The position numbers were made by a program, and so were the translations under genes. From the IMG/VR virus record IMGVR_UViG_3300023184_004167, positions 1 to 64,000 of that record: a stretch of DNA of 64,000 nucleotides; one strand, given 5' to 3'. Below, one piece after another: positions 1 through 64,000 of the stretch. The DNA is from a virus. Numbering within the stretch: position 1 is the first letter of the stretch; every line of letters begins with the position of its first letter. A model generated the notes under the pieces. It was not told where the DNA came from, did no database searches, and was given only the letters and a program-made list of their open reading frames with translations.

Positions 1-840
1 AAGGATTATTTTTATTCCCCTCATATCCAGTAACTTTTGATTACTAATTCTTAATACCGATTAGTTAGACTAATCACTCCTTGAGATATTGGTTACTCTC
101 TTACTACTCCACTCTCTTAAGCCTTGCGAGCTTACTCAGGATTCGACTCCTTAGAGGTTTTTGGTAAAAATACATATTGACTTGGGGTCTTTATGTGCCT
201 CTGACAGCCAGAGACTATGTAGGTACCTGTCACCAACATCTGACGGACACTTTTCCTTGATTGATTAATTTGATTAACTTATTCAAAGTTTTAGTGGTTA
301 GTGGATTGAAAAGGAAGCGGTCCGTCGCCAGCTCAGTTATCTTTTGAACAACCGAATACTAAACTCCCTTATGCAACATCCCTGTCGCCATATTTTTGCT
401 CATCTTCAAAACAAAACCCTTGGTAGAGTTAGGTTAAGGACAACAACAGCACCACCTGTACGATGTCATACCTTTCGGCTTTAAGACAACCTTAATATTG
501 GACTACGTAGTAATGAAGTTGGATAACAACATTTCCCACATAAGTCCTACGGATTATTCTTATTGATGTTCCCATCTCAACCTGACAACCCACATTGCCA
601 AGTAATTTAACCACATCTCCTACAGTGTTACCCTCGGGTACTGAGGTTAAATTATATTCCGCCTGTGTGCTTAAGATTATTACTAATCCGCAACTTACTT
701 AAACCAAGTAAGTCACTTTATCCCGATTTCTCGGTTTATTTGATGACTACACACCGCCAATTATCTTTTATCAGTAAACATCTCAAAATCAACCCGAAGG
801 TCTCATTATCAATATCCTGAATGGATAATATTTTTATTCA
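1..840 (-). ncRNA. Putative large structured non-coding RNA (GOLLD/ROOL-type candidate)
   Basis: No open reading frame of useful length exists here on either strand, yet the DNA is visibly richer in G and C than the AT-rich genes around it, as expected for a structured RNA. Hairpins seen directly: 118-134 (5-bp stem), a long-range helix pairing 242-248 with 320-326 continued by 253-258 with 311-316, a perfect 8-bp hairpin at 693-713, and 723-734, which read on the minus strand is CCGA-GAAA-TCGG, a GNRA tetraloop. The tetraloop and the neighbouring tRNA-like gene favour the minus strand. Giant ornate phage RNAs (GOLLD, ROOL) are known to sit beside phage tRNAs, so that class is the first candidate, but I could not match a consensus. 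The RNA may continue beyond position 1. The ends given are approximate. Confidence 0.6.
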
Positions 841-859
841 AAGAACTATTAAATTTAAA

Positions 860-980
860 GAAGATGCTGGAATATTTACAACCACCCATTCCCCCCACTT
901 GTAATCACCGATTTTATTTTTAATTTTAAAAATTACTTTCGGTAGGGAAAGAATAATGGAATCTTTACAACCCCATCTTC
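860..980 (-). ncRNA. Stem-bounded RNA element, 121 nt
   Basis: The ends pair as a 7-bp closing stem: GAAGATG at 860-866 with CATCTTC at 974-980. Inside there is an A/T hairpin near 921-940 and an imperfect direct repeat, GGAATnTTTACAACC, at 869-883 and 958-972. It lies between the large RNA candidate and the repeat-spaced tRNA-like array and resembles the other stem-bounded units of that array. Strand is inferred from the tRNA-like gene. Function is unknown. Confidence 0.35.
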
Positions 981-985
981 TTCAT

Positions 986-1038
986 TTGTTTCACAAAGTT
1001 AAGAAGAACTTTTCAATTAATCAAATCTTTTTGAAACT
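986..1038 (-). repeat. Hairpin spacer repeat, copy 1
   Basis: First of three copies (others at 1131-1180 and 1360-1410) of a roughly 50-nt sequence. Its ends, GTTTCA and TGAAAC, are complementary, with a second short helix CAAAG/CTTTT just inside, so each copy can fold into a hairpin. It directly follows one stem-bounded element and precedes another, so it may be a processing or spacer signal in a polycistronic RNA. Confidence 0.75.
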
Positions 1039-1043
1039 TTTTT

Positions 1044-1129
1044 TTTTCGGTTTGATTCACCAGTAGCGACATCACCATACCGCTCTTCCAATCAATTCTT
1101 TTTAGGGAATCTGAAGAATTACCCCGAAA
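1044..1129 (-). ncRNA. tRNA-like stem-bounded element, about 85 nt
   Basis: The ends TTTCGG and CCGAAA pair and match the ends of the adjacent tRNA-Met-like gene. On the minus strand the interior contains a stretch resembling a tRNA D-arm (TTGGAAGAGCGG). I could not build a regular T-arm or anticodon arm, so this may be a degenerate or unusual tRNA, or another structured RNA. It sits between two copies of the hairpin spacer repeat. Confidence 0.35.
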
Positions 1130-1130
1130 T

Positions 1131-1180
1131 GTTTCACAAAGTTAAGAAGAATTTTTCATTCAGTCAAATCTTTTTGAAAC
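1131..1180 (-). repeat. Hairpin spacer repeat, copy 2
   Basis: Second copy of the GTTTCA...TGAAAC hairpin repeat. It lies immediately 3' (minus strand) of the tRNA-Met-like gene. The outer stem is conserved while the central part differs by several bases from copy 1, which suggests that the fold matters. Confidence 0.75.
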
Positions 1181-1189
1181 TTTTTTTTG

Positions 1190-1261
1190 TTTCGGGAGTT
1201 GGATTTGCACCAACGACTAAAAGCTTATGAGACTTTTCTGCTACTACTGCATTATCCCGAA
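1190..1261 (-). tRNA. tRNA-Met-like (anticodon CAT)
   Basis: The minus strand folds as a cloverleaf. The 7-bp acceptor is TTCGGGA/TCCCGAA. The anticodon arm is AAAGT-CTCATAA-GCTTT with anticodon CAT. The variable loop is TAGTC and the T-arm is GTTGG-TGCAAAT-CCAAC, followed by discriminator A. The D-arm is weak: a 3-bp stem (TGC/GCA) and a loop lacking the usual GG pair, so the gene is somewhat degenerate. CCA is not encoded. It could be an elongator or initiator Met tRNA, or an Ile tRNA read after lysidine modification; the sequence does not decide. It sits in an array of stem-bounded elements beside a large structured RNA candidate. Confidence 0.75.
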
Positions 1262-1294
1262 ATATAATATATTTAAAGAACTAATTTTAAAAGA

Positions 1295-1337
1295 AGTCCC
1301 ACAAACTTTTAGGTTTTCTCAAACCATTCGTGGGACT
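1295..1337 (-). ncRNA. Small stem-bounded RNA element, 43 nt
   Basis: An 8-bp closing stem (AGTCCCAC at 1295-1302 with GTGGGACT at 1330-1337) encloses a perfect 5-bp hairpin (GGTTT-TCTC-AAACC, 1312-1325). The 7-8-bp closing stem resembles a tRNA acceptor, but the unit is far too short for a tRNA. It lies between copy 3 of the spacer repeat and the tRNA-Met-like gene. There is no T-tract suited to a terminator on either side. Confidence 0.45.
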
Positions 1338-1359
1338 CGGTGAGACTCTCATCTCATTT

Positions 1360-1410
1360 GTTTCACAAAACTAAGAAAAAATTCTCATTTAATCAAATTT
1401 TTTATGAAAC
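1360..1410 (-). repeat. Hairpin spacer repeat, copy 3
   Basis: Third and most diverged copy of the 50-nt repeat (GTTTCA at 1360-1365, TGAAAC at 1405-1410). A 79-codon plus-strand reading frame over this copy is not credible as a gene because it runs through the repeat and the RNA elements. Confidence 0.7.
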
Positions 1411-1472
1411 TTTTTGTTTGGGGGATGTTCGTCCTTTCAGACGTAGCTTTATAAATATCCCCATATTCCCCA
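1411..1472 (-). ncRNA. tRNA-mimic element, about 60 nt
   Basis: An 8-bp end stem (GTTTGGGG/CCCCAAAC) closes two internal hairpins: AATAT-CCCC-ATATT and CGTC-CTTTCA-GACG. The result is a reduced cloverleaf with an acceptor-length stem but too short for a functional tRNA. It is the 5'-most unit (minus strand) of the array. The remainder, 1473-1564, shows no gene. Confidence 0.4.
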
Positions 1473-1564
1473 AACGACTACAAAGATATAAAATATTTTT
1501 TAAAAAGTCAAAAAAAATCCTGATAATTTTCATATCAGGACTTTTTTCATATTATGTTTTTTAT

Positions 1565-3679
1565 TTATTTCTGAACTAACATTCTAATGGTTTTTCTTGT
1601 ATTACCTATAATATATGTCACAAAATAAATACCATTTTGTAAATTACTATTGGTTATGGTTTTACTAAACACACCCAAATAACTTTGTGTTGTATAATTT
1701 CCAACCAATCTACTATACATATCAAATATTTGAATTTCAACTATTGAATTTTTTTGTGATGATGATTCAACATTTAAACTAAATGTACCATTATTTGGAT
1801 TTGGATATAAATTAACTTGGTCAATGGTTAAGTATTCATTACTCGCACCTCTTTGACCCACAGCACAATTTAAGTGTGTTAATGTTTTAGATACCGCAGC
1901 TCCTAATGCTCCACAAGTTGTTGAACTTTGTACTTTAAGTGCTCCTCCTCTAAACCCCGCATTAAATTGTAATGTTATAACAGAACTATCCATATTTGCA
2001 GATATGATTGTTGTTGATGCCGGTATTGTCCACCTAAATACAGTTATTGGTAATATTACTGAAGCCGCTGGTGATATTACAATGAAATTAACTGAACTTC
2101 CAATACAAGCATTATAGAATCCTGTATTTGAAATAAATGTAATTACTTTTGCCGGTGAGAATGATATTCCCTTTGCGGCTCCAAAATTTCCACAAGCCGA
2201 TTCCCCTTTAGCCGATAATCCCCCACCATTATAACCAGCATCAAAACTTAAATTAATTGAACTACTATCAGCATTTGCAGATATTATTGTTGTAAATGCA
2301 GGTTTAGTCCATCTGAATTTAATTGCGGGTACTTGTGCTATTGTAGGAATAGGATTTGTTAATGTATAATTAACTATTGCCCCAACACAAGGTGTTATTG
2401 TTCCATTTATTGCTGTTGGTGTTGGTGGTGCCGCTCTTGCAAATGCTAATGATGTTGCAGGTATTGAACCTATAGAATTACTTAATGAAACCGTAGCACC
2501 CCCTGAAGATTTTACAATAGTACTTATTGTATTAGTTCCTTGTCCGTTTGTTATGATATTACCAGCCCCACCTAAAACCCAAGCATAATAAACACCACTT
2601 TGATTCGCAACAGTGAATGTTCTAATTGTATCACATGTTTGAGGTTGAATTGAGGTTGTAATAGTAACAGGTGTTGGTAATCCTGTCGGCATTACACAAG
2701 TTCTTGTTATACTATCTGATGGGGGTGTACCCGTACAATTTGCAGGACTTGTTGTATAAGTTCTTATTTGAGTACCATTACTACAACTTGTCCATATTCC
2801 ATAAGTAAATGTACAAGGTAATCTACAAGTTCTTGTTATACTATCTGTTGGTGGTGTACCCGTACAATTTGCTGGACTTGTTGTATATGTTCTTGTTTGA
2901 GTTGTTCCGTTACAAGTTGTCCAACTACCATAAGTAAATGTACAAGGTAAACTACAAGCTCTTGTTATACTATCTGTTGGTGGTGTTCCAGTACATCCTG
3001 CAGGACTTGTTGTATATGTTCTTGTTTGAGTTGTTCCGTTACAAGTTGTCCAACTACCATAAGTAAATGTACACGCTGGTGGTGCAACATATTGATTTGA
3101 TGTTAATGATGTTGTGTAAACAAAATCACCTGTTTCATCACCACTATTATTACCTGCAACCGCTGCAATATAGAATTTAACTCTTGATTGTACCGCAGTT
3201 GGTACAGCTGGTGCAACCCAAGTTAAATTAGAATAAGTGTATGTTGCAGATGCCGTTGATGTTGGAGCATTTGCATGACTTAATTCATAATTACCATTTG
3301 CAATTGTTGGTGTTCCTTTTATGGATGTGTTAGTATTTTGTGTCACCCAAGTTCCAATAACTGCGTGAGTTAAAGTATCTATCGCTTTAATTGATACTCC
3401 CCATATTAATCTGTTTGCCGCAGAGTGAGTGATTTTAATGCTAAAAGGATATGATTGTCCTGCAGTAAATGTTGTAGGTAATCCGATAGCGGTTACACTA
3501 CCACCAGCAGGATTAACAGTTCCACTATGACAACTTGTGCAATTTCTTACTGTTGTACCGTTTAATGATGGTGCCGTTGAATATCCTGTCGGACAATTTG
3601 GATTACTTAAAACGAAAGCCGAACACATAAAAATTAATGTGGTTACAGCAATTAAAATTCTTTTGTTTAGTTTTTTCAT
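1565..3679 (-). CDS. Secreted T9SS cargo with choice-of-anchor-like N-terminus and three thrombospondin-like repeats
   Basis: This 704-residue protein starts with a signal peptide (about 1-25). A domain around residues 28-195 carries a CTSCH motif (47-51) followed by a Gly-rich beta region, as in Bacteroidota 'choice-of-anchor'/Reeler-like secreted proteins. CxxCH could bind haem, but the context fits the secreted-domain family better. Three 43-residue tandem repeats (203-331) have the pattern W..C....Q.RTY.....C.G....D, thrombospondin-1-like. Two Ig-like stretches follow. The C-terminus (about 625-704) is a T9SS sorting domain (NLYPNPNNGTF... ending in NGIYFV and a Lys/Arg-rich tail). It would be exported by the Sec and T9SS machinery of the host to the cell surface. 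No virion role is evident. It heads a cluster of secreted proteins that look host-derived. Confidence 0.85.
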   Translation of the reverse strand: MKKLNKRILIAVTTLIFMCSAFVLSNPNCPTGYSTAPSLNGTTVRNCTSCHSGTVNPAGGSVTAIGLPTTFTAGQSYPFSIKITHSAANRLIWGVSIKAIDTLTHAVIGTWVTQNTNTSIKGTPTIANGNYELSHANAPTSTASATYTYSNLTWVAPAVPTAVQSRVKFYIAAVAGNNSGDETGDFVYTTSLTSNQYVAPPACTFTYGSWTTCNGTTQTRTYTTSPAGCTGTPPTDSITRACSLPCTFTYGSWTTCNGTTQTRTYTTSPANCTGTPPTDSITRTCRLPCTFTYGIWTSCSNGTQIRTYTTSPANCTGTPPSDSITRTCVMPTGLPTPVTITTSIQPQTCDTIRTFTVANQSGVYYAWVLGGAGNIITNGQGTNTISTIVKSSGGATVSLSNSIGSIPATSLAFARAAPPTPTAINGTITPCVGAIVNYTLTNPIPTIAQVPAIKFRWTKPAFTTIISANADSSSINLSFDAGYNGGGLSAKGESACGNFGAAKGISFSPAKVITFISNTGFYNACIGSSVNFIVISPAASVILPITVFRWTIPASTTIISANMDSSVITLQFNAGFRGGALKVQSSTTCGALGAAVSKTLTHLNCAVGQRGASNEYLTIDQVNLYPNPNNGTFSLNVESSSQKNSIVEIQIFDMYSRLVGNYTTQSYLGVFSKTITNSNLQNGIYFVTYIIGNTRKTIRMLVQK
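2687..3073 (-). repeat. Three tandem 129-bp repeats encoding thrombospondin-like units
   Basis: Three consecutive in-frame 129-bp units lie in the T9SS cargo gene. The two units nearest the N-terminus (higher coordinates) are almost identical in DNA. The third has diverged (W.SCSNGTQ in place of WTTCNGTTQ), suggesting recent duplication of the first pair. Confidence 0.8.
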
Positions 3680-3703
3680 TTTTGATTTTTGATTTTCATA
3701 GGT

Positions 3704-4255
3704 TTATTTTATTATATTATATTCACAAATTACTTTAACTTTTGCAATGTCTGATATTGCATCAACAACAACACCCGGAACATCAATATTATAATCTCTT
3801 AAAGCAACATTAAAGTTTGCATTTGCGGTTATAACACCATTAACAATTGTAAAGGTTCCATTTGTTTCTACATTTTTTTTAACACCATGTATTTCTAATA
3901 CACCTTTAACATTAACAGGATAATTACCATCTTTTTTGAAATTAACAGATGTAATATTTGTTATTGTCCCTGTAAATGTTGATTTAGTATATTTTTCGCT
4001 TTCCATATAATTTTCATTAAAGTGGTCTTCCATTAAGGATTGTCTAAAATGATATTCTTTTATGTTAGTTGAAAATTGAAACTGTCCTGTTGTTGCATCA
4101 AAGACACTTATAGTTGTTTTGTTGATACCTATAACATCAACTAATGTTGAACTAGCATCAAATGTTACATTACCAGTTTTTGTGTAATATCTTTGAGCAA
4201 TCAAACTATTAACTAAAAAAAATGCTACAATTATTAAAATTAATTTTTTATTCAT
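3704..4255 (-). CDS. YceI-like secreted protein
   Basis: 183 residues with a signal peptide (1-20, ending before QRYYTK). The body has the YceI lipocalin-like pattern: an early strand with G.V.FDAS, a central F.....I.EYHFRQSLMEDHFNENYM segment, then F.GTI, then V.G.LEIHGVKK.V and a terminal beta region. YceI proteins bind long isoprenoid or amide lipids in the periplasm. It lies 24 bp upstream of the T9SS cargo gene on the same strand, so the two are probably co-transcribed. Such genes are common in Bacteroidota chromosomes and unusual in phages. Confidence 0.7.
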   Translation of the reverse strand: MNKKLILIIVAFFLVNSLIAQRYYTKTGNVTFDASSTLVDVIGINKTTISVFDATTGQFQFSTNIKEYHFRQSLMEDHFNENYMESEKYTKSTFTGTITNITSVNFKKDGNYPVNVKGVLEIHGVKKNVETNGTFTIVNGVITANANFNVALRDYNIDVPGVVVDAISDIAKVKVICEYNIIK

Positions 4256-4262
4256 ATTTTTT

Positions 4263-4751
4263 TTATTTTATATTATAACTTAATCTCAAGATAAATCCTG
4301 AGATACTATTATCGTGTTTTTGACTAAGAGCTGTGATATATTTACCTTCAACCCCCAATTTTCCAATATCAAAACGAATTGAAGTACAAAGAGTTTGTTT
4401 AAATCCATTATTTTCATTGAAAAAACTAACTCCAAACATTTGAGATAATGAAATAATTGAATCAATATGGGCTCTAACCCCTATTAATAATGGTGCTTGA
4501 AATAATGATTGGTTTTCATCTTTACCTAGAATGTAATCATACCCAGATACTAAAACATACCCCACGTTGTTATTAACTGGTAATACCTCCATCTCAACCA
4601 TTCCACCAATACCCGTGAAATGAGTATCCTTTAATGTTCCAATAGGTGTATAAAGTTCAGGGCCAATATTAAATTTAACATCTACCTTGTTCTGACTAAA
4701 AGAAGTCATAGTTGTAAGTAAAAAACCAAATAATATTAAAATTTTTTTCAT
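4263..4751 (-). CDS. Secreted beta-barrel-like protein, unknown
   Basis: 162 residues with a signal peptide (1-19, ending TSFSQ). The mature part alternates hydrophobic and polar residues and ends in an aromatic/basic strand (FILRLSYNIK), typical of small outer-membrane barrels or periplasmic beta proteins. It is 7 bp upstream of the YceI-like gene on the same strand. No specific family is recognised. Confidence 0.6.
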   Translation of the reverse strand: MKKILILFGFLLTTMTSFSQNKVDVKFNIGPELYTPIGTLKDTHFTGIGGMVEMEVLPVNNNVGYVLVSGYDYILGKDENQSLFQAPLLIGVRAHIDSIISLSQMFGVSFFNENNGFKQTLCTSIRFDIGKLGVEGKYITALSQKHDNSISGFILRLSYNIK

Positions 4752-4782
4752 AATTATTTACTGATAAATATCACAATAGGGC

Positions 4783-4815
4783 AAAAAAAAACAACAAACA
4801 CTAATGTTTGCTGTT
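4783..4815 (-). terminator. Rho-independent terminator
   Basis: On the minus strand AACAGCAAACA-TTAG-TGTTTGTTGTT forms an 11-bp stem (one G-T pair) and runs into a T-tract. It lies 24 bp beyond the stop of the gene at 4839-5348 and separates it from the downstream secreted-protein genes. Confidence 0.8.
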
Positions 4816-4838
4816 CTTTAATTTTGCCTTTTTTTTAA

Positions 4839-5348
4839 TTACAGGGTGTATGTAAAAACTATACCTAAGGTTTTTTGAACGTAATCTTTACGTGTGAAGT
4901 TCAAATATCTAAAATCTGCTGAGATTTTTTTAACTTGTAATCCAATGTAAGGTGAATAAATAAATTCAGTAGTTCCATACTCTTTTTTATTGTAGAATGA
5001 TGGCCCTGCACTTGCTCCAAAGTAGAAGGTTTCATTGATTGGATATCTAAGTCCCAACATAACGGGGATTTTAGCATAACCATTACCATCTGTCTTTGTA
5101 AATCTCAAGTAACCAGCGTCTGCGGTCAATGTAATTTTTTTGGAAATCTTTGTGTTCTTGTAAGTGACTTCACCCATTGTAGATGATGTCTTTAATCTAC
5201 TTTCTTCAACATTTACATCTACTGGAAGTCCTGTTGCAATTCCTACCCTGTAATTGAACTTAGATGTTGTTGGTGTTTTAACTGCCGGTGTTTGACCGAA
5301 TGTCGCGATAGAAGTAATAACCCCTAAGATAACGAATACTTTTTTCAT
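4839..5348 (-). CDS. Outer-membrane beta-barrel-like protein
   Basis: 169 residues with a signal peptide (1-18, ending TFGQ). The mature chain has repeated amphipathic strands with a barrel-like central motif (YFGASAGPSF) and a C-terminal strand ending in YTL. It is a single-gene unit with its own terminator downstream. Together with its neighbours it suggests that this locus remodels the host envelope, but that is an inference. No exact family is recognised. Confidence 0.6.
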   Translation of the reverse strand: MKKVFVILGVITSIATFGQTPAVKTPTTSKFNYRVGIATGLPVDVNVEESRLKTSSTMGEVTYKNTKISKKITLTADAGYLRFTKTDGNGYAKIPVMLGLRYPINETFYFGASAGPSFYNKKEYGTTEFIYSPYIGLQVKKISADFRYLNFTRKDYVQKTLGIVFTYTL

Positions 5349-5400
5349 AATTGTTTTTTTTAATTTTTAAAAATATATAAAGTTTTATTTGTGTTGTCAA

Positions 5401-5823
5401 CTATTTCTCTAAAATAATTTCAATTAACCTATGAAGATAGGTACCAGAAGTCTCGGCAGTAATTTCACTAATAGGAAAATAACCACATTCAGTATGTTCT
5501 GTTCCATCAATAGCATTAATTAAATCAGGCATAATTTCTTCATCTGTATTTAATAAATAAACATACATTAACCCTTTAACTTTTTTCCCATCTCTGGTGT
5601 GTCTTGGTATTAACCCAATGAATGTCAATGTCTTATCATCTATGTCTATGGCCGTCTCTTCAAAGAATTCTCTCTTTGCTGCGTCCATAGTTGATTCCGC
5701 ATCTTCTAACTTACCCGCAGGGATGCTCCACATACCAGGTAATATTCCTTGACTATTTCTTTTACAAAGAAGAACTTTATCCTTACATTTAACCAGTACA
5801 CCGACGTATCTTTTATTATCCAT
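5401..5823 (-). CDS. NUDIX hydrolase
   Basis: 141 residues from the ATG at 5823 (MDNKRYVGVL). A longer reading frame exists upstream but would overlap the divergent gene at 5837. The NUDIX box is complete except for a Gly-to-Ala change: G(K/L)EDAE...AAKREFFEETAIDI, giving the metal-binding REFFEE. Family members hydrolyse nucleoside diphosphates linked to other groups, such as oxidised nucleotides or NDP-sugars. The substrate is not readable from the sequence. It is divergent from the DUF192 gene with 13 bp between start codons. Confidence 0.85.
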   Translation of the reverse strand: MDNKRYVGVLVKCKDKVLLCKRNSQGILPGMWSIPAGKLEDAESTMDAAKREFFEETAIDIDDKTLTFIGLIPRHTRDGKKVKGLMYVYLLNTDEEIMPDLINAIDGTEHTECGYFPISEITAETSGTYLHRLIEIILEK

Positions 5824-5836
5824 TATATTTATTGTT

Positions 5837-6187
5837 ATGAAAGTTAAAATTAGTAAAAATATCTTTAAAGTCAAAACACTTACAGATAATTATTCTCAAT
5901 CAGTTGGAATGATGGGAAAGAAGTTTGACAAAGGATTCAATGGTCTTCTATTTTTAATGGGTGGCAAGAAGCAATGTTTTTGGATGAAGGATTGTTTAAT
6001 CCCTTTAGATATATTAATTATTAAAAATAATGTGGTTGTAAATATTCACGAAAACTGCCCTCCTTGTGAAGAAGATGATTGTCCGTCTTATTGTGGCAGA
6101 GGTAATATTGTATTAGAAATCGCCGGTGGTTCCTGTGAAGAATTAGGAATCCAATCCGGCGATTCAGTTGAGTATCTTTTTAATTAA
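5837..6187 (+). CDS. DUF192 family protein
   Basis: 116 residues with the DUF192 signature: a GMMG....GFNGLLFLM segment, the FWMKDCLIPLDILII core, and a C-terminal LEIAGG....LGI.SGD motif. A Cys-rich insertion (CPPCEEDDCPSYC, about 75-87) could bind a metal and is not usual for the family. DUF192 has no firm biochemical function. A TATATTTAT element directly precedes the start. It converges with the gene at 6184, overlapping by 4 bp. Confidence 0.8.
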   Translation: MKVKISKNIFKVKTLTDNYSQSVGMMGKKFDKGFNGLLFLMGGKKQCFWMKDCLIPLDILIIKNNVVVNIHENCPPCEEDDCPSYCGRGNIVLEIAGGSCEELGIQSGDSVEYLFN

Positions 6188-6594
6188 GGATTAAACACTA
6201 ACACTTTCATAGATGGTTCTAACTGCAATAGTTCACCATTCTTAAATTTAATGACTAATGTTCCCCCAATTGCTTGAATTTTTGTTTGTTGTTCAATCAC
6301 ATCAGAATGAGATTTAGGTCTCAAATCTATAACATATTTTTCATCCCCTTCACTACCTGAAGGTAAAATTGTTAATTTGTTACTTTTAATGGAAACCATC
6401 ATTCCTTCTTGTAATTCATTAAATCTTTTGCTGTTAATTATATCTTGCACCTTTTTTTTAGGGCCTAATTCGGAACCCATAGTATCAAAACCCATAGTCT
6501 TGTCCATACCCATATCTCCCATTTCATCTTCTTTGATAACTCTTTTAACTAAACGAACCAAATCTGATTCCGTTAATTTTATAATTTTTTTCAT
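6184..6594 (-). CDS. Putative virion-packaged protein with capsid-targeting-like N-terminus
   Basis: 136 residues. The N-terminus (MKKIIKLTESDLVRLVKRVI) is an amphipathic helix shared in kind with several other proteins of the window and reminiscent of T4 capsid-targeting sequences that are cleaved after packaging. An acidic, Met/Gly-rich linker (23-45) leads to a small beta domain (about 50-135) ending in a Val/Leu-rich strand. A TATATTTAT-type promoter element lies about 15 bp upstream. The role is inferred; the body matches no family known to me. Confidence 0.6.
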   Translation of the reverse strand: MKKIIKLTESDLVRLVKRVIKEDEMGDMGMDKTMGFDTMGSELGPKKKVQDIINSKRFNELQEGMMVSIKSNKLTILPSGSEGDEKYVIDLRPKSHSDVIEQQTKIQAIGGTLVIKFKNGELLQLEPSMKVLVFNP

Positions 6595-6626
6595 ATTTTA
6601 CTATTTTAATATAAATATACAGATAA

Positions 6627-6650
6627 TAAAAAAAGAGGTGTAAACCTCTT
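6627..6650 (-). terminator. Rho-independent terminator overlapping the methyltransferase stop codon
   Basis: On the minus strand AAGAGGT-TTAC-ACCTCTT is followed by a run of T. The stem begins at the stop codon of the gene at 6649-7500. Confidence 0.8.
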
Positions 6651-7500
6651 AATTTAATTCTATCTCCAATTGTTTTTTCTTATCAATAAACGCCTGAACC
6701 CTATCTCTCGCAACTTTAGTATATGTTTCACTTAACTCAATTCCAATCCATTGTCTATCTAATATTTCTGCTGCCACACAACTTGTTCCACTACCAGCGA
6801 ATGGGTCAAGGACAATGTCATTCTTATATGTAAGAATCTTTATCGCCTTACTCGGAATGTCCATTGAGAATGTAGCCTTCGTCATTTGTTTGGTATCATT
6901 CAAATACTTCCATTGTCCAAATACCAACTCCATAAAGTCTTTCTTATCTTGCTCCTGATACACAACCTTTTTCTTGATTGTACCATCTTCCATTTCAATA
7001 TCCGTAGGAACACCCTCCCATTGTGGGACGCCCTTAACTTTCTTAATATGTTGTTTCTTGTAAGCAAGAATAACACATTCCTTCGGATTATAGATATATG
7101 GTGACGATGGACTCATCCAAGAACCCCAAGCAGTAGTCTTACTTCTGTGGGGACTATCTTCTTCTAAATCAACAACACCAAAAAATTTAAACCCAACCTT
7201 CTTCATAACCGCCCAAAACTCAGAAACAAAGAATACTCTACCCCCACGAGTTTGAACATTTGTCTCATACGGAATATTAATACTAACTCTACCATCATCT
7301 TTGATGACTCTATATACTTCAGTCAACCATTTCTCAGTAAAGTCCCAATACTCATCCATTATCAGTTCATCATTATGTGTATCATATTTAATACCCACAT
7401 TGTATGGGGGGCTGGTACAAACTAAGTCAATACTGCTCTCAGGAAATGTTCCCATAACATCAATACAATCTCCGTTTATAATTCTATTTGTTTCTATCAT
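6649..7500 (-). CDS. DNA methyltransferase, N4-cytosine/N6-adenine beta class
   Basis: 283 residues. The catalytic motif TSPPYN (about 30-35) precedes the AdoMet-binding motif DPFAGSGT (about 237-244), the order of beta-class amino-methyltransferases. It transfers a methyl group from AdoMet to an exocyclic amine in DNA. No restriction gene is adjacent, so it is probably a solitary phage enzyme that protects the phage DNA. It overlaps the DUF3310 gene start-to-stop by 4 bp, so the two are co-translated. It is one of four DNA methyltransferase genes in the window. Confidence 0.9.
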   Translation of the reverse strand: MIETNRIINGDCIDVMGTFPESSIDLVCTSPPYNVGIKYDTHNDELIMDEYWDFTEKWLTEVYRVIKDDGRVSINIPYETNVQTRGGRVFFVSEFWAVMKKVGFKFFGVVDLEEDSPHRSKTTAWGSWMSPSSPYIYNPKECVILAYKKQHIKKVKGVPQWEGVPTDIEMEDGTIKKKVVYQEQDKKDFMELVFGQWKYLNDTKQMTKATFSMDIPSKAIKILTYKNDIVLDPFAGSGTSCVAAEILDRQWIGIELSETYTKVARDRVQAFIDKKKQLEIELN

Positions 7501-7733
7501 GGGTTAAGATTTTCTAATAACTTTATTTTTCTGTCTAAATAAAAGGCTGCTTTTTTTAAATCCTCAATTTCTCTTGTTGGGTCTTTTTTGCCTGCCCTTG
7601 CAACATACTTAACAACATTAAAAAGATATGCGTCTTGATGAAGTTCCCAAGCTTCACATACCTTTATAACTTCATAAATATTTTCGTCTCCCCCATAATG
7701 GGAAGGATGATTAATCATTTCTTTGTTCTCCAT
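7497..7733 (-). CDS. DUF3310 protein
   Basis: 78 residues with the DUF3310 pattern: NHPSHYGG, then YEVIKVCEAWEL, then FNVVKYVARAGKK and DLKKAAFYLDRKI. This family is nearly confined to phages and is often found with nucleotide-metabolism or methylase genes. Its function is unproven. It overlaps the methyltransferase downstream by 4 bp. Confidence 0.85.
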   Translation of the reverse strand: MENKEMINHPSHYGGDENIYEVIKVCEAWELHQDAYLFNVVKYVARAGKKDPTREIEDLKKAAFYLDRKIKLLENLNP

Positions 7734-7851
7734 CAGTTTGCCATTTTTTTTTCATATATTCAAAATACCTGTCCAACTTTTTTTCATTATACATAAAATA
7801 TAGTATATAATAATCATAAATCCAGTCAAGTTTCTTAAGAATTTTTTTCAT
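7711..7851 (-). CDS. Small hypothetical protein
   Basis: 46 residues from the ATG at 7851, rich in Lys, Tyr and Trp (MKKILKKLDWIYDYY...). A start further upstream (7899) is possible but would lie deep in the preceding gene. It overlaps both neighbours on the same strand (23 bp and 17 bp), as is usual in this phage's compact operons. No family recognised. Confidence 0.45.
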   Translation of the reverse strand: MKKILKKLDWIYDYYILYFMYNEKKLDRYFEYMKKKWQTDGEQRND

Positions 7852-8062
7852 TTTTAGTTTTTTTAGAATTTGATGGTTGGTTCTCGCGAGTTTTATCATC
7901 CACAGATTGTTTTACTTTTCCTGTGTATAATTTCCATTCTGATTTTGGAACATACTTCCAATAACCGCCCTTAACTTCTGACTCTGCTTCAGATTCTTTA
8001 ACTCTTTTAATTTCTCCTGCTTCAACATTCTTTGTTGATTTTACCAATTTAATACATTTCAT
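7835..8062 (-). CDS. Small basic hypothetical protein
   Basis: 75 residues with a structured N-terminal half (IKLVKSTK...GGYWKYVPKSEWK, a short beta-type segment) and a charged, disordered C-terminus rich in Lys, Asn and Ser. It lies 4 bp downstream of the next gene in the same operon. Function unknown. Confidence 0.6.
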   Translation of the reverse strand: MKCIKLVKSTKNVEAGEIKRVKESEAESEVKGGYWKYVPKSEWKLYTGKVKQSVDDKTRENQPSNSKKTKNEKNS

Positions 8063-8066
8063 AAGA

Positions 8067-8273
8067 TTAATCCTCCGTGTTTTTTAATTGTTTATTAATT
8101 ATTTGAATAATTTCATTATCAGACTTACCTTCACTAAACAAGTCATATGCATATGAGCTCTCTTTATCTTCAAAGATTAATGCCTCACATTTTGTGAATA
8201 GATTTTTTAATCCATTAGTTTTTGAACTTGTAAGTATTACTTGATAGTTCAAGTATCTTTTATGAAATCCCAT
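8067..8273 (-). CDS. Small hypothetical protein
   Basis: 68 residues with a helical C-terminus (DLFSEGKSDNEIIQIINKQL). It is part of a minus-strand operon with the genes on both sides (gaps of 4 and 17 bp). No family recognised. Confidence 0.55.
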   Translation of the reverse strand: MGFHKRYLNYQVILTSSKTNGLKNLFTKCEALIFEDKESSYAYDLFSEGKSDNEIIQIINKQLKNTED

Positions 8274-8290
8274 AAATAAATCTAAGAAAT

Positions 8291-9070
8291 TTAAGCGTCT
8301 TTGTCAAAGTTTTTTGCCTTTTCTGCTGAAGAAAGTTGGAAAATATATGAAAGAATTTTTCTTTTCATAATTGGAATTATAGTTTCATCCAATGGAAGTT
8401 TCTGTGAGCACTTAACCTCAAACACCGGTAGTTTTTTAACAAGTTCAATATCCTTCCAACTTGATTTGTTTTCTATTATTGAATTTAATGTTTCCTCTTC
8501 GTGAATACCCTCGTGAATTTTTTTCAAATAATTTTTGTAATTAAGGTTTTCTCCTTTGGGTTTCTTAACTTGGTATTCCCAAACAATAATCTTGTTCTCA
8601 TCCTTTACGTGATAAACAACAAACCCTGCACCAACAATAATACCTGACTTGTTCTTCTTTGGTGATATTGTTATGCTATCATATGCTATTGTCCATATTG
8701 ACTTGGCAACATTGAACGCATCTATTAATTTTGTGTTGGAATAATTTAAAGTTTTCTTTAGTTCTAATTTTTCTTCTTCTGATACAAGTCTTGGTTTCTT
8801 TGGATATAGTTCTTTTAATAAGATTTCATCATCACAGGATTCAAACTTCTTGTCCGTTAATAATAAAACATTCTCCTTTAATAAGGATTGCAAGTTTGCA
8901 ATATGTAATGATAACTCCACAAAATCTGGATAGATTTCAAGATTGTCAAAGTTTTTTCCGCATTTTTTCAGATAACCAAGTAATGTATATTTGTTATATT
9001 CAAAATCAATCGGTTCCTTAAACATCCACTCGGGACTTAATTTAAATGATATTTTTTTCTTCCTTCCCAT
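8291..9070 (-). CDS. Hypothetical phage protein
   Basis: 259 residues from the ATG at 9070. The longer frame begins with TTG at 9076, which is less likely. The N-terminus is basic (MGRKKKISF), the middle is helical (about 60-140), and a beta-rich part (about 150-190) contains IIVWEYQVKKP, whose ExxK spacing is weakly reminiscent of a PD-(D/E)XK nuclease. That resemblance is not enough to assign a function. Confidence 0.6.
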   Translation of the reverse strand: MGRKKKISFKLSPEWMFKEPIDFEYNKYTLLGYLKKCGKNFDNLEIYPDFVELSLHIANLQSLLKENVLLLTDKKFESCDDEILLKELYPKKPRLVSEEEKLELKKTLNYSNTKLIDAFNVAKSIWTIAYDSITISPKKNKSGIIVGAGFVVYHVKDENKIIVWEYQVKKPKGENLNYKNYLKKIHEGIHEEETLNSIIENKSSWKDIELVKKLPVFEVKCSQKLPLDETIIPIMKRKILSYIFQLSSAEKAKNFDKDA

Positions 9071-9106
9071 AACCAAATATAATAAATCATTTTAAATTAA
9101 TGTAGT

Positions 9107-10876
9107 CTAATTTAATCTAATCACCCAATAGGTTTCCCCTTCAACACTAACCTCATCCGCATTTCCATCATAACCGCTGATTGTATTTCCAAATCCGTCA
9201 GCATTTATCACCCCTTGAATAAAATCATCTTTATCAACAAATTCACTCCATTCTAATCCAAAATTATTCATATACTCTTCTGGGTCGCTTACCGCATCAT
9301 CAACCAAATCATTAATTTTAGAGTCAATCAGTTCTTCAGGAAAATCTCCTTCCGGGTCGTCCTTAATATCTTCAATCTCACTTTCCCATTCTTCAATCAT
9401 TTCAGTTGAATCATCAATCTTGTTCTGCAACTCATCAATTTCTTCTTCATCTTCTGTATTTTCTATCATTTCTTCAAATTGAGATTTTGTTGAGTTTTCT
9501 CTCTCAATTTTTGATTCTAAAATTTTAATCCATTCTTCTTGTGAATCTGACAATTCTCTTTCTGAATCCTGAAAATAAGAATCTCCACTCTCTCTGACAT
9601 CATTATCATATGTATCTCTTGCATGTTCTTCAATTGCATCTGTATCAATATAACTTTTGGCAAAATCATTATTAAATCCCTCATATCCAATATCATCAAT
9701 AAGAGCCTCAACATGTTCTTCGCAACTTATTTGCATTTCATTATCATCACCAACCGCATATTCTCTACCATCCAAATCAGCGCTATTTATTACAACAAAT
9801 GATTTTAACTGATAATGACCTCCTTCAGGTATAATATTATAAACATCAATCTTTCCCTCTAATTCAGTTAACTCATCTTCCATATCACTTATCTCATCTA
9901 ATAAACCTATGTTTGTTTCTTCTTCCGCATCATATTGTGTTTGTAATCTTTCAATCTCATCTTTTAATCTTTGAATTTCAACTCTATCTTCATTTGTTAA
10001 CGCACTAACATCACTGGTATCAACCAACCAATCTAATAACGCATGCGCCCTCAACCCTATTTCAGGACAATTTGGACCTAGTTCCCATTCACCATCCAAT
10101 CTTCTTTCTTCTGCGTCATTGAGTCTTTCTCTTAATACTTGTGCTTCTCTTAGTCTATATAATCTATCCCTTTCTTTCTTGGCCAGTTCTTTGTCGGTAT
10201 AAATTTTAATTTGCTCAGCATATTCAGACGCCATATACTCAACTATCTTAGTTTTAATTTTGTCAAATTCGTTTGTTCCAAGAATCCATCCGGTTTTGAA
10301 ATCATCATCTTTAGAATCCCAATAAGTCTCAGTCCCATCAAAATTTCTTAATATTGCAACCTTATAATAATAATCTGATGTTGGTTTTGTTTTATCTATT
10401 ATATAAAACAATTTACCCTCACTATTATATTTTTTGAAGTGTTCATCTCCGGTTGCCGCTGTACACCATTTCGTTCCCTTACCATAATAACAAGACGCCG
10501 CATGTGTTAATGGATTAACAACATAAAATTTTTCATCTTCATATACAAGATTACCACCCTCAACCTTCTTAACTTCCCTTCTTTCTTTTTCACTATATTT
10601 TAAAAGCTCACTAAACAATTGTCCCATCCCCTGATACTGATTTAAATCAGTTATAGGAAGATTGTGAGATATTTTTTCAAAAGTGTTTAATGCTCTAACA
10701 ATTTTATGAAAGTTATCTTCAAAATTTACAGCATCCATATGCCTCCCAGTCCAATCCAAAAATTTTGGCATTACATCAGCCGCAATCTTTTCTGTATTTT
10801 CCACACCAAACTTTTGTGAATACTTAGTCTTAAAATCATCCACCTTACTTTCAAGTAATATTTTTGAAAAATTCAT
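9107..10876 (-). CDS. Large tagged protein with 'KWCTA' domain and acidic coiled coil
   Basis: 589 residues. The N-terminus (MNFSKILLESKVDDF) resembles T4 capsid-targeting tags. Residues 110-200 form a domain with A.SCYYGKGTKWCTA (126-140), F..Y...GKLFYIID and a following W/D segment. The same domain occurs in the protein at 18183-19529. Residues about 225-350 and 440-510 are strongly charged coiled coil, and the C-terminus is acidic beta/helix. A TATATTTAT element lies 12 bp upstream of the start, shared with the divergent gene at 10966. Probably packaged in the virion (inferred). The catalytic role of the WCTA domain is unknown. Confidence 0.65.
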   Translation of the reverse strand: MNFSKILLESKVDDFKTKYSQKFGVENTEKIAADVMPKFLDWTGRHMDAVNFEDNFHKIVRALNTFEKISHNLPITDLNQYQGMGQLFSELLKYSEKERREVKKVEGGNLVYEDEKFYVVNPLTHAASCYYGKGTKWCTAATGDEHFKKYNSEGKLFYIIDKTKPTSDYYYKVAILRNFDGTETYWDSKDDDFKTGWILGTNEFDKIKTKIVEYMASEYAEQIKIYTDKELAKKERDRLYRLREAQVLRERLNDAEERRLDGEWELGPNCPEIGLRAHALLDWLVDTSDVSALTNEDRVEIQRLKDEIERLQTQYDAEEETNIGLLDEISDMEDELTELEGKIDVYNIIPEGGHYQLKSFVVINSADLDGREYAVGDDNEMQISCEEHVEALIDDIGYEGFNNDFAKSYIDTDAIEEHARDTYDNDVRESGDSYFQDSERELSDSQEEWIKILESKIERENSTKSQFEEMIENTEDEEEIDELQNKIDDSTEMIEEWESEIEDIKDDPEGDFPEELIDSKINDLVDDAVSDPEEYMNNFGLEWSEFVDKDDFIQGVINADGFGNTISGYDGNADEVSVEGETYWVIRLN

Positions 10877-10881
10877 ACTCT

Positions 10882-10902
10882 TTTTATTTATAAATATAAT
10901 TC
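10882..10902 (-). promoter_or_regulatory. Late-type promoter element TATATTTATAAAT
   Basis: The minus strand reads TATATTTATAAAT about 12 bp before the start of the tagged protein gene. It is the best example of an element found before many tagged and tail genes (also near 5830, 6612, 11178, 19543, 20475, 25305, 48362 and 59862). It resembles the Bacteroidota -7 box TAnnTTTG but ends in A/T, and no regularly spaced -33 TTTG is seen. Confidence 0.5.
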
Positions 10903-10965
10903 TTATGGTTATAATTAAAGCAAATATACTATTTATAGTAAAATAAACTTTTTAAATTAATTCAC

Positions 10966-11121
10966 ATGGGCTGCGGATGTAAAGGTAATCAAAATCCACC
11001 TCCTCCTCCTCCACCAAATCCTGCTCCACCAAAACAGGATAAAGTGGTAAGTGAGAGCGTGCAAAGCTCTATAAAAAAGACTATTGAGAAGTATTATAAC
11101 GTTAGTAAAACTCAAAAGTAA
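10966..11121 (+). CDS. Short Cys/Pro-rich protein
   Basis: 51 residues: MGCGCKGNQN, a run of seven prolines, then a helical C-terminus (SVQSSIKKTIEKYYNVS). The N-terminal Cys pair could bind metal or be modified, and the poly-Pro run makes a stiff spacer. A strong terminator follows 24 bp after the stop. Such MGCGC-starting small proteins occur in phage structural regions, but a role cannot be assigned. It is divergent from the tagged gene at 9107-10876. Confidence 0.7.
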   Translation: MGCGCKGNQNPPPPPPPNPAPPKQDKVVSESVQSSIKKTIEKYYNVSKTQK

Positions 11122-11144
11122 TTTTTTTAGACTAAAATGGTAGA

Positions 11145-11174
11145 GGAGCGTATAAAAAACGCTCCTTTTTTTAT
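11145..11174 (+). terminator. Rho-independent terminator
   Basis: GGAGCG-tataaaaaa-CGCTCC followed by eight T. It terminates the short gene at 10966-11121 and lies immediately before the promoter-like TATATTTATAT of the next gene. Confidence 0.9.
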
Positions 11175-11185
11175 ATTTATATGTT

Positions 11186-11518
11186 ATGAAGATTTTAATA
11201 ACGGAGAATCAGTTAAGGAAAGTTCAGTTTAAGTATTTGGATTACTTATTTGAGGGAATACATGAAGTTAAATCAAAAAACCATCCTGATTCAAGATTTT
11301 GGAAAAAAGATGATGAAGTGGTGTTAGAATTGGAAAAATCAGGTGATTTGTTGGTTTTACATTCAATTTGGAGTAATATTTCCAATATGTTTTCTTTGGA
11401 AAATCGCGAAACTCAACAACTTATGAAGGAATGGGTGAAACAACGTTTAGGGTTGGTGAGAGTCACACCAATAATAACTGCATATGTTGTGCCGTTGGTT
11501 AGGTGGAACAACATTTAA
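11186..11518 (+). CDS. Tagged small protein, paralogue 1
   Basis: 110 residues starting MKILITENQLRKVQFKYLDY, again an amphipathic ITE(N/S)QL-type N-terminus. The body alternates W/F-rich strands (FWKKDDEVVLELEKSGDLLVLHS) and a helix. It is a tandem duplicate of the next gene; their first 35 residues are nearly identical. The promoter element TATATTTATATG directly precedes the start. Function unknown. Confidence 0.7.
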   Translation: MKILITENQLRKVQFKYLDYLFEGIHEVKSKNHPDSRFWKKDDEVVLELEKSGDLLVLHSIWSNISNMFSLENRETQQLMKEWVKQRLGLVRVTPIITAYVVPLVRWNNI

Positions 11519-11529
11519 TATATAAAAAT

Positions 11530-11859
11530 ATGAAGATTTTAATTACAGAGAATCAGTTAAGGAATGTTCAGTTTAAGTATTTGGATTACTTATTTGAGGG
11601 AATACATGAAGTTAAATCAAAAGAATATCCGAACTCTAAATTTTGGAAGAAAAATGATAAAGTTGTGTTAGAATTGGAAGAAGATGGCAGATTATGGGTT
11701 TTACGCTCAATTTGGAATGATATTTCAAATATGTTTTCTTTGGAATACCCTGAAATTAATGAACTTATAGCAGAATGGGTAGAACAAAATATAGAATTGG
11801 AAAATACTATAATAAGGATACATCATATCACCCCATTTACTGAGTGGAAAAACGTTTAA
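11530..11859 (+). CDS. Tagged small protein, paralogue 2
   Basis: 109 residues from the ATG at 11530 (MKILITENQLRNVQF). A start at 11503 would overlap the previous gene and is not needed. It is highly similar to the preceding gene through the tag and the first domain, diverging in the last 35 residues. The spacer before the start repeats the upstream A-rich context of paralogue 1, consistent with tandem duplication. Confidence 0.7.
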   Translation: MKILITENQLRNVQFKYLDYLFEGIHEVKSKEYPNSKFWKKNDKVVLELEEDGRLWVLRSIWNDISNMFSLEYPEINELIAEWVEQNIELENTIIRIHHITPFTEWKNV

Positions 11860-11871
11860 TATAAAAAAATT

Positions 11872-12858
11872 ATGAGAAACATTGATGATATAATTGAGGA
11901 TTTTAATGATGGTGAAACCGAATTAGTTTTAAAATATTTCGGAGATTTCCAAACATTCTTTAAAATTTTAGATAAGAGAAATAGGTTGGATGAATTAATC
12001 AAACCCTTCGCAATTGAATGGGAAAATGATATTCTCTTATATCTATATGAGACTGACTTACAACAATTCAAATATTGGTGCAATGAATTTTTAGATGATA
12101 TTGAAATTGTAGAAGATAAAGTATATTGCATTAGAGATGCCGGTGATTTTGGTGATTTATTTTGTGATAACAGAGATGTTAGCAGAAGCACAATTGTAAA
12201 TATATTAGAAGGTAATACCGACTTTGATTTTTACTATGAGTCAGATATTGATGTATATCAAGATGTAATAAATGAATTATATGTTGGAAATCTTCAAAAA
12301 TTAAAAACCGCAATTATTAAAATTTTAGAAGGAAAACAAATTTTACCTGAAACTGAAATACTTAAAAGCATTGCCGAAAGCCAAGGACATTCAGAATATG
12401 TAATCATTGACATCAACACCATAGAATGGGTTTTTCAAGATTACAAAACTATGACTTATTTACTTAATAATGATTTAGATGATTTAAAAGATGACTTAGT
12501 TCATGTCTATAATGACTCATGTCATTCAGTTCTTGAAAATAATTATTATAAATCTGTTTGGGATGAATTAACTAGTTCTCATTTTACAGGTAAACCAGAA
12601 TATATTACCATACACCAACCAAATTATAAAGTTAAATACATTGAAAAGATTAAACTGGAAGTCTCTGACTTTTATAGAACAATTAATAATTATCTTTCTG
12701 TAAATAAAGGTTATTCTAATGGCAATTTAGAATACATTGGTTCATATCTTTCAATATTAAAAGAAGAATCAGAATGTTTGAGAGCAGATTTTGATGAATA
12801 CCCAGACCATCGTGAGGTAGATAAAATAATTAATGAATTAATTACAGATTATATATAA
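11872..12858 (+). CDS. Hypothetical protein
   Basis: 328 residues, acidic and mostly helical, without signal peptide or membrane segment. It begins MRNIDDIIEDFNDGETELVLKY and contains several D/E-rich loops. It is the third gene of a plus-strand unit with the two tagged paralogues (12 bp gap) and ends before a strong hairpin. No family recognised. Confidence 0.7.
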   Translation: MRNIDDIIEDFNDGETELVLKYFGDFQTFFKILDKRNRLDELIKPFAIEWENDILLYLYETDLQQFKYWCNEFLDDIEIVEDKVYCIRDAGDFGDLFCDNRDVSRSTIVNILEGNTDFDFYYESDIDVYQDVINELYVGNLQKLKTAIIKILEGKQILPETEILKSIAESQGHSEYVIIDINTIEWVFQDYKTMTYLLNNDLDDLKDDLVHVYNDSCHSVLENNYYKSVWDELTSSHFTGKPEYITIHQPNYKVKYIEKIKLEVSDFYRTINNYLSVNKGYSNGNLEYIGSYLSILKEESECLRADFDEYPDHREVDKIINELITDYI

Positions 12859-12885
12859 AAATGGGGGTGATATTCTCACCCCCAT
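12857..12885 (-). terminator. Terminator hairpin between convergent genes
   Basis: A perfect 10-bp stem, ATGGGGGTGA-TATTC-TCACCCCCAT (12861-12885). On the minus strand it is followed by TTTTTATAT, so it best serves the peptidase gene at 12903. It can also stop plus-strand transcripts, though the T-tract there is poor. Confidence 0.85.
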
Positions 12886-12902
12886 TAATATTGTTCAGGA
12901 AT

Positions 12903-13499
12903 TTATATGTTCTCTTTAACAAATAAGTCTTCAACTTTTTTACTCATCTTACTATATCTCATTCTAAAGTTAGTCGGCATTGCATTATATATGTTCATAT
13001 TTCCGTAGGGTGAATTACTTGGCTTACTCCAACGTCTTGTCTTACCCAAATGATTATAGAACTGAATATAAGCATTAGCTTTTTTAATATAACAATCCAA
13101 GTCAACATTAAGTCCCCACTCTTTAATAAGGGCAACAGAACGTTTCTCATTATCTAATTCCAAATCACGGGCGACCGCCAAGTGTTTATCAATATTTCTA
13201 ACATTTTTCCCTGATAACCAATCATCAACCTTAACCAAGCTGACATCTGCCTTGTCCCAAAGTTCAATACCATCTACCCATTGTGTTAGATGACAATATT
13301 CATGAACCAATATCTCAATCCAATCAGCTCTATTCATTGAAACGGCTAACATTGGAGTATCTCCACCCTCAAAAAAACCTGAACATTTGATGTTACCAGA
13401 TAACCTCAAATATTTTACTTTACGAAGGCTACATTTAACCCCGTGTGGTTTACATTGCTCTTTAACCCACTGAACGAAATTCATTTCTTTTCTTGTCAT
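12903..13499 (-). CDS. Putative zinc metallopeptidase
   Basis: 198 residues with the zinc-site motif HEYCH (HExxH) at about residue 65-69 inside the hydrophobic helix WIEILVHEYCHLTQW, typical of small phage metallopeptidases of the SprT/ImmA-like group. The rest is helical with a basic C-terminus. A complete host-type promoter lies upstream (13522-13552), suggesting early transcription by host polymerase. The substrate is unknown. Confidence 0.7.
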   Translation of the reverse strand: MTRKEMNFVQWVKEQCKPHGVKCSLRKVKYLRLSGNIKCSGFFEGGDTPMLAVSMNRADWIEILVHEYCHLTQWVDGIELWDKADVSLVKVDDWLSGKNVRNIDKHLAVARDLELDNEKRSVALIKEWGLNVDLDCYIKKANAYIQFYNHLGKTRRWSKPSNSPYGNMNIYNAMPTNFRMRYSKMSKKVEDLFVKENI

Positions 13500-13521
13500 A
13501 GTTATTATGTTTTTGTGAATA

Positions 13522-13552
13522 CAAAGATACGCCTATTATTTGAGACGGCAAA
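13522..13552 (-). promoter_or_regulatory. Host-type promoter TTTG-N19-TATCTTTG
   Basis: On the minus strand, TTTG (13549-13552) is followed after 19 bp by TATCTTTG (13522-13529) and TATTCAC, about 20 bp before the start codon of the peptidase gene. This matches the Bacteroidota housekeeping consensus TTTG/TAnnTTTG. Confidence 0.8.
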
Positions 13553-13694
13553 GTCTTTTTTAAGTGTAAAAACATATTAATTTGTTATATATAATAAATT
13601 ATTTATATGAATTTTCACATATATATTAAATAATAATTTAAGAAATCTATTCAATTTTACATATGATTTTAATATTATTTAAAAAATAAAATAA

Positions 13695-14438
13695 ATGATA
13701 TTAAAAAGTCCAAAAAGTAGATTATCCATATCTAACTTATTTGCGGATTATATTCTCAGCAAAATTCCAAAAGAAAATCAAAGCATAATACAAGTCATTG
13801 ATTGTATTAATTTTTATGTTATCAAAGGTAAGACAACTTATAACCAACCATTAAACATTGGTGAGATTATAACCGACTTTAAAACCGATTTAGATAAAAA
13901 CCACCAGTTCCTCATATCAACTAAAAAACTATCAAACACCATAGATTTAATTGAATATAATATTGATTTAACAGAACAGGAAGAACTTGTATTCACTTAC
14001 CATAACACAGAAAATTGTTCTTACCACCATAAACAAATAGATGAGTATAAACAAGATGAGAATTATTCCTATGATTATAACTTCAATATGAAAAAAATAT
14101 CTGACGATAACCTATTAAGTTATTGTTCAGAATTCCCACACGGATACTCATTAGGACAAGGAAGATTACTTTACTATTATGGTAAACACATATTTTATAA
14201 CCTACCAACAAATTATCCTATAACCACACTGACATTTACAATATCAAAGAAGTCTGAAGAAAAATTCTTGGTTCATAATGATGAAAGGATTACCTCAGCA
14301 ATTTTGGATATGTTTGATTTTGATATGAAATGGCTTGAGAAGGAAATTAAAAAAGTGGATTGGAGTATTGAACTCATCAACCCACTTGAAGATTATGATT
14401 TTTTAAAGAAAAGAATTAAAGACTTTATCTTTATATAA
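13695..14438 (+). CDS. Hypothetical protein
   Basis: 247 residues, predicted cytosolic. It begins MILKSPKSRLSISNLFADY and has a central Tyr/His-rich region (YHNTENCSYHHKQ) and a beta-rich second half. A 195-bp AT-rich gap precedes it, holding the divergent peptidase promoter and no clear promoter of its own. It converges with the glutaredoxin-like gene, overlapping by 8 bp. No family recognised. Confidence 0.7.
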   Translation: MILKSPKSRLSISNLFADYILSKIPKENQSIIQVIDCINFYVIKGKTTYNQPLNIGEIITDFKTDLDKNHQFLISTKKLSNTIDLIEYNIDLTEQEELVFTYHNTENCSYHHKQIDEYKQDENYSYDYNFNMKKISDDNLLSYCSEFPHGYSLGQGRLLYYYGKHIFYNLPTNYPITTLTFTISKKSEEKFLVHNDERITSAILDMFDFDMKWLEKEIKKVDWSIELINPLEDYDFLKKRIKDFIFI

Positions 14439-14730
14439 TTCCCAATTTCTTTCTGTGTTCCTGAATTATCTCAACCGCTTCTGTTAATTCATTATAGTTC
14501 CTTTCAGGAGCATATAAGAATGAGTTATGGTGTTCATCATTACCCTCCACAATCAATAAAGCCGGAACCATATCATTCTCTGTGATTTCAGAGAACAAAT
14601 CATATTCATCCTTATATTCATCTATATCCCTATCATAGAACTCAATATCTTCTTTTATAAGAATGTCTTTAAAATCTTGACAGAATGGGCAATTTTTCAT
14701 TGTGTAAACAACAACTGAAAGTTCTTTCAT
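14431..14730 (-). CDS. Glutaredoxin-like protein
   Basis: 99 residues. VVVYTMKNCPFCQDFKDIL carries the CPFC redox site (about 14-17), followed by the glutaredoxin pattern IEFYDRDID and a VPALLIV strand with the cis-Pro. It reduces disulfides using glutathione or a thioredoxin reductase. It sits 1 bp downstream of a thioredoxin gene, so the phage carries a small redox module, plausibly feeding a ribonucleotide reductase outside the window. Confidence 0.85.
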   Translation of the reverse strand: MKELSVVVYTMKNCPFCQDFKDILIKEDIEFYDRDIDEYKDEYDLFSEITENDMVPALLIVEGNDEHHNSFLYAPERNYNELTEAVEIIQEHRKKLGII

Positions 14731-14731
14731 A

Positions 14732-15049
14732 TTATATTTTTTTTGCTACTTCCATTATTTGTTCTGTTCTAAGAACACCTGAGCTGTGATATACTTCACC
14801 CCCACCTGAATAACCTTTAATGGTGGGCACACTTCTGATTCCAATTTCATTAACAATGAATTCTTTATCTTTTTCAATATCAAAAGTATAAAGTTCTGTC
14901 GCAGATTTTGATTCGGTTAACATTTTTGATGCTGACTCATACATTGGTTTCATTGCGCGACATGGTCCGCACCACGGAGCCCAGAAGTCAACTAAAAACT
15001 TATCCCCTCTTTGTAATTTTTCTTTAAATTCCTGTGCCGTAATTTCCAT
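14732..15049 (-). CDS. Thioredoxin
   Basis: 105 residues with the classic site FWAPWCGPCRAM (WCGPC, about 26-30), the partner strand with cis-Pro (RSVPTI) and a GGGEVYHSSGV beta hairpin. Length is as usual for the family. It is in an operon with the glutaredoxin downstream and the unknown gene at 15051 upstream (gaps of 1 bp each). Confidence 0.95.
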   Translation of the reverse strand: MEITAQEFKEKLQRGDKFLVDFWAPWCGPCRAMKPMYESASKMLTESKSATELYTFDIEKDKEFIVNEIGIRSVPTIKGYSGGGEVYHSSGVLRTEQIMEVAKKI

Positions 15050-15050
15050 A

Positions 15051-15371
15051 TTATCTATTTTTTAAGTTTTTTAAAAATTGTTTTGTGAATATCATCAATT
15101 CATTCAATTGAGCAATATTGTAATATACCTTAATGTCTATTATAGTTTTATAAAGGACATTCCTTGTTATACATAAATAGAACCCATGTTTAGTTTTTAA
15201 TATTTTTTCTGACCACATATTTTTGCCATCAGAATACACTGAAACCATATAAACGGATTCATAGTTTGTCTCATCAAAAGTTTCACCAGACATTTTAACT
15301 TCCCCCAAATCCATTTTTGAGAATATGTCTTCTGACTTTTCTAATTTTTTAATATATAATGGCTTTATCAT
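15051..15371 (-). CDS. Hypothetical protein
   Basis: 106 residues with an N-terminal basic helix and several beta strands (VYMVSVYSDG, GFYLCITRNVLY). It is tightly packed between the PcfJ-like and thioredoxin genes, 1 bp from each, so it is translated with them. No family recognised. Confidence 0.65.
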   Translation of the reverse strand: MIKPLYIKKLEKSEDIFSKMDLGEVKMSGETFDETNYESVYMVSVYSDGKNMWSEKILKTKHGFYLCITRNVLYKTIIDIKVYYNIAQLNELMIFTKQFLKNLKNR

Positions 15372-15372
15372 A

Positions 15373-17022
15373 TTAAAAATCTAAATTAAAATTATAACTT
15401 GTATAGCCATTTTCAATATTTTCACACGTCCATTTTAGCGCACCATTGTCATCCCACTTTGAATCTGAATGTAAAATAACCCCATTTGTACATTCTTTTT
15501 TCAACTTAACATTTTCATATTTTTTATCTATAACACACATATAAAGTTTGTTATCCAAATGATTTAATGCTTCATTCCATTCTTCACCTAACTTACCATT
15601 AAATCTTCCTAAATTCTGAACTCTAAGAGCAAATACTTTGTCATCCACTTTGTTTAAAACATATTGTACCGTTCCCCTATCATCAGATTCAATATCATTT
15701 TTTCTTAATGATACAATAATTGAACCCACTTTACCAATATAACCTTTAACGCAATTAGATTGTGAAACACTCTCTTGATTATAAACAGATGAATTAGTTA
15801 ATAAAACAGGATAGTATGTATCTTCTCCAACTTGTATTGGTTTATTAATGATGTCGTGTATGTATTCAGGATATACCCTAGTATATGTTCCTTGCTTATA
15901 GTGTTGTAATTTATCTGTCCAATCTAAATGCTCCTGTCTAAACTCTTCTTTATTATCACTGGAATGCCATCTCAAATCTTCTTCCCCATATGCCTTTAAT
16001 TCAATGTAAAACCTTATGTGGTCAAAAAAGGTTGAATACTCCAAGGTTTCTTTAACAAAAACTTGCTTAAAGATTTCAAATACCCTTTTTAATTCTTCAA
16101 GTGAAAAAACATCCCTTAAATTAGTTTCTGTTGAGAACCAAGGCTTATAGGGTGAATTTAGACACGCTAATAACACCTCTTCATTCTGATTAATCCAATC
16201 CTCACCAAAGAACTTTAAAGCGATTCTATATACCGACAAATTGACTACACTACATAAATGCAACGCTTTCCTGACTTTCTTTCCAGTAATCCCATTTATC
16301 GCCATAAATGTTTCCACATATTTGTTTTCATTCTTCCTAAAATCTTTTAGGATAGGTAATTTTTCTGTTGTTTTAAGAAACACCCCAAAATTATTTGGAT
16401 ATTTAATTCCCCTCTTATTCAAATAAAACCTATATAACCTCTCACTGAAATTCAAATCCCCGAAATCTTGTCTTTGGTCTAGCTCAAACATAAATGTAGA
16501 TAACGCCATTATAGCGGTTTCATACTCATCTGATTTTGGATTGAAATGTTTTATATAGTTTTTAACCATAAGTTTCATATTATTAATTGGGTCTCCCGCC
16601 CAAAAATTTCTTCTTAACCTTTTTTGACATTTCTTTTTTTGATAGTTAGTTAACGACCCATTATATACATCACCAGTTCTTATATTGGCTGTGACAAAAA
16701 AGAGATGTTTATTAACTTTAAACCAAGAACACCCAACACTTCTTTTTCTTATCCCGTAAAAACATTTAATTGAAACCTTATCATCATCTCTCTCCACAAC
16801 AATCATACAATGCTCCTTCTGTATTGAATACAAAGGATTACCATAATTTTTAGTATATGTTTCTTCTAATTCATCAAACCCCTTATTATTAAAAATTACT
16901 CTAATCTGTTTTTTCTTGTTGTACTCTAACTCACGCCCCTCATTATCACTAATAGAATTAGTGTCATAATACTCATCATTGTGATAACGTTCATAACTAA
17001 CCTTGAATAATTCTTTTTTCAT
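15373..17022 (-). CDS. PcfJ-like protein
   Basis: 549 residues. The C-terminal third has the PcfJ-type pattern: PVLLTNSSVYNQESVSQSNCVKGY (about 415-440), then IIVSLRK, RGTVQYVL and LRVQNLGRFNGK...W. PcfJ-like proteins occur in conjugative elements and phages with unproven function. The N-terminal two thirds are helical and basic. A TATATTTG box lies just upstream of the start, and the minus-strand terminator of the DUF932 gene precedes it. Confidence 0.65.
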   Translation of the reverse strand: MKKELFKVSYERYHNDEYYDTNSISDNEGRELEYNKKKQIRVIFNNKGFDELEETYTKNYGNPLYSIQKEHCMIVVERDDDKVSIKCFYGIRKRSVGCSWFKVNKHLFFVTANIRTGDVYNGSLTNYQKKKCQKRLRRNFWAGDPINNMKLMVKNYIKHFNPKSDEYETAIMALSTFMFELDQRQDFGDLNFSERLYRFYLNKRGIKYPNNFGVFLKTTEKLPILKDFRKNENKYVETFMAINGITGKKVRKALHLCSVVNLSVYRIALKFFGEDWINQNEEVLLACLNSPYKPWFSTETNLRDVFSLEELKRVFEIFKQVFVKETLEYSTFFDHIRFYIELKAYGEEDLRWHSSDNKEEFRQEHLDWTDKLQHYKQGTYTRVYPEYIHDIINKPIQVGEDTYYPVLLTNSSVYNQESVSQSNCVKGYIGKVGSIIVSLRKNDIESDDRGTVQYVLNKVDDKVFALRVQNLGRFNGKLGEEWNEALNHLDNKLYMCVIDKKYENVKLKKECTNGVILHSDSKWDDNGALKWTCENIENGYTSYNFNLDF

Positions 17023-17048
17023 AATACAAATATAATGAATTAAAATGA

Positions 17049-17072
17049 AAAGGGGACAATATGTCCCCCTAT
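17049..17072 (-). terminator. Rho-independent terminator after the DUF932 gene
   Basis: GGGGACA-ata-TGTCCCC (17052-17068) with flanking A and T tracts. On the minus strand it ends in CCCCTTTTCATTTT. It separates the DUF932 gene from the PcfJ-like operon. Confidence 0.8.
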
Positions 17073-17076
17073 TTTT

Positions 17077-17832
17077 TTAGCAATAAGTCTCGGCTAATTC
17101 CCAAAGTTGGGTGTTAACCTTTTGAAGTGATGAGATGTTTTTAAGTTCTCTCATAGTAGTAAACCTACCCTTAGGTGTTTGATAAGACATACCCCCACGA
17201 ACAAACTTCTCCTGAACTCGGTTAAATACATTCCACACGGATTGTTTAGCGTCCTCCGCTCTAACCGGTCTAACCAACTCTTCAATACTTAAAGAACTTG
17301 GAACTGAACCTGGAATCCAACGGATGATTTTTGCCTTGATTCCGAAATCATTAACCTGCTCATTAGACATAATAGTTGAATCCATTCTACCCATAGCATT
17401 TCCAATAATAGGTAAGTTCTCGGCAAACTCATCTGTAAGTCTACGAATATCCCCCATATCAACTTTCATATGACGAACTCTGATTGATGACGCGATTCCC
17501 GTTGGAACTGTAAGTCCATTGGAACATACTAATCTGTGAAGTCCGGCTCCGATTGATAGACTTGAAAGTCCGTTGTGTGAGTTTCTGATAATTGCTTCAA
17601 CAATTGAATCTCCGACTTGAGGTAATCCTCCGTTTCTTAAACGGACTTCGTGAATACCATAGGGATTATTACCCATTTGTTTTGCTGTTGAAATTTCCCA
17701 ACCTTCCCTTTGGAACCCTTCAAGGATTTCAATGGTTGGAGCCATATTGTATTTCTGTGTGAGCCTTGGCGAAGCCTCTGTGGTGAAAACTGCGGGAGCA
17801 TTTACCCTTACTTGTTCTAATGTTAATGACAT
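17077..17832 (-). CDS. DUF932 phage/plasmid-like protein
   Basis: 251 residues with the DUF932 pattern, including the hallmark RLVCSNGLTVP (about 105-115), an N-terminal RY-type domain and a helical C-terminus. DUF932 proteins are frequent in phages and plasmids; their function is unknown. It is a single-gene unit with its own host-type promoter and terminator, which suggests strong separate expression early in infection. Confidence 0.85.
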   Translation of the reverse strand: MSLTLEQVRVNAPAVFTTEASPRLTQKYNMAPTIEILEGFQREGWEISTAKQMGNNPYGIHEVRLRNGGLPQVGDSIVEAIIRNSHNGLSSLSIGAGLHRLVCSNGLTVPTGIASSIRVRHMKVDMGDIRRLTDEFAENLPIIGNAMGRMDSTIMSNEQVNDFGIKAKIIRWIPGSVPSSLSIEELVRPVRAEDAKQSVWNVFNRVQEKFVRGGMSYQTPKGRFTTMRELKNISSLQKVNTQLWELAETYC

Positions 17833-17851
17833 ATGTTTTAGATTTAGAATA

Positions 17852-17883
17852 CAAAGGTAATGTATTCCATCCAGACCACCAAA
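17852..17883 (-). promoter_or_regulatory. Host-type promoter TTTG-N20-TACCTTTG
   Basis: The minus strand has TTTG (17880-17883), 20 bp, TACCTTTG (17852-17859), then TATTC, about 20 bp before the DUF932 start. Both boxes match the Bacteroidota consensus. Confidence 0.8.
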
Positions 17884-18165
17884 TTAATTTAAACAATATC
17901 CGCCAAAAATTGTGTCAACCATAACTTTTGAGGTATTTTCATAGTGAACTTTGGTTTCTCCATTAATATCCAAACAAACCTCAATAAGTTGTTTTCGTGT
18001 TAAACTTACCTCATCACCCTTGTCAATATTTAATATTGCCATTTGTCTAACTTTTTCAAAAAATTCATCCTTTTTTGAATTCGGTATTAAATTTAAGAGT
18101 TCATTAGGATTTTCCCTAAAAAATTTAAGGATATTACTCATATAAATTTCTACCTCTACATTCAT
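17884..18165 (-). CDS. Hypothetical protein
   Basis: 93 residues, helical (MSNILKFFRENPNELLNLIP...). A second ATG eight codons in is an alternative start. It follows the leucine-rich-repeat gene by 17 bp, so the two are probably co-transcribed. The host-type promoter of the DUF932 gene abuts its stop. No family recognised. Confidence 0.6.
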   Translation of the reverse strand: MNVEVEIYMSNILKFFRENPNELLNLIPNSKKDEFFEKVRQMAILNIDKGDEVSLTRKQLIEVCLDINGETKVHYENTSKVMVDTIFGGYCLN

Positions 18166-18182
18166 TATGTTAAATTTTTAAA

Positions 18183-19529
18183 TTATATATCTTTTAAATC
18201 CCACATTCCACTTCCGTAATCATCTCCAATTGCCTTAATTGATTCAGGGACAATTGCGTTTGGACTACCTTTAACATTAAGAAAACATAAATTTGGTAAA
18301 CTACCAACACACTCAGGTATATTAGTAAGTTTAGGATTGTTAACAAGTGCTAAGAATCTTAATTTTGTTAACTTACAAATAGAATCAGGTATTTTTTCAA
18401 CACAATTATCCAAATAAACCATTTTTAGATTTTTGAAATTACCAATGTTTTCTGGAATATTAATAATGATACCATTATTCTCTCTATTAGTAATTTGAAA
18501 TTCTTCAAGTGTTGGTGGTAAATTTACAAACAAATCATCTAATCCATAAAGAGCAATGAATTTACCTATTGCACCTCCTGTGAAACTATCAATCTTAAAT
18601 GACTCTCCTCCTGTTGTTAATCCTTTTGCAAACTCAGGTTTAAAATAATCTCTAAGTTCGGCCATTGGTCCAGTTAATAATTGAACCAAATCTTGTTGGT
18701 GGTCATGAACATCCATAAACTGATTGGATTGGAAATGGAACTGATATCTTTCCGATGGTAATCCACTACTCTCACCTCTTTTCCCTGAATATTCATTAGG
18801 TATAACAACATATAATGGGCCATCTTTAATATATCTATCAAACCATTGCAACCCTGGTGATGACGTACACCATCTTGTTTCACCTTTACTTGGTTCAAGG
18901 TAATTACCTCCATAGAAACAAGCCGCATCTTTACCCAATTTCCCTTTATCTGAAATCTCTACAACAGTCCACTTAGCACCTCTGAAAACAACTTTACCAC
19001 CGGGGTGCTCATATGTTTCAGAAGCAATTTTCTTTTCCTCTTTAGACGCTTTAGTTTTTTCCAAACTAAAATCTTTAACCAACTCATATAATTGTTGAGT
19101 AGTAAGTTTATTAATATCTCTACTTTCTTGAGGTAATCTATTTTTAAACCTATCAAACTTCTTCAAGTCTTCAGTAACTTTATATAAATCCTCTAAAAAT
19201 GTTTTCTGATTTTGTTTGAACTCACGCTCATATGTTGGATGTCCGTATTCTACTTCAGTAGGAACACTTAAATAATTTTTAATTAACCATTGAACGTAAT
19301 TTCCCGCCTTAACCCTATCAAAATCTTTTTTATCCGCAGTATCTAAGTCAACATCATTTAATCTTGTTGTCGGGTCACCCTTAACTAATTCATTATAAAC
19401 TTGTAAGCTTAATTTCGCTTTTTGTTTTTTACCTTCCTTATTTACAGTAGGCTTAGTTAAGTTGTCAAGTAATATTTCATATTTAGACGCTTCTAATATG
19501 ATTTTCTTTAAAATTTGTGTAAATTTCAT
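18183..19529 (-). CDS. Tagged protein with 'RWCTS' domain and leucine-rich repeats
   Basis: 448 residues. The N-terminus MKFTQILKKIILEASKYEIL is a capsid-targeting-like helix. Residues 175-285 form the same domain as in the protein at 9107-10876: AACFYGG...GETRWCTSSPG (202-225), F..Y.KDGPLYVVIPNE and a Q/D-rich end. Residues about 335-430 contain four or more leucine-rich repeats (LEEFQITN, LKMVYLDN, LRFLALVNN, LCFLNVKG spaced about 23). A TATATTTAT element lies upstream. If packaged it would be delivered into the host, where the repeats could bind a protein target (inference). Confidence 0.7.
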   Translation of the reverse strand: MKFTQILKKIILEASKYEILLDNLTKPTVNKEGKKQKAKLSLQVYNELVKGDPTTRLNDVDLDTADKKDFDRVKAGNYVQWLIKNYLSVPTEVEYGHPTYEREFKQNQKTFLEDLYKVTEDLKKFDRFKNRLPQESRDINKLTTQQLYELVKDFSLEKTKASKEEKKIASETYEHPGGKVVFRGAKWTVVEISDKGKLGKDAACFYGGNYLEPSKGETRWCTSSPGLQWFDRYIKDGPLYVVIPNEYSGKRGESSGLPSERYQFHFQSNQFMDVHDHQQDLVQLLTGPMAELRDYFKPEFAKGLTTGGESFKIDSFTGGAIGKFIALYGLDDLFVNLPPTLEEFQITNRENNGIIINIPENIGNFKNLKMVYLDNCVEKIPDSICKLTKLRFLALVNNPKLTNIPECVGSLPNLCFLNVKGSPNAIVPESIKAIGDDYGSGMWDLKDI

Positions 19530-19574
19530 CTATTGATAATTTATTAATAAATATATTGATAAAGCAAAAATACA

Positions 19575-20414
19575 CTAATAATTTGTAATTAACAATTCTT
19601 CCGCTAAATTTTGTTTTACACCTTTTTTCGCCGCGGCCGCTTTGGCAAATGATTTTTTATGCCAATTATACACATTTTCAGGAAACCAAGTATGTAATTC
19701 AGGAAAATCATAATATGACATAGAAAACTTACCCTGAACTTGTTGTAAGACATTTGCTAATCTTTCATGGTCTGCTCTTCCAAAATCATGATTAGAATAA
19801 TAATTTTCAGTTTTATAGTATGGGGGGTCTAGATAGATATATGTCTTTTCTGAATCATATTTCTTGATAACATCCTCAAAGTCCATATTCTCAACATCCG
19901 TAATCTTAAGAAAGTGTTCAACCCAATCAGGCTTACTTAACTTATCCCTAAATGACAAATACTTACAGCGATACTTACCCTTTAAATCAATAAAGGAAGA
20001 TGTCTCAGGCTTACTACCACTAAACACCTGAGTTAATACATAAACATATTTAGCGGCAACTTGATAATCAGGATAGTTAATTGTAAAACCACTACCAAAC
20101 ACTTCTGATTGATACTCTTTAAATGTTTCTCTATATGTGTCAGGAGTTTGTATTGTTCCTATTTGTTGAACCTGTATTCCATCCAATGCTCTTTGCAGTT
20201 CGGACGGATTCTGAACACATCTGAATAGATTGTAATTTAGTGGATTAAAGTCATTATAAACAACTTTCTTTAGGTTTGGGTACTTGGATAAGTCCATATT
20301 ATAAAAACACCAGAACATACCTCCAAATGTCTCTAAATACACCTCCATATCTTGTGGATATAAATCCACAATCCATTTACCAATTTTTGATTTTCCTCCT
20401 ATATAACTTAACAT
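19575..20414 (-). CDS. DNA adenine methylase, D12 (Dam-like) class
   Basis: 279 residues. It starts MLSYIGGKSKIGKWI (AdoMet site, with YLETFGGMFW in place of the usual FxGGG), a helical insert (about 75-180), then the catalytic motif YIYLDPPYYKTENYY (about 195-210). This order is that of alpha-class D12 N6-adenine methylases. No restriction partner is adjacent. It likely modifies phage DNA to evade host restriction. Confidence 0.9.
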   Translation of the reverse strand: MLSYIGGKSKIGKWIVDLYPQDMEVYLETFGGMFWCFYNMDLSKYPNLKKVVYNDFNPLNYNLFRCVQNPSELQRALDGIQVQQIGTIQTPDTYRETFKEYQSEVFGSGFTINYPDYQVAAKYVYVLTQVFSGSKPETSSFIDLKGKYRCKYLSFRDKLSKPDWVEHFLKITDVENMDFEDVIKKYDSEKTYIYLDPPYYKTENYYSNHDFGRADHERLANVLQQVQGKFSMSYYDFPELHTWFPENVYNWHKKSFAKAAAAKKGVKQNLAEELLITNY

Positions 20415-20487
20415 ATCTAATTATAACAAAAAAAATTAAAAAGAAAAATTATTTACAAGAATATTAATAACATTTATATTTAATATT

Positions 20488-20628
20488 ATGACAGAAAAAA
20501 AAGATTGTAAAACCTGCAAAAAACAAAAATTAAATCTACAAGACTGGTTAATGGTTATTGTTGGATTCTATATGTTATCAACATCTATCTATGGAACAAT
20601 CCATTTGATTAGACATTTTATGAATTAA
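20488..20628 (+). CDS. Small single-pass membrane protein
   Basis: 46 residues. The N-terminus has a CKTCKK motif, followed by one membrane helix (about 18-38, WLMVIVGFYMLSTSIYGTI). A TATATTTAATATT element precedes the start, and the stop overlaps the DnaJ stop by 4 bp (convergent). Function unknown. Confidence 0.65.
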   Translation: MTEKKDCKTCKKQKLNLQDWLMVIVGFYMLSTSIYGTIHLIRHFMN

Positions 20629-21542
20629 TTTCGTTCAAACTTTACATTAAGTTTGACATACATATCCCCACCATTGTACCCCTTACCTTTTAATCTCAAA
20701 GGTTTGGAACTATCAAATATTTTTGGTGCCTGAGTATTTAAATCCCCACTAGGATGTGGGATTCTAAAAGAATCACTTTTAACTTCATCCAGATTTAAAA
20801 ACAAATTATAAATCAAATCATTATTCATTTTTTCATACCCGTCTTTAGGTTCCACCTCAACTTGAATAACCAAATCCCCATAAACACCATTAACAAAATC
20901 ACCATAATTTTCAAGTTTCATATACTGCCCATTATCAATACCCACAGGTAATTTTATATTTATCTCTTGAGTCTCAGATTTTTTTCCACTACCAGAACAA
21001 AAATAACATTTATGTATCAATGTATATCCTCTACCACTACAAATATCACAAGCAGTTCTAATCTGTTGAACCATAAACCCAGTTCCAAATTGTTTAACAA
21101 TATATCCTGAACCGCCACATCCACCACACTTTTGTTGCTCACCACCAGAACCATTACACCCCTGACATTGACTTTCTTTAAAATAAGTTATTTTTTTCTC
21201 TGAACCCAAATAAGATTCAATTGGACTAATGTTAACTTTAACTATTTTTGCCGGTGCTGTTGGTTGTCTCCTTTGTTGAAAGGGATTCTGTCCCCCAAAC
21301 ATTTGTGAGAATATATCTTCAAACTGAGTACCACCATAAGGATTCTTTCTCTGTTTATCATATTGAGCCCTTTTGTTTGTGTCAGATAACACCTCAAACG
21401 CCTCAGCAATATCTTTAAATTTTTCCTCCCCATCAGGATTAACATCGGGGTGAAACTCCTTTGATAACTTCCTATATTGTTTTTTTATGTCCTCGGAGGT
21501 AGAAGACTCTTCAATTCCTAAAATATTGTAGTAATTTTTCAT
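20625..21542 (-). CDS. dnaJ: DnaJ-type co-chaperone
   Basis: 305 residues. The J domain (1-65) has the HPD motif (FHPDVNPDGE). It is followed by a short G/F region (GGTQFEDIFSQMFGG), a zinc centre with four CxxC groups (CQGCNGSG, CGGCGGSG, CDICSGRG, CYFCSGSG, about 123-185) and a C-terminal substrate-binding part. It is shorter than bacterial DnaJ (about 375). No DnaK is in the window, so it probably recruits the host DnaK to phage assembly or replication. Its start codon is 1 bp from that of the divergent gene at 21544. Confidence 0.9.
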   Translation of the reverse strand: MKNYYNILGIEESSTSEDIKKQYRKLSKEFHPDVNPDGEEKFKDIAEAFEVLSDTNKRAQYDKQRKNPYGGTQFEDIFSQMFGGQNPFQQRRQPTAPAKIVKVNISPIESYLGSEKKITYFKESQCQGCNGSGGEQQKCGGCGGSGYIVKQFGTGFMVQQIRTACDICSGRGYTLIHKCYFCSGSGKKSETQEINIKLPVGIDNGQYMKLENYGDFVNGVYGDLVIQVEVEPKDGYEKMNNDLIYNLFLNLDEVKSDSFRIPHPSGDLNTQAPKIFDSSKPLRLKGKGYNGGDMYVKLNVKFERN

Positions 21543-21543
21543 T

Positions 21544-22188
21544 ATGGAAAATTTTCTTGTTGTTTTGTTTAAAAATAAAAATAAAAAAAGAATAATAAAT
21601 AAATTTATTACTTATAAAAAAGCACATAGGTTTTTTATCAATTTAAAAAATAAAAGTGATAATGTCATCTTTAATAAAGAAATTCAAAATGGACGTGATT
21701 CAAATTTTGAACTTGGGTTAGTAGAATTAAGTTCAAAACAATTATTTCCGATTTATATGACAGATGAAATGGGGCGGAACATTAAGGTTAAACTTGATGA
21801 CGCCAATATGACATTAGTTGAAATTATCCCCTACAAGATAGAAGAAAAAATCTTTGATATTCAGAAAAACACCAGAATTGAAACCGAAACTTTAATAAAG
21901 AACTATCTTAAAGGTGATGGAGTTAAAATGATATCAACATTGAACAATAAAATTATTATTCAAATAAATGAAAATGTATTTTTATTCTCTTTGAAATCAG
22001 AAATGGAATCTGGAAGATTTATTGATTGCTTAACCAAGCATTTTTTTAGAAATAAAAGAAGTGATTGTATCTTTGTTAAAGATTATTCATCAGCACAAAG
22101 AAAATATTTATTTGAAATTCTTGAAGAAAAAGGTATTGATAAGAAAATGTTATATAGAAAATTTACAACATATCCTCGTTCAAAATAA
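21544..22188 (+). CDS. Hypothetical phage protein
   Basis: 214 residues. The basic N-terminus (FKNKNKKRIINKFITYKKAHRFF) is followed by beta strands containing YMTDEMGRNIKVKL. It is divergent from dnaJ with a single base between start codons, so any leader must be extremely short or the promoter lies inside dnaJ. It converges with the gene at 22163, overlapping by 26 bp. No family recognised. Confidence 0.7.
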   Translation: MENFLVVLFKNKNKKRIINKFITYKKAHRFFINLKNKSDNVIFNKEIQNGRDSNFELGLVELSSKQLFPIYMTDEMGRNIKVKLDDANMTLVEIIPYKIEEKIFDIQKNTRIETETLIKNYLKGDGVKMISTLNNKIIIQINENVFLFSLKSEMESGRFIDCLTKHFFRNKRSDCIFVKDYSSAQRKYLFEILEEKGIDKKMLYRKFTTYPRSK

Positions 22189-22393
22189 ATAAGAAGTCAG
22201 TACCTGACATATCTATGGTGAATTGTTTGTGGTGTCTATCCACCTCTCTGAAGTTGTTTAAAATCTTAATATACTCTTCCCTATTCAATTCTAAAATAAC
22301 GGAAGACTTACCTCTAAACATAGTTTGAAGCGATTCAGTAATTAAAGCTAATTTCTCTAATTCCCCCAAATCAGTATTCTTATTCTCTGCCAT
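22163..22393 (-). CDS. Small hypothetical protein
   Basis: 76 residues: acidic N-terminus, then VILELNREEYIKILNNFR and a beta end FLFILNEDML. It is the last gene of a four-gene overlapping minus-strand operon (22163-23136) and overlaps its upstream neighbour by 37 bp. Function unknown. Confidence 0.6.
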   Translation of the reverse strand: MAENKNTDLGELEKLALITESLQTMFRGKSSVILELNREEYIKILNNFREVDRHHKQFTIDMSGTDFLFILNEDML

Positions 22394-22560
22394 AAACTTA
22401 TTTTTTCTATTACCTCTTCTTTTTTAAATAATTCTTCTTTCTTCAACCCTTTAATCTCTTTAAGAAATTTATTCTTAGCCGAAGTTATTTCCAAATTATC
22501 TTTAGTTCGCTCATTCTGAAACCAGTTCAGTATCTGCTGTTTCTTGTCTGTCTGTCCCAT
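22357..22560 (-). CDS. Small helical hypothetical protein
   Basis: 67 residues, almost entirely helical and charged (QILNWFQNERTKDNLEI...). It overlaps genes on both sides (37 and 50 bp) in different frames, a packing usual for this phage. No family recognised. Confidence 0.6.
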   Translation of the reverse strand: MGQTDKKQQILNWFQNERTKDNLEITSAKNKFLKEIKGLKKEELFKKEEVIEKISLWQRIRILIWGN

Positions 22561-22960
22561 TGCCTAATAAAGTTTCACTATACTCCGATTCAAAATCAAA
22601 ATATAATTTTTGAAGTTTATCCAAATCAGTTTTTTCAAAAGTTGTTTTTAACTTATCTACAGTATCTTTAAATAACCTCTCTTTTAATTCCCTCTCCTTA
22701 TTAAGGCTAATGATTTTTAATACCTTAGATAGAGTAAAATTGATATCAGGCTCATCCATCTTACTAACAAACGACAACCCTTTAAAATTCTCAACCCCAA
22801 CCTCATAAGGTATTATCTGACACTCATCCATCACACTTTTAGGTAAACTCCATTTCATTGGAAATTTCATATCAAAACTTAAATATGATTCAAGTTTTCT
22901 AACTGAATGGATATAATCCATAAAAGGTAATATTTCTTTATAAAAACTCATTTTTGACAA
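22511..22960 (-). CDS. Hypothetical phage protein
   Basis: 149 residues, helical, with LPKSVMDECQIIPYEVGVENFKG in the middle and an acidic Glu/Thr-rich tail. A TATATTTG box sits only about 6 bp before the ATG, so the transcript could be nearly leaderless. It overlaps the gene downstream by 50 bp. Function unknown. Confidence 0.65.
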   Translation of the reverse strand: MSKMSFYKEILPFMDYIHSVRKLESYLSFDMKFPMKWSLPKSVMDECQIIPYEVGVENFKGLSFVSKMDEPDINFTLSKVLKIISLNKERELKERLFKDTVDKLKTTFEKTDLDKLQKLYFDFESEYSETLLGNGTDRQETADTELVSE

Positions 22961-23136
22961 ATATAGGTTAAAATATAACTGATTGATGCTCCTAATAAAA
23001 TTAGCTCCCTGTTGCTAAATAACAACACTCTTGGTTCTTTTTGCAACAGGGCGCCTAAAAATTTAGTTAAACTTTTTAGAAAGATTAAACTTGTAAAAAC
23101 AAGTAGAAAGAAAAATAAACTTCCAATACTATTCAT
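22948..23136 (-). CDS. Small two-helix membrane protein
   Basis: 62 residues with two hydrophobic segments (about 5-22 and 43-60) joined by a basic loop. It overlaps both neighbours by 13 and 8 bp. It could be an inner-membrane protein such as a holin, but it is not next to the endolysin, so this is speculative. Confidence 0.55.
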   Translation of the reverse strand: MNSIGSLFFFLLVFTSLIFLKSLTKFLGALLQKEPRVLLFSNRELILLGASISYILTYICQK

Positions 23137-23311
23137 TTTCTGTTGTCTTTCTGTTTTCCAAGATTTCTCCCCTTAATTTTTGTAAAAGAGCTTTCAACTC
23201 CTGAGCAGATTTTCTTGCTCTTGTTCCAGCACTTTTATTACCCTGATAGAACTTAGTTGCGTCCGCAGAAAGGGTTTCTGTTAAAATTTTAATTTGTTCT
23301 AATGTTTCCAT
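23129..23311 (-). CDS. Histone-H1-like (Hc1-type) DNA-binding protein
   Basis: 60 residues with the Bacteroidota H1-like pattern: KFYQGNKSAGTRARKSAQEL followed by a basic helix KALLQKLRGEIL. Family members are small nucleoid proteins that coat DNA. Here it may help to organise or protect phage DNA or interfere with the host nucleoid. It overlaps the next gene by 8 bp. Confidence 0.8.
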   Translation of the reverse strand: METLEQIKILTETLSADATKFYQGNKSAGTRARKSAQELKALLQKLRGEILENRKTTENE

Positions 23312-23373
23312 TTTAATATGTTTTTTTTTAAATCTAATTTTTATTTTCTATTGTGTAAATAGAAATTATAATT

Positions 23374-23832
23374 TTATTCAATGTTTTTTTGTAATAAACT
23401 ATATAACTCAGTCAAGATATCCAAATCAGACTTACTGAATGGCTTATCCAAACCAAAAACATCCTCCAAAAAGGTGGGAATAGCAAGCTTAATGTTTTTT
23501 TCTAAAGGATTGTAAAATGTGTCTAAAAAAAATGATTTTAAATAATTCTTATGTTGCCCATCCTTGTTAATGATAATATTTTCTTTTCTGAAATGTTCTA
23601 TCAATTTATTCCAACACCAATCAAAATGAGATGCATTATCTTCTTCAGACAAAGAAATCCTAGTTTCAACATCATCACTACCCAAATATGTATCCACAAC
23701 TATCTGATACAATGACTTAAAAATATCACCGCACAACTCAATCATCTCATAATTCATATTATGAACATTGAACCAAACAATCACTTCGTCACTAGGTACA
23801 GGTTTTGACATCCAATTAAAAAAATTATCCAT
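23374..23832 (-). CDS. Hypothetical protein with start codon inside a hairpin
   Basis: 152 residues, helical and acidic (MDNFFNWMSKPVPSDEVIVWF...), no membrane segment. Its ATG (23830-23832) lies within the 3' arm (minus strand) of a perfect 11-bp hairpin at 23825-23851, which would hide the start from ribosomes. No family recognised. Confidence 0.65.
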   Translation of the reverse strand: MDNFFNWMSKPVPSDEVIVWFNVHNMNYEMIELCGDIFKSLYQIVVDTYLGSDDVETRISLSEEDNASHFDWCWNKLIEHFRKENIIINKDGQHKNYLKSFFLDTFYNPLEKNIKLAIPTFLEDVFGLDKPFSKSDLDILTELYSLLQKNIE

Positions 23833-23851
23833 AGAGTTTATCTATGGATAA
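23825..23851 (-). promoter_or_regulatory. Perfect hairpin over a start codon
   Basis: TTATCCATAGA-GTTTA-TCTATGGATAA is an 11-bp inverted repeat with a 5-base loop. On the minus strand it folds the ATG of the gene at 23374-23832 into a stem, so it may act as an RNA switch on translation. It lacks a T-tract, so it is not a normal terminator. Confidence 0.6.
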
Positions 23852-23880
23852 TATAACAAAAGGTTTTTAAATGTGAATTT

Positions 23881-25290
23881 TTATTGTGTCTTTCTATTGT
23901 ATGAAATTAAATTTTTCATTTTATTCATATCTTCAGAAATAATTTTTTCTTTTTTTATTTCGGATTCTTCAACTTTATCCATAACTTTTTGAGCTTTACT
24001 AGCCTTAGATTTTAAAGTACCTGAACCCTTTTTTTCTCCCGCCATATCAACAGGTTGTGGATATCTCTTATATGAAACTTCCATTTGTTCCGCACCATAT
24101 AAATTATCATCATAGTTCTTTTTAAACCTATCACCAACTTTACTCGGAACAACATTACCTAATGGTTTACCATCTTTATCAACAACAGCATTACCTGTCT
24201 TAGAATTACCCTTTAAATACATATCAATTTTATCATCCTCAGGTTTAATCTCATCATAAACTAAATTAGTCATACCAGGATATGCAAAAGCCTCAATATA
24301 TTCATCAACCGCATCTGATGCTTGATACGCCTTAATATCATCTTTTTTATTTTCCCCATTTCCTTGAGGAAATTTAGTAGGATTCGCATCATACGCCCCT
24401 TCTGAACCCCTTTTAAGATAATCTTTCATTTTTTTAGTTACAGATGAAATATAGTCATCATTTTCTTTTTTACTTTTAGCCAAAACTTTTTCAGTTTTTG
24501 CCAAACCTGATGTATATTTTTTACCGATAGTATCTTTAACTTTCCCAACTAATTTTGAAACTGTTATATTTTCTTCTTTTTTCTTTTTTTGTTCCATAAC
24601 AATACCTTCAATCATATCAACAAGTTCACTTTCAGTTAAACTTAAATTGTTACTTTCTTTAACATTATATTTCTCACCATCAACTTCAAAACTATCTTTA
24701 TGTTGTTTTCTCGCCTTATTTAATTCACCTGAGAATTTATTACCTTCTTCCATTTCTTCACCATGATGCATTTTACCATTTTTTTGATGATATTTTGGAT
24801 ATCCTTTTTCATTTGTTTTACTATTTTTCATCCATTTTTCAAATCTATTTTGCCAATCATTCATATATTCTTCATCATCAAATCTAGTATTGTCTAAAGG
24901 TTCCATTCCAAAATCAGTTTCTTTTCTTTTATTTTTTTTATTTTTTATATAATCAACTAACGGTCCTTTTGTAAAAAAATCATGCCATTTTTCACCTGGT
25001 TTACTTGGTTTATCATGGTGAACTAAATGAGAAAGAAAACTATCAGTCATATTATCATCTTTACGTGGTTCATCCATTTCTTCCGAAGATTCATCAACTT
25101 CTTTCTTAGATGATTTTTTTTGTCCTAATTTTTTAAAATCAGCCGCGGTTAATTTACCTTTAGGTTTTGCAACATCTAACTTACTTTGTCCACCCTTAAG
25201 TTGTTCCATAACAGAACTAACTTTTTTATTTATTTCCTCGTTCAATATTTTATCAACGAGACCATCTATTTTGTTTTGAAAATTATCCAT
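23881..25290 (-). CDS. Putative internal virion protein, charged, with tag-like motif
   Basis: 469 residues, very rich in Lys, Glu and Asp. An internal segment (about 210-232) SLTESELVDMIEGIVMEQ matches the tag motif found at the N-termini of other proteins here. The C-terminal half contains long Lys/Tyr-rich stretches and a PSKVGDRFKKNYDDN segment. A TATATTTAT-like element (GATATTTATAAT) lies 12 bp before the start. Composition and promoter suggest a head-associated protein. The identity is inferred. Confidence 0.6.
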   Translation of the reverse strand: MDNFQNKIDGLVDKILNEEINKKVSSVMEQLKGGQSKLDVAKPKGKLTAADFKKLGQKKSSKKEVDESSEEMDEPRKDDNMTDSFLSHLVHHDKPSKPGEKWHDFFTKGPLVDYIKNKKNKRKETDFGMEPLDNTRFDDEEYMNDWQNRFEKWMKNSKTNEKGYPKYHQKNGKMHHGEEMEEGNKFSGELNKARKQHKDSFEVDGEKYNVKESNNLSLTESELVDMIEGIVMEQKKKKEENITVSKLVGKVKDTIGKKYTSGLAKTEKVLAKSKKENDDYISSVTKKMKDYLKRGSEGAYDANPTKFPQGNGENKKDDIKAYQASDAVDEYIEAFAYPGMTNLVYDEIKPEDDKIDMYLKGNSKTGNAVVDKDGKPLGNVVPSKVGDRFKKNYDDNLYGAEQMEVSYKRYPQPVDMAGEKKGSGTLKSKASKAQKVMDKVEESEIKKEKIISEDMNKMKNLISYNRKTQ

Positions 25291-25301
25291 TTTGTTTTTT
25301 A

Positions 25302-25991
25302 TTATAAATATCTTAGTTTATTTGTTTTTTCATATTCATAATCTAAAATCGCTTTAATCATATTCTCATTAATATTAAGTTTTTTTGAAACTTCTAAGAT
25401 TGCTTCTTTAACACTCTCATTTTTAAAGATATTAAGAGCATTTATATCACCTTGATTACAATATGGGAATTTTTTACATTTCTTCTTAACCGAAACAAAT
25501 GACCCTCCAGGTATTTGAGTTTTTGATTTTCCTCTCCAATCTTTAGCCTTTGTTGTTTTTGCCCAAGCAGCAGGAGTTGAATATCCACCGACTGAGCCTG
25601 AGCCTGTCGCTTCTTTGGTTTCCATCTTCTTAGTTTCAGCATGACTTTTTCTAACGAAATCACTATCCGCAAACGCTACAGGAGCTTCAAAATTTTCTTC
25701 TTCACCAAATAAAGGAGCGTCATAAGCACCTACTCCACCACCTGAACCAGTTGCTTCACCAGCTTCAATTTTCTTTTTCTTTCCTTGACAATGAGCTTTC
25801 TGGCTGAACCCTTTTGGATTACTACAATTAATACTTTTTTTGTATTTTTCACTCCATTCTTCTTTCATCTCATCATCTTCAACCATATCCTGGTATTTCA
25901 TATTATCCATCATAGTATCAGTATTTAAACTTGATAATGAACTAAAAGATTTATTTAATGCCGTTTTCCAAATATCCTTAGATTTTTCCAT
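25302..25991 (-). CDS. Putative virion protein with NPKGFSQKAHC motif
   Basis: 229 residues. The segment INCSNPKGFSQKAHCQGKKKK (about 54-74) carries two Cys and a His that may bind metal. I associate this motif with structural proteins of large T4-like environmental phages. Two near-identical Gly/Ser-rich linkers (EATGSGGGVGAYDAP and EATGSGSVGGYSTP) point to internal duplication. It is 11 bp upstream of the gene at 23881, on the same operon. Confidence 0.55.
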   Translation of the reverse strand: MEKSKDIWKTALNKSFSSLSSLNTDTMMDNMKYQDMVEDDEMKEEWSEKYKKSINCSNPKGFSQKAHCQGKKKKIEAGEATGSGGGVGAYDAPLFGEEENFEAPVAFADSDFVRKSHAETKKMETKEATGSGSVGGYSTPAAWAKTTKAKDWRGKSKTQIPGGSFVSVKKKCKKFPYCNQGDINALNIFKNESVKEAILEVSKKLNINENMIKAILDYEYEKTNKLRYL

Positions 25992-25992
25992 A

Positions 25993-26238
25993 TTATGCGT
26001 TTTTTAATCTTGGTTCCCAATAACTTCGGTTCATCCACATAAATTGATAAAATTCACGAAACATTCTTAACGCTATTTCCTTAACCTCACCTTCTAACTT
26101 ACCACGCTTAACATCTCTAACAATTTTATCCATAAATTTATCTTCAAATTGTTTAATTGTGTTTGCATCCATAAAACTTTTTATTTCTTTACGAATAACA
26201 ACTTCTATTTCTTTTAACTCTGAATTTGTAAGTGCCAT
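25993..26238 (-). CDS. Small hypothetical protein
   Basis: 81 residues, helical. The C-terminus is FREFYQFMWMNRSYWEPRL, a pattern frequent in small phage head-region proteins. It sits 1 bp from the gene downstream and overlaps the gene upstream at TAATG. Function unknown. Confidence 0.65.
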   Translation of the reverse strand: MALTNSELKEIEVVIRKEIKSFMDANTIKQFEDKFMDKIVRDVKRGKLEGEVKEIALRMFREFYQFMWMNRSYWEPRLKNA

Positions 26239-26648
26239 TATTTTATAATTAAAAAATAAGTTAATGTTATTATAACTATAAAAGAAAGAACTTTATTAAA
26301 AGAATTTTTCTTCTTTTCTTTTTTAAACATAGTTTCAACCTGTTTTGTATGTTCTTCTAATATACCATAAGCATACCTTTGATTGTCTATTACATTTAAA
26401 TAATTCTTCCCTTCTCCTGTAAGTTTACTAATTATACTATCTTTTATAGATATTTTATTTTCCACCTCATCTAATTGAGTTGTTGTTAATTTAAGTTCAA
26501 CCTTCGCTTGGTCACCACTAATTAAATCTTTCGCAATCAGTTTAAGAATTGGAACTGGAATACATTTAGTAGGTACTACCGTATCTTTTTGAGAAAAGGC
26601 TGTCAAGCTCAGCGTCGTTATAATTATTAACAGCATTAATTTTTTCAT
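26238..26648 (-). CDS. Secreted/membrane coiled-coil protein, possible spanin partner
   Basis: 136 residues with a signal peptide (1-19, ending TAFSQ), a periplasmic coiled coil (about 45-110) and a C-terminal membrane helix (about 118-135). Its start lies 83 bp inside the preceding gene in another frame, the arrangement of Rz/Rz1-type spanin pairs. It lacks a lipobox, so it is not a classic Rz1. A lysis role is inferred from position near the endolysin. Confidence 0.5.
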   Translation of the reverse strand: MKKLMLLIIITTLSLTAFSQKDTVVPTKCIPVPILKLIAKDLISGDQAKVELKLTTTQLDEVENKISIKDSIISKLTGEGKNYLNVIDNQRYAYGILEEHTKQVETMFKKEKKKNSFNKVLSFIVIITLTYFLIIK

Positions 26649-26967
26649 GGTATATTTGTTTTATTGTTATTTTTTCTTGTTTGATATTTGAAATACGCAC
26701 ATCTATTTCTGCTAAAGCCTCATTTAAAGTTTTAACCTCTAAATAAAGAATTTCTTGTTTTTTCTCAATAGTCTCAATTACATTATTAAGTGAATCAATT
26801 TTTCTTTTTGATTCCATACTAATTGTTTGATTACCACGATTAGGTTTTAACACTTGCACAATAATATATAATAAAGCTCCCGCAATTATTAACTTAAAAA
26901 TAAGATTAAGAATACTTACTGTGTTACTTCCTTTGTTTTCTTTCGTGATGCTACTATCTTTGACCAT
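26566..26967 (-). CDS. Rz-like inner-membrane coiled-coil protein
   Basis: 133 residues. One membrane helix (about 20-42, ILNLIFKLIIAGALLYIIV) is followed by a periplasmic coiled coil (about 55-115) and the end YNDAELDSLFSKRYG, as in Rz-like i-spanins of Bacteroidota phages. It overlaps the next gene by 83 bp in another frame. Together they could fuse inner and outer membranes at lysis. Confidence 0.6.
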   Translation of the reverse strand: MVKDSSITKENKGSNTVSILNLIFKLIIAGALLYIIVQVLKPNRGNQTISMESKRKIDSLNNVIETIEKKQEILYLEVKTLNEALAEIDVRISNIKQEKITIKQIYHEKINAVNNYNDAELDSLFSKRYGSTY

Positions 26968-27497
26968 TTTGATTTAAATTTTTCGTAGAATTTTTGTAAT
27001 TTATTAATCATATCCAAGAAATCCGGGTCTACTTTAACCGCATTTCCGTTGATGTAGATACCATTGTTCTCTCCAATTGTAAATATGAAATCCATATCTT
27101 GGTCAACAATTTTGCCAGACCATTCAACATTATTAGTATAAACATTTAATTCGTTAAAATCAACTAAGTCAGAAACTTCATCAATAAACTCATCCATTGT
27201 TTCTTGGAAAGCCAATTTATCATCCGTAGTGATTTGTAATTTATCTCTTTCTTTTCCGTGTAAAGCTAAAATACCACCAGATATTCTATATTTCTGAACT
27301 TTATCATCAGGTACTTCCTCTTCCTTTGATGCATCCCCGTTAGGATTATCTGCTGTCTGATATTCAGTATCTCTATCTATTCTATTTTCAATACTTTTAC
27401 CAATATTAATTCTATTGTCAGTTTGTTCATTTAGATATCTTGATTTATTAATCAAGGATTTTATTTCATCATATCTTTCGTCATTGTATCTGCTCAT
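26916..27497 (-). CDS. Hypothetical phage protein with tag-like N-terminus
   Basis: 193 residues. The N-terminus RYDEIKSLINKSRYLNEQ is amphipathic and loosely like the tag family. An acidic disordered linker follows, then an alpha/beta part (about 90-165) and a basic tail. It overlaps the Rz-like gene by 52 bp and the endolysin by 17 bp. Function unknown. Confidence 0.6.
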   Translation of the reverse strand: MSRYNDERYDEIKSLINKSRYLNEQTDNRINIGKSIENRIDRDTEYQTADNPNGDASKEEEVPDDKVQKYRISGGILALHGKERDKLQITTDDKLAFQETMDEFIDEVSDLVDFNELNVYTNNVEWSGKIVDQDMDFIFTIGENNGIYINGNAVKVDPDFLDMINKLQKFYEKFKSKWSKIVASRKKTKEVTQ

Positions 27498-28089
27498 ATT
27501 CTATTTTTTTTAAAAATTTTTCAAAATTAAATGATGGACTTAAGTCCGTGAACCTTGAGTCATAATTACTTCTTGAGACAATACCTTCAAACTTTTTTAT
27601 TCCATCCATTTTTGTGTTGTGTCCTGAACATTTTTTTTCAATTAAAAAATCATCACACAATTTATTACATAAATAAACTAAATTTTCAATCTGAATATCG
27701 GTATATGGTTCCCAAAAAAAATAATCTCTCCATTTTTTTTCGTAAGGTTCTTCATTATAAATATTACCTTTCCAGTTAATATATTGATTTGATAAAGGTT
27801 TCTTTTCTATCCAACCTAAATTCTCTAAAGATATTATAATAGAATTACGATTTATCCCATCATCATCAAAAAATTTAGTATATCCTGTATCTATAATTAA
27901 TTGTATAATATCCCCACCTCTTGTTATAACATAATTGGGAATCTTATCATACTTCTCATTATACCTAAATTTAAGGGATGTTAAGTATTCCTCAACATCC
28001 CTAGAAGTATGTGTCAATATTATTTGTTTCTTCCCTCTGTATCTACCAAAAGGTTTAAACTCACTATATTGTATTATATTAGCTATCAC
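27481..28089 (-). CDS. N-acetylmuramoyl-L-alanine amidase (endolysin)
   Basis: 202 residues of amidase_2 type. IILTHTSRDVEEY gives the first metal His. Then follow YVITRGGDIIQLI, IISLENLGWIEKK, IENLVYLCNKLCDDF and the C-terminal GHNTKMDG...DLSPSFNFEKFL, with the second His and the DLSP loop. It cleaves the amide bond between MurNAc and the stem peptide. It starts at GTG (28089), overlapping the upstream membrane protein gene by 11 bp. It has no signal peptide, so it needs a holin. Confidence 0.8.
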   Translation of the reverse strand: MIANIIQYSEFKPFGRYRGKKQIILTHTSRDVEEYLTSLKFRYNEKYDKIPNYVITRGGDIIQLIIDTGYTKFFDDDGINRNSIIISLENLGWIEKKPLSNQYINWKGNIYNEEPYEKKWRDYFFWEPYTDIQIENLVYLCNKLCDDFLIEKKCSGHNTKMDGIKKFEGIVSRSNYDSRFTDLSPSFNFEKFLKKIEYEQIQ

Positions 28090-28885
28090 GCTTTGTATAA
28101 GTTAATCTGTTTATTCTTGGTTCTTCTTCTGTTGGTTTTACCCATTCAAATTCTTCTTCTTCTTCTAAACCATCCATTAGTGTTGAATTCCAATCATTAA
28201 TATCATCTTCTTTTACCATATCATTCCATTCATTGGCATCTTTTGATGGTTCCTCTCCATCTCCCCCAAATTTTTCTTTCTTTTTTAAAAATTTTTCTAA
28301 TAATTGTAAGTCTTCTTCCGTTGGTGTATATTTTTCTTTCTCAATTTCCGCCTCTCTTTTACCAGCCGCAAGACTTAATTCATCTATATCAATAATAGGA
28401 GTACTTTCAAGTTCTTTTTTCTTCCCTTCCTCCTCAAACTTAACTAACATATGTAAAAATGATAATGATATAAGTGGTAACATTCCACCTGCAAATAAAG
28501 CCAAGAATCTTTTATGTCCAATTATATTTCCTGATTCAACACCTAAAAAAGAAACTAGTGGGTCAACCATATCAACCCAATCTTTAAATGACGTACTACT
28601 AACATCTATATACTGGTAAGCAAAAAAGATATTACCAATAAACTGAATTAATGTAACAATTGCAAATGGGAAATATACTTTCTTACCCATAGATGCTGAT
28701 ATTGCAGCAAGAGCTGACAACGCAGCGATTTCAATACCAACAGAAAGATATACCGCCCAACTAACCGGGTTTGATATTCCGTACCATTTTGTTACGTGTG
28801 ATATTGATACAACCGCAACAGTAAGTATTGGTACTAGGAAAGCTGTATATATTATTGTTTTAAAATTTTTTTGAAACCAATTCAT
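28079..28885 (-). CDS. Multi-pass membrane protein with cytosolic tail
   Basis: 268 residues. Four hydrophobic helices (about 8-30, 42-64, 72-92 and 124-146) precede a long charged C-terminal tail rich in Glu and Lys. It lies directly upstream of the endolysin and could be a holin or another membrane factor. It is larger than typical holins, so the role is unassigned. Confidence 0.6.
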   Translation of the reverse strand: MNWFQKNFKTIIYTAFLVPILTVAVVSISHVTKWYGISNPVSWAVYLSVGIEIAALSALAAISASMGKKVYFPFAIVTLIQFIGNIFFAYQYIDVSSTSFKDWVDMVDPLVSFLGVESGNIIGHKRFLALFAGGMLPLISLSFLHMLVKFEEEGKKKELESTPIIDIDELSLAAGKREAEIEKEKYTPTEEDLQLLEKFLKKKEKFGGDGEEPSKDANEWNDMVKEDDINDWNSTLMDGLEEEEEFEWVKPTEEEPRINRLTYTKRDS

Positions 28886-29169
28886 TATTTACCTAATTTT
28901 AATTGTTTAATTTCCTCATCAATTTGAGTTTGTCTTTGCACATCAAGCATTTTTCTATCTGTAGCTTGAATCATTCTTTTTTCAGACTCAAGTCCTGAAA
29001 TTTTTAATTCTCTATTTAACTCTGTCTTAGTGTATGTAGAATCTTTAATTGCTTTAATTTCTTTTTTGATATTTGTTAACTCTCTTGAGTCCCCACAACT
29101 TTTAAAAAGTGTTAATACTGAAATAACCAACACTATAATAGTAAAGTTATTTTTGATAAAATTTTTCAT
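28885..29169 (-). CDS. Putative lipoprotein/coiled-coil membrane protein
   Basis: 94 residues. The N-terminal hydrophobic helix ends in a lipobox-like LFKSC (about 21-25), followed by a charged coiled coil to the end. It could be an o-spanin-type lipoprotein in the lysis cluster. It overlaps the membrane-protein gene by one base. A terminator of the sigma gene lies upstream. Confidence 0.55.
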   Translation of the reverse strand: MKNFIKNNFTIIVLVISVLTLFKSCGDSRELTNIKKEIKAIKDSTYTKTELNRELKISGLESEKRMIQATDRKMLDVQRQTQIDEEIKQLKLGK

Positions 29170-29195
29170 AATAATTATTTTTTGTTTTAAACATA

Positions 29196-29222
29196 AAGGG
29201 TGTATCTAATAAATACACCCTT
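29196..29222 (-). terminator. Rho-independent terminator after the sigma-factor gene
   Basis: AAGGGTGTAT-ctaata-AATACACCCTT makes a 10-bp stem with T-tracts on both sides. It follows the stop of the sigma gene by 9 bp on the minus strand and isolates it from the lysis operon. Confidence 0.85.
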
Positions 29223-29231
29223 TTTTCAAAA

Positions 29232-30032
29232 TTATAGATAGTCAAACAGAACACTTGACTCGTTCCTTAACTTTCTCAATGCTTTTTCTTTAATCTGACG
29301 AACTCTTTCCTTTGTTAAATCAAAATCATTTCCGATATCTTCAAGAGTTCTTTGTCCACCTGATAACCCAAAATAATCCTCAATTATAACTTTCTCCCTT
29401 TCATCCAAAACATCAAGGATTGATATTAATTTTTCTCTTAATGTCTCTTCTGTTGAGAATCCTGCTTCAGGTTTATCAGCATTTTTATTCTCTAAAACAT
29501 CCAATAGTGTATCACCATCTTCATTCAATGGGTTATCCAAATTTACGGTATAAGGTAATGTTACAAATTTGTCAGGCATATCTAACCCTGTAATATCTTG
29601 GGATTTTTTTGCCTTCTGAAGTTCCTGAACAACATTAACAGGAAATCTAATGGTACGAGAATTCTCATTCAAAGATTGTAAAATTGCTTGTCTAACCCAC
29701 CAAACAGCATAAGATATAAATCTTAAGTTCTTAGTCCAATCAAACGTCTCAATAGCCCTTAATAACCCGTAATTCCCTTCAGCAATTAAATCAGATAAAT
29801 CTAACCCCTGATTTTGATATTGTTTACTTACAGTAATCACAAACCTTAAATTACCTTCAAGAATTTCTTTTTTAATTTCCGCCCTTTGTTTTTCATCCAT
29901 CCTACCTGATAACATTTGTACTGCCAACTCCTTTTCTCTTGCCGGAGTCATAACTTTAAGTTTCCTGATGTCTTTCAAGTAAGAAGAAATCTCTTCTTGA
30001 TTAATTGCAATTGTCTGATTTTTATCTTTCAT
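29232..30032 (-). CDS. Phage RNA polymerase sigma-70 factor (RpoD-like)
   Basis: 266 residues. Region 1.2 (MTPAREKELAVQM) is followed by region 2 (about 58-122: GNLRFVITVSKQY, DLIAEGNYGLLRAIETFDW, FISYAVWWVRQAI), region 3 and region 4 (about 205-262) with the helix-turn-helix ERVRQIKEKALRKLR. It is shorter than host RpoD because the large N-terminal domain is missing. It could redirect host polymerase to phage promoters such as the TATATTTAT class. Confidence 0.9.
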   Translation of the reverse strand: MKDKNQTIAINQEEISSYLKDIRKLKVMTPAREKELAVQMLSGRMDEKQRAEIKKEILEGNLRFVITVSKQYQNQGLDLSDLIAEGNYGLLRAIETFDWTKNLRFISYAVWWVRQAILQSLNENSRTIRFPVNVVQELQKAKKSQDITGLDMPDKFVTLPYTVNLDNPLNEDGDTLLDVLENKNADKPEAGFSTEETLREKLISILDVLDEREKVIIEDYFGLSGGQRTLEDIGNDFDLTKERVRQIKEKALRKLRNESSVLFDYL

Positions 30033-30042
30033 ATGTTAATTT

Positions 30043-30555
30043 TTAGTTTTTACTATATTCATCCAATATTTCTTTTTCAAACCCTGAAAGCGAAGATATT
30101 CCTTTTTCATTGATTTTATCAAGAATTTCATTTAAAGTCGGGATTTTTATCTCATCTTTCATTTCATCTAAAAGATATTCAACAAAATTCTCCGCCATTT
30201 CACTATATTCCTCATTTTTATCCATTCTAGTCATATCTATCTTTATATCAACATCATCACCATCATTTTCTAAATCCAATAAATGTGCCTTAACTTCTTC
30301 TGACATAGCAACTGATACATTGTCAGTCATTTCTGTTAAAATGAATGTATCTGTAAACCCATAAAACAAACCTGTAAGATAATCGTGTATTTCCTCCTGT
30401 ATTACTGTAGAACCAAAGTGAAATATCATCGCCCCTTTTGTGTGCTGGAACTTAAGATGTGCACTATCTACAATAGGAACCATACCCTTCCCAAAATTTT
30501 CAATAATTTTTTTGGTTTTAAAATCACCAAACGCCACTAATAAGTATTTTTTCAT
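30043..30555 (-). CDS. Hypothetical protein with DUF6576-like C-terminus
   Basis: 170 residues. The C-terminal 32 residues (TLNEILDKINEKGISSLSGFEKEIL) match the short motif found at the end of Bacteroidota rhomboid proteins (DUF6576-like). The N-terminus is an alpha/beta domain with HFGSTVIQEEIHDYL. A host-type promoter lies upstream, overlapping the glycosylase gene stop. Function unknown. Confidence 0.65.
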   Translation of the reverse strand: MKKYLLVAFGDFKTKKIIENFGKGMVPIVDSAHLKFQHTKGAMIFHFGSTVIQEEIHDYLTGLFYGFTDTFILTEMTDNVSVAMSEEVKAHLLDLENDGDDVDIKIDMTRMDKNEEYSEMAENFVEYLLDEMKDEIKIPTLNEILDKINEKGISSLSGFEKEILDEYSKN

Positions 30556-30572
30556 AATTTTTTTTATTTAAA

Positions 30573-30603
30573 CAAAGGTAATTAAACTATTTTAGAATGC
30601 AAA
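30573..30603 (-). promoter_or_regulatory. Host-type promoter TTTG-N19-TACCTTTG
   Basis: On the minus strand TTTG (30600-30603), 19 bp, then TACCTTTG (30573-30580), before the gene at 30043-30555. The -33 box lies in the stop region of the upstream gene. Confidence 0.75.
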
Positions 30604-31080
30604 ATCATTTAAATATGTCCTATCTTTTTCTCCTGTTTGTTGTTTATACCACTTTCCTTCTTTATCCATCCATATATATGGGTCTTGTGGGTTTTCAGTC
30701 CACCCAAACTTAGAATAAAACTCAGGTTCTTTTTTTAATAGGTTTGCCCTGTGTGAAGAGTGAAATTTATTATTTCCAAACCATTTTGGGGATATAACAC
30801 TTTCATTGATTTCTTCTTTAATCATTGTGTTTTTATACCCACGACTAACCCATTCATCAATACATAAGTTATAATATGTTTTTAACATTGGAACATAATC
30901 TTTCCACATAATAGAACAGGGGTGGCTTGTCCAACCTTTATATGGTGTTCCGTCTTTTTTGGGTCTTCCTGTTATCGCAGATATAATCTGATAAGCCTCA
31001 ACCCTTTGTTTTCCTAATCTTTTCATATCAAGAACCTTTAATGATTCTTTAATATCCGAGTATGGTAAGAATGTTTGCAT
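30592..31080 (-). CDS. Pyrimidine-dimer DNA glycosylase (Pyr_excise family)
   Basis: 162 residues from the ATG at 31080 (MQTFLPYSDIKESLKVLD). The conserved core DMKRLGKQRVEAYQI, HPCSIMWKDYVPML and EWVSRGYKNTMI follow the family of T4 endonuclease V relatives. It excises UV-induced thymine dimers. A TATATTTG box sits just before the start, so host polymerase may read it. The start at 31095 is less likely because that box would then lie inside the gene. Confidence 0.8.
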   Translation of the reverse strand: MQTFLPYSDIKESLKVLDMKRLGKQRVEAYQIISAITGRPKKDGTPYKGWTSHPCSIMWKDYVPMLKTYYNLCIDEWVSRGYKNTMIKEEINESVISPKWFGNNKFHSSHRANLLKKEPEFYSKFGWTENPQDPYIWMDKEGKWYKQQTGEKDRTYLNDFAF

Positions 31081-31116
31081 AATGCAAATATACATTAAAA
31101 AAGTTAAATTAATAAA

Positions 31117-32013
31117 TTATTCTTTAGTTCTTTTTATTATTAAAATTTCGTGAGAGTCTTTTGAATTACCTATACCCATTTCTTTTCTATTTTTTCCTAT
31201 CCTTTTTTCCCCGTTCCCCATTGAATAATTCCATTTAGGGAAAAATTGTTCAAACTCAGAATAATAATTTCTAATGGTTTCACAATTATTATAAGACAAA
31301 ACAAAATCTCCATTATGTTCCCTTAGTAAGTCTCTAAGTTTTTCGTGATTAAAAGAATTATGATGTACTGGTATGTTTCTCATCGGATATATCCCAGTAA
31401 ACATTTTATTATCTTCATCTTTTTCTAAATAATATGGAGGGTCAAGATATAAAAATTCGTCAGGATTTTTTGTGATTACATTTTCAAAATCAGATTCAAA
31501 AACACTAAGTGTAGGACAATTAAAATTTCTAATAATTTCAACCATTTTTGACCATTTTTTGTCATTTAAATAAACGGATGACGCCCAACCCAAATATCCA
31601 GGTCCATAAGATGTGTTATGATTAAAATAATAATAGGATGCCGCTGTTATTTTATCTAGTTCAACAGAATTATCTCTTTTATAATGGTTAGTTTTCCAAT
31701 TTGATAGCATCACTTGGGTTTTATCCCAAGTCATTAATACTTCTTTAACTCTATCATATTCTTCGGTTGTTGGTTCAATTGTTTTTAATTTATCCGCTAA
31801 TTCATTTGGATTATCTAATAACACGTTCCAAAAATTAACAAGTGCGTCAAATATGTCGTACCCAATTACTATTTTACCTAATGACGCCAAGTGAACCTCT
31901 AAAGAACCTCCACCAATAAATGGTGATATAATTTTATCATAATCTTTAATAAACGGCATTATTTGTTTTATCGCTCTTGTCTTACCTCCAGCATATCTAA
32001 TGGGTGTTTTCAT
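31117..32013 (-). CDS. DNA adenine methylase, D12 class
   Basis: 298 residues. RYAGGKTRAIKQI at the start and FIGGGSLEVHLAS form the AdoMet site, and FLYLDPPYYLEKDED (about 192-207) is the catalytic DPPY motif. It overlaps the upstream gene at 32010 by 4 bp (ATGA), which suggests co-translation and possibly a modification-restriction or modification-antirestriction pair. Confidence 0.9.
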   Translation of the reverse strand: MKTPIRYAGGKTRAIKQIMPFIKDYDKIISPFIGGGSLEVHLASLGKIVIGYDIFDALVNFWNVLLDNPNELADKLKTIEPTTEEYDRVKEVLMTWDKTQVMLSNWKTNHYKRDNSVELDKITAASYYYFNHNTSYGPGYLGWASSVYLNDKKWSKMVEIIRNFNCPTLSVFESDFENVITKNPDEFLYLDPPYYLEKDEDNKMFTGIYPMRNIPVHHNSFNHEKLRDLLREHNGDFVLSYNNCETIRNYYSEFEQFFPKWNYSMGNGEKRIGKNRKEMGIGNSKDSHEILIIKRTKE

Positions 32014-32567
32014 ATTATTTTTTTAGATTTTTCTGTTGTTCTTTTATTTAACTCATTACAGCCTTCTTGTATATATATCGGCCATGCCATATTTTGCTCT
32101 TGAAAATTCCAAGGTGGGTATTTTCCGGCAATTAATGTATAATCTTCTTTGCATTTTTTTTCCATTTCTTTAAAGTCATACCCAATCTCCCTTGAATCAT
32201 ACCCAAATAATCCTTTAACTTTTGCTTCTACTTTTTCTGATAATATTAGATATAATTCAACACTTTTATTTACTAATAAACATTCTGATATTAGTGTATG
32301 TATTCCATAAGTTCTTACTGATGGTGAACCTGTGAGTCCAGAACAATATGCCGACCAAGTACCCTTTATTCCATTTTTTGCAATTGAACCTCCGATTTTT
32401 TTTATCTCTTTATCAACAACAATTAAATAAACTCTACCTGACTCATCTCTTAATATTTTATTTGAAACATCTAACGACCAATTAACTTTAATTTTATTAT
32501 TACTATCATCATCCCTAAGAACAATATTTCCAACTTTTGTTGCGGTTTTAACTAAATCAATATTCAT
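32010..32567 (-). CDS. Hypothetical protein paired with the D12 methylase
   Basis: 185 residues. The middle reads RVYLIVVDKEIKKIGGS (about 45-61) and TYGIHTLISECLL, loosely similar to a GIY-YIG-type nuclease core (YL...IKIG.S), but key residues are not all in place. The 4-bp ATGA overlap with the methylase suggests a linked function, possibly a restriction enzyme. The assignment is weak. Confidence 0.5.
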   Translation of the reverse strand: MNIDLVKTATKVGNIVLRDDDSNNKIKVNWSLDVSNKILRDESGRVYLIVVDKEIKKIGGSIAKNGIKGTWSAYCSGLTGSPSVRTYGIHTLISECLLVNKSVELYLILSEKVEAKVKGLFGYDSREIGYDFKEMEKKCKEDYTLIAGKYPPWNFQEQNMAWPIYIQEGCNELNKRTTEKSKKII

Positions 32568-32605
32568 CTTATTTTTTTATAATTTTAATCAAATATTTTT
32601 ACCAA

Positions 32606-33355
32606 TCAAACTAATTCCAATCTATCTTTGCAGTATTCAACTTGAGCCGAACTTAATTCACTACCAATAAAATCCATCTTTAAATTTTTACATCCAAGAG
32701 CTGTTGTTCCAGTCCCCATAAATGGGTCATACACCACATACCCTTCCTTCCCATAAACATTCAATAGTTTCTCACAAAACTCTGTTGAGTATGTTGCTTT
32801 ATTTAAATCCGTACTACCATCATTATTCTTTGCAGTTATAAAATTATCAATAATCTCATAATAATTTTGTCCTTTTGGTGATGTCTTAACAATCTTCTTA
32901 TTACAACTAAATGTCTTTAATTCGCTCTTCCTACAAATCACAAATACAAACTCAACAATTCTATTTAACCTATTGTATGATGCTGGATGAGGAATACTAT
33001 TACTTTTTTTCCATATGATTGTATCTGCAACCATAAACTCGGTATTGGATATTAGAGACGCCATAAGAGTATAGGGTAGAGATGGTGTTTCAATTGAATA
33101 TGAAAAATTATATAAAACAACCCCATTAGGTTTTAACACCCTATCAATGTTATTAAAAATATTGATTGTCCAATTAATATATTCTTCTTCCGTTTTCCAA
33201 TCAGAGTATTCATCATACCTGGTTATCTTATCTGCATATCCACCCTTTCTTTTAGTCATATTATAGGGTGGTGATGTCAATACTATATCAATGAAATCAT
33301 TATCCATTTTTGACATAGTAATTAAGCAATCTTCATTATGAAATTCATTTACCAT
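32606..33355 (-). CDS. DNA methyltransferase, N4-cytosine/N6-adenine beta class
   Basis: 249 residues. LTSPPYNMTKRKGGY (about 28-42) is the catalytic motif IV and DPFMGTGTTALG (about 210-221) the AdoMet motif I, in beta-class order. It is one base from the gp46-like gene upstream. It is related to but distinct from the methylase at 6649-7500; they share the TSPPYN...DPF.GTGT frame but differ in the rest. Confidence 0.9.
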   Translation of the reverse strand: MVNEFHNEDCLITMSKMDNDFIDIVLTSPPYNMTKRKGGYADKITRYDEYSDWKTEEEYINWTINIFNNIDRVLKPNGVVLYNFSYSIETPSLPYTLMASLISNTEFMVADTIIWKKSNSIPHPASYNRLNRIVEFVFVICRKSELKTFSCNKKIVKTSPKGQNYYEIIDNFITAKNNDGSTDLNKATYSTEFCEKLLNVYGKEGYVVYDPFMGTGTTALGCKNLKMDFIGSELSSAQVEYCKDRLELV

Positions 33356-33356
33356 A

Positions 33357-35774
33357 TTATTGTATTACCCTGCTAACATTATCTACTTTGGTTATTCTAA
33401 CTACGCTATCTGCCCAATTACTTATTAAAGGATTATGACTGATTACAAATATCTTTTCAAAGTAATTTTTTATTTTTAAGAAAAACTCTCCAACTAATTC
33501 TAAATTATCATTAGATATTTTACCAAAAACCTCATCCATTACTAATATGTTTGGTTTTGGTAATGAACTCACTTTGGCCAATACCGCCCTTAATGCCATA
33601 CTTGCGATTGTTTTTTCATATCCCGACCCAGAAGACATTAACTTCTCAACACCTGTTGAATTATCAATCATCATAAACTCAACTTCATTCTTATCATTGA
33701 TTCTTATTTCCAAGTTGAAATAACAGGAATCAATTAACAATCTTTGTAGTTCTTGATTAATCAATGGCATCATTGTTTTCATTATAATCTTGGTAATCCC
33801 ATTCTTTCCAAACACATCAAGATAAATTTTATAAATTTTCTCTCTCTCAAACTCTTCAGCAATTCTTCCAATTATCTCATTATTTTTTTCAATCATTTCA
33901 TTGAACTTTTCAATGTTGAGTTGATTTGAAACTTTAATTCTATCATATCCCCTCTTTTCATCAATGAGTTCATTAATCCTCATATTTGCTTTCACAAGTT
34001 GGGATTCAACTTCATTATTCTTTTTAATTTTCTCTTGGACATTTTGATATCTCTTCAACTTATCTTCAAGTTGAAGTTTCTTATCCTTCGCACTTTCAAG
34101 ACTAATCTCATACTTTTCCTTAATGAGTTTATTTTTCTCATACTTGTCAAAATCATTTTTGAGTTCAACAAAAGATTTCTCTTTAAGTTCAAGTTTTAAT
34201 ACATCATCGGTTAAACCATTAAGTTTCTCTTTCCATTCACCAAGTTCTGCAATTTTCTTTTTTGTAAGTTCTGCCTCCATTAGTTTAATACCACAATGTT
34301 GACATTGCATCCCATCACCATATTTGTCAACCATATCGGATATGTCCTCAACTTTATCCCAAGCCCTGTTTTTATCAAGTTTGGTGTTAAAAAGTTTCTC
34401 CTTAACTTCATCATGCTTGTCTTCGTGGTAAAACTCCTTTGGTTCAATAACTTCAACGGATTCAATGTTTCTTTCAAGTTCTTTTATTCCATTATCCGCA
34501 CCAGAGATTTGAGTTTTAAGGGTATCTGGGTTAAGAATAACCAACTCTTGGTCTAGGTCGGTATACTTGGACTTCAATAAATTATCCTTATACTCCTGTC
34601 CTTTCTTTAACCTTAAATCAACATCTTCCGTTTGCACAATTGATACCTCAATCTCACCTTTTAATTTATTAATATCAGATTTTGACACCTCATTACTTTG
34701 TCTTAAAGACTCCGTATTATAGATGTTTGACATCATCCCCTTTGAGAACTCCGAATAGATTTCCTTTGCGGTTTCTTCCTTCTTCTTAATGAACTCCAAT
34801 CCCAAAAATCTTGACAATACCTGTCCTCTTGCCGTAGGTTTGGCATCAATTAAGTCCTCCAAGTTAGATGCTGTTGTTAAGATTGTCATAAGGAAGTCAT
34901 CCTCCTCACCAATAGATTTTTTAATGAAGTTCTCTGTTTCCCTTCTTTGTTCTCCAGTAAAGTTCAATAATTGTCCGTCAGCCAGTTTCTTAAAGAATTC
35001 CAACTCACTCTTAACATTCCATTCACCCGCCTTATTCTTCTTCCTCTCAATAGTTCTCGCAATGATGTAATCTTCCCCATCAATAGTAATCTCACCACTA
35101 ACACTTACTTTATTCTTGTCGGTAAACCTATTAAAGATTTCTTCCGCCTTCTGTGTCTTGGTGGTTGTATTGAAGAATAAGAACATCAGCAAATCTACTG
35201 TCAGGACTGTCTTACCACCGAAATTAGGGGGGTCTGACTCAACAACAGTAATTCCGTGGCACTTATCAAAATCAATCACCTGATTCTCACCATAAGATAA
35301 GAAATTACTAAACTCAATCTTTCTGATATACCACTTCTTAAATGGGGTAATTTCAACTTCATTGGTTAACATTCTCTGTTCAACAGCCAAGTCAATATTC
35401 ATAACACTATCAAATAATTGTCCGTGTCCCTTGGCATCAACCAATGACTTAACCAACTCCTTCTGATAATTCTTGTCCATTATGTTCATTGAAACATCTA
35501 TGGTTTGTTGATTCTCATCACTTGTTTTTACTTTCGTAACAACATTGATATTGTTTGAATTATACTTCTTTTGGAAATATTGTTTAACCGACCTGATTCT
35601 TTCTTGTGTGAAATTTTCAGGTATATCCTCCCAAATAACTTGGATATAAGGATTCTCTAATGTTTGAACATCTAATTTGTGAGCCATAGTTTTGTAATTA
35701 AATTCAGGTATTGGGTTAAATAAGTCCCATTTCATTTGTATCTGTGTTTTCAGTTTTTCCTGATTCGGATTCAA
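33357..35774 (-). CDS. SbcC/Rad50-like recombination nuclease subunit (T4 gp46 type)
   Basis: 805 residues. The N-terminal ATPase half has a Walker A-like PPNFGGKTVL (about 178-187) after FSNFLSYGENQVIDF. Long coiled coils (about 330-640) surround the zinc-hook motif CQHCG (about 490-494). The C-terminal half has the signature SSGSGYEKTIASMALR and Walker B PNILVMDEVFGKI. With the gp47-like partner it resects DNA ends for recombination-dependent replication. The partner lies three genes upstream instead of adjacent. Confidence 0.9.
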   Translation of the reverse strand: MNPNQEKLKTQIQMKWDLFNPIPEFNYKTMAHKLDVQTLENPYIQVIWEDIPENFTQERIRSVKQYFQKKYNSNNINVVTKVKTSDENQQTIDVSMNIMDKNYQKELVKSLVDAKGHGQLFDSVMNIDLAVEQRMLTNEVEITPFKKWYIRKIEFSNFLSYGENQVIDFDKCHGITVVESDPPNFGGKTVLTVDLLMFLFFNTTTKTQKAEEIFNRFTDKNKVSVSGEITIDGEDYIIARTIERKKNKAGEWNVKSELEFFKKLADGQLLNFTGEQRRETENFIKKSIGEEDDFLMTILTTASNLEDLIDAKPTARGQVLSRFLGLEFIKKKEETAKEIYSEFSKGMMSNIYNTESLRQSNEVSKSDINKLKGEIEVSIVQTEDVDLRLKKGQEYKDNLLKSKYTDLDQELVILNPDTLKTQISGADNGIKELERNIESVEVIEPKEFYHEDKHDEVKEKLFNTKLDKNRAWDKVEDISDMVDKYGDGMQCQHCGIKLMEAELTKKKIAELGEWKEKLNGLTDDVLKLELKEKSFVELKNDFDKYEKNKLIKEKYEISLESAKDKKLQLEDKLKRYQNVQEKIKKNNEVESQLVKANMRINELIDEKRGYDRIKVSNQLNIEKFNEMIEKNNEIIGRIAEEFEREKIYKIYLDVFGKNGITKIIMKTMMPLINQELQRLLIDSCYFNLEIRINDKNEVEFMMIDNSTGVEKLMSSGSGYEKTIASMALRAVLAKVSSLPKPNILVMDEVFGKISNDNLELVGEFFLKIKNYFEKIFVISHNPLISNWADSVVRITKVDNVSRVIQ

Positions 35775-35901
35775 ACTTCTTTTTTAATTCCTCAATATGT
35801 TTTAACATTGATTCTTGAAACATTTTTTGTTCCCTGATAACTTGTTTGTTCCTTGCGAGGATTTTTTGGTTATGCCCTTTTCTTTGATTTGATTTTGCCA
35901 T
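35716..35901 (-). CDS. Small basic hypothetical protein
   Basis: 61 residues, Lys/Arg/Gln-rich N-terminus (MAKSNQRKGHNQKILARNKQ), helical and acidic end. It overlaps the gp46-like gene start by 59 bp in another frame. Function unknown; possibly nucleic-acid binding from composition. Confidence 0.55.
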   Translation of the reverse strand: MAKSNQRKGHNQKILARNKQVIREQKMFQESMLKHIEELKKKFESESGKTENTDTNEMGLI

Positions 35902-35912
35902 TTTTATAATAT

Positions 35913-36269
35913 TTAATTGTTATTGTTACTAGGTCTATTTTGTTCAAACCATTCTATAATTGAATTTATTGCCCATACCGCTCCTGATGATAACATTCCG
36001 TCAAAAAACCAAGAACCATAAGTACTAACTCCCAACATTTCGTGTACTGGTGAATATAAGAAAATTCCGAAGAAAAATCCAATCCATACGCTTACACACA
36101 TCATACAGGATGTCATTCCTTTTAAGAACTTTCCTATTGGTTGAAATAGCGGTAATGGCATTTCCGCCCAAACTCTAATGAACTCTCTTGGCCCACTAAA
36201 AATACTTCCGTAAACAATGATGTTGCTTAATCCGTAAGCCATAATCATCCATAATACTAATTGTGTCAT
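35913..36269 (-). CDS. DUF1360-like membrane protein
   Basis: 118 residues from ATG 36269 (MTQLVLWMIMAYGLSNIIVYGSI). An upstream ATG at 36296 would overlap the next gene by 20 bp. Three hydrophobic segments flank a CMMCVSVWIGFFFGI motif typical of DUF1360 phage membrane proteins. Its job is unknown. Confidence 0.7.
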   Translation of the reverse strand: MTQLVLWMIMAYGLSNIIVYGSIFSGPREFIRVWAEMPLPLFQPIGKFLKGMTSCMMCVSVWIGFFFGIFLYSPVHEMLGVSTYGSWFFDGMLSSGAVWAINSIIEWFEQNRPSNNNN

Positions 36270-36276
36270 ATTTGTT

Positions 36277-36846
36277 TTATTTATATAATTTATCATCCAA
36301 GTTTGACCCTTTAAGGTAGACTGCTTGTCTCCCCGTTTGGCTTAACTGAATATTTTCAATTGTTTTTTCTAACTCTTTTATTTTCTTGTCCTTCTCAATG
36401 TTATCCATCTTCAATTTTTGAAGTGTTGACTCTAATGCTTTAAGTTTTGTATTGTCCTGTTCTTTTTCCACAATAACCTCAACAATCTTTTCAACTTCCT
36501 TTATAATTTCCACAACCTCACCTTGATTATAAATGATTTTCTCAACCTCTTTAACTACCTCCACCGGAACCTCAACAATCTTCTCTACCTCCTTAATAAC
36601 CTCTACATACTCTATCTTAATAACTTCTTTGATAACCTCAACAGGTATTTCCACCCTCTTTTCCACAATCTTTTCAACTTCCTTTTCCACCACCTGAGCC
36701 CCTTCTGTTAACAATCCGTATCTCTCTATACGGAACCCTTGAAGATAACAATTCTTTATAATATCATCATCCTTTAGATTATTCAACTTACAATATGATT
36801 GCAAGTCCTTATATTCACTTGAAGATAATGATATTGTTTTTTCCAT
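36277..36846 (-). CDS. Repetitive coiled-coil protein (VEKIVEVPVEV repeats)
   Basis: 189 residues. Residues about 52-135 are tandem degenerate repeats of the type E(V)EKIVEVPVEVIKEV, followed by a coiled coil (about 140-175). Such repeats form elongated structures. The first 45 residues are a separate small helical domain. It is one base from the gp47-like start upstream. The role is unknown; association with the gp46/47 operon suggests DNA metabolism. Confidence 0.65.
   Translation of the reverse strand: MEKTISLSSSEYKDLQSYCKLNNLKDDDIIKNCYLQGFRIERYGLLTEGAQVVEKEVEKIVEKRVEIPVEVIKEVIKIEYVEVIKEVEKIVEVPVEVVKEVEKIIYNQGEVVEIIKEVEKIVEVIVEKEQDNTKLKALESTLQKLKMDNIEKDKKIKELEKTIENIQLSQTGRQAVYLKGSNLDDKLYK
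36480..36695 (-). repeat. Low-complexity repeat encoding VEK-rich segment
   Basis: A degenerate DNA repeat, on the plus strand appearing as (A/C)AACCTC(T/C)AC-like units, encodes the EVEKIVE(V/K) series. Such internal repeats can expand or contract by recombination. Confidence 0.6.
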
Positions 36847-37628
36847 TAGTAGTTAATGAGTTTTTCATTTCCATCCACCAATGAATCAATTGAATCTATA
36901 TAGAATTTTAAAAATGGTTTTGGGTTAGGTAAGTCAACAAACTGGTAGTCATCATTTTCTACATCATATACCCCATATCCGTGTTTAGTTATATTTTCTC
37001 CGAAGTTCTGTTGCAAAAAGCTTCCGACCATCACCCCTCTTTTACCATTTGGTATGTTAAATACCGCCATTTTATGTATATCTCCACATAAAACAATATC
37101 TAACCCCTTAAACTTGTCAGTATCATATGCCTCTTCACCAAAATCATAACCTAAATCACTTTTGAGTCCATTAATTGCTCCGTGAAATAAACCTATTTTA
37201 TACCCTTTAGCCTCAATAATATCCGGTGGAATATTTCCTTGGAATTGTGAATAAACACACCAACTGACGTTTTCATCCTCATAAATTCCTCTGTCTTTAT
37301 AATACACAATATTTGGATTATCTAATGAATTTACAATTGGACTGATTGAATCCAACCTCTCCGAATTATTGATAAGGGCGTCGTGGTTTCCAGGTATTAG
37401 TATTGTTTTTGCAATCTTGGAACACTCGGTTAATAACCAAGATGAGAACTCAATAACTTCAGGAGTCAATTGATTTTTTGAATGTAGGAGGTCTCCGGTA
37501 AACAAAATTCTATCCGGAGCGATTGATTTCCACTCCGACAAGGCTTGTTTTAATATTTTTCTGTAAAGTTCGTGGTCTTTATATAACCTCAAATGCAAAT
37601 CGCTGAAATGAACTAATTTTTTAATCAT
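36846..37628 (-). CDS. SbcD/Mre11-like nuclease subunit (T4 gp47 type)
   Basis: 260 residues of metallophosphoesterase fold: HFSDLHLRLY (DxH, about 7-16), ILFTGDLLHSKN (GDxxH), LIPGNHDALI (GNHD) and the later GLFHGAI and VLCGDIHKM. These are the two-metal ligands of Mre11/SbcD nucleases. It works with the gp46-like ATPase at 33357. It overlaps the zinc-ribbon gene by 4 bp. Confidence 0.9.
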   Translation of the reverse strand: MIKKLVHFSDLHLRLYKDHELYRKILKQALSEWKSIAPDRILFTGDLLHSKNQLTPEVIEFSSWLLTECSKIAKTILIPGNHDALINNSERLDSISPIVNSLDNPNIVYYKDRGIYEDENVSWCVYSQFQGNIPPDIIEAKGYKIGLFHGAINGLKSDLGYDFGEEAYDTDKFKGLDIVLCGDIHKMAVFNIPNGKRGVMVGSFLQQNFGENITKHGYGVYDVENDDYQFVDLPNPKPFLKFYIDSIDSLVDGNEKLINY

Positions 37629-37870
37629 AATATATTATTTTCTTCTGTTGTTTTTTCACCATTAAATAAATCAAAATCCTTATTCATATGTCCGCAACTA
37701 TCACATTTATAAGATGGAAAGGGCACGAGAGTGTCTTCTGGTGCTCCGGTTAATAATCTTGATACTTTTTTTATCAACACAATCTCTTTAAAATGTGTTC
37801 CTTCACATTTTTCACAAGTTACTGTAGGTTGTTCCCTTAAGTTAATTTGGGGTTTTTCTAATTCGCTCAT
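37625..37870 (-). CDS. Small zinc-ribbon protein
   Basis: 81 residues with two CxxC pairs, TCEKCEGTH (about 19-22) and YKCDSCGHM (about 54-57), spaced as in a zinc ribbon. Such proteins bind nucleic acid or act as accessory factors. It overlaps the gp47-like gene by 4 bp, and a TATATTTA box lies upstream. Function unproven. Confidence 0.7.
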   Translation of the reverse strand: MSELEKPQINLREQPTVTCEKCEGTHFKEIVLIKKVSRLLTGAPEDTLVPFPSYKCDSCGHMNKDFDLFNGEKTTEENNIL

Positions 37871-37915
37871 AAAGTAATATTTTATCTTTAAATATAGTTA
37901 ATTTTATTGTGATTG

Positions 37916-38770
37916 TCAAACAAAATATTGCTTAACATTCATTCCCATCACCTCAGAAATAACTTCTTTTGGTATTCTATATTCAACAAAATCTGAATCA
38001 TCTTTGAGTAATACAACAACCCCTCCATACAAACTAATCTTCTCATATTTGGAACCTTCCAACATCTTAATAAGTAATTTACAATACAAAGGTAATTGAA
38101 CATAATAATGTCCGAGAGCATAATCATAGACATTATGAAAGGGGGGTTTCATTTTCTTGGTATATCTGGTTGTTTGGAAATTCTTAATTTTATTTGTCTT
38201 CCAATCGCTAATTACCAAACCATACCCTGTTTTATCTTTATTCTCCATTAACCAAAACTTGTCAGGTTGTCCTGTATATCCCAAGTCAGGATGCCCAAGA
38301 ACCATCTCCGTATCAAGTAATACAGCACCTCTCTCCTCCATTAATTTAAGGTATTTTTCGCCTGCTATAACCATACTATCACTCTTAACTATCTGCTCAA
38401 TATCACACTCAAAGAGGGGTTGTCTAACTTCTTTATATGAACCAAACATCTCAATGCTTTTTTTCTCCAATAAATAATGGACTCTTGAACCCATATTTGT
38501 TGCATACTCACCTAATGCCGCCCACTCTTTAATCAACCTCTCCTGTTCATCTGGGTCTCCACCCGCTTTGTTATATGCCGCCTGTTCTGTCGGAAATTCA
38601 TCATAAAAACATTTTAACACCTTTGAAACGGATGGGAAATTGCTCTTTATATTCCCATCCGCATCCTTCATAAAATATTTATGGTTATCCTCAATAAAAG
38701 TTAACCCCAACTCTAATTGTTTCTGTGAAATAACATCCCTTATTTCTTGGGCTATATCTTTTAGGTTCAT
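37916..38770 (-). CDS. PD-(D/E)XK nuclease (RecB/Cas4-like)
   Basis: 284 residues. The nuclease core contains DTEMVLGHPDLGYTGQPDKFW (GxxD, about 152-172), then LVISDWKTNK (D/K pair, about 187-196) and the helical end HYYVQLPLYCKLL with QxxxY. This is the order of RecB-family nucleases. It is next to a small gene cluster and follows the recombination genes, so a role in DNA processing is likely. Confidence 0.8.
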   Translation of the reverse strand: MNLKDIAQEIRDVISQKQLELGLTFIEDNHKYFMKDADGNIKSNFPSVSKVLKCFYDEFPTEQAAYNKAGGDPDEQERLIKEWAALGEYATNMGSRVHYLLEKKSIEMFGSYKEVRQPLFECDIEQIVKSDSMVIAGEKYLKLMEERGAVLLDTEMVLGHPDLGYTGQPDKFWLMENKDKTGYGLVISDWKTNKIKNFQTTRYTKKMKPPFHNVYDYALGHYYVQLPLYCKLLIKMLEGSKYEKISLYGGVVVLLKDDSDFVEYRIPKEVISEVMGMNVKQYFV

Positions 38771-38771
38771 A

Positions 38772-39071
38772 TTAATTATTTAATAATTGTTTTATCTCGT
38801 TTGCCGCAACCTCTGTACCAGTTTTTCCATTGCCACCAATATGCCACTCATATATTGTATCCATTTCTAATGGGTGGTAATATTTCCAATCGTATACGGT
38901 TGCAACTTCACCTTTTTCGGTTTCGATGGTCCAATCGAAATTGGTTTTATCTTCTCCGTCATTAGACATACAATATGGCTTACCTAAAACTTTAATAAGT
39001 TGGTTTGGTGTAGCTTTTATTGTGGTTCCGTAAAATGATGTTCCAGATGAAGTTTTAGTAGTTTGTCTCAT
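38772..39071 (-). CDS. Hypothetical phage protein
   Basis: 99 residues with a conserved-looking beta domain (TKFDWTIETEKG-like strand, YDWKYYHPLEMDTIYEWHIGG). It has a host-type promoter directly upstream (39091-39122) and is one base from the nuclease gene downstream. Family not named. Confidence 0.65.
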   Translation of the reverse strand: MRQTTKTSSGTSFYGTTIKATPNQLIKVLGKPYCMSNDGEDKTNFDWTIETEKGEVATVYDWKYYHPLEMDTIYEWHIGGNGKTGTEVAANEIKQLLNN

Positions 39072-39090
39072 ACTATAATTGTTTAGTCCA

Positions 39091-39122
39091 CAAAGATATG
39101 AAATAATAAATTACCAGCCAAA
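39091..39122 (-). promoter_or_regulatory. Host-type promoter TTTG-N20-TATCTTTG
   Basis: On the minus strand, TTTG (39119-39122), 20 bp, TATCTTTG (39091-39098), about 20 bp before the start of the gene at 38772-39071. Confidence 0.75.
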
Positions 39123-39130
39123 TATTTTAG

Positions 39131-39157
39131 AAAAAAACCCCATCCTAAGATGAGGTT
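39131..39157 (-). terminator. Rho-independent terminator
   Basis: On the minus strand AACCTCATC-TTAG-GATGGGGTT (9-bp stem with one G-T pair) is followed by TTTTTTT. A second hairpin (CCGT...ACGG, 39162-39181) sits between it and the gene stop at 39184. It ends the small-gene operon. Confidence 0.85.
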
Positions 39158-39183
39158 CTTGCCGTGGCTCCACCCTTACGGGA

Positions 39184-39453
39184 TTATTTATTATGTATTG
39201 GATTTTTACAATTTCCCTTATGAGTTAGGACTGTCGCATTACCCCAAGGAGCATAAAGATATTCACAACTATCAATAACAACCATTTTAATTGGGTTGAG
39301 TTCATTGTCAATTTGATAGGTTGTTTTTGTTTTGGGGACATTTGGTTCAGGTGATTTACAACTTACAAGTCCCGACAACACAGCGAGGAATACGATTGTG
39401 AATAATGCAATTGCAATTACTCTTTCTGTTGGTGTTAATTTATCTTTACTCAT
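39184..39453 (-). CDS. Small membrane-anchored/lipoprotein-like protein
   Basis: 89 residues. A membrane helix (about 14-31, IAIALFTIVFLAVLSGLVSC) ends in a lipobox-like SGLVSC. The exposed part contains MVVIDSCEYLYA and a C-terminal LTHKGNCKNP motif that I recall from other Bacteroidota phage proteins. Function unknown. It is first in a short operon ending at the terminator. Confidence 0.6.
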   Translation of the reverse strand: MSKDKLTPTERVIAIALFTIVFLAVLSGLVSCKSPEPNVPKTKTTYQIDNELNPIKMVVIDSCEYLYAPWGNATVLTHKGNCKNPIHNK

Positions 39454-39457
39454 AATT

Positions 39458-39652
39458 TTATATTATTTCTTTAAGTTGAGATTTGTGAGTTATCCAAGTA
39501 TTAGGTGATATTTCTTCATCAGTAGTAACGACTAAATATCCATTACCTTTATCACCAATACATTTTACTATTTTACCATTAGGTTGCAAATCAGGTCTGT
39601 GACTTTCAGATAATCTTGTGTAAAACTTTTTGTCTATATTATTCATTTTCAT
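39458..39652 (-). CDS. Small hypothetical protein
   Basis: 64 residues, beta-rich (GKIVKCIGDKGNGYLVVT). It overlaps its neighbour upstream by 14 bp. No family recognised. Confidence 0.55.
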   Translation of the reverse strand: MKMNNIDKKFYTRLSESHRPDLQPNGKIVKCIGDKGNGYLVVTTDEEISPNTWITHKSQLKEII

Positions 39653-39848
39653 ACATTAATTTTATAAGTTGATTTTCTAAATCCTCTCTTTCATTTTGGA
39701 ATTTCATTGCCTCTTCAAATCTTTCATTTGTTAATTCATCCAAATTAACTATGTTAAAGTGTTGGGTTGGTATGGTGAATATTCTATATCCATATTTTGT
39801 TTTGTCAATGGAAATACCATTAATAATGTATTTGTTGTCTATATTCAT
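39639..39848 (-). CDS. Small hypothetical protein
   Basis: 69 residues: an N-terminal beta hairpin (KYIINGISIDKTKYGYRIF) and a helical, charged C-terminus. It overlaps the next gene by 14 bp and starts 6 bp after the stop of the short gene upstream. Function unknown. Confidence 0.6.
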   Translation of the reverse strand: MNIDNKYIINGISIDKTKYGYRIFTIPTQHFNIVNLDELTNERFEEAMKFQNEREDLENQLIKLMYENE

Positions 39849-39854
39849 AACTTT

Positions 39855-40004
39855 CTATTTTTTTATCTGATTAACTACGCTTACTATACTCTTCATCCAA
39901 GCACCCATAATATCTCTTCTTCCGAACAATACATTCCATATCGACATATCAGCATCCCATATTTCTTTTGGCACTTCTACTTTAATAACTTGTCTATTCT
40001 TCAT
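39855..40004 (-). CDS. Short hypothetical protein
   Basis: 49 residues (MKNRQVIKVEVPKEIWDADM...), containing FGRRDIMGAWMKSIV. It is too short for usual gene callers but in line with the operon: its stop is 6 bp from the next start. It follows the structured RNA on the minus strand, so the RNA could be its leader. Confidence 0.6.
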   Translation of the reverse strand: MKNRQVIKVEVPKEIWDADMSIWNVLFGRRDIMGAWMKSIVSVVNQIKK

Positions 40005-40029
40005 ATTATTTATTTTTATAGATAAAAAA

Positions 40030-40320
40030 GACCCATTTTCAAGGACACCAACGATAGATTTTGGAGTATGTCGCCATCCACCTTATTTGGTTTTAAACGG
40101 GCAAACCCTTGAGGTGAGAAGTCCTCTGTGTTGTGTAGTTACAAAAGTATCGCTTGTGTACCATAGGTAGCTCTACCTACCTCAATTCCTTTCTCAAGGG
40201 AACAACACCACAACTTTAACTCCCCAGTGTAAGTTGACACCACCGCTAACTAACAATTTAGACAGAGCATTGTAAACAGAGGCTTCTGTGAGGTTTCGTT
40301 CCCGTGGCCTGCGGGCTAGT
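40030..40320 (-). ncRNA. Structured RNA with pseudoknot-forming helices
   Basis: A 290-nt gap without a gene is GC-rich for this genome and full of pairing segments. 40106-40113 pairs perfectly with 40193-40200 (8 bp), while 40128-40134 pairs with 40202-40208 (7 bp); these cross, so a pseudoknot is possible. Hairpins: 40111-40126 (GAGG/CCTC), 40164-40179 (TAGGTA-GCTC-TACCTA), 40211-40236 (CAACTT/AAGTTG) and 40276-40289. The strand is inferred from the surrounding minus-strand operon. It could be a stable RNA or a leader of the genes downstream. I match no known class. Confidence 0.6.
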
Positions 40321-40322
40321 TT

Positions 40323-40778
40323 TTAATTTATTAAATTGGTAATTAATCTACTCTTTTCAACCATTGTCAGTTCCTTGTTTTCAAATAACTTCAGGGTCTG
40401 ATACACCTTAAACTCGTTTTCCTTGAATTCAGTTGAACCCGTTTGTTCCATCCATTCAATTTTGATACCAATTTCTTTCATCTCATTTTCCTTTTCTGTA
40501 TACTCATCACGAAGTTCTTCAAGAGTTGCACCTTTGTAGTTAGCCATTTCCCATTCATATACCCATCCGGCTCCGGTGCCATTATCATAATTAATAAGCC
40601 AAGCTTTAGGTGCTCCGTTATGAATACCTATAATAGTGAATATGCCAGAACTTGTAAGATGTGGGTTGCCCGACACTTGTTTACCCTTAGGCGTTGGTTG
40701 TAATTTTACTTTTTTTCCTATCATAGTTTTTGTTTTTTGTTTTTTACAATTAAAGATTTTATATAGAAGTTTTTTCAT
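40323..40778 (-). CDS. Hypothetical protein with SH3-like region
   Basis: 151 residues. A second ATG at 40724 (MIGKKVKLQPTP) may be the true start. The strand-rich middle (FTIIGIHNGAPKAWLINYDNG, GWVYEWEM) suggests a small SH3-like barrel, followed by a charged helix. It ends immediately before the structured RNA. Function unknown. Confidence 0.6.
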   Translation of the reverse strand: MKKLLYKIFNCKKQKTKTMIGKKVKLQPTPKGKQVSGNPHLTSSGIFTIIGIHNGAPKAWLINYDNGTGAGWVYEWEMANYKGATLEELRDEYTEKENEMKEIGIKIEWMEQTGSTEFKENEFKVYQTLKLFENKELTMVEKSRLITNLIN

Positions 40779-40784
40779 AAGTTT

Positions 40785-41261
40785 TTAGTTTTGGACGAAC
40801 GCCTTGTCCGCCCAAGTTTTAGCCCCCATTCTACCCCACAATTCCATATCACACATATCAGGGAATGATTGTCTCATATCACCCACAGTCAACACATCCA
40901 AAAACCCTTTATCAATTGAATACCACTTACCACCTTTGGTTGTAAATACGTTCACCCAAATTTCACGTCCATCCTCATAAACAAGTTTAACTTGAATGTT
41001 AACCAAAGAATTTTTCTTGAACCCTGAAATCATTTCTTTCGGTGTTGTAGTCCAATCAGAAATATTTACAAATCCTGCTTGACATTTGTTAGCAATACGG
41101 AACTCATACTCCTTGTTTTCTTTAATGTGATTTGAAACCATAATACTACAAGGTTTTCCTTTAACCATAGTCTTATATGTTCCGTAGAATACGTCACCGG
41201 ACATTGTCCCGGTTGTAAGGTTAATTACTGATGTTGTTGGGGTGGTGGTAGTTGTTGTCAT
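40785..41261 (-). CDS. Hypothetical protein, beta-rich
   Basis: 158 residues. The N-terminus is a run of Thr and Pro (TTTTTTPTTSV), followed by beta strands and a helical end (MELWGRMGAKTWADKAF). It is downstream of a host-type promoter (41284-41314) and 6 bp from the next gene. No family recognised. Confidence 0.65.
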   Translation of the reverse strand: MTTTTTTPTTSVINLTTGTMSGDVFYGTYKTMVKGKPCSIMVSNHIKENKEYEFRIANKCQAGFVNISDWTTTPKEMISGFKKNSLVNIQVKLVYEDGREIWVNVFTTKGGKWYSIDKGFLDVLTVGDMRQSFPDMCDMELWGRMGAKTWADKAFVQN

Positions 41262-41283
41262 ATATTTGATTGTTTTGTGAATA

Positions 41284-41314
41284 CAAAGATAAGGATAATT
41301 TCATTACCACCAAA
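41284..41314 (-). promoter_or_regulatory. Host-type promoter TTTG-N19-TATCTTTG
   Basis: On the minus strand, TTTG (41311-41314), 19 bp, TATCTTTG (41284-41291), then TATTCAC, about 23 bp before the start at 41261. The TTTGGTGG and TTTGTATTC cores are shared with the DUF932 promoter. Confidence 0.8.
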
Positions 41315-41360
41315 ACTTTTTTTGAAAGTTTAAAGAATTAGAAAATATCTAAAAAAAGGA

Positions 41361-41717
41361 CTAATAATCAACAATTCTTACAAGAATACCCAATTTTACA
41401 CACAAATCAATAGAACTCTTACTGCCTTTCGAGACTCCATCCCAAAATGCGACAACCATATCACAATTTTTTACAATATCTTGGTTTCTTCTGAACCCGG
41501 CGGACTTACCATACTTATCCCACTCAGGTTTAAATATTAAGGTTGGGATGTTATTTTCTTTAGCCCATTGTTCTCCAAGTGTATCGGCACCCTTAGCACC
41601 ACCACTAACAACAAGTTCGCAATTAAGTTCGTTATCCCTATTGAGATAATCACCCATCACTTCTTTAACTAACTCATAGTTATTAAATCCCCTACTTCCT
41701 ATTATTCCTACTTTCAT
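41361..41717 (-). CDS. DUF2493/SLOG-fold protein
   Basis: 118 residues. VGIIGSRGFNNYELV and ELVVSGGAKGADTLGEQWA are the nucleotide-binding motifs of the DprA/LOG-like SLOG superfamily, and CDMVVAFWDGVSKGS follows. This is the pattern of the phage DUF2493 group. SLOG proteins bind small nucleotides or cleave N-glycosidic bonds; the ligand is unknown here. Confidence 0.85.
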   Translation of the reverse strand: MKVGIIGSRGFNNYELVKEVMGDYLNRDNELNCELVVSGGAKGADTLGEQWAKENNIPTLIFKPEWDKYGKSAGFRRNQDIVKNCDMVVAFWDGVSKGSKSSIDLCVKLGILVRIVDY

Positions 41718-41729
41718 AATTAATTAATT

Positions 41730-41909
41730 TTAAATGTGCCATCCACCATCACTTCCTATATCAATAAGAGATACTAACATAAAGAGCAGATACATTACTA
41801 CCATCCCTATATTAAGATTACCTTCTCTCGCCATTGTGTTATTATAGATTACCGCAATAAACATCAACGTTATAAGGATAAAGAAAATAAATTTATACAT
41901 AAGTTTCAT
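41730..41909 (-). CDS. Small two-helix membrane protein
   Basis: 59 residues from ATG 41909. A GTG-initiated frame at 41927 adds six residues. Two hydrophobic helices (about 6-22 and 34-52) are joined by a short loop. It overlaps the next gene by 17 bp. Function unknown. Confidence 0.5.
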   Translation of the reverse strand: MKLMYKFIFFILITLMFIAVIYNNTMAREGNLNIGMVVMYLLFMLVSLIDIGSDGGWHI

Positions 41910-42093
41910 TATAATATACCTCCCCACTTGAAATTAACACATCATTATCCCAATATGCGTCATAGTTTTTGGGGTCATTTTTTGCATCTATTATCTCTTG
42001 CTTGTGCAACTTATTAGCATACATAATCATTGCTTCTGTGGGGTGGTAGTTAACTTTCTCTAATTCAGAGAGAAACCATTCTATGCTATTCAT
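41893..42093 (-). CDS. Small hypothetical protein of the IEWxLxE family
   Basis: 66 residues: SIEWFLSELEKV...HKQEIIDAKNDP...GEVYYNETYV. The gene at 42106 encodes a related protein (SIEWLKEKY, HKVEIIDAYEKG, EYYQETFG), so these are neighbouring paralogues. Function unknown. Confidence 0.6.
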   Translation of the reverse strand: MNSIEWFLSELEKVNYHPTEAMIMYANKLHKQEIIDAKNDPKNYDAYWDNDVLISSGEVYYNETYV

Positions 42094-42105
42094 AATTAAT
42101 CTTTT

Positions 42106-42447
42106 TTAGGGTTTATGTAAAAATTTATCTCTACCACAATGTTTACAAATGGTAGCACTACTTGTGTTGGTTGTTGGTTCAAACTGACATTCATCACTTC
42201 CCTTACTACCAAATGTTTCTTGATAGTATTCTTTTCCCGCATCGTCATCACCTAACTTTAGATTTAGATACCCTTTTTCATAAGCATCTATAATTTCAAC
42301 CTTGTGCATTTCTTTGGCTTTATCAAAGTCAATAATAGTTAAACTACAATTTTGGCTTATATATTTTTCTTTTAACCATTCTATTGATGTTTGTTTCATT
42401 GTGCGATTATTTAATGCGACCCATTCCTCTTCTGTGTATTTGCTCAT
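42106..42447 (-). CDS. Small protein of the IEWxLxE family with zinc-finger tail
   Basis: 113 residues. The paralogous core as above is followed by a C-terminal CKHCGRDKFLH that could bind zinc. An alternative start is the ATG 16 codons in (MKQTSIEWLKEK). It lies 2 bp from the neighbour upstream. Confidence 0.6.
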   Translation of the reverse strand: MSKYTEEEWVALNNRTMKQTSIEWLKEKYISQNCSLTIIDFDKAKEMHKVEIIDAYEKGYLNLKLGDDDAGKEYYQETFGSKGSDECQFEPTTNTSSATICKHCGRDKFLHKP

Positions 42448-42449
42448 AA

Positions 42450-42836
42450 CTATATTTTTTCAGGTGATTTAAATTTATTCTTTAACCAGTTCTTAACCCT
42501 AATGGGCATTTCCGAATGCAATGAACCTTCAATCTCAGCAAATATGTCATCCCAAGTTTTATCATTACACAGAGCCAATGTGCCTTCTATTTCAGGATAT
42601 TCTGGTCTAATCAGTTTTGCAACTTTAATCACCTCTTCCATACCCTGCTGATAAAAATCCTCTATCTCAAACTCCACTTCTTTACCTTCAAATTCAGATA
42701 CAGGAGTATTAAGAACCATCACCATTTTTAATTCATCTTGATATGGATGTATGTGATAGTATGTATGTTGGAAGTTGGTACTCACAGGATGTCTTACCAC
42801 CCAACCTTGTTCTGTTTTATATAATTTTCCTTTCAT
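42450..42836 (-). CDS. Hypothetical protein, paralogue of the next gene
   Basis: 128 residues. The gene shares the layout of the one at 42840-43220: MKG.L....W.V.H, a central ..PL/VNTPVSEFEGKEVEF, a KLIRPEYPEIEGTLALCNDKTWDDIF segment and a basic C-terminus. A tandem duplication with divergence. Function unknown. Confidence 0.65.
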   Translation of the reverse strand: MKGKLYKTEQGWVVRHPVSTNFQHTYYHIHPYQDELKMVMVLNTPVSEFEGKEVEFEIEDFYQQGMEEVIKVAKLIRPEYPEIEGTLALCNDKTWDDIFAEIEGSLHSEMPIRVKNWLKNKFKSPEKI

Positions 42837-42839
42837 AAT

Positions 42840-43220
42840 TTATTTTTTTTCGGGGACTTTATAGTATAATTTTAACCAATCTATAAAAGATATTGAGTCC
42901 GTAAATGGCCCACCAAATGCTGGATATTGTTCGGTTGAGTATTCTTCATATATTTCATCCCACACCTTATCATTACATAACTCCAATGTCCCTTCAAGTT
43001 CAGGATATTCCGGGTTTATTAATTTAGCATACTCTTTACCCTTACCTGTATAGTGGTCTACTATAACACACCAATCAAACTCAACTTCTTTGCCATTCAA
43101 ATCTAAATCTAATGGTAAAATAGTTTGGTATTCAGGATGTAATGGGCATTCTTTGACTTGAAGCCCTACCCAATGTTCTACTATCCATTGGTTATTTTCT
43201 TTTAATAATGTCCCTTTCAT
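42840..43220 (-). CDS. Hypothetical protein, paralogue of the previous gene
   Basis: 126 residues from ATG 43220 (MKGTLLKENNQWIVEH). An upstream TTG (43229) gives a longer frame but is less likely. It contains AKLINPEYPELEGTLELCNDKVWDEIYEEY, nearly the same as its neighbour. It is 3 bp from the paralogue. Function unknown. Confidence 0.65.
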   Translation of the reverse strand: MKGTLLKENNQWIVEHWVGLQVKECPLHPEYQTILPLDLDLNGKEVEFDWCVIVDHYTGKGKEYAKLINPEYPELEGTLELCNDKVWDEIYEEYSTEQYPAFGGPFTDSISFIDWLKLYYKVPEKK

Positions 43221-43221
43221 A

Positions 43222-43386
43222 TTATTCAAATTTAGATTTTAAATACTCAATCAAATACTTGGCATATTCAGTCAATAACTCATGTCCCTCAAACACAAAT
43301 ACCTTAACATTATTATCAACAGAGCGTTGATATTCCTTTTTTAATCTCTGATAAGTTACTTTGTCAAAAGATAATGTTCCCGCCAT
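43222..43386 (-). CDS. Short hypothetical protein
   Basis: 54 residues (MAGTLSFDKVTYQRLKKEYQRSV...), a helical protein with a hydrophobic strand VFVFEGHELL. Its stop is 1 bp before the ATG of the paralogue gene, consistent with one operon. Confidence 0.6.
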   Translation of the reverse strand: MAGTLSFDKVTYQRLKKEYQRSVDNNVKVFVFEGHELLTEYAKYLIEYLKSKFE

Positions 43387-43388
43387 AG

Positions 43389-43547
43389 TTATTTGTTTAC
43401 TGGTTGATTAATTGATTTCGTTGACCAACGAGGGTTTGTTTCTGCTTCGTGTCTAATAGCCCAAGCTAAAAGTCCGAATCCTGTGAATAGCAATATAAGC
43501 ATTATGGTTGCTTCTACTGGTTTACTGCGTTCTGCTGAGTTTGGCAT
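43389..43547 (-). CDS. Short single-pass membrane protein
   Basis: 52 residues. One membrane helix (about 14-30, TIMLILLFTGFGLLAWAI) follows a polar N-terminus, and a Pro/Trp-containing tail follows. A host-type promoter-like pair (TTTG and TATTTTTA) lies upstream, near 43575-43595. Function unknown. Confidence 0.55.
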   Translation of the reverse strand: MPNSAERSKPVEATIMLILLFTGFGLLAWAIRHEAETNPRWSTKSINQPVNK

Positions 43548-43600
43548 ATGTTATTTGTTTTAGAATGTAAAAATAGTAATAACTTTTGAAACAAAAAAAT

Positions 43601-44491
43601 TTATTTTATCTCAACATAAAATTCTTGTTTAATTTCTCCCCTCAAATCAGCAATATCACTCTCCACCGGCAATTTAATTAATTTTATTTTATTATATAAT
43701 ACGCCACCATTTATCATATGATATACCTTCAACGCATCCTTATACGCATCCCCATCCAAACATATTGTTATATTACCCTTAGCCTTCTCATATATTGTGG
43801 TAAACAATAAGTCCGACATAAACTTACCCAACATAGGAATACTATTTGGTAAAAATATGGAATCAAAAGCACCCTCACATAAGAATATATCCTTATCCCA
43901 ATCTATTAAGTTTTCATTGAAAATAATCAAATCTTTCTCACAAGGTGGATTTTTGTACTTCATCTTCGCCCTCAAATTCCAAGACCTGGCAATGAAATAA
44001 TTTAATGTCCCTGTGGCGTCATAAGAGGGTATTATAATCCTACCAGAATATTCACCCTTCATAGTGTACCCAATCTGATATTTCTCAATAATACCCTCCG
44101 TAATACCCCTTGATAAGAGATAATTAAGGGATTCCCTATGTGGGGGATAAATGGGGTTGGAATCTTTGAATTGGGTATATCCCTCCGGTAATCTTAACTT
44201 ATTCTTTTTCTTCTCCTGAACTTTTAATTCTTCAGGGCGTATCAACAGATACATCTTCTTCAGTTTCTTATTACCATAATCATCAAACAACTTACCCAAA
44301 GGCCCAGATATCCCGCAACTCCAACAATGGAACACATGCTTCTCTAAACTAACCTCCAAATTACTTTTATTCCTACCTTCATCACATTCAATGCAATTAT
44401 ATCCATACTGCAATTTGCTGTCATATACCTTTTTTGGTTCCCCAAGGACTTCCTCAATAAGTTCTAACACTACTTCTATTTCATCTGACAT
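43601..44491 (-). CDS. DNA primase, DnaG-like
   Basis: 296 residues. The zinc ribbon has C33, C36, C56 and C59 (YNCIEC...FHCWSC). The TOPRIM-type catalytic part has DIFLCEGAFDSIFL (conserved Glu) and ITICLDGDAYKDALKV (DGD, about 238-250). It is about half the length of bacterial DnaG, as in T4 gp61-type phage primases. It makes RNA primers for lagging-strand synthesis. No helicase gene is adjacent in the window. Confidence 0.85.
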   Translation of the reverse strand: MSDEIEVVLELIEEVLGEPKKVYDSKLQYGYNCIECDEGRNKSNLEVSLEKHVFHCWSCGISGPLGKLFDDYGNKKLKKMYLLIRPEELKVQEKKKNKLRLPEGYTQFKDSNPIYPPHRESLNYLLSRGITEGIIEKYQIGYTMKGEYSGRIIIPSYDATGTLNYFIARSWNLRAKMKYKNPPCEKDLIIFNENLIDWDKDIFLCEGAFDSIFLPNSIPMLGKFMSDLLFTTIYEKAKGNITICLDGDAYKDALKVYHMINGGVLYNKIKLIKLPVESDIADLRGEIKQEFYVEIK

Positions 44492-44500
44492 AATACAATA

Positions 44501-44962
44501 TTAACAAATTTCAAACGCTTCGTGAACAATCTTTTTAATTGATTTTGAATCTTCCGTGTTTCCAATCACCGCACCATCCTTCAAAGTAAATGCGTGTCTC
44601 TTAACAATCAAGATATAACTACCTGTTGGATACTTTTTGATGAACTGATTAAGAGTTGTTCTTTTCATTTTATTATTCACACTATCGTAACTTCTCAACT
44701 TCTCAACCCCTTTTATTTCTTTGTTATTAAATTTTTCTCCCACGGATTGCATAGTTGCCATTTTACAAGCAACCGACATTGTCCCCTTTCTATTTTTTCT
44801 ACCAAATTTTTCCTTAACCCAAGAATGGGCGGTATCATACGGAGTTTCATAAGCGGATGCAACGGCTCTAACAAAGCAGTCATTACATTCACTTTTAGCG
44901 ATTACAGATTCTGAATAACCAATGATGGCGGTTGATGTTTGTATGTATGGTAATTGTTTCAT
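44501..44962 (-). CDS. Putative cysteine-protease-fold protein
   Basis: 153 residues. CNDCFVRAVASAYETPYDTA (about 26-45) supplies a Cys in a helix followed by a C..C pair, and a later RHAFTLKDGAVIGN (about 120-133) gives the His and Asn positions of a papain-type triad. It may be a transglutaminase- or protease-like enzyme. The activity is inferred. Confidence 0.55.
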   Translation of the reverse strand: MKQLPYIQTSTAIIGYSESVIAKSECNDCFVRAVASAYETPYDTAHSWVKEKFGRKNRKGTMSVACKMATMQSVGEKFNNKEIKGVEKLRSYDSVNNKMKRTTLNQFIKKYPTGSYILIVKRHAFTLKDGAVIGNTEDSKSIKKIVHEAFEIC

Positions 44963-44966
44963 AATG

Positions 44967-44998
44967 TAAAAGTATAAAATAGTTCTGAAACTGCCAAA
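44967..44998 (-). promoter_or_regulatory. Host-type promoter-like pair before the cysteine-protease-like gene
   Basis: On the minus strand, TTTG (44995-44998), 20 bp, TACTTTTA (44967-44974), directly upstream of the start at 44962. The second box deviates at its last base. Confidence 0.6.
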
Positions 44999-45004
44999 TT
45001 TATT

Positions 45005-45346
45005 TTATAAAGTTCTTGCCATCCAATTACATATTGCGTTTGACATAGATACGTTCTTCTTTGACATATTAACCATTTCTTCCTCTGTCATCACATTAAC
45101 ATCCCCATATGATTCAATTTTGTGATTTGGGTTATTGGTATAGACATCCACAATCCCGTTGTCCCCATAAAACTCATTACAGAGGTCTTTAACGGAAAAC
45201 TCATTATTGTGGTGTTGCCAACTTAGGGAGCCATAACACCTTAAACAAGTCACATATAAAAACCCATCAGACGTATCTAATATCTCCTGATAAAGTTTGT
45301 TAGCTTTATTTCTTGCCCTCTCATATTTTTTAATTAACTCTTCCAT
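45005..45346 (-). CDS. Hypothetical protein
   Basis: 113 residues, helical N-terminus (ELIKKYERARNKANKLYQEIL), then a Cys-containing CLRCYGSL motif. It lies upstream of the protease-like gene. No family recognised. Confidence 0.6.
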   Translation of the reverse strand: MEELIKKYERARNKANKLYQEILDTSDGFLYVTCLRCYGSLSWQHHNNEFSVKDLCNEFYGDNGIVDVYTNNPNHKIESYGDVNVMTEEEMVNMSKKNVSMSNAICNWMARTL

Positions 45347-45354
45347 AATTCAAT

Positions 45355-45528
45355 TTATTTTTTAATTTTCTCGTCATCAATTAAATAAACCGCAATAAAA
45401 AATGCGATATACATCAAAGTCATCAATAACATATTAGTTAATGATATGATATTAATGTCATTATAACAACAAGACATTAAAGTTAAGTAAAGTACTGTAA
45501 TGAAGATAAAAATAAGATTCCGTTTCAT
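45355..45528 (-). CDS. Short membrane/lipoprotein-like protein
   Basis: 57 residues with two hydrophobic stretches and a Cys pair (LTLMSCCYND). It may be a lipoprotein or a small holin-like protein. It is 8 bp from the gene downstream. Function unknown. Confidence 0.5.
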   Translation of the reverse strand: MKRNLIFIFITVLYLTLMSCCYNDINIISLTNMLLMTLMYIAFFIAVYLIDDEKIKK

Positions 45529-45571
45529 AATATATTTTTTTATGAAACAAAACTAAACAAAGTTATTTAGA

Positions 45572-46168
45572 TTACCAAATATTTTTGGATTTTAAATACC
45601 CGAGAGCACAAGTATAAGCGTCAGATGAGTCAAAATTCTCTTTTTTAAGAGTATTATTTTTTGTGTATAACCAAGTGATTTGAGGTTCCCTTTTGGCAAC
45701 TTGTTCCCAAATTAAAACCTTTTTGTCTATATCTTTTGGATACCCACCAAATAAAACAAACTTACCCTTGTCATTCTCTTTGACAAAATGGGGGAATGCA
45801 GACTTGCGAGAATTATATGTAGTGATAAATTCGGGAACAACTCCCAAGATGTCATAAACCTCTTTACATACTAATGTATTAAATCTCATTAACACACCGA
45901 CAGTAAATATATTATTTGAATTAAGTAATGGTTCTTCAATTACCACAGTAGTGATACCCATACCAACATAAGTTTTGATTTTTTCTCTGAAGACTTCAGA
46001 CTTTAACATCAACTCCTCAATCTTACTTTCCGTCTTTACCTTTGGGGAAATATGGGTTAGCTCTAATAATTCTTTTGATTCAATATCAAATAAAGCAATA
46101 CCAATACATTTGGTAGAAACATCTAATCCTAATATTTTTTTTGAATCTTTATTTAAAAATTTGTCCAT
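45572..46168 (-). CDS. RuvC-fold Holliday-junction resolvase-like nuclease
   Basis: 198 residues of RNase-H fold: ILGLDVSTKCIGIALFD (Asp16), TVVIEEPLL (Glu), and DSSDAYTCALGYL (final Asp pair). The order of acidic residues matches RuvC. It would resolve four-way junctions produced by recombination-dependent replication. The start codon abuts the tail-protein stop of the gene at 46172 on the same strand. Confidence 0.8.
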   Translation of the reverse strand: MDKFLNKDSKKILGLDVSTKCIGIALFDIESKELLELTHISPKVKTESKIEELMLKSEVFREKIKTYVGMGITTVVIEEPLLNSNNIFTVGVLMRFNTLVCKEVYDILGVVPEFITTYNSRKSAFPHFVKENDKGKFVLFGGYPKDIDKKVLIWEQVAKREPQITWLYTKNNTLKKENFDSSDAYTCALGYLKSKNIW

Positions 46169-46171
46169 ACT

Positions 46172-48355
46172 TTAGAAGTCAATCTTAACCACAAATTGTT
46201 GAATTCCTTGTCTTAATTCAGGTGATTGTAATTTTGATATTACCATCAACTCTTTATTATCATTCAATAAACCTATTTCTGTAACATAAGATGTTGTTCC
46301 TGATGTCCACGTTGGATTTGATGTATTTGTGAATTGGGCTCTCCCAAGAGTAACCAAATATCTCATTTCGTAAATAGTTGCACTTATGTCAGTCTCAATA
46401 TTTCCGTAGAACATAAATTCATCCCCATAATTTAATACATTAGGAGAACCAACTGGTACAACATCCATAAAATTCTCTAAATGGTATGGAACTGCAGAAT
46501 TATAATTACTATCAGAGATTTCAAATGTTGTTCCTGTTATACCACTCATAGTTAAATAATTATTGATTGTAGTGGCACTTAAACTATCCGTAACATCAAT
46601 AATTCTCCACTGAGTTGGGTCTGGTCTTAACGTATCATATCTTTTTTGACAGATGATTTGCATTTTATTTGCAGAGAACCCAGAAAAACTTCCTTGAGTT
46701 AAGTAGGGAAATTCCGCACCAAATCTTATTGCAACATTTTGTGAACTTGTTGTACAACCTGTATCTGGCCCTAGAATTGAACTATAATAATTACAATGTA
46801 ATGAGTTTGTGAATCCTGTTGAATCAAATCTATAAGTCACCCACATTGTTTCAGCAGTTGATGTCATTACGCCCACCGCCAATTGATTATTTGAAAAACA
46901 AGTGTTTGGTGTTAATAAAGATATTTTAGGTGCTGGTAATGTCCAGTTTCTATTTGATTTATAACACATTGAAGCAACAACCTCTTCATCATCAATAATA
47001 ATAATCTGTTGGTCTGGAAACACTTTTCCTATCCTATTCAACATTTTATTGTCGTCAGGATTTGAATCCCACAAATGATAATATCTAATTCCCGGGTCAT
47101 TCATATCACTATTAACATTTGATTTAATATAATAAGGTTTACACAAATCATAATTTACTGGGTCAATATAAAAATCAGCACCTATGGTGGTACCAGTTGA
47201 TTTATGCCACATTAATGTTGGTATACTTAATTTGAAATGACTTGCCAATCCTGTACTTGTTGTCGGATTTTGTGGGTCAAATGGTTGTGTTGCAAATTTC
47301 TCGCCATAAACAAAATCAATATCATTATTTGTGTAATGAATGATTGCAATCGCCTTTTGATTACTTGGTGTTACAACTATTTTTTCATCAAATGAATTAT
47401 AATAAAAAACTTCACTTGTGTCTGTTTGTCCTGTAGGCTCATTATACCCCAATAACTCTTTTGTTCCAACATATGTCTCAGAACCAAAATTAGTATAATC
47501 CTCATAACTCACACTAAATAAACCAGCAGGACTTTCAGTCCAAGGTATATTCATATTCCAAATTAAAGTATTTTCTCTATTAATAACATCACAAGGTGAT
47601 TCAAAATTCAAAGTATCTGTCTGCCAATAAGAATAAGGTGTAATTGTATCATATAATTGTGTCATCCCTGATGGATAAACGTGAACCCTACCATATTGTC
47701 CACTTGATGCCCTATTACTATAGTTAGGTACCGTTCTATCAAGTTCAACAATATATCCACCTGTATAGGCAGTAAGTGATTGTATTTTATATGTCAAAAT
47801 TGGTACAGTATTTATATCATCACATCCACCTATTGTATCATAATAAATCACCACATAATCATTAACCTCAGGACTACCTGTTGTTAAAACACAAAAATTA
47901 TAATCAATATTAATAGTTGTCTGTCCTGACAAGGTACTCATATCAACAAAGTAATTAGAACTAATTGTATATCCTGTTGCGGTATTTACAACCCAACTCG
48001 CCGTTAATCCAGTGGTGAAAAACCCTTTTGAACCCGCCGCATTATACACAGATTCTATCTGACTATCCTCATAAGGAATACCATATGTATTACCATCCCC
48101 ACCATTTACATAATATGGATATTTTACATTTTCTTTGTTTGATTGTGGTGTTCCAGAATCATTTTGAGCGTTAAACCCTGGCATTAAAATGTTATTATTA
48201 ACTTGGTTATAATTGGGAATTGCGGTATAACTAACTTCACTATCCCCTATTTGAAAATAAGCGATATTAAAATTACCTTGTGATATTTTTCTCCTACCAA
48301 CATCCGTAACTCTTGTATTAACTAACCCTGAAGTATTTTTAATTATGTAAGACAT
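46172..48355 (-). CDS. Large virion structural protein (tail/baseplate type)
   Basis: 727 residues from ATG 48355 (MSYIIKNTSGLVNTRVTDVG). A longer frame to 48424 starts before the adjacent gene's stop and is less likely. The N-terminus (VGRRKISQGNFNIAYFQIGDSEVSY) is a motif I associate with structural proteins of large environmental phages. The rest is a long beta-rich body. A TATATTTATT element lies 4 bp before the start. The role is inferred from position and size. Confidence 0.65.
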   Translation of the reverse strand: MSYIIKNTSGLVNTRVTDVGRRKISQGNFNIAYFQIGDSEVSYTAIPNYNQVNNNILMPGFNAQNDSGTPQSNKENVKYPYYVNGGDGNTYGIPYEDSQIESVYNAAGSKGFFTTGLTASWVVNTATGYTISSNYFVDMSTLSGQTTINIDYNFCVLTTGSPEVNDYVVIYYDTIGGCDDINTVPILTYKIQSLTAYTGGYIVELDRTVPNYSNRASSGQYGRVHVYPSGMTQLYDTITPYSYWQTDTLNFESPCDVINRENTLIWNMNIPWTESPAGLFSVSYEDYTNFGSETYVGTKELLGYNEPTGQTDTSEVFYYNSFDEKIVVTPSNQKAIAIIHYTNNDIDFVYGEKFATQPFDPQNPTTSTGLASHFKLSIPTLMWHKSTGTTIGADFYIDPVNYDLCKPYYIKSNVNSDMNDPGIRYYHLWDSNPDDNKMLNRIGKVFPDQQIIIIDDEEVVASMCYKSNRNWTLPAPKISLLTPNTCFSNNQLAVGVMTSTAETMWVTYRFDSTGFTNSLHCNYYSSILGPDTGCTTSSQNVAIRFGAEFPYLTQGSFSGFSANKMQIICQKRYDTLRPDPTQWRIIDVTDSLSATTINNYLTMSGITGTTFEISDSNYNSAVPYHLENFMDVVPVGSPNVLNYGDEFMFYGNIETDISATIYEMRYLVTLGRAQFTNTSNPTWTSGTTSYVTEIGLLNDNKELMVISKLQSPELRQGIQQFVVKIDF

Positions 48356-48404
48356 CTTTAATAAATATAATTTTATTGATTTTTTATTTTTGTTTAATGT
48401 AATA

Positions 48405-49289
48405 TTATTTATTCCAATATCCACTCATTCCACCTGATTGTATATACTCCCAATCTGTTGTAAATAAATACAATTTCTTTTCATCAGTATCGTAAACAAT
48501 CATCCCCTCAGTTGTTGTCATTCCAGTTCTTTGTATTGTTGTCATTCTTGGAAATAAAACCCCCTTTGTTGTTGATGAAATGTCTAAAATTGCATTACTA
48601 TCCGGACTATTTGTTCCAATCCCAACATTACCCCCACTTATTGTTAAGGTATCTGGTTGAGTTTGTGATGAAAAGGTAAGTGTGTTTGTACTTAAATCAA
48701 CAATTCTATTCCCTAATAATGTTCCGTCTCCGGTATATAAGGTTGTTGATGATGTTCCACCTGAGGAAGCAAATAACCTCCACCTAGCATTTATTTTGGT
48801 AATACCACTAACACCCTCAATTGTTGATGCCGTCCAAGCATTAACAAATAATGTTCCTTCAGGTGTGTCATTTAAACATTGATACCCATTACCCAAATCA
48901 ATTAATGAACCAGCGCTAACCGCATCATCAAATAAAGTCCTATAATTATCAATCTCATACTGATATGTTAATTGTGTTTCTTGAACATATACTAACATAC
49001 CCAATCTTCTTCTACCACTTGAAATTCCGTCCGATTCTAATCCAACAACATTTGGTGCAGATAAAGTACTATTATTACTATAATTTATTGGTATTGTATT
49101 TCCTGAGAATAAGATGGTACCTGTACTTCCTGATGGTATATAAAAAATTAAATCACTTAAATTAAATACCTCCATATACCCCCCAATATTATACATACTG
49201 AAGTTGGTACCCGTGTTGTTATCTAAATTAACACCTGATGGGCCATAAACAATGACTGATGATATTGGATTTTTATATGAATAACTCAT
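48405..49289 (-). CDS. Tail-fibre-like protein
   Basis: 294 residues. The C-terminal part has the fibre/chaperone-type pattern GNVGIGTNSPDSNAILDI, TKGVLFPRMT and GMIVYDTDEKKLYLF, as in Bacteroidota phage fibres. The N-terminal half is beta-rich. It lies within the minus-strand tail block, upstream of the protein at 46172. Confidence 0.75.
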   Translation of the reverse strand: MSYSYKNPISSVIVYGPSGVNLDNNTGTNFSMYNIGGYMEVFNLSDLIFYIPSGSTGTILFSGNTIPINYSNNSTLSAPNVVGLESDGISSGRRRLGMLVYVQETQLTYQYEIDNYRTLFDDAVSAGSLIDLGNGYQCLNDTPEGTLFVNAWTASTIEGVSGITKINARWRLFASSGGTSSTTLYTGDGTLLGNRIVDLSTNTLTFSSQTQPDTLTISGGNVGIGTNSPDSNAILDISSTTKGVLFPRMTTIQRTGMTTTEGMIVYDTDEKKLYLFTTDWEYIQSGGMSGYWNK

Positions 49290-49290
49290 T

Positions 49291-50211
49291 TTATATTAAA
49301 CTTCCCCCTTTAAAATAAATATTGTTTATGTTCTCTAACCTTGATTGAGGTGCGATAAATGTTGAGTAAACTCTGTATATTCCATTAGGTATTCCTGTTC
49401 CTCCTGTGTATTCAAAAGTTAAATCATAGTATGTTGAATTCATATTGGTATTTGTTAATGCATTCGGATTACCAGCACTATTAATACCTATTTGTGACAT
49501 TTTTTGTCCGTTGGTTGCTCCCGTTGAAACTATCCAAGTATACCAACCAAACCCTATTTCTGTGTTCGCAGGAACTTCGTGAGTTTGGAACAAGTATTCA
49601 CTAATCACATTTCCATAACTATCAACACCGCCACTTGTTCTTGATATTGGTGCAATTCTAATTGATGGTACATCAACACTCCATCCTGAATATTGAATAT
49701 ATCTATTAAATTGTTGTTCAAATGTTACCTGACTTGTTGATGGCGCAATACCATTACTATATCCTCTGAAACTACTTCCACCTGACAACATCCAATTATT
49801 AATTTGAGTACTTGCGGTAACCGGTTCAATCAACAAATAAGCCATAAGTGCCGGTAATGTCGGTGTCGGAGTTTGTGTATGTGTCGGAGTTGGTGTCGGA
49901 GTATTTGTTCTTGTTGGTGTATGTGTTGGTGTGTTTGTTGGCGTTTCCGTATTTGTTGGCGTTTGACTTGGTGTTTCATTTGGAGTACCTGTGTTTGTCG
50001 GAGTATTTGTCGGTGTTTCCGTATTTGTTGGCGTTTGACTTGGTGTTTCTGTGTTAGTTGGTGTAATTGACGGAGTGTTGGTTGGTGTTGCAGTGTTTGA
50101 TGGTGTTGGTGTTGGCGTCATAGAACTAGGTGTGTTTGATGGTGTTGGTATTGGGCCACAAACCTCAATATTAGTTGTAATGCACCCGTCGGCATCAACT
50201 ATCTTAACCAT
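49291..50211 (-). CDS. Tail protein with Thr/Pro-rich linker; non-AUG extension likely
   Basis: 306 residues from the first ATG. Residues 21-122 are a Thr/Pro-rich linker with units such as [12 protein letters not shown]. The C-terminal 180 residues form a separate beta domain ([18 protein letters not shown]...). The frame is open upstream to about 50379 and there encodes a domain matching three other small tail proteins ([21 protein letters not shown]), so the gene probably starts at a non-AUG codon near there, or its start has mutated. Confidence 0.7.
49850..50150 (-). repeat. Degenerate repeat encoding Thr/Pro linker
   Basis: On the plus strand, units of the form (G/T)TTGTTGGCGTTT(G/C)... 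encode [12 protein letters not shown]-like repeats. Comparable blocks occur in the genes at 52102, 54478 and 56149, making these loci recombination-prone. Confidence 0.75.
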
Positions 50212-50379
50212 AACAATAGGAACACTAGTAAAACCACTAGGTAATAATAAATTTACAGAAGGGGGTACGGTACCAGAAATTGAAGTAATAAATTGACAAT
50301 TATTACCATAGAAATCACAAACATAGATTTGGTAAGGTGATGCTCCACTTATACTTGATATTTGAATTATAGATGCGAT
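50212..50379 (-). other. Open frame upstream of the first ATG of the gene at 49291
   Basis: The reading frame of the gene at 49291 stays open from 50211 back to an ATC codon at 50377-50379; the next codon upstream that ends the frame is TAA at 50386-50388. The translated part has the same fold as the small tail proteins at 55122 and 60044. No ATG, GTG or TTG is in frame here, so initiation would need ATC, ATA or ATT, or a sequence error hides the start. Confidence 0.55.
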
Positions 50380-50423
50380 ACGTTTTTATATATAAATATA
50401 AATGTTTGATATTTAAAAAATAA

Positions 50424-52091
50424 TTAAGGTACGTTGACAACACTTAAATTATAAGTATTCCCAGCAATCGCAGTAAAAGTGAACACAAAATAATCACTTG
50501 ATAACCCGGTAAATATTTGACTAAAATCAATTGTTGACATTGTTGAGTTAAATACCTCAACATAAGTGCCTGAAGGATTTAAATTAGTATATCCCGAAAG
50601 AGTTATACTAGTTCTATTATTAACAAGGAATGAACCACTATTGTTAGTGTTATTATTGTCAGAAATAGCGTTTCCACCATTTAAATATATGTTATTATCT
50701 CCAACCGCAGAATCTATAGTATTCCAAGCATATTTTATTACTGCCCCACTGCCCACTTGTTGTACTTGATAGGTGTCAGATAATATTGTTTGTCCTCTTG
50801 GTGTCAAAACTGAACAACAAGAACACCCTAACATAACTGCATTAGTCAATAAATAACTAACACTTTTACTTAATGTTGTTATACAACCATTTGTACTTAC
50901 CGAACCATAACCATTCGGAATATTTAAATCAGAATCACAAGTCCCATTAACAACATCATTATACCCCATTGTTATATTACAAGACTCATCTATTGTTGTT
51001 ACATTATCATAATACGGGGAACAATTTGGTCTAGGATTACTATATGTATTTATTATTGGATTTATTAATGAAACAGGATTACCATTTAGATAAACATAAT
51101 TATCACCCGTTATTATACCACTACCAGGTCCTGAAATTGTATCTATTCTATTGAATTCTAAATCAAAATTAATTGTTGTTCCAATTGGTAATGGGGGTGA
51201 TACATTTAAACTCCAAGTTGTTTGTTTTACCGAATCTGTATTACTAACTGAAACAACATATGTGTTATAAGTTAAAGATAAAGTATATGTTGTTGCAACA
51301 CCCGCATATCCAACATTAACCGAATTAGATGATATTGTTCCAATAGAATCTTTTGTTAATATTATATAATTTCCCTGACAAAGACTTTGAATTACCGGTG
51401 AAAGTTGATAGGTAGAACCATTTATTGAATATGTGTATGGTGAAACTCCTCCCGTTGTTTGCATAACAACCGAACCATTGCAAGGTACAGTATTATAACA
51501 ATTTGTGTTGGTAACACTGGTATTTGAGCCCAATGGTGTTGTTGTTCCGCAAGTTCCTTGCGTAACTAGTATGTTTTGTACCATTGGGAATCTTGCACCT
51601 GAAGCTCTCCAAATACCCGAAGGTATTGAAACATTAAGTGGATAAATCAATGTAATACTACTATTATATATCATTTCCCATTGAAGTGCAATATAATTCC
51701 AAATTATATTATATGTATCAATACCATTAGTGTATGTCCAAACATCTCTACCATTTTGAGTTCCGTTTGGTATAAATTGAAGAATATAGTTTTGAGGTTC
51801 AATATTATAAGTCATACATAAATCCGGTGGTTCAACCGGAGATATCGCAGGTTTAATCGGAAAAATTATTGAATTTTTACAAGTACCTAAATTCACAACC
51901 ATAATTTCATCAGAAGAGTCATCAATAACAATATTAATACCAACCAATAATTGTGACAGAGTAATCCCTGTCGCCAAATTTCCATTAGATAATAAAGTTG
52001 CGGTATTATATGTAGAACCTGTATGGTAATACAGATTATATGTTCCGTTAGAATCTCCTGTTGTTAATTGTACTGTATAATTTACTAACAT
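50424..52091 (-). CDS. Tail/adhesin protein with SprB-type repeat
   Basis: 555 residues, beta-rich, no signal peptide. The section NGSVVMQTTGGVSPYTYSING (about 205-225) with following TYQLSPVIQSLCQGNYII and DSIG is an SprB-type repeat, as in Flavobacterium gliding adhesins. The N-terminal domain is unknown. As a virion protein it would form part of the tail or tail fibre. Position among the tail genes supports this. Confidence 0.65.
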   Translation of the reverse strand: MLVNYTVQLTTGDSNGTYNLYYHTGSTYNTATLLSNGNLATGITLSQLLVGINIVIDDSSDEIMVVNLGTCKNSIIFPIKPAISPVEPPDLCMTYNIEPQNYILQFIPNGTQNGRDVWTYTNGIDTYNIIWNYIALQWEMIYNSSITLIYPLNVSIPSGIWRASGARFPMVQNILVTQGTCGTTTPLGSNTSVTNTNCYNTVPCNGSVVMQTTGGVSPYTYSINGSTYQLSPVIQSLCQGNYIILTKDSIGTISSNSVNVGYAGVATTYTLSLTYNTYVVSVSNTDSVKQTTWSLNVSPPLPIGTTINFDLEFNRIDTISGPGSGIITGDNYVYLNGNPVSLINPIINTYSNPRPNCSPYYDNVTTIDESCNITMGYNDVVNGTCDSDLNIPNGYGSVSTNGCITTLSKSVSYLLTNAVMLGCSCCSVLTPRGQTILSDTYQVQQVGSGAVIKYAWNTIDSAVGDNNIYLNGGNAISDNNNTNNSGSFLVNNRTSITLSGYTNLNPSGTYVEVFNSTMSTIDFSQIFTGLSSDYFVFTFTAIAGNTYNLSVVNVP

Positions 52092-52101
52092 AATTTTTAT
52101 T

Positions 52102-54459
52102 TTATGGTGTTATTGTTATTGTTACACCTCTACTTGTTAAGTCTGTTACAGCATCTGTTGCTGTTGCACTTGATAGACCCCTTAATTTAATAATTTTTGC
52201 ACCATTCCATGTAGAACCAGTTAAGTCAATTAAAATATTATCTATATAAGTTGAGTTATTTGAAACAGAACCAACAAGACTAACTTGACTCATTATTGTT
52301 GCCCAAACATGTGGATAAGTATACGCACTTAATGTGTTATTACCTTCAATTTGGATGTATTGAGCAGTTGTTGGTATTGTTGCAGTATCTCCCGATATTA
52401 TATTATTACTAAAAATACTAACACTTACAATACTTGGTGGTAAGTTAGAAATATCACCTGATATGATTTCACTAAATGATGTTCCACTACCTTTTAAATA
52501 TAAAGTTGTTAATGTTAATGGTAAATTTGCAACATCTCCACCCACTTTATTATTTCCTCCTAAATCAAAATATATTAATCCTGATGGTAAATCAAAAGTG
52601 TCTCCACTTATTGTGTTATTACCTGTTATTGTTGCGGTTTTTAATGTTCTTGGTAAACCAAAAGTGTCTCCACCTAAAGTAGTTGAGCCAAGAATTTGAC
52701 AATATGTCATTCCTGTTGGTAAATCTGAAGTATTTCCGCTAAGAGTATTATTAAATTGAGCATCAAATATTTTTAATGTTCTTGGTAATCCTGAAACATC
52801 CCCACTCATAGTATTATTACTGTATATATGAACTTCAGTTAAACCCGTTGGTAATCCTGAAACATCCCCACTTATTGAATTACTAGGTCCAATTAATAAA
52901 TAAGTTAAATTTCTTGGTAAATCATAAGTTGACCCAGATAATAAATTAGTTTGAGTTAATAAATAATCAAGATTTCTTGGTAAGTCGGACGCAATCCCTT
53001 TTAATAAAACATTACTCCCAAAAGTAATACGGGTTAAACCATCAAGTTTAGTTAACTCCGATGTATCTATACTAACTGAAAGTGTTGGAGAAACCGTTGA
53101 TAACTCTAATTTACCTATTGTCGTTAAATCCAAAGACTCAATAAAAATATCTCCTGTATATGGTGATAAATAAGTATATGTTGGCGTATTATTTCCCGCC
53201 GAATATGTTGTTGATGTTGTTCCTTCCCAAATAATTCTAAATGATGTTGATGCGGATATTGAACCAAAAGTAATTGAATTTAATCCAATTGCACTCATTT
53301 TCATTTTTTGTAGTTCCACATTTGTTGGTGTCGGAGTCGGAGTTGTTGTTGGAGTTGTTGTTTGAGTCATTGTTGGCGTTGGGCTTGGTAAACCAATTAT
53401 TTGACTAACACTTCCAGCCAAATTACAATTAAGTTTTGGGTCAGTTAAATAACAAATAGTATTTGCTGTATAATCACCATAATAATCCACCACTTGAACA
53501 GGATACGCACCCGCAGGTAAATTACTTATAGTTTGAGTTCTATTTCCGTTCGCCCAACTGATTGTATATGGACTTGTCCCTCCTGTTATTATAACTTGTA
53601 ACGCCCCATTAGTCCCACCATAAGTAGTTATACTTGAAACTACACTACAATTAATTCCCATAGGAAATGACACAAAAGTATCACAATTATTTTCAGGTTT
53701 GGTTACCGGTTTATTACTCGGAGTTTGTGTCGGAGTTGTTGTTGGAGTTGTTGTTGGGGTATGAGAAGGTGTAATAGATGGTGTTGGTGTATTAGTTGCC
53801 GTAATAGTAGGTGTAGGTGTCGGAGTTGGGGTTACACAAGATTGTATTCCTGATGTTGCTATTTGTAATATTGAGTTAGAATATGGTAAAGTTGGATTAA
53901 AAGAAACTATCAAATTTGTTGTTGCAAACCCATATGTGTCTATTCCACAACAATCAATATAATAATAATTATACCCAGCCTTTATATTACCTTGTATACA
54001 AGTTAATTGTGTAATACAATCCGCACAATCACGTCTAGCTCCATTACTAATTAAAACTTTAGCCGTTCCTGATGGAATCCCTCCTATATATTTTACACAT
54101 CCCTTATAACCATCTGTTGCCTCAATATAATAAGTATTAACCCCTGAAATAGTCCCTATAAAACTTTTCACAGGAAATATTGCTCCCGTAACGCAATCTT
54201 GAACCATGTATTCAATGGAAATTGACGAACAAGTACCTGTTAATACAATCGTTCCTCCACCGCCATTTACTTGAGCCCAAATTGTTCCATCACTATAAAA
54301 ACCATCTGAAGCACTTGTACCAGTAAAATTAGAACCAACGAGAATTGTTCCATTAACACCAAATATTGTTGCCGAATAATTAGTTAAAACACCTGAAACA
54401 CAAGAATCATATGCCGTTAATCCGGATGATAATGATATGTTTATATAAGGAACCGCCAT
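52102..54459 (-). CDS. Large adhesin-like tail protein (SprB repeat, Thr/Pro linker and leucine-rich-like repeats)
   Basis: 785 residues. The N-terminal part (about 1-200) is shared in kind with the 1202-residue protein at 56149 (FYSD....GTC motif, YYIEATDGYKGCVKY). Residues about 215-250 and 370-390 are Thr/Pro-rich linkers, and about 285-345 is an SprB-type domain (GTNGALQVIITGGTSPYTISW). Residues about 495-720 hold eight or more repeats of about 24 residues (LPRNLTYLLI...ISGDVSGLP), leucine-rich-like. The protein looks like a host-binding fibre. Confidence 0.65.
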   Translation of the reverse strand: MAVPYINISLSSGLTAYDSCVSGVLTNYSATIFGVNGTILVGSNFTGTSASDGFYSDGTIWAQVNGGGGTIVLTGTCSSISIEYMVQDCVTGAIFPVKSFIGTISGVNTYYIEATDGYKGCVKYIGGIPSGTAKVLISNGARRDCADCITQLTCIQGNIKAGYNYYYIDCCGIDTYGFATTNLIVSFNPTLPYSNSILQIATSGIQSCVTPTPTPTPTITATNTPTPSITPSHTPTTTPTTTPTQTPSNKPVTKPENNCDTFVSFPMGINCSVVSSITTYGGTNGALQVIITGGTSPYTISWANGNRTQTISNLPAGAYPVQVVDYYGDYTANTICYLTDPKLNCNLAGSVSQIIGLPSPTPTMTQTTTPTTTPTPTPTNVELQKMKMSAIGLNSITFGSISASTSFRIIWEGTTSTTYSAGNNTPTYTYLSPYTGDIFIESLDLTTIGKLELSTVSPTLSVSIDTSELTKLDGLTRITFGSNVLLKGIASDLPRNLDYLLTQTNLLSGSTYDLPRNLTYLLIGPSNSISGDVSGLPTGLTEVHIYSNNTMSGDVSGLPRTLKIFDAQFNNTLSGNTSDLPTGMTYCQILGSTTLGGDTFGLPRTLKTATITGNNTISGDTFDLPSGLIYFDLGGNNKVGGDVANLPLTLTTLYLKGSGTSFSEIISGDISNLPPSIVSVSIFSNNIISGDTATIPTTAQYIQIEGNNTLSAYTYPHVWATIMSQVSLVGSVSNNSTYIDNILIDLTGSTWNGAKIIKLRGLSSATATDAVTDLTSRGVTITITP
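52300..52980 (-). repeat. Tandem repeats encoding ISGD..LP units
   Basis: About 9 degenerate 69-75-bp units encode the LP.(T/G)L....I.GNN..SGD series. The repeated TCTCCACTTATTGT-like and AAACATCCCCACT-like segments can be seen along the plus strand. Confidence 0.75.
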
Positions 54460-54477
54460 ATTTTAATTTACATTTTT

Positions 54478-55125
54478 TTAAATACAAATAGCAAAATCAA
54501 TTATTTGTCCAAAAGAATTTACTTGAACAACATAATAATCATTACCAAATTTCATTTTTATATAATTACTACCCCCATTATACTGACTATACAAAACACC
54601 TCCAACATTTATTGTATAAACCACCGCATTTATTACAGGTGTTAAATAAGATTCACTTATATATGTATAATAGTTAGTAGGACTTACAGTATCACTACAA
54701 GTATCAGCACTACTACTAAATATTGATTTTCCAATCAAATGACTTGATATCACAGGTGTTGTTGTGGGTGTAGGTGTTGTTGTTGGCGTATATGTTGGTG
54801 TTTGGCTGTTTGTCGGTGTTAATGTCTGTGTTGGTGTGTTTGTGGGTGTTTCAGTCATTGTCTGTGTTGGAGTTAATGTTGGTGTTGGTGTGACGCTACT
54901 TGTTGGTGTGGGTGTTATATAAACAAAGTCTCCTGCCTCACAAGAAAGACTATCAATTACCTTTATTAAAAAGTCCGTTTCATCATATGGTGAAGGAACT
55001 TCAAAAGTATATGGAAATGTATCTGCCGATGAGACAAAAACACAAGAAGCACTCAAAGCGTCACAATAATATATGTCCACCGGAGTGTTTGCTGTTATGC
55101 TTGTTATAGTTATACTTTGACTCAT
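54478..55125 (-). CDS. Small tail protein: domain plus Thr/Pro tail
   Basis: 215 residues from ATG 55125, overlapping the previous gene by 4 bp (ATGA). The N-terminal 70 residues (SITITSITANTPVDIYYCDAL..., PYDETDFLIKVIDSL) belong to the domain shared with the genes at 55122, 60044 and the 50212 extension. A Thr/Pro-rich linker (about 80-125) and a C-terminal domain follow. It probably assembles with the large tail proteins. Confidence 0.65.
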   Translation of the reverse strand: MSQSITITSITANTPVDIYYCDALSASCVFVSSADTFPYTFEVPSPYDETDFLIKVIDSLSCEAGDFVYITPTPTSSVTPTPTLTPTQTMTETPTNTPTQTLTPTNSQTPTYTPTTTPTPTTTPVISSHLIGKSIFSSSADTCSDTVSPTNYYTYISESYLTPVINAVVYTINVGGVLYSQYNGGSNYIKMKFGNDYYVVQVNSFGQIIDFAICI

Positions 55126-55343
55126 CCTGTTACTGTTGTTTCTCCTGTTATTATCCAACCATTTCCATCAACTATCTTTAACATATATGATGGTGATGTA
55201 TCATATGGTACTGGTATATCAAATTCATATGTTGTTGTCGTTATTGTATCCATAAAAAAACAACCCGTCCCATCACTCTGACAGATGTAAATATTGTAAG
55301 GACTTTGTCCCGTTATTCCATTTATGTTAACTTGTGTTGCCAT
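55122..55343 (-). CDS. Small tail domain protein
   Basis: 73 residues from ATG 55343. The longer frame to 55379 overlaps the gene upstream. Pattern: VNINGITGQSPYNIYICQSDG..C, then FDIPVPYDTSPSYMLKIVDGNGW. It is the isolated single-domain version of a module repeated in neighbouring tail genes. It overlaps the gene downstream by 4 bp. Confidence 0.65.
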   Translation of the reverse strand: MATQVNINGITGQSPYNIYICQSDGTGCFFMDTITTTTYEFDIPVPYDTSPSYMLKIVDGNGWIITGETTVTG

Positions 55344-55356
55344 ATTAATAAATAGA

Positions 55357-56136
55357 TTATTGTGTGTTATAATAATCAATTAAACAATTATTACAATTTA
55401 AAAAAGTTTGCCAAACTGTCGGTGTTACACCAGACTCATAATTATACTCAACTTCAATCCCTTCATAAGAAGTTATTACATAACAAGTATTATTAGTAAC
55501 AAGACTAACACTTGTTGTTGCACTTAATGTTGTTGATGTTGCTGGTGCATAAATTTTTAACCCAATTACCGAACCATCACAAGAATCTCCAATATATGTT
55601 TTATATATTGGACAAGTATCACAATCATATGTTTCCCAAGCCGGAGTTGCAATCTCATAATCTGTATCAACCGCAGATATAACCGAATTAAGAGTCACAC
55701 AAAAATCATCCCCACTTGGGTTTCTTATTCCAACAACTTGTTGGACTGTAGGTAATAACTTTGTTGGCCCAGATATCGGCCCGACATTACAAACCTTAAC
55801 ATATTCAGTTGTTCCACTATCACATCTTGTCGCACTAAAATATGTTATCACACAAGGACTTGTTCTTGTTAATAAACAAGAATTACAATCAGGGTAAACA
55901 ATATCAACAACATTTGTAAAATAATTTCCACTATAATTAATGGGAAACACATTGTCTGGTGATATATAACCATTGTTAGATTCTCCAAGATAATTCCAAC
56001 AATTACCATCACTATCCTTAAAAATAGTATTAGGTAAATTTGTAAATTCAACCTTTTCACTCTGTATTACCTGACTATTCTTACTCGCAAATGTTGCAAG
56101 TGGTGAACAACTTTCGTATATATAAACTTTACTCAT
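55357..56136 (-). CDS. Cys-rich tail/adhesin protein
   Basis: 259 residues with CN..CL, CDTCP and CNNCLID motifs, and many scattered Cys pairs, beta-rich. The first segment SKVYIYESCSPLATF begins without a signal peptide. Lies in the tail operon 13 bp from the small domain gene. No family recognised. Confidence 0.6.
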   Translation of the reverse strand: MSKVYIYESCSPLATFASKNSQVIQSEKVEFTNLPNTIFKDSDGNCWNYLGESNNGYISPDNVFPINYSGNYFTNVVDIVYPDCNSCLLTRTSPCVITYFSATRCDSGTTEYVKVCNVGPISGPTKLLPTVQQVVGIRNPSGDDFCVTLNSVISAVDTDYEIATPAWETYDCDTCPIYKTYIGDSCDGSVIGLKIYAPATSTTLSATTSVSLVTNNTCYVITSYEGIEVEYNYESGVTPTVWQTFLNCNNCLIDYYNTQ

Positions 56137-56148
56137 TTTATCTTAATT

Positions 56149-59100
56149 TTATGGTGCCACCCCACCATCTATTATTGTCCAATTATATGTTACACCCGTT
56201 AAAGTGTCTTTACCCGCTTGTGCGGTTGCTCCGCTATATTTTAGTCCACCAAAATTAACATTTGTTAAATTTGTTTGTAATGGTTTGGTTGACCAAGAAA
56301 TTAATATGTTGTTGTAATTATCAACCGAATAATTACTTGAGGTTTTACCTGTCATAAAGTTTTGGAAATTGCTCACATTATTTGGACTCCAATTACTAAT
56401 ATCTTGATTAAACGCTGTATTATTAAAGAACATAGATGACATATTAGTAACAGCAGTTACAGTCCATCCAGAAATATCAGGATTTCCATCATTATTAAAT
56501 ACGGAATTTTTAAACATATCTGACATATTTAGAACATTTGAAACATTCCAAGAACTAATGTTTTGATTAAATATTCCGTTTCCGTTAAACATTCCTGTCA
56601 TATCTGTAACCGCACTTAAAGAATTACCCCAATTACCTATTGGTTGGTTAAATGCGTCGGAATTACTAAACATTCTTGCGGTTGTAAAACAACTATTTAA
56701 TGTCCAAGCAGAAATTGATGGGTCTCCTCCATTATTAAAATATAAATTGGAACTAAACATATCATCAATCCTTTTAACATTTGACATATTCCAATTTCCA
56801 ATATTTTTATTAAACACTCCTCCGGCAAACATATTTCTCATACCGCTCAAAGTACTCAGTGATGTAACATTAGAAACATCCCAACTTCCAATTGGTTGGT
56901 TAAATGTATTGTTCAAATAGAACATATGTCCCATATCAGTACAAGCAGAAGTTGTCCATCCACTAATTCCTGGGTCTCCACCATTATTGAAAGTTGTAGA
57001 TGAACCACCACCAGCAAACATATAATTCATCTGATTTGCCCTAATATAAGATTTGTACCCATAATCATTAGGAAAATTTCTTTCCCAATTCGTAATATTT
57101 CTATTAAATGCATATGCCAAATGGAACACATATCCCATTGACCCCCCTCCTGTTGCCGCCGATGTTGTCCAACCACTAATACTATTACTCCCCGCATTGT
57201 CAAAAACAAATGCACTATCAAACATTGTATAAAATGAAGTTACTTTGTGTGTATCCCAATTACCAATATCTTTATTGAATTTTCTAGCATTAGCGAACAT
57301 ATATGACATATCTGTGACCGCAGAAACAGTCCATCCACTCAAATCATCATTAAAATTAAGAGCGGAGTTGAAAGTACTATTCATACTAACTACTTTAGAT
57401 GTATCCCAATTATTAACATTGTTAATTGTAGTTAAAGAACTACATCCATTGAATAAAGATGCTAAATTTGTTGTCCCACTTAAATTCAACACATCTGTAA
57501 CACCTGTCAACACCAAATTGGAACACCCATAGAAGTGTCCTGTTGATGTTGTACCACTGCCCAATTGAAGTGGGCCCCATTTCAATACTTCAACAAGTTT
57601 TAATTTATCACCCGAATTATTAAATGCCCATCCTTTTAGATTGCCCGGGTCGGCATAAATGTTAATTGTGTAAGTTCCAGGTGATGAATATGTATGAGTT
57701 AATGCAGAGTCATTCCAAGTACTAACATAATCATTGGTTGAGCTATCTCCCCAATTAATAATACAATTATAATTTGTTCCCGTACCACTAATAAATGGTA
57801 ATTTAACTTGGTCAGAATTACTTGAACCAACACTTGTATTTGTTGTTGTAAATCTTCCTGTAAAATTAATTAATGGTCTAGTAGGCGTTTGAGTCATTGT
57901 TGGGGTTTGCGTCGGAGTTTCGGTATTTGTAGGTGTGTTTGTTGGGGTTTGCGTCGGAGTTTCGGTATTTGTAGGTGTATTTGTTGGTGTGGGTGTATTT
58001 GTTGGAGTTTCAGTATTTGTTGGGGTTTGCGTCGGAGTTTCGGTATTTGTAGGTGTGTTTGTTGGCGTTTGAGTCGGAGTTTCAGTATTTGTTGGCGTTT
58101 GACTTTGTGTTGATGTATTTGTTGGCGTTTGAGTCGGAGTTTCAGTATTTGTTGGCGTTTGTGTATTTGTTGGCGTATTTGTTGGTGTAGGTGTAGGCGT
58201 GGGTACGTGTAAACAAGTACTACAATCAGGATAAACTTGGTATACCTGATTAACATTAGAATTAGAAGATAAATTAGCATCATCCCTATCATATTTCACA
58301 CAAAAACTACTAGTTGTACTACCGCTAGATATTTGAGCATACATATATGTTCCAACACTTACAAAAGTATTACCATACGCTAAATTATTATTAACATAAT
58401 ATTGATTATATGGTGGTTCACAACTAATCAACACTTTAATACCAGGACAATTAAATGGTGGGTCTAAAACAACAAAAGTTGCTTTACCCGAAATTTGAGT
58501 CTTATTTGGTGTCATTGTTGGTGTTGCTGTAACTGATGGTGTCGGCGTTGAAGATGTTTTTGCAATACTAAAATCAACCCCCACAATATAAACAGGACTA
58601 TTTGATGGTGTTGGTGTAACCCCAAAATTTGTAATGTTAAACTCAACATCACCACAATCTATTGCCGGTGTTGGAGTTACTGGGGGAACATATTCACAAT
58701 CAAAATAAGCATAAAAATCTAATAAATCACAATTAACCGGGGGTGTTGGTGCTGGTGGACAATCTCCAACAGCAAATGTATTTGATGCCAAATCAGGACA
58801 ATCCGAATAACAAGGACTTTTTCCTTCTAAAACACAAGGATTACCTAACCCATCACTTAAACACCACTTATTTGAAACATCAAAAAATAAATAACCAACT
58901 AAATCAGTTCCTCCTGTATAATATATCTTTGAATTATAACTTAATGTTGTTGAACTATATGTTCCATTATATCCTGATAATGAGGAAAAGGTTGTTGAAA
59001 AACAATATGATGGATTTGGACAAGGTAATGGTGTTGGTGAAGGTGTTGGTGTATTTGTTGGTGTTGGATTTGGAGTTCTTGTAGGGGTTGGTGTTGGTAC

Positions 59101-59757
59101 ACAATATTTACAATTATCAAATAATGGTGAACCTAAATTAGTACCACCAGGTCCTGAGAACTCAACAAACGCATAACATTCGCTATTATATATATAAGCG
59201 GCACCAATAAATGCCGTGTCTAAATCAACATTAAAATAATAAAGAGTACCATCAGAACATTTTGATAAAGTTGCCGCCGCACTACTTGTTCTTGGACAAA
59301 TAACATTTCCACAATCATCAACTAATGTAAATGTAACTGAATTGGCGTCATATAATGGCCCAGAACCATCATTTGCAATAATTGTTGCACAACCTGTATA
59401 TTCTCCAAATCCATCTACATAGTAGATATTTCCAACTATTGTTGGTATTATATTACCATAAAATCTGAAAACATTTTCACCATTTTCACAATCTCTGAAT
59501 TGTACCGTAGTTGCAGAACAAGTACCACTAAATTTAATAATCCCACTAACAACTTCAAAACAACTTGTGCCTCCATTAGGTATATCGGAATAAAATCCTG
59601 TTGGTGCGATAATAGAACAACCACTATCGGTATATAAATCACCATTTATAGTTAATGCGGTGTCGGTAGAATAATAATCACTACCTGAAGGTATTGAACA
59701 CGCATCATTACAATTAGTTCCAGTATATGATAATTTACCAATAAAGTTACACGCCAT
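56149..59757 (-). CDS. Giant modular tail/adhesin protein (PKD and DUF285 repeats)
   Basis: 1202 residues. The N-terminus (about 1-170) is shared with the 785-residue protein. Cys-rich beta domains with several short Thr/Pro linkers follow. A long Thr/Pro-rich linker (about 520-625) leads to a PKD-like domain ([11 protein letters not shown]...[15 protein letters not shown], about 650-700). Residues about 755-1165 are at least nine DUF285-type repeats (FN.DIS.W..S.VTDMS.MF, spaced about 35-40). These are surface-adhesin modules, likely making a long tail fibre. A TTATTTATA element lies upstream. Confidence 0.7.
56230..57480 (-). repeat. DUF285-type tandem repeats
   Basis: About ten in-frame repeats encode W..S.VT.M..MF...FN. 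The DNA units are diverged, so they are recognised better in the protein than in the sequence. Confidence 0.75.
57880..58205 (-). repeat. Degenerate repeat encoding a 105-residue Thr/Pro linker
   Basis: Units of TTGTTGGNGTTTGNGTCGG and TTTCNGTATTTGTNGG on the plus strand alternate along about 320 bp. They encode [11 protein letters not shown] repeats and are nearly identical over 20-40 bp, which would allow slippage or recombination. Confidence 0.8.
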
Positions 59758-59868
59758 AGTTATATTCTTATTACTTTATAAATAACCCGAAATTTATTTT
59801 TTACACTCTTATTAATAATAGATTCTTAATATTTTTAATAAACAACACTTTTTGAAATATTTATATAT

Positions 59869-60042
59869 ATGAAACTTATAAAAACAATAAAGAAAGTTAT
59901 ACAAGAAGCCGAAGAGCAGTATAATTTTGCTTGCGAAAAATCTGTACCAGTACAAGAGTTAGATAGATTAGAAAAAAATTACAAAGACTCCTTAAAGTTA
60001 TTAAAATTTTATCCCAGAAAAGAAGAGAAAAAGAAAAAGTAA
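59869..60042 (+). CDS. Short tagged protein
   Basis: 57 residues starting MKLIKTIKKVIQEAEEQYNF, an amphipathic tag-like helix, then a charged coil ending KEEKKKK. The TATTTATATAT element lies 3 bp before the start. It converges with the small tail gene at 60044 (1-bp gap) and interrupts the minus-strand tail block. Its orientation suggests a separate insertion. Confidence 0.65.
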   Translation: MKLIKTIKKVIQEAEEQYNFACEKSVPVQELDRLEKNYKDSLKLLKFYPRKEEKKKK

Positions 60043-60043
60043 A

Positions 60044-60286
60044 TTAAGGTGTATTACAACCTATTATCTTAAATGTCTCACATCCATTAGACGCACTCAA
60101 AATTAACATTATTGATTCAATTGTATTGAACAATGGTGGAGGATATTGATATACTGTCGGAGGAACGGGTGTTGATGTTGCGCCCGTTATTGTACCAATA
60201 AAATATCTGTTCTCACCACGATAATCCGCAACATACACATCAATTGGTGTGTTCCCCGAAACTTCTGTGAATTCTATTTGTGTCAT
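60044..60286 (-). CDS. Small tail domain protein
   Basis: 80 residues from ATG 60286, overlapping the gene upstream by 4 bp (ATGA). Pattern EFTEVSGNTPIDVYVADYRGENRYFIGTI and ...IMLILSASNGC, the same small domain as at 55122 and 54478. It is the fourth copy of the module. Confidence 0.65.
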   Translation of the reverse strand: MTQIEFTEVSGNTPIDVYVADYRGENRYFIGTITGATSTPVPPTVYQYPPPLFNTIESIMLILSASNGCETFKIIGCNTP

Positions 60287-62415
60287 AAGGTACAATTAAT
60301 ATCATATTCAATAACCAAACTAACCTTTATATCCAATACTGTTATATCAACATTTCTATCATTGATAATGGTTATTTGATTGTTAGTTTCATCAATGATA
60401 ACATCCCCAATTCCAATAATACTCATCAGTAATGTTTTTATTGAATCATACCATAGATTATCATCAGGAGATACAAGAAGAGATGTTGTAGTAAAGAATG
60501 TGTCAGTAATTTCAATACCATAGGGGTTTGCATTTACTTTTGTTGTAAAGGTTGCTGATATTAACCCACAATCAGTATGTCCAGAAGTTATATCAAAATA
60601 GCCCTCATTTAACATCTTTGATAAACTATATTTAGAACTTGATTCTATTTGGAAGGTTTGTTCTCCCATTATAAATGTCTGATAAGAAACAATGTTCTTA
60701 CTTCCTTCTATTGTTGTTGTTCTATTTAATGATGATTTATTACCATCAATAATTGTTAAACTATATGTTCCCGCAGTTAACCCATCAACAAAAATTGTTT
60801 GGGGATTACCATCAACATTATTTGACCAATTAAAAGTAAACGGAGGTGTTCCCGAAGATATCAATGCCGTTATTGTTCCATCACTACCAATACCCGCAGA
60901 TGTTGGATATAATAAAAAATCAACGGGTGCATTATATTCAACATAAACCTGAGATGTTTGAACACAACCATTAGCATCAGAAACTGATATTCCGTGTTGT
61001 CCTGACGACACTTTATAAAAAGTGGTTGCACTTAAAGTTGTTCCAACAATACCGATATCACCATCTAAAAAATAATTATATGGTGGAGTCCCACCACTTG
61101 TTTTAATAACTTCAATAACACCATTAGCCTGTCCAAATGTTGTTCCAGTGGTTTGTGTTGATATGGTAAACTTATTTTCAGTTATCAATGTATAATCATT
61201 CATAAAAGTACAACCTGACGCATCTTCAACAACAAGAGTATATGTTCCTGAACTTAAATAAGAAAATAAATTAAATTGTAATGAACTTACAACATTTTTT
61301 GAACTACTATCAGGATAAATAAGTGTATAATTATATGGATTGTTTCCCCCAACTAAACTCACAGCTATTGAACCCCCTTCATCAGAACAATTAGAGTTTT
61401 CTGATACAACATTAACAGATGTCATTCCGCTAGGTGTACTTAAAGTTGTACCAACAGACACAGAACAAAATGCTGCGTCTGTAACTAAAAATGAATATGC
61501 CCCCGCCCCAACATCACTTAATGTAAAAATCCTTGAATAAGAAATTTCAACATATCCTGTTGATGCTGAATAATAAAAAGGTGCAGTACCTCCAGTTAAT
61601 GTCAAAGTTAATGAACCATCATTACTTAAACAAGATGGTGGGTTTGCGGTAAATAACACAACAGATAATGGTGCGACATCTGTAATTGTTGCGGTTCTAA
61701 TTTGAGTACAATTTAAAGAATCTGTAACTCTAACAGCATATTCACCAGCGGTTAAACCTGTAATAGAACTTGTTGTCTCACCATTGTTCCATATGTATGT
61801 ATATGGTGAAACTCCAGTCTGCCCTGTAACATATATCTTACCTAATGGTGTATATCCGCAAGCCGCATTTGGAACCACATATAAACCAAAATCAAGTGGT
61901 GAAGATTCTTCAATAATAAATGTTTCACTTCTACCTGTACAACCGCCAGCATCTAACGCAACCATATAATATGTTCCCGCACTTAAATTTTGAAAAAGCC
62001 CTATATTAACAAGTGTATCAGTATAATTAACATAAGTCCCACCCGAATCATATAAATAAAATTGAGTGTATGAATATTCTGATGATGAAGTACCTGTTAC
62101 AATTCCATTATTCTCCCCACAAGTTGTTGCTTGAACTCCATAAACATAACAACAAACACCATTAGAAATAGGGGCATTTACATAAATTTCATTGTTAAGG
62201 GGTAGTGAGCTATCATTTATTCTTATTGCGTATGTACCTGCGTAGAGTCCACTTCTTGTTGAGGCGGTAACCTCAATATCTGTACCTAAATCCGGTGTAA
62301 CCCATTGAATGTTATATGGTGCTGTCCCCCCATACGCCACAATATTGATTTCTCCAGACCCTGTCTGTGAACAATCACCACTTATTACTACTATTTGATA
62401 CCCTAAGTCTGCCAT
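60283..62415 (-). CDS. Tail/adhesin protein made of SprB-type repeats
   Basis: 710 residues. About eight beta-sandwich repeats have the signature GG..PY.(I/Y).W.......GL.AGTY....D..GC (examples around residues 28, 205, 280, 355, 445 and 525). They are the SprB-type repeats of Flavobacterium adhesins. No signal peptide is present, consistent with a virion component rather than a secreted host protein. The C-terminal 130 residues are a different domain. It overlaps the neighbour by 4 bp. Confidence 0.75.
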   Translation of the reverse strand: MADLGYQIVVISGDCSQTGSGEINIVAYGGTAPYNIQWVTPDLGTDIEVTASTRSGLYAGTYAIRINDSSLPLNNEIYVNAPISNGVCCYVYGVQATTCGENNGIVTGTSSSEYSYTQFYLYDSGGTYVNYTDTLVNIGLFQNLSAGTYYMVALDAGGCTGRSETFIIEESSPLDFGLYVVPNAACGYTPLGKIYVTGQTGVSPYTYIWNNGETTSSITGLTAGEYAVRVTDSLNCTQIRTATITDVAPLSVVLFTANPPSCLSNDGSLTLTLTGGTAPFYYSASTGYVEISYSRIFTLSDVGAGAYSFLVTDAAFCSVSVGTTLSTPSGMTSVNVVSENSNCSDEGGSIAVSLVGGNNPYNYTLIYPDSSSKNVVSSLQFNLFSYLSSGTYTLVVEDASGCTFMNDYTLITENKFTISTQTTGTTFGQANGVIEVIKTSGGTPPYNYFLDGDIGIVGTTLSATTFYKVSSGQHGISVSDANGCVQTSQVYVEYNAPVDFLLYPTSAGIGSDGTITALISSGTPPFTFNWSNNVDGNPQTIFVDGLTAGTYSLTIIDGNKSSLNRTTTIEGSKNIVSYQTFIMGEQTFQIESSSKYSLSKMLNEGYFDITSGHTDCGLISATFTTKVNANPYGIEITDTFFTTTSLLVSPDDNLWYDSIKTLLMSIIGIGDVIIDETNNQITIINDRNVDITVLDIKVSLVIEYDINCTL

Positions 62416-62418
62416 ATT

Positions 62419-64000
62419 TTAACAAGTTACATTTATATTTATACCAACACTTAAGCTTAAATTTTGATTTAGATATAGTGTTTGAGTACCTAAATTTGTT
62501 ATAGTTAATTGATTACCATTTATAAAATAAGTTAAATTAAATGGTATTATATTTTGTAAACTATTACTTAACGCTGTTATCCAATCCTGATTTGTAGGAA
62601 CTGAATTATTTCCGTATCCTGTATAAAATAGTTGATGGATAAGTACCGTACTTCCAATTTTTAAATCAACATACCAACTAGAAGAAAGTGAACTAACCCC
62701 AGCACAAGTTGCTTGTGTTTGCCCATTGGCGGATAACAAACTATTCAATGTATTAGATAATATTCCACTAAAATTAGTCACACCAATATTACCATTTAAC
62801 CAAGGGAATACATTTATTTTAACTTTTTCATTATTTAAATTATAACTTGTAAGATTTGAAATAATATTACACTTATTAACAGCAACCGGAGCAAATTGAC
62901 ATCCCCTAGTTCTTCTATACATAAATTTTTGTTTATGTAATATTGAATTTTCAAATTTAACCCCACCTTGCCATATTGTTGTTGCCGGAATCATTTGTTC
63001 CACTAATTTCAACCAAAAAGGCCCCATTCCATTCACATAATCAATTAATTTTTGATAAGTGTAATTGTTATTCGGTACACCAATTGTTTGATATTGTTCT
63101 ATATATTTCCACCAAAGAGATTGCAATGTTGGATAACCCCCCGTCTTACCATCCGTAATAAACTGGCGATTTCTAACATTAATCATATTTTGCCAAAATG
63201 TTTGAGAGAATTCAAAGAATGTTTTTTTCTTTGGTTCAGGATTGATAAAGGTTGAATCCACCCCACCAGGAACAGGATAATTAATACTTAACCCTGACTC
63301 AGGTATCGGATAATTATTTATTCTTGATTGTTCCCAAATTTCATATGCTAACCCCTGACCTGGATTTAAGAAAATATCAACATTCTTAACATTCAAAACC
63401 AATTTCTCATTATCAACATAATAATATGCATTATAATTTCCTTGACTTGATGTTCTTAACTTATCATCTGTTGATAACCAAGACTTATTATTATCAATAA
63501 CTTTTAATAACTTAAATCCGTCATTAATGTACGGAAAACTTCTATAAACATCTAAATATTCTTGTCCATAACTAAACGGAGTTAACTGAGTTTGTATATT
63601 AGTATTTTGTCCCTTATAAACATCTCCATTAATTACAAGTTGTTGTGGACTTCTATGTGATGGCGTTTGCTCATACCAACCAGCACCTTTTTGAAAGAAA
63701 TTTGATTCAGTATTCGGTGGTGATTGGGGATAACCTTGATTATCAATCGGATAATCAGATTCACTCACATTAACATAAGTATATGTCGGATTTGTTGTAA
63801 ATCCTGTAAATGTAATCCCTCTAAGTTTAAATGTATTCCCTGGCTGATACGCCGGAACTTCATCAACATATGTTCCACCTGAAATTTTTCCAAATTGTTT
63901 TTTAAAATTTTCAATACTTACAACTTGGTCAGCCAAATAAATATGTTCATTATATTCAACAAGAGATTCAGGGGCGCCTATTAAATTCAATAAAAATTCA
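62419..64000 (-). CDS. Large tail/baseplate-type protein, truncated at the window edge
   Basis: At least 527 residues in view. The first in-frame start is TTG at 63988-63990, but the frame is open to the window end, so the true start is probably outside. The visible part is beta-rich with Trp/Tyr-rich stretches and SNFFQKGAGWYEQTPSH. It is the first gene of the tail operon in this window and likely a baseplate or tail protein. No family recognised. Confidence 0.6.
   Translation of the reverse strand, partial: EFLLNLIGAPESLVEYNEHIYLADQVVSIENFKKQFGKISGGTYVDEVPAYQPGNTFKLRGITFTGFTTNPTYTYVNVSESDYPIDNQGYPQSPPNTESNFFQKGAGWYEQTPSHRSPQQLVINGDVYKGQNTNIQTQLTPFSYGQEYLDVYRSFPYINDGFKLLKVIDNNKSWLSTDDKLRTSSQGNYNAYYYVDNEKLVLNVKNVDIFLNPGQGLAYEIWEQSRINNYPIPESGLSINYPVPGGVDSTFINPEPKKKTFFEFSQTFWQNMINVRNRQFITDGKTGGYPTLQSLWWKYIEQYQTIGVPNNNYTYQKLIDYVNGMGPFWLKLVEQMIPATTIWQGGVKFENSILHKQKFMYRRTRGCQFAPVAVNKCNIISNLTSYNLNNEKVKINVFPWLNGNIGVTNFSGILSNTLNSLLSANGQTQATCAGVSSLSSSWYVDLKIGSTVLIHQLFYTGYGNNSVPTNQDWITALSNSLQNIIPFNLTYFINGNQLTITNLGTQTLYLNQNLSLSVGININVTC

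Follow-up and report, generated by a model that had tools for sequence, protein, structure and literature searches.

A GOLLD RNA of a large phage with a putative Bacteroidota host, preceded by an rRNA-type promoter, hairpin and boxA leader

Results

A gene-free stretch at the start of a large-phage contig

The stretch of DNA analysed here (the window) comprises the first 64 kb of the 138,365-base virus record IMGVR_UViG_3300023184_004167, and the large-phage genes of this record include those for a baseplate wedge, a tape measure, ribonucleotide reductase, DNA polymerase, helicases, a Hoc-like decoration protein and SbcC. A sequence-only reading had described about 840 bp without a gene, richer in GC, at positions 1-840; indeed, no open reading frame longer than 51 aa lies within 1-840, the gap actually reaches 1564, and the GC content of 1-840 (37.9% versus 31.7% for the window) is at the 98th percentile of 840-nt stretches. 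The minus-strand fold was better than that of its own shuffles (z -4.1; 0 of 20 shuffles as good), and the plus-strand fold of 1-840 was no better than shuffles (z -1.0). Protein coding in 1-840 was ruled out by the absence of an open reading frame above 51 aa together with the covariation described below. At the 1564/1565 border ends a minus-strand gene (1565-3679) for a phage-encoded, secreted 704-aa protein that has repeats and, at its C-terminus, a sorting domain of the type IX secretion system (T9SS; Por_Secre_tail, 42.3 bits). Because this T9SS tail is accompanied by Bacteroidota-type promoters and by similarity of the leader to those of Bacteroidota, the host of the phage is suggested to be a member of the Bacteroidota.

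The minus strand encodes a GOLLD RNA

The domains and structural elements of the RNA are as follows.

1-371, minus strand: GOLLD 3' domain (Rfam RF02032, 251.8 bits; 75 covarying pairs in 53 homologues)
242-250, minus strand: long-range core helix, 3' strand (99.8% paired; double changes at 7 of 8 pairs)
259-310, minus strand: variable linker, here without a tRNA (alignment; ARAGORN)
311-318, minus strand: pairs as 3' strand with 363-370 in a helix that crosses the core helix (100% paired; double changes at 5 of 8 pairs)
319-326, minus strand: long-range core helix, 5' strand (partner of 242-250)
372-760, minus strand: 5' domain of the GOLLD class that this phage group carries (alignment and pair counts; outer conserved helix 749-754 with 665-670)
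723-734, minus strand: GAAA-tetraloop hairpin with an invariant loop and a covarying stem (53/53 paired)

The sequence-only reading had proposed a giant RNA of the GOLLD or ROOL type or a similarly large RNA of a new class, and the GOLLD branch of that proposal was borne out. On the minus strand, 1-371 scored 251.8 bits against the Rfam GOLLD model RF02032 (gathering score 150; E 2e-70), and the match spans model positions 1-381 of 416. Among the covariance models that the reading had named, only GOLLD exceeded its threshold; no Rfam match to ROOL, OLE or HEARO was obtained, whether at the gathering score across the whole window or across 1-1600 with E values up to 1. Rfam matches to Hatchet and RAGATH-25 near 1198-1331 and 813-859 were far under the cut-off. 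The last ~35 nt of the GOLLD 3' end are missing because the contig begins inside the RNA, and with the missing end counted in, the total length of the RNA is ~790-830 nt. Circular permutation as the source of the missing 3' end was rejected, as the record contains no second GOLLD match and no terminal repeat. These data indicate that the minus strand of approximately 1-840, continuing past the contig start, almost certainly encodes a GOLLD RNA, in a large phage whose host is putatively a member of the Bacteroidota.

The sole BLAST matches of the RNA among phages were LR745206 (634 kb), which has a GOLLD match of 287 bits, and LR756502 (642 kb), both of them huge and uncultured; plasmids gave no match. 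In a three-way alignment of the window with these two phages, the region 5' of the Rfam model was homologous as well. A motif from this 5' domain, AATAAAC-N3-GAAA-N3-GGATAAAGT, matched at least 120 viral contigs; in species genomes of bacteria and archaea (257 Gb) it had two matches, both attributed to chance. The 3'-domain motif follows in 121 loci with the exact 5' motif, the distance between the two motifs is only 635-711 nt across all loci, and 12 of 13 examined loci without a visible 3' motif matched the GOLLD model. Since both motifs recur at little-varying spacing and the GOLLD model matches, the window copy is a member of a GOLLD class found commonly among free-virus contigs. An initial viral-contig pattern, GAGTA-N9-C-NN-AAGGAGTG, was discarded as chance, because none of its 75 matches had a GOLLD match.

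Structure and covariation of the two domains

The structure alignment consisted of 53 dereplicated sequences from viral contigs. Across both domains it supported 180 pairs, with 96.5% of cells paired and double changes at 152 pairs; the 5' domain contributed 105 pairs (96.5% of cells paired, 87 doubly changed) and the 3' domain 75 pairs (96.5%, 65 doubly changed). None of 500 shuffles reached these values, and structures slid along the alignment paired in just 33-43% of cells (~40% for a one-column slide of the 5' domain). The homologue alignment that the sequence-only reading had recommended thus revealed massive covariation and no conserved reading frame. A profile of the 5' domain recovered held-out loci at 225-435 bits. 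This domain is absent from the Rfam model and may be the 5' domain of GOLLD env-38 itself; the collected homologues, from more than 120 viral contigs and with 53 in the alignment, add this part outside the model to the GOLLD family.

The minus-strand GAAA tetraloop at 723-734 noted in the earlier reading is paired in all 53 sequences, with three of its four pairs doubly changed; it may correspond to P11a, whose GAAA loop L11a is a conserved feature of the GOLLD 5' domain (PMC12286853). The long-range helix proposed between 242-258 and 311-326 held in part. The core, formed by 242-250 and 319-326, shows pairing in 99.8% of cells and double changes at 7 of 8 pairs, but conservation does not extend to the outer part between 251-258 and 311-318 (paired in 6, 20, 47, 47 and 31 of 53 sequences). 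Because 311-318 pairs with 363-370, the core helix is crossed by this second helix; the nested Rfam consensus leaves the core helix unpaired, and the core helix is a pseudoknot or a contact between chains. Furthermore, all 52 of 52 sequences have a self-complementary loop (GC in 31, UCGA in 19, AU in 2) where the model places the symmetric kissing loop, the register (L21a, bridge B8) being assigned via model position, and self-complementary L21a has been read as a contact between chains (PMC12286853).

The RNA therefore belongs to the known GOLLD family and is not a new class. A giant RNA class unrelated to GOLLD, ROOL, OLE or HEARO could be argued from the Rfam model, which covers the 3' half only and leaves the 5' domain unmodelled, but this idea is refuted by the 251.8-bit match to the GOLLD model, which also finds 12 of the 13 loci that have the 5' motif without an obvious 3' motif, and its probability is vanishingly small. 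It is also very improbable that the window holds a decaying, non-functional GOLLD copy: the contig lacks the GOLLD 3' end and the adjoining tRNA is divergent, as decay might produce, yet the window copy obeys the covarying pairs of both domains, and its 3' end was lost to an assembly boundary, with no visible deletion.

A promoter, a hairpin and a boxA precede GOLLD

The order of elements upstream of the RNA in the window is promoter, long hairpin, boxA and then GOLLD.

994-1025, minus strand: Bacteroidota-type promoter, TTTG-N20-TAACTTTG, upstream of GOLLD (promoter match)
856-984, minus strand: long leader hairpin between promoter and boxA (fold z -2.9)
837-846, minus strand: boxA GTTCTTTGAA of the GOLLD leader (same element in Bacteroidota rRNA leaders)

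The leaders of the homologues contain a Bacteroidota promoter (TTTG or a TTGACA-like element, ~20 nt, TAnnTTTG), usually a small hairpin of variable sequence, and the boxA GTTCTTTGAA. In the dereplicated set of 72 loci, boxA (GTTCTTT[GA]A) was present in 57, versus 0.17 in mononucleotide shuffles, and the promoter in 63, versus 3.4; in a second dereplication boxA was found in 46 of 62 loci, versus 0.43 in dinucleotide shuffles. Control stretches inside the RNA contained no boxA. About one fifth of the homologues have no exact boxA in the stretch searched, and several leaders without a match carry GTTCTTAGAA instead, or a boxA nearer than that stretch. A stem of at least 5 bp adjoins boxA in 28 of 53 leaders (8.6 in shuffles). 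Within the window itself, the promoter pattern has 13 matches versus 3.2 expected, four of them at 994-1512, and boxA has 6 matches versus 2.65 expected; a single boxA in the window would thus mean little alone, and the weight comes from the homologues. Eight loci (L173, L095, L115, L122, L133, L143, L152 and L166) share a recurring leader element, AGGTGATGAAAGATACTCGGTATTCAAA, located between promoter and boxA.

The leader resembles those of host rRNA operons

The phage leaders were compared with eight Bacteroidota 16S leaders on plasmid-collection records. In seven of the eight, GTTCTTTGA lies 123-222 nt before the 16S gene, and six of them also have a promoter-like match upstream of boxA, Aureibacter being the one that had none by the pattern used. 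A foldable hairpin separates promoter and boxA in most of them. The 16S leader of Phocaeicola massiliensis, for example, contains TTTGG-N-TATCTTTGCAAAAC, CTTTCC...GGAAAG and GTTCTTTGAA, in the same layout as the phage leaders. The phage leader thus shares with rRNA operon leaders bearing boxB and boxA (Bacteroidota, E. coli) the order of promoter, hairpin and boxA, and its GTTCTTTGAA is identical to the host boxA; the two differ in that the phage leader drives a giant RNA and the host leader 16S rRNA, and in the sequence past boxA. In E. coli rRNA operons, boxB, boxA and boxC follow the promoter in that order (PMC10250234), and the boxA consensus GYTCTTTAANA is gamma-proteobacterial (PMC5725501). 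The boxA before a Legionella CRISPR array is GTTCTTTAAAA (PMC7862264); like the phage element, the boxA sites upstream of CRISPR arrays, as cited in that paper, stand ahead of a long untranslated RNA, although both the RNA and the host are different.

A tRNA and further small transcription units lie upstream

The features between the GOLLD promoter and the end of the gene-free stretch are as follows.

1050-1130, minus strand: possible small RNA behind the promoter at 1137-1168 (promoter match; fold z -0.9, no better than shuffles)
1137-1168, minus strand: promoter copy 2, in an 83% identical 69-nt repeat (repeat and promoter match)
1189-1261, minus strand: tRNA-Met (CAU), divergent, paired at 1:72 (Rfam, ARAGORN)
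1273-1281, minus strand: second boxA-like site, GTTCTTTAA, 12 nt before the tRNA (boxA match)
1290-1360, minus strand: two leader hairpins, located between promoter and second boxA (fold of 1264-1384, z -3.2)
1366-1397, minus strand: promoter copy 3, which precedes the tRNA unit (repeat and promoter match)
1481-1512, minus strand: fourth promoter-like site, upstream of a ~70-nt element at 1417-1487 (promoter match)

What had been called a tRNA-like gene was identified by Rfam and ARAGORN as a tRNA with anticodon CAU. An initiator function was ruled out for the window copy by its paired 1:72; as in initiator tRNAs, 1:72 is unpaired in 24 of 31 distinct upstream tRNA-Met genes, a count that includes the window gene (unpaired for example at L223, L249 and L115). 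A tRNA, most often tRNA-Met, lies within 1 kb upstream of GOLLD in 19 of 59 loci and a tRNA lies within 1 kb downstream in 16 of 47; a tmRNA lies upstream in 6 of 13 loci scanned with Rfam. Phage tmRNA genes near GOLLD were seen at L091, L127, L128, L143, L160 and L186 (also L231), several with long tRNA arrays. BoxA sites precede 7 of 69 tRNA or tmRNA genes that are first of their cluster, versus 14 of 861 random positions.

A 69-nt repeat occurs in three copies that are 80-83% identical (982-1050, 1125-1193 and 1354-1422), each holding a minus-strand promoter of the Bacteroidota type as well as a T/A run. These three promoters and the fourth at 1481-1512 split 840-1512 into four small transcription units. 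The minus strands of 1050-1130 and 1417-1487 are candidate small or tRNA-like RNAs behind their own promoters; neither had an Rfam match, and their folds were no better than shuffles.

Leader and 5' domain travel together

GOLLDs of other lineages were sampled via the loci already in the homologue collection. Of 14 such loci, 13 (the Streptococcus-phage kind and others; 198-283 bits in the 3' domain) had no match to the 5' domain, and the checked GOLLDs of these kinds had no boxA within 900 nt upstream. The sole exception, L231, has both. The boxA leader and the 5' domain therefore travel together, since the other loci have neither and L231 has both. GOLLDs of Streptococcus phages (for example IPP8 and IC1) resemble the window RNA in the 3' domain (263-283 bits), but differ from it in having no detectable 5'-domain homology and no boxA within 900 nt upstream.

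Like GOLLD env-38 (RF02032, PMC12286853), the window RNA matches the 3' domain model, is ~800 nt long, is divided into a 5' and a 3' domain, has a self-complementary kissing loop and lies in a phage genome with a Met-tRNA upstream, and the conserved GAAA loop in its 5' domain may have a counterpart there as well; the window copy differs in lying in a putative Bacteroidota phage behind an rRNA-type boxA leader, which is unmentioned in the literature found. ROOL RNA is similar in size, phage tRNA neighbourhood and nanocage formation, but the window RNA has no Rfam ROOL match. No link between GOLLD and boxA was found in the open literature searched, whose coverage did not extend to the original GOLLD report (Weinberg 2009), and within that literature the boxA leader of GOLLD has not been reported previously.

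Discussion

The locus as a whole is probably best explained as a GOLLD RNA with a promoter-hairpin-boxA leader, transcribed by host polymerase with rRNA-type Nus antitermination. Host RNA polymerase would start at the promoter at 994-1025 and transcribe the leader hairpin (856-984) and then boxA (837-846), host NusB-S10 would bind the nascent boxA, and the resulting Nus complex would render the polymerase Rho-resistant and possibly aid long-range folding, as on rRNA operons. Nus antitermination fits GOLLD because the RNA is untranslated, highly structured and ~800 nt long. The RNA would probably be produced together with the phage tRNAs, and, once folded, would assemble into a hollow 14-mer nanocage such as that formed by env-38 (PMC12286853); cage assembly in this phage is probable, as the RNA is homologous to env-38 and its contact loop is conserved.

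The sequence, position and conservation of boxA and its match to host leaders suggest that rRNA-type Nus antitermination is likely. Alternatively, GTTCTTTGAA could be part of the GOLLD RNA, as a 5' structural or processing element with no antitermination role, an idea that draws on its strong conservation and its proximity to the 5' domain. However, the distance from boxA to the 5' domain varies by tens of nt, boxA is missing from GOLLDs of the Streptococcus-phage kind, the identical sequence follows a promoter and hairpin in host rRNA leaders, and a boxA-like site also precedes the window tRNA, so that this alternative appears rather unlikely. It is reasonably likely that a large group of Bacteroidota phages makes GOLLD by means of a copied host rRNA-operon leader and that Nus antitermination, and perhaps its RNA-chaperone effect, is required to produce the giant RNA.

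What the cage would do is a matter of tentative guesswork: storage, shielding or sequestration of translation components is possible but doubtful. It might hold phage tRNAs, in keeping with the tRNAs that lie near GOLLD (19/59 loci upstream, 16/47 downstream, some with tmRNA); it might be a decoy for ribosomes or ribosomal proteins, as a ribosome pull-down is mentioned in PMC12286853 and boxA recruits S10; or it might enclose only its own linker, a disordered linker having been seen within the cage (PMC12286853). These proposals, each of them speculative, are weighed against a linker that here contains no tRNA, and sequence decides among none of them. According to work cited in PMC7567579, the GOLLD of a Lactobacillus brevis prophage accumulates in the lytic phase, yet is dispensable for phage production.

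If the antitermination reading is correct, GOLLD would be made like a piece of the ribosome, within an island that also holds phage tRNAs and, at some loci, a tmRNA. The leader would then tie GOLLD to the translation machinery through its synthesis, beyond its tRNA neighbours, and a conserved rRNA-type leader would offer a concrete mechanism, resting on a 10-nt element, for the transcription and folding of giant RNAs. The promoter-hairpin-boxA arrangement thus suggests a way in which such giant phage RNAs could be made.

Two further observations concern other parts of the material. Two DNA methyltransferase genes, both phrog_56, lie on the minus strand of the window at 19575-20414 and 31117-32013. 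At the homologous locus L205, a pistol ribozyme (837-912, minus strand; 69.4 bits) precedes the GOLLD 3' domain by ~360 nt and is perhaps a processing site of that GOLLD.

Follow-up and report, generated by a model that had tools for sequence, protein, structure and literature searches.

The array of small structured RNA units in the analysed DNA, termed the window here (64 kb from the start of a 138,365-bp IMG/VR virus record), forms the leader at the 5' end of a GOLLD RNA. With a probability of roughly 0.7, it serves in a Bacteroidota phage as the leader from which a GOLLD operon is transcribed and works in the manner of a ribosomal RNA operon leader. This reading is built on the observed order and orientation of the elements, the enrichment of their motifs, their conservation, the stems that close the units and the tight link to GOLLD. 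All five units and all three repeats of the preliminary description were recovered at their positions on the minus strand, and its picture of an ordered, conserved and co-oriented RNA region, in which stem-bounded units are separated by a conserved element, is supported. GOLLD itself (371..1), the promoter motif within the repeats, a fourth promoter (1481–1511) and boxA-like sites at 838–846 and 1273–1281 were additional to that description.

The GOLLD locus and its relatives

GOLLD is a giant phage RNA that forms large RNA-only cages, and to our knowledge no function has been assigned to it. The covariance model RF02032 matched the window at 371..1 with 251.8 bits against a cut-off of 150, which places the conserved 3' domain at 1..371 on the minus strand with its 3' end cut by the contig start. 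It is preceded by the 5' domain (372..830 on the minus strand, approximate limits), which contains CTTAAAGCCGAAAGGTATG and whose core and layout are common to the window and the 60 loci described below. The available part of PMC12286853 gives a 5' region of ~420 nt for the published structure and reports a tRNA-Met just 5' of GOLLD env-38; GOLLD beside tRNA-Met and GOLLD cages are already known from that source.

An exact 22-mer of the repeat matched eight other viral contigs, seven of which carry GOLLD; the eighth, G007, ends ~120 nt past the repeats. Aligned regions of G001 and G007 were ~75% identical to the window overall. A motif search with the GOLLD 5' domain returned at least 118 new loci, 78 of which were analysed first and 40 kept as held-out. 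The 78, the window and seven relatives made up a first set of 86, reduced to 80 with 650 nt upstream and to 60 after removal of loci with shared 14-mers; 27 of the 40 held-out loci were of sufficient length and not already in the first set. As the selecting motif was derived from this clade, all counts cover the GOLLD of this clade and not that of other hosts. Rfam placed 15 of 20 core-selected loci above the GOLLD cut-off, the other five having <360 nt after the core. The same element order was found in LR745206 (634,780 bp). Few if any useful relatives came from BLAST against phages and plasmids; the genome contigs searched lacked a stricter GOLLD motif, and two Bacteroidota genomes gave no GOLLD.

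In transcription order, on the minus strand, the locus opens with a 704-aa ORF (1565–3679) that lies before promoter P1 (TTGAC-N18-TATCTTTG, 1481..1511). Repeats of 129 bp lie within the ORF, and its C-terminus carries a Por_Secre_tail sorting domain, an unusual feature for a phage and one that points to a Bacteroidota host. P1 is followed by unit A (1411..1472), a leader RNA with an outer stem, an invariant AUAUUUAU, a GNRA-type hairpin and then ACAUCCCC. Repeat copy 1 (1360..1410) contains promoter P2 (1366–1396) within the inverted repeat GTTTCA...TGAAAC, and directly after P2 stands a small hairpin GAGATGAGAGTCTC (1342..1355), the identical 14-mer of which occurs in 7/60 loci. There follow a hairpin AGTCCCAC...GTGGGACT with UUCUUUU behind it (1337–1295), the boxA-like GTTCTTTAA (1273..1281) and tRNA-Met (CAT; 1189..1261). 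Repeat copy 2 (1131..1180, P3 at 1137–1167) then precedes unit H (1045..1129), and repeat copy 3 (988..1037, P4 at 994–1024) precedes unit G (858..980), P3 and P4 also lying within the inverted repeat. The boxA-like GTTCTTTGA (838..846) stands immediately 5' of GOLLD.

Other RNA genes were seen near GOLLD in several loci. Calls for tmRNA genes lay ~0.5–1.7 kb from it in L024, L025, L057, L075, L082, L084, L288, L304, L322 and L325, the last with an overlapping group I intron call, and large arrays of at least 10 tRNAs lay downstream in L038 and L078 and upstream in L062.

Promoter motifs and a boxA-like site before GOLLD

Each repeat copy holds TTTGA-N19-TAnnTTTG, the form of a Bacteroidota promoter (TTG-N20-TAnnTTTG), directly followed by a stem-closed RNA unit. 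In total the window has four copies of this sigma-A type motif (TTG-N-TAnnTTTG), with fixed spacing and pointing at GOLLD. TAnnTTTG at -12 to -5, the -7 box, is the flavobacterial consensus in the available part of PMC9723704. In the 60 non-redundant loci (41,663 nt) the motif occurred 145 times in sense and 7 times in antisense, compared with 3.7 (max 9) in shuffled sequence, and a far-upstream control of 59,894 nt gave 13 sense and 7 antisense matches. At least one promoter was present in 58/60 loci, at least two in 50/60 and at least three in 26/60. The held-out loci repeated this with 63 sense versus 5 antisense matches and at least one, two and three promoters in 26, 24 and 11 of the 27 loci, respectively; the spacing allowed differed among scans (N17–22, N18–20 and N18–22). 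A further promoter, in the loop of the 1295–1337 hairpin, is shortened and lost in the window and intact in relatives. Judged by these boxes, the repeated element is primarily a promoter and not the processing hairpin of the preliminary description, as the boxes persist in loci where the inverted repeat does not. Transcripts are predicted to start ~5 nt after TTTG.

The strict boxA-like sequence GTTCTTTGA was found between -600 and -250 of the GOLLD 5'-domain core in 55/60 loci, with none in antisense and 0.3 in shuffles, and a looser form preceded GOLLD in 59/60. In the held-out set the site lay upstream of GOLLD in 26/27 loci, again with none in antisense. It sits between promoter and untranslated RNA, as required for an rRNA-type leader, so that the typical GOLLD leader runs promoter, 5–6-bp hairpin, boxA, GOLLD; L036, L044 and L065 each lack either the promoter or the boxA. 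Nus-dependent sites (rrn or lambda nut) place a hairpin and boxA close to the transcript's 5' end. The GOLLD leader likewise has both, in the order promoter, hairpin, boxA that is found in rrn. The motif was also observed between upstream promoters in G003 and L033, and where a tRNA-Met lies upstream, boxA stood ≤70 nt before it in only 5/17 loci.

The leaders of Bacteroidota 16S rRNA were similar. GTTC[AT]TTGA occurred within 300 nt in only 37/76 and GTTCTTTGA in 15/76, with 0/76 in antisense, and the same promoter motif lay within 500 nt in 69/71, with at least two copies in 36/71 and antisense matches in 5/71. Both kinds of leader thus combine tandem TTG..TAnnTTTG promoters, boxA and a long structured untranslated RNA; the GOLLD leader differs in being phage-encoded, in driving GOLLD and tRNA-Met and in having small structured units between its promoters.

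A reciprocal search was performed with a 26-base pattern of the hairpin and boxA leader that holds no GOLLD sequence. It matched 80 viral loci, 74 of which had a promoter ≤60 nt upstream. Among the 65 with enough downstream DNA, the GOLLD core was detected by pattern in 64, and the 65th, L283, has GOLLD by Rfam. When Rfam was run on 20 reciprocal loci, nine passed the GOLLD cut-off and the other 11 hold <700 nt after the leader. From its motifs, the region is very probably a stack of promoters that, with a boxA-like site, feeds GOLLD.

Relative to known GOLLD loci with tRNAs (RF02032), the window matches by its 3' domain and by the tRNA-Met 5' of GOLLD. Unlike the window, the GOLLD descriptions in the available part of PMC12286853 mention no promoter stack, boxA or stem-closed units. 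In the open-access literature, outside which the original GOLLD description falls, no paper was found that links GOLLD with boxA, tandem promoters or mapped starts.

tRNA-Met, stem-closed units and the inverted repeat

ARAGORN, in default and intron mode, and Rfam each called a single tRNA in the array, at 1189/1190–1261, which bears out the tRNA-Met-like unit of the preliminary description. Its 57.3 bits fall within the 51–63.5 range of the tRNAs at the same place in relatives. The other four units, previously described as tRNA-like or mini-cloverleaf, gave no tRNA call by Rfam (E≤5) or by ARAGORN with or without introns, and 1295–1337 is a single hairpin with an 8-bp arm followed by UUCUUUU; the GTTTCA repeats have no such U-run in sense, a U-run behind a GC-rich hairpin being the mark of an intrinsic terminator. 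The window array therefore has one true tRNA in common with phage tRNA arrays, its other units being promoter-separated and not tRNAs. The T-loop of the tRNA-Met, TGCAAAT, is unusual, G001 and G008 having the usual TTCGAAT, and this altered tRNA may be decaying or specialised.

Unit H consists of a 45-nt hairpin unit (TTTCGG/CCGAAA) and a 40-nt module (1104–1065) placed in a 7-nt loop, AUUCCC^A, and G001 and G007 have the unit at 100% identity to the window. On three other viral contigs a tRNA-Gly(UCC)-like gene (L326:12340–12452, minus; L327:4518–4630, minus; L328:1794–1905, plus) carries, in its anticodon loop, an insert that matches the module at 97.5% identity. There the insert follows anticodon-loop position 37, and Rfam also places the insertion in the anticodon loop. 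Once the insert was removed from the L328 copy ARAGORN called tRNA-Gly(tcc), and in intron mode it called a gene with a 40-nt intron in 3/3. These copies would fit a minute intron or, alternatively, a shared RNA module. The module was absent from 395 Bacteroidota genomes at up to 3 mismatches, and an uninterrupted close copy of the tRNA-Gly was not found in viral contigs; among five uninterrupted relatives suggested by BLAST, ARAGORN called no tRNA-Gly, with no tRNA in three and tRNA-Arg in two. A conserved non-coding stretch surrounds the interrupted tRNA-Gly at L326:12070–12600 (minus) and is nearly the same in L327; apart from the tRNA it has no Rfam match and is possibly another large RNA.

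Support for the stems said to close each unit came mainly from comparison among loci. Fold z-scores were -2.8 for 860–980, -0.8 for 1044–1129, -3.2 for the tRNA, -5.6 for 1295–1337 and -1.6 for 1411–1472, so that for two of the five units the fold alone is within chance. A position-free closing-stem test on 63 inter-promoter segments of 70–330 nt gave no significant signal. A position-limited test, chosen after the position-free rows had been viewed and then repeated on held-out loci, used 43 segments of 60–160 nt, 42 of them distinct. The mean helix score of inter-promoter end stems was 14.4 against 11.4 ± 0.40 for permuted ends in the first set (0/1000 permutations, n=42) and 14.1 against 11.2 ± 0.80 in the held-out set (0/500, n=11); a cruder count of helices of at least 6 bp in the first set gave 23 against 17.3, reached in 24/1000 permutations. 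The end stem begins near the predicted transcript start and finishes at the A-tract of the next promoter.

Patterns for unit families, composed after inspection of the sequences, were found among the 60 loci for A (18), C (10), G (9), F (7), J (7), I (6), D (5), E (5) and H (2), with 0 in antisense. The hairpin of unit A covaries, with 18 double-changed cells and a score of 0.735 against ≤0.136 for slid versions. Family G, which in the window has a long closing stem, a symmetric internal loop and an apical hairpin, carries UNGUAAAGNUU on both strands of the internal loop; by RNAalifold its covariation is weak (3/11 pairs with double changes), in our view partly from misalignment. On the strand opposite unit A the invariant AUAUUUAU reads ATAAATAT (TATAAATA in the window), a sequence that we take to resemble a T4-type late promoter. 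Weak Rfam matches to Hatchet, C0465 and RAGATH-25 (E 0.7–2, far under cut-off) were taken as chance.

The window has three matches to the GTTTCA...TGAAAC pattern, whereas none arose in 100 shuffles, and in the window's group the arm pairs are GTTTCA/TGAAAC, GTTTAC/GTAAAC, GTTCTA/TAGAAC and GTCCCAC/GTGGGAC. In the first set arm pairing was 4.0 versus 3.3 (0/300 permutations), and 31/145 promoters had at least 6 exact arm pairs versus 8.8 expected. In held-out loci it was 3.44 versus 3.39 (100/300, not significant). The inverted repeat was therefore dropped as a general feature, and it and any hairpin formed by read-through are limited at most to the window's group. The conservation check proposed in the preliminary description was thus positive in relatives for stems and repeat, the inverted repeat itself not extending to the held-out set. 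In the window and G001 the stem of hairpin 1337–1295 is kept despite loss of the promoter, which suggests an independent use for the RNA hairpin.

Proposed mechanism and alternative readings

In the proposed mechanism, host RNA polymerase carrying the primary Bacteroidota sigma factor would start at the promoter row P1–P4, all aimed at tRNA-Met and GOLLD, and every transcript would open with a small stem-closed leader RNA. In most loci the transcript would then cross boxA and recruit a Nus antitermination complex, which would allow polymerase to complete the long untranslated GOLLD RNA, escaping both Rho-dependent and intrinsic termination. RNA started at an upstream promoter would run across those further downstream, and in the window's group such read-through RNA could fold at the inverted repeat of a promoter; the promoter's own RNA could not, as its start is expected inside the 3' arm. 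The resulting hairpin may separate units by processing or limit interference. Operation as an rRNA-like antitermination leader is probable; promoter activity, Nus binding, processing and the purpose of the arrangement, high-level synthesis of GOLLD and tRNA during infection, we infer.

The put RNA of phage HK022 and the EAR RNA act in cis as antitermination RNAs, and the stem-closed units might themselves be such a device, acting on the polymerase that has just made them with boxA assisting. Their position directly after a promoter and before a long untranslated RNA fits the put/EAR type, as do the recurrent families with conserved cores (A, C, G, F and I in 18, 10, 9, 7 and 6 of 60 loci) and the covarying hairpin of unit A; we consider this unlikely, however, given that many loci have only a 5–6-bp hairpin there and that family members are highly diverse. 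The units could instead be separate small RNAs, such as regulators, tRNA-nuclease decoys or GOLLD-cage cargo, grouped for joint action with GOLLD. Each is equipped with a promoter and a closing stem, unit H and a tRNA-Gly anticodon loop have a module in common and tRNAs are discussed as possible cage contents in the available part of PMC12286853. That possibility is rather doubtful, as most units are not tRNA-like, unit sets vary among relatives and most units, having no terminator, would be read into GOLLD. The decoys put forward in the preliminary description are rejected as a general account because only one unit is a tRNA, and are left for unit 1045–1129 alone, the module of which is shared with the tRNA-Gly-like anticodon arm; nothing points to the primer system also raised there. 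It is conceivable but unlikely that Bacteroidota phages assemble GOLLD leaders from interchangeable cassettes of promoter and stem-closed RNA, that these RNAs are a new cis-acting or co-packaged set and that the unit H module was exchanged with a tRNA-Gly(UCC) gene of other viruses like a minute mobile intron.

Arms that still pair across sequence changes in the window's group (31/145 versus 8.8) would also suit a processing hairpin that cuts a polycistronic precursor, with the promoter match secondary. Such pairing is absent at 16S promoters (0/105 with at least 6 arm pairs) and weak elsewhere on the contigs (10/116 versus 4.7), and the 1295–1337 stem has outlived its promoter in the window and G001. 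It seems improbable all the same, since the arms were not seen in held-out loci where the promoter boxes persist. That the arms are operator half-sites through which a phage regulator would repress or time the promoters is very unlikely: they bracket the promoter exactly, and GTTTCA/TGAAAC is identical in three copies, but arm sequences differ between promoters of one phage (e.g. G005 and G008), which is awkward for a single regulator. There is an equally slim chance that GTTCTTTGA, lying near the 5' end of GOLLD in all but a few loci, is simply part of the GOLLD fold; the motif also stands before tRNA-Met, between upstream promoters and before 16S rRNA, away from GOLLD.

The reading of the region as an rRNA-style transcription leader would tell how the phage has GOLLD made, namely by host polymerase, from several promoters and with an rRNA read-through signal, a combination that predicts very high synthesis of full-length untranslated RNA. 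The 26-base leader pattern, with its 80 loci, provides a GOLLD-specific sequence handle, and the units form a catalogue of small structured RNAs. The phage seems to handle GOLLD like ribosomal RNA.
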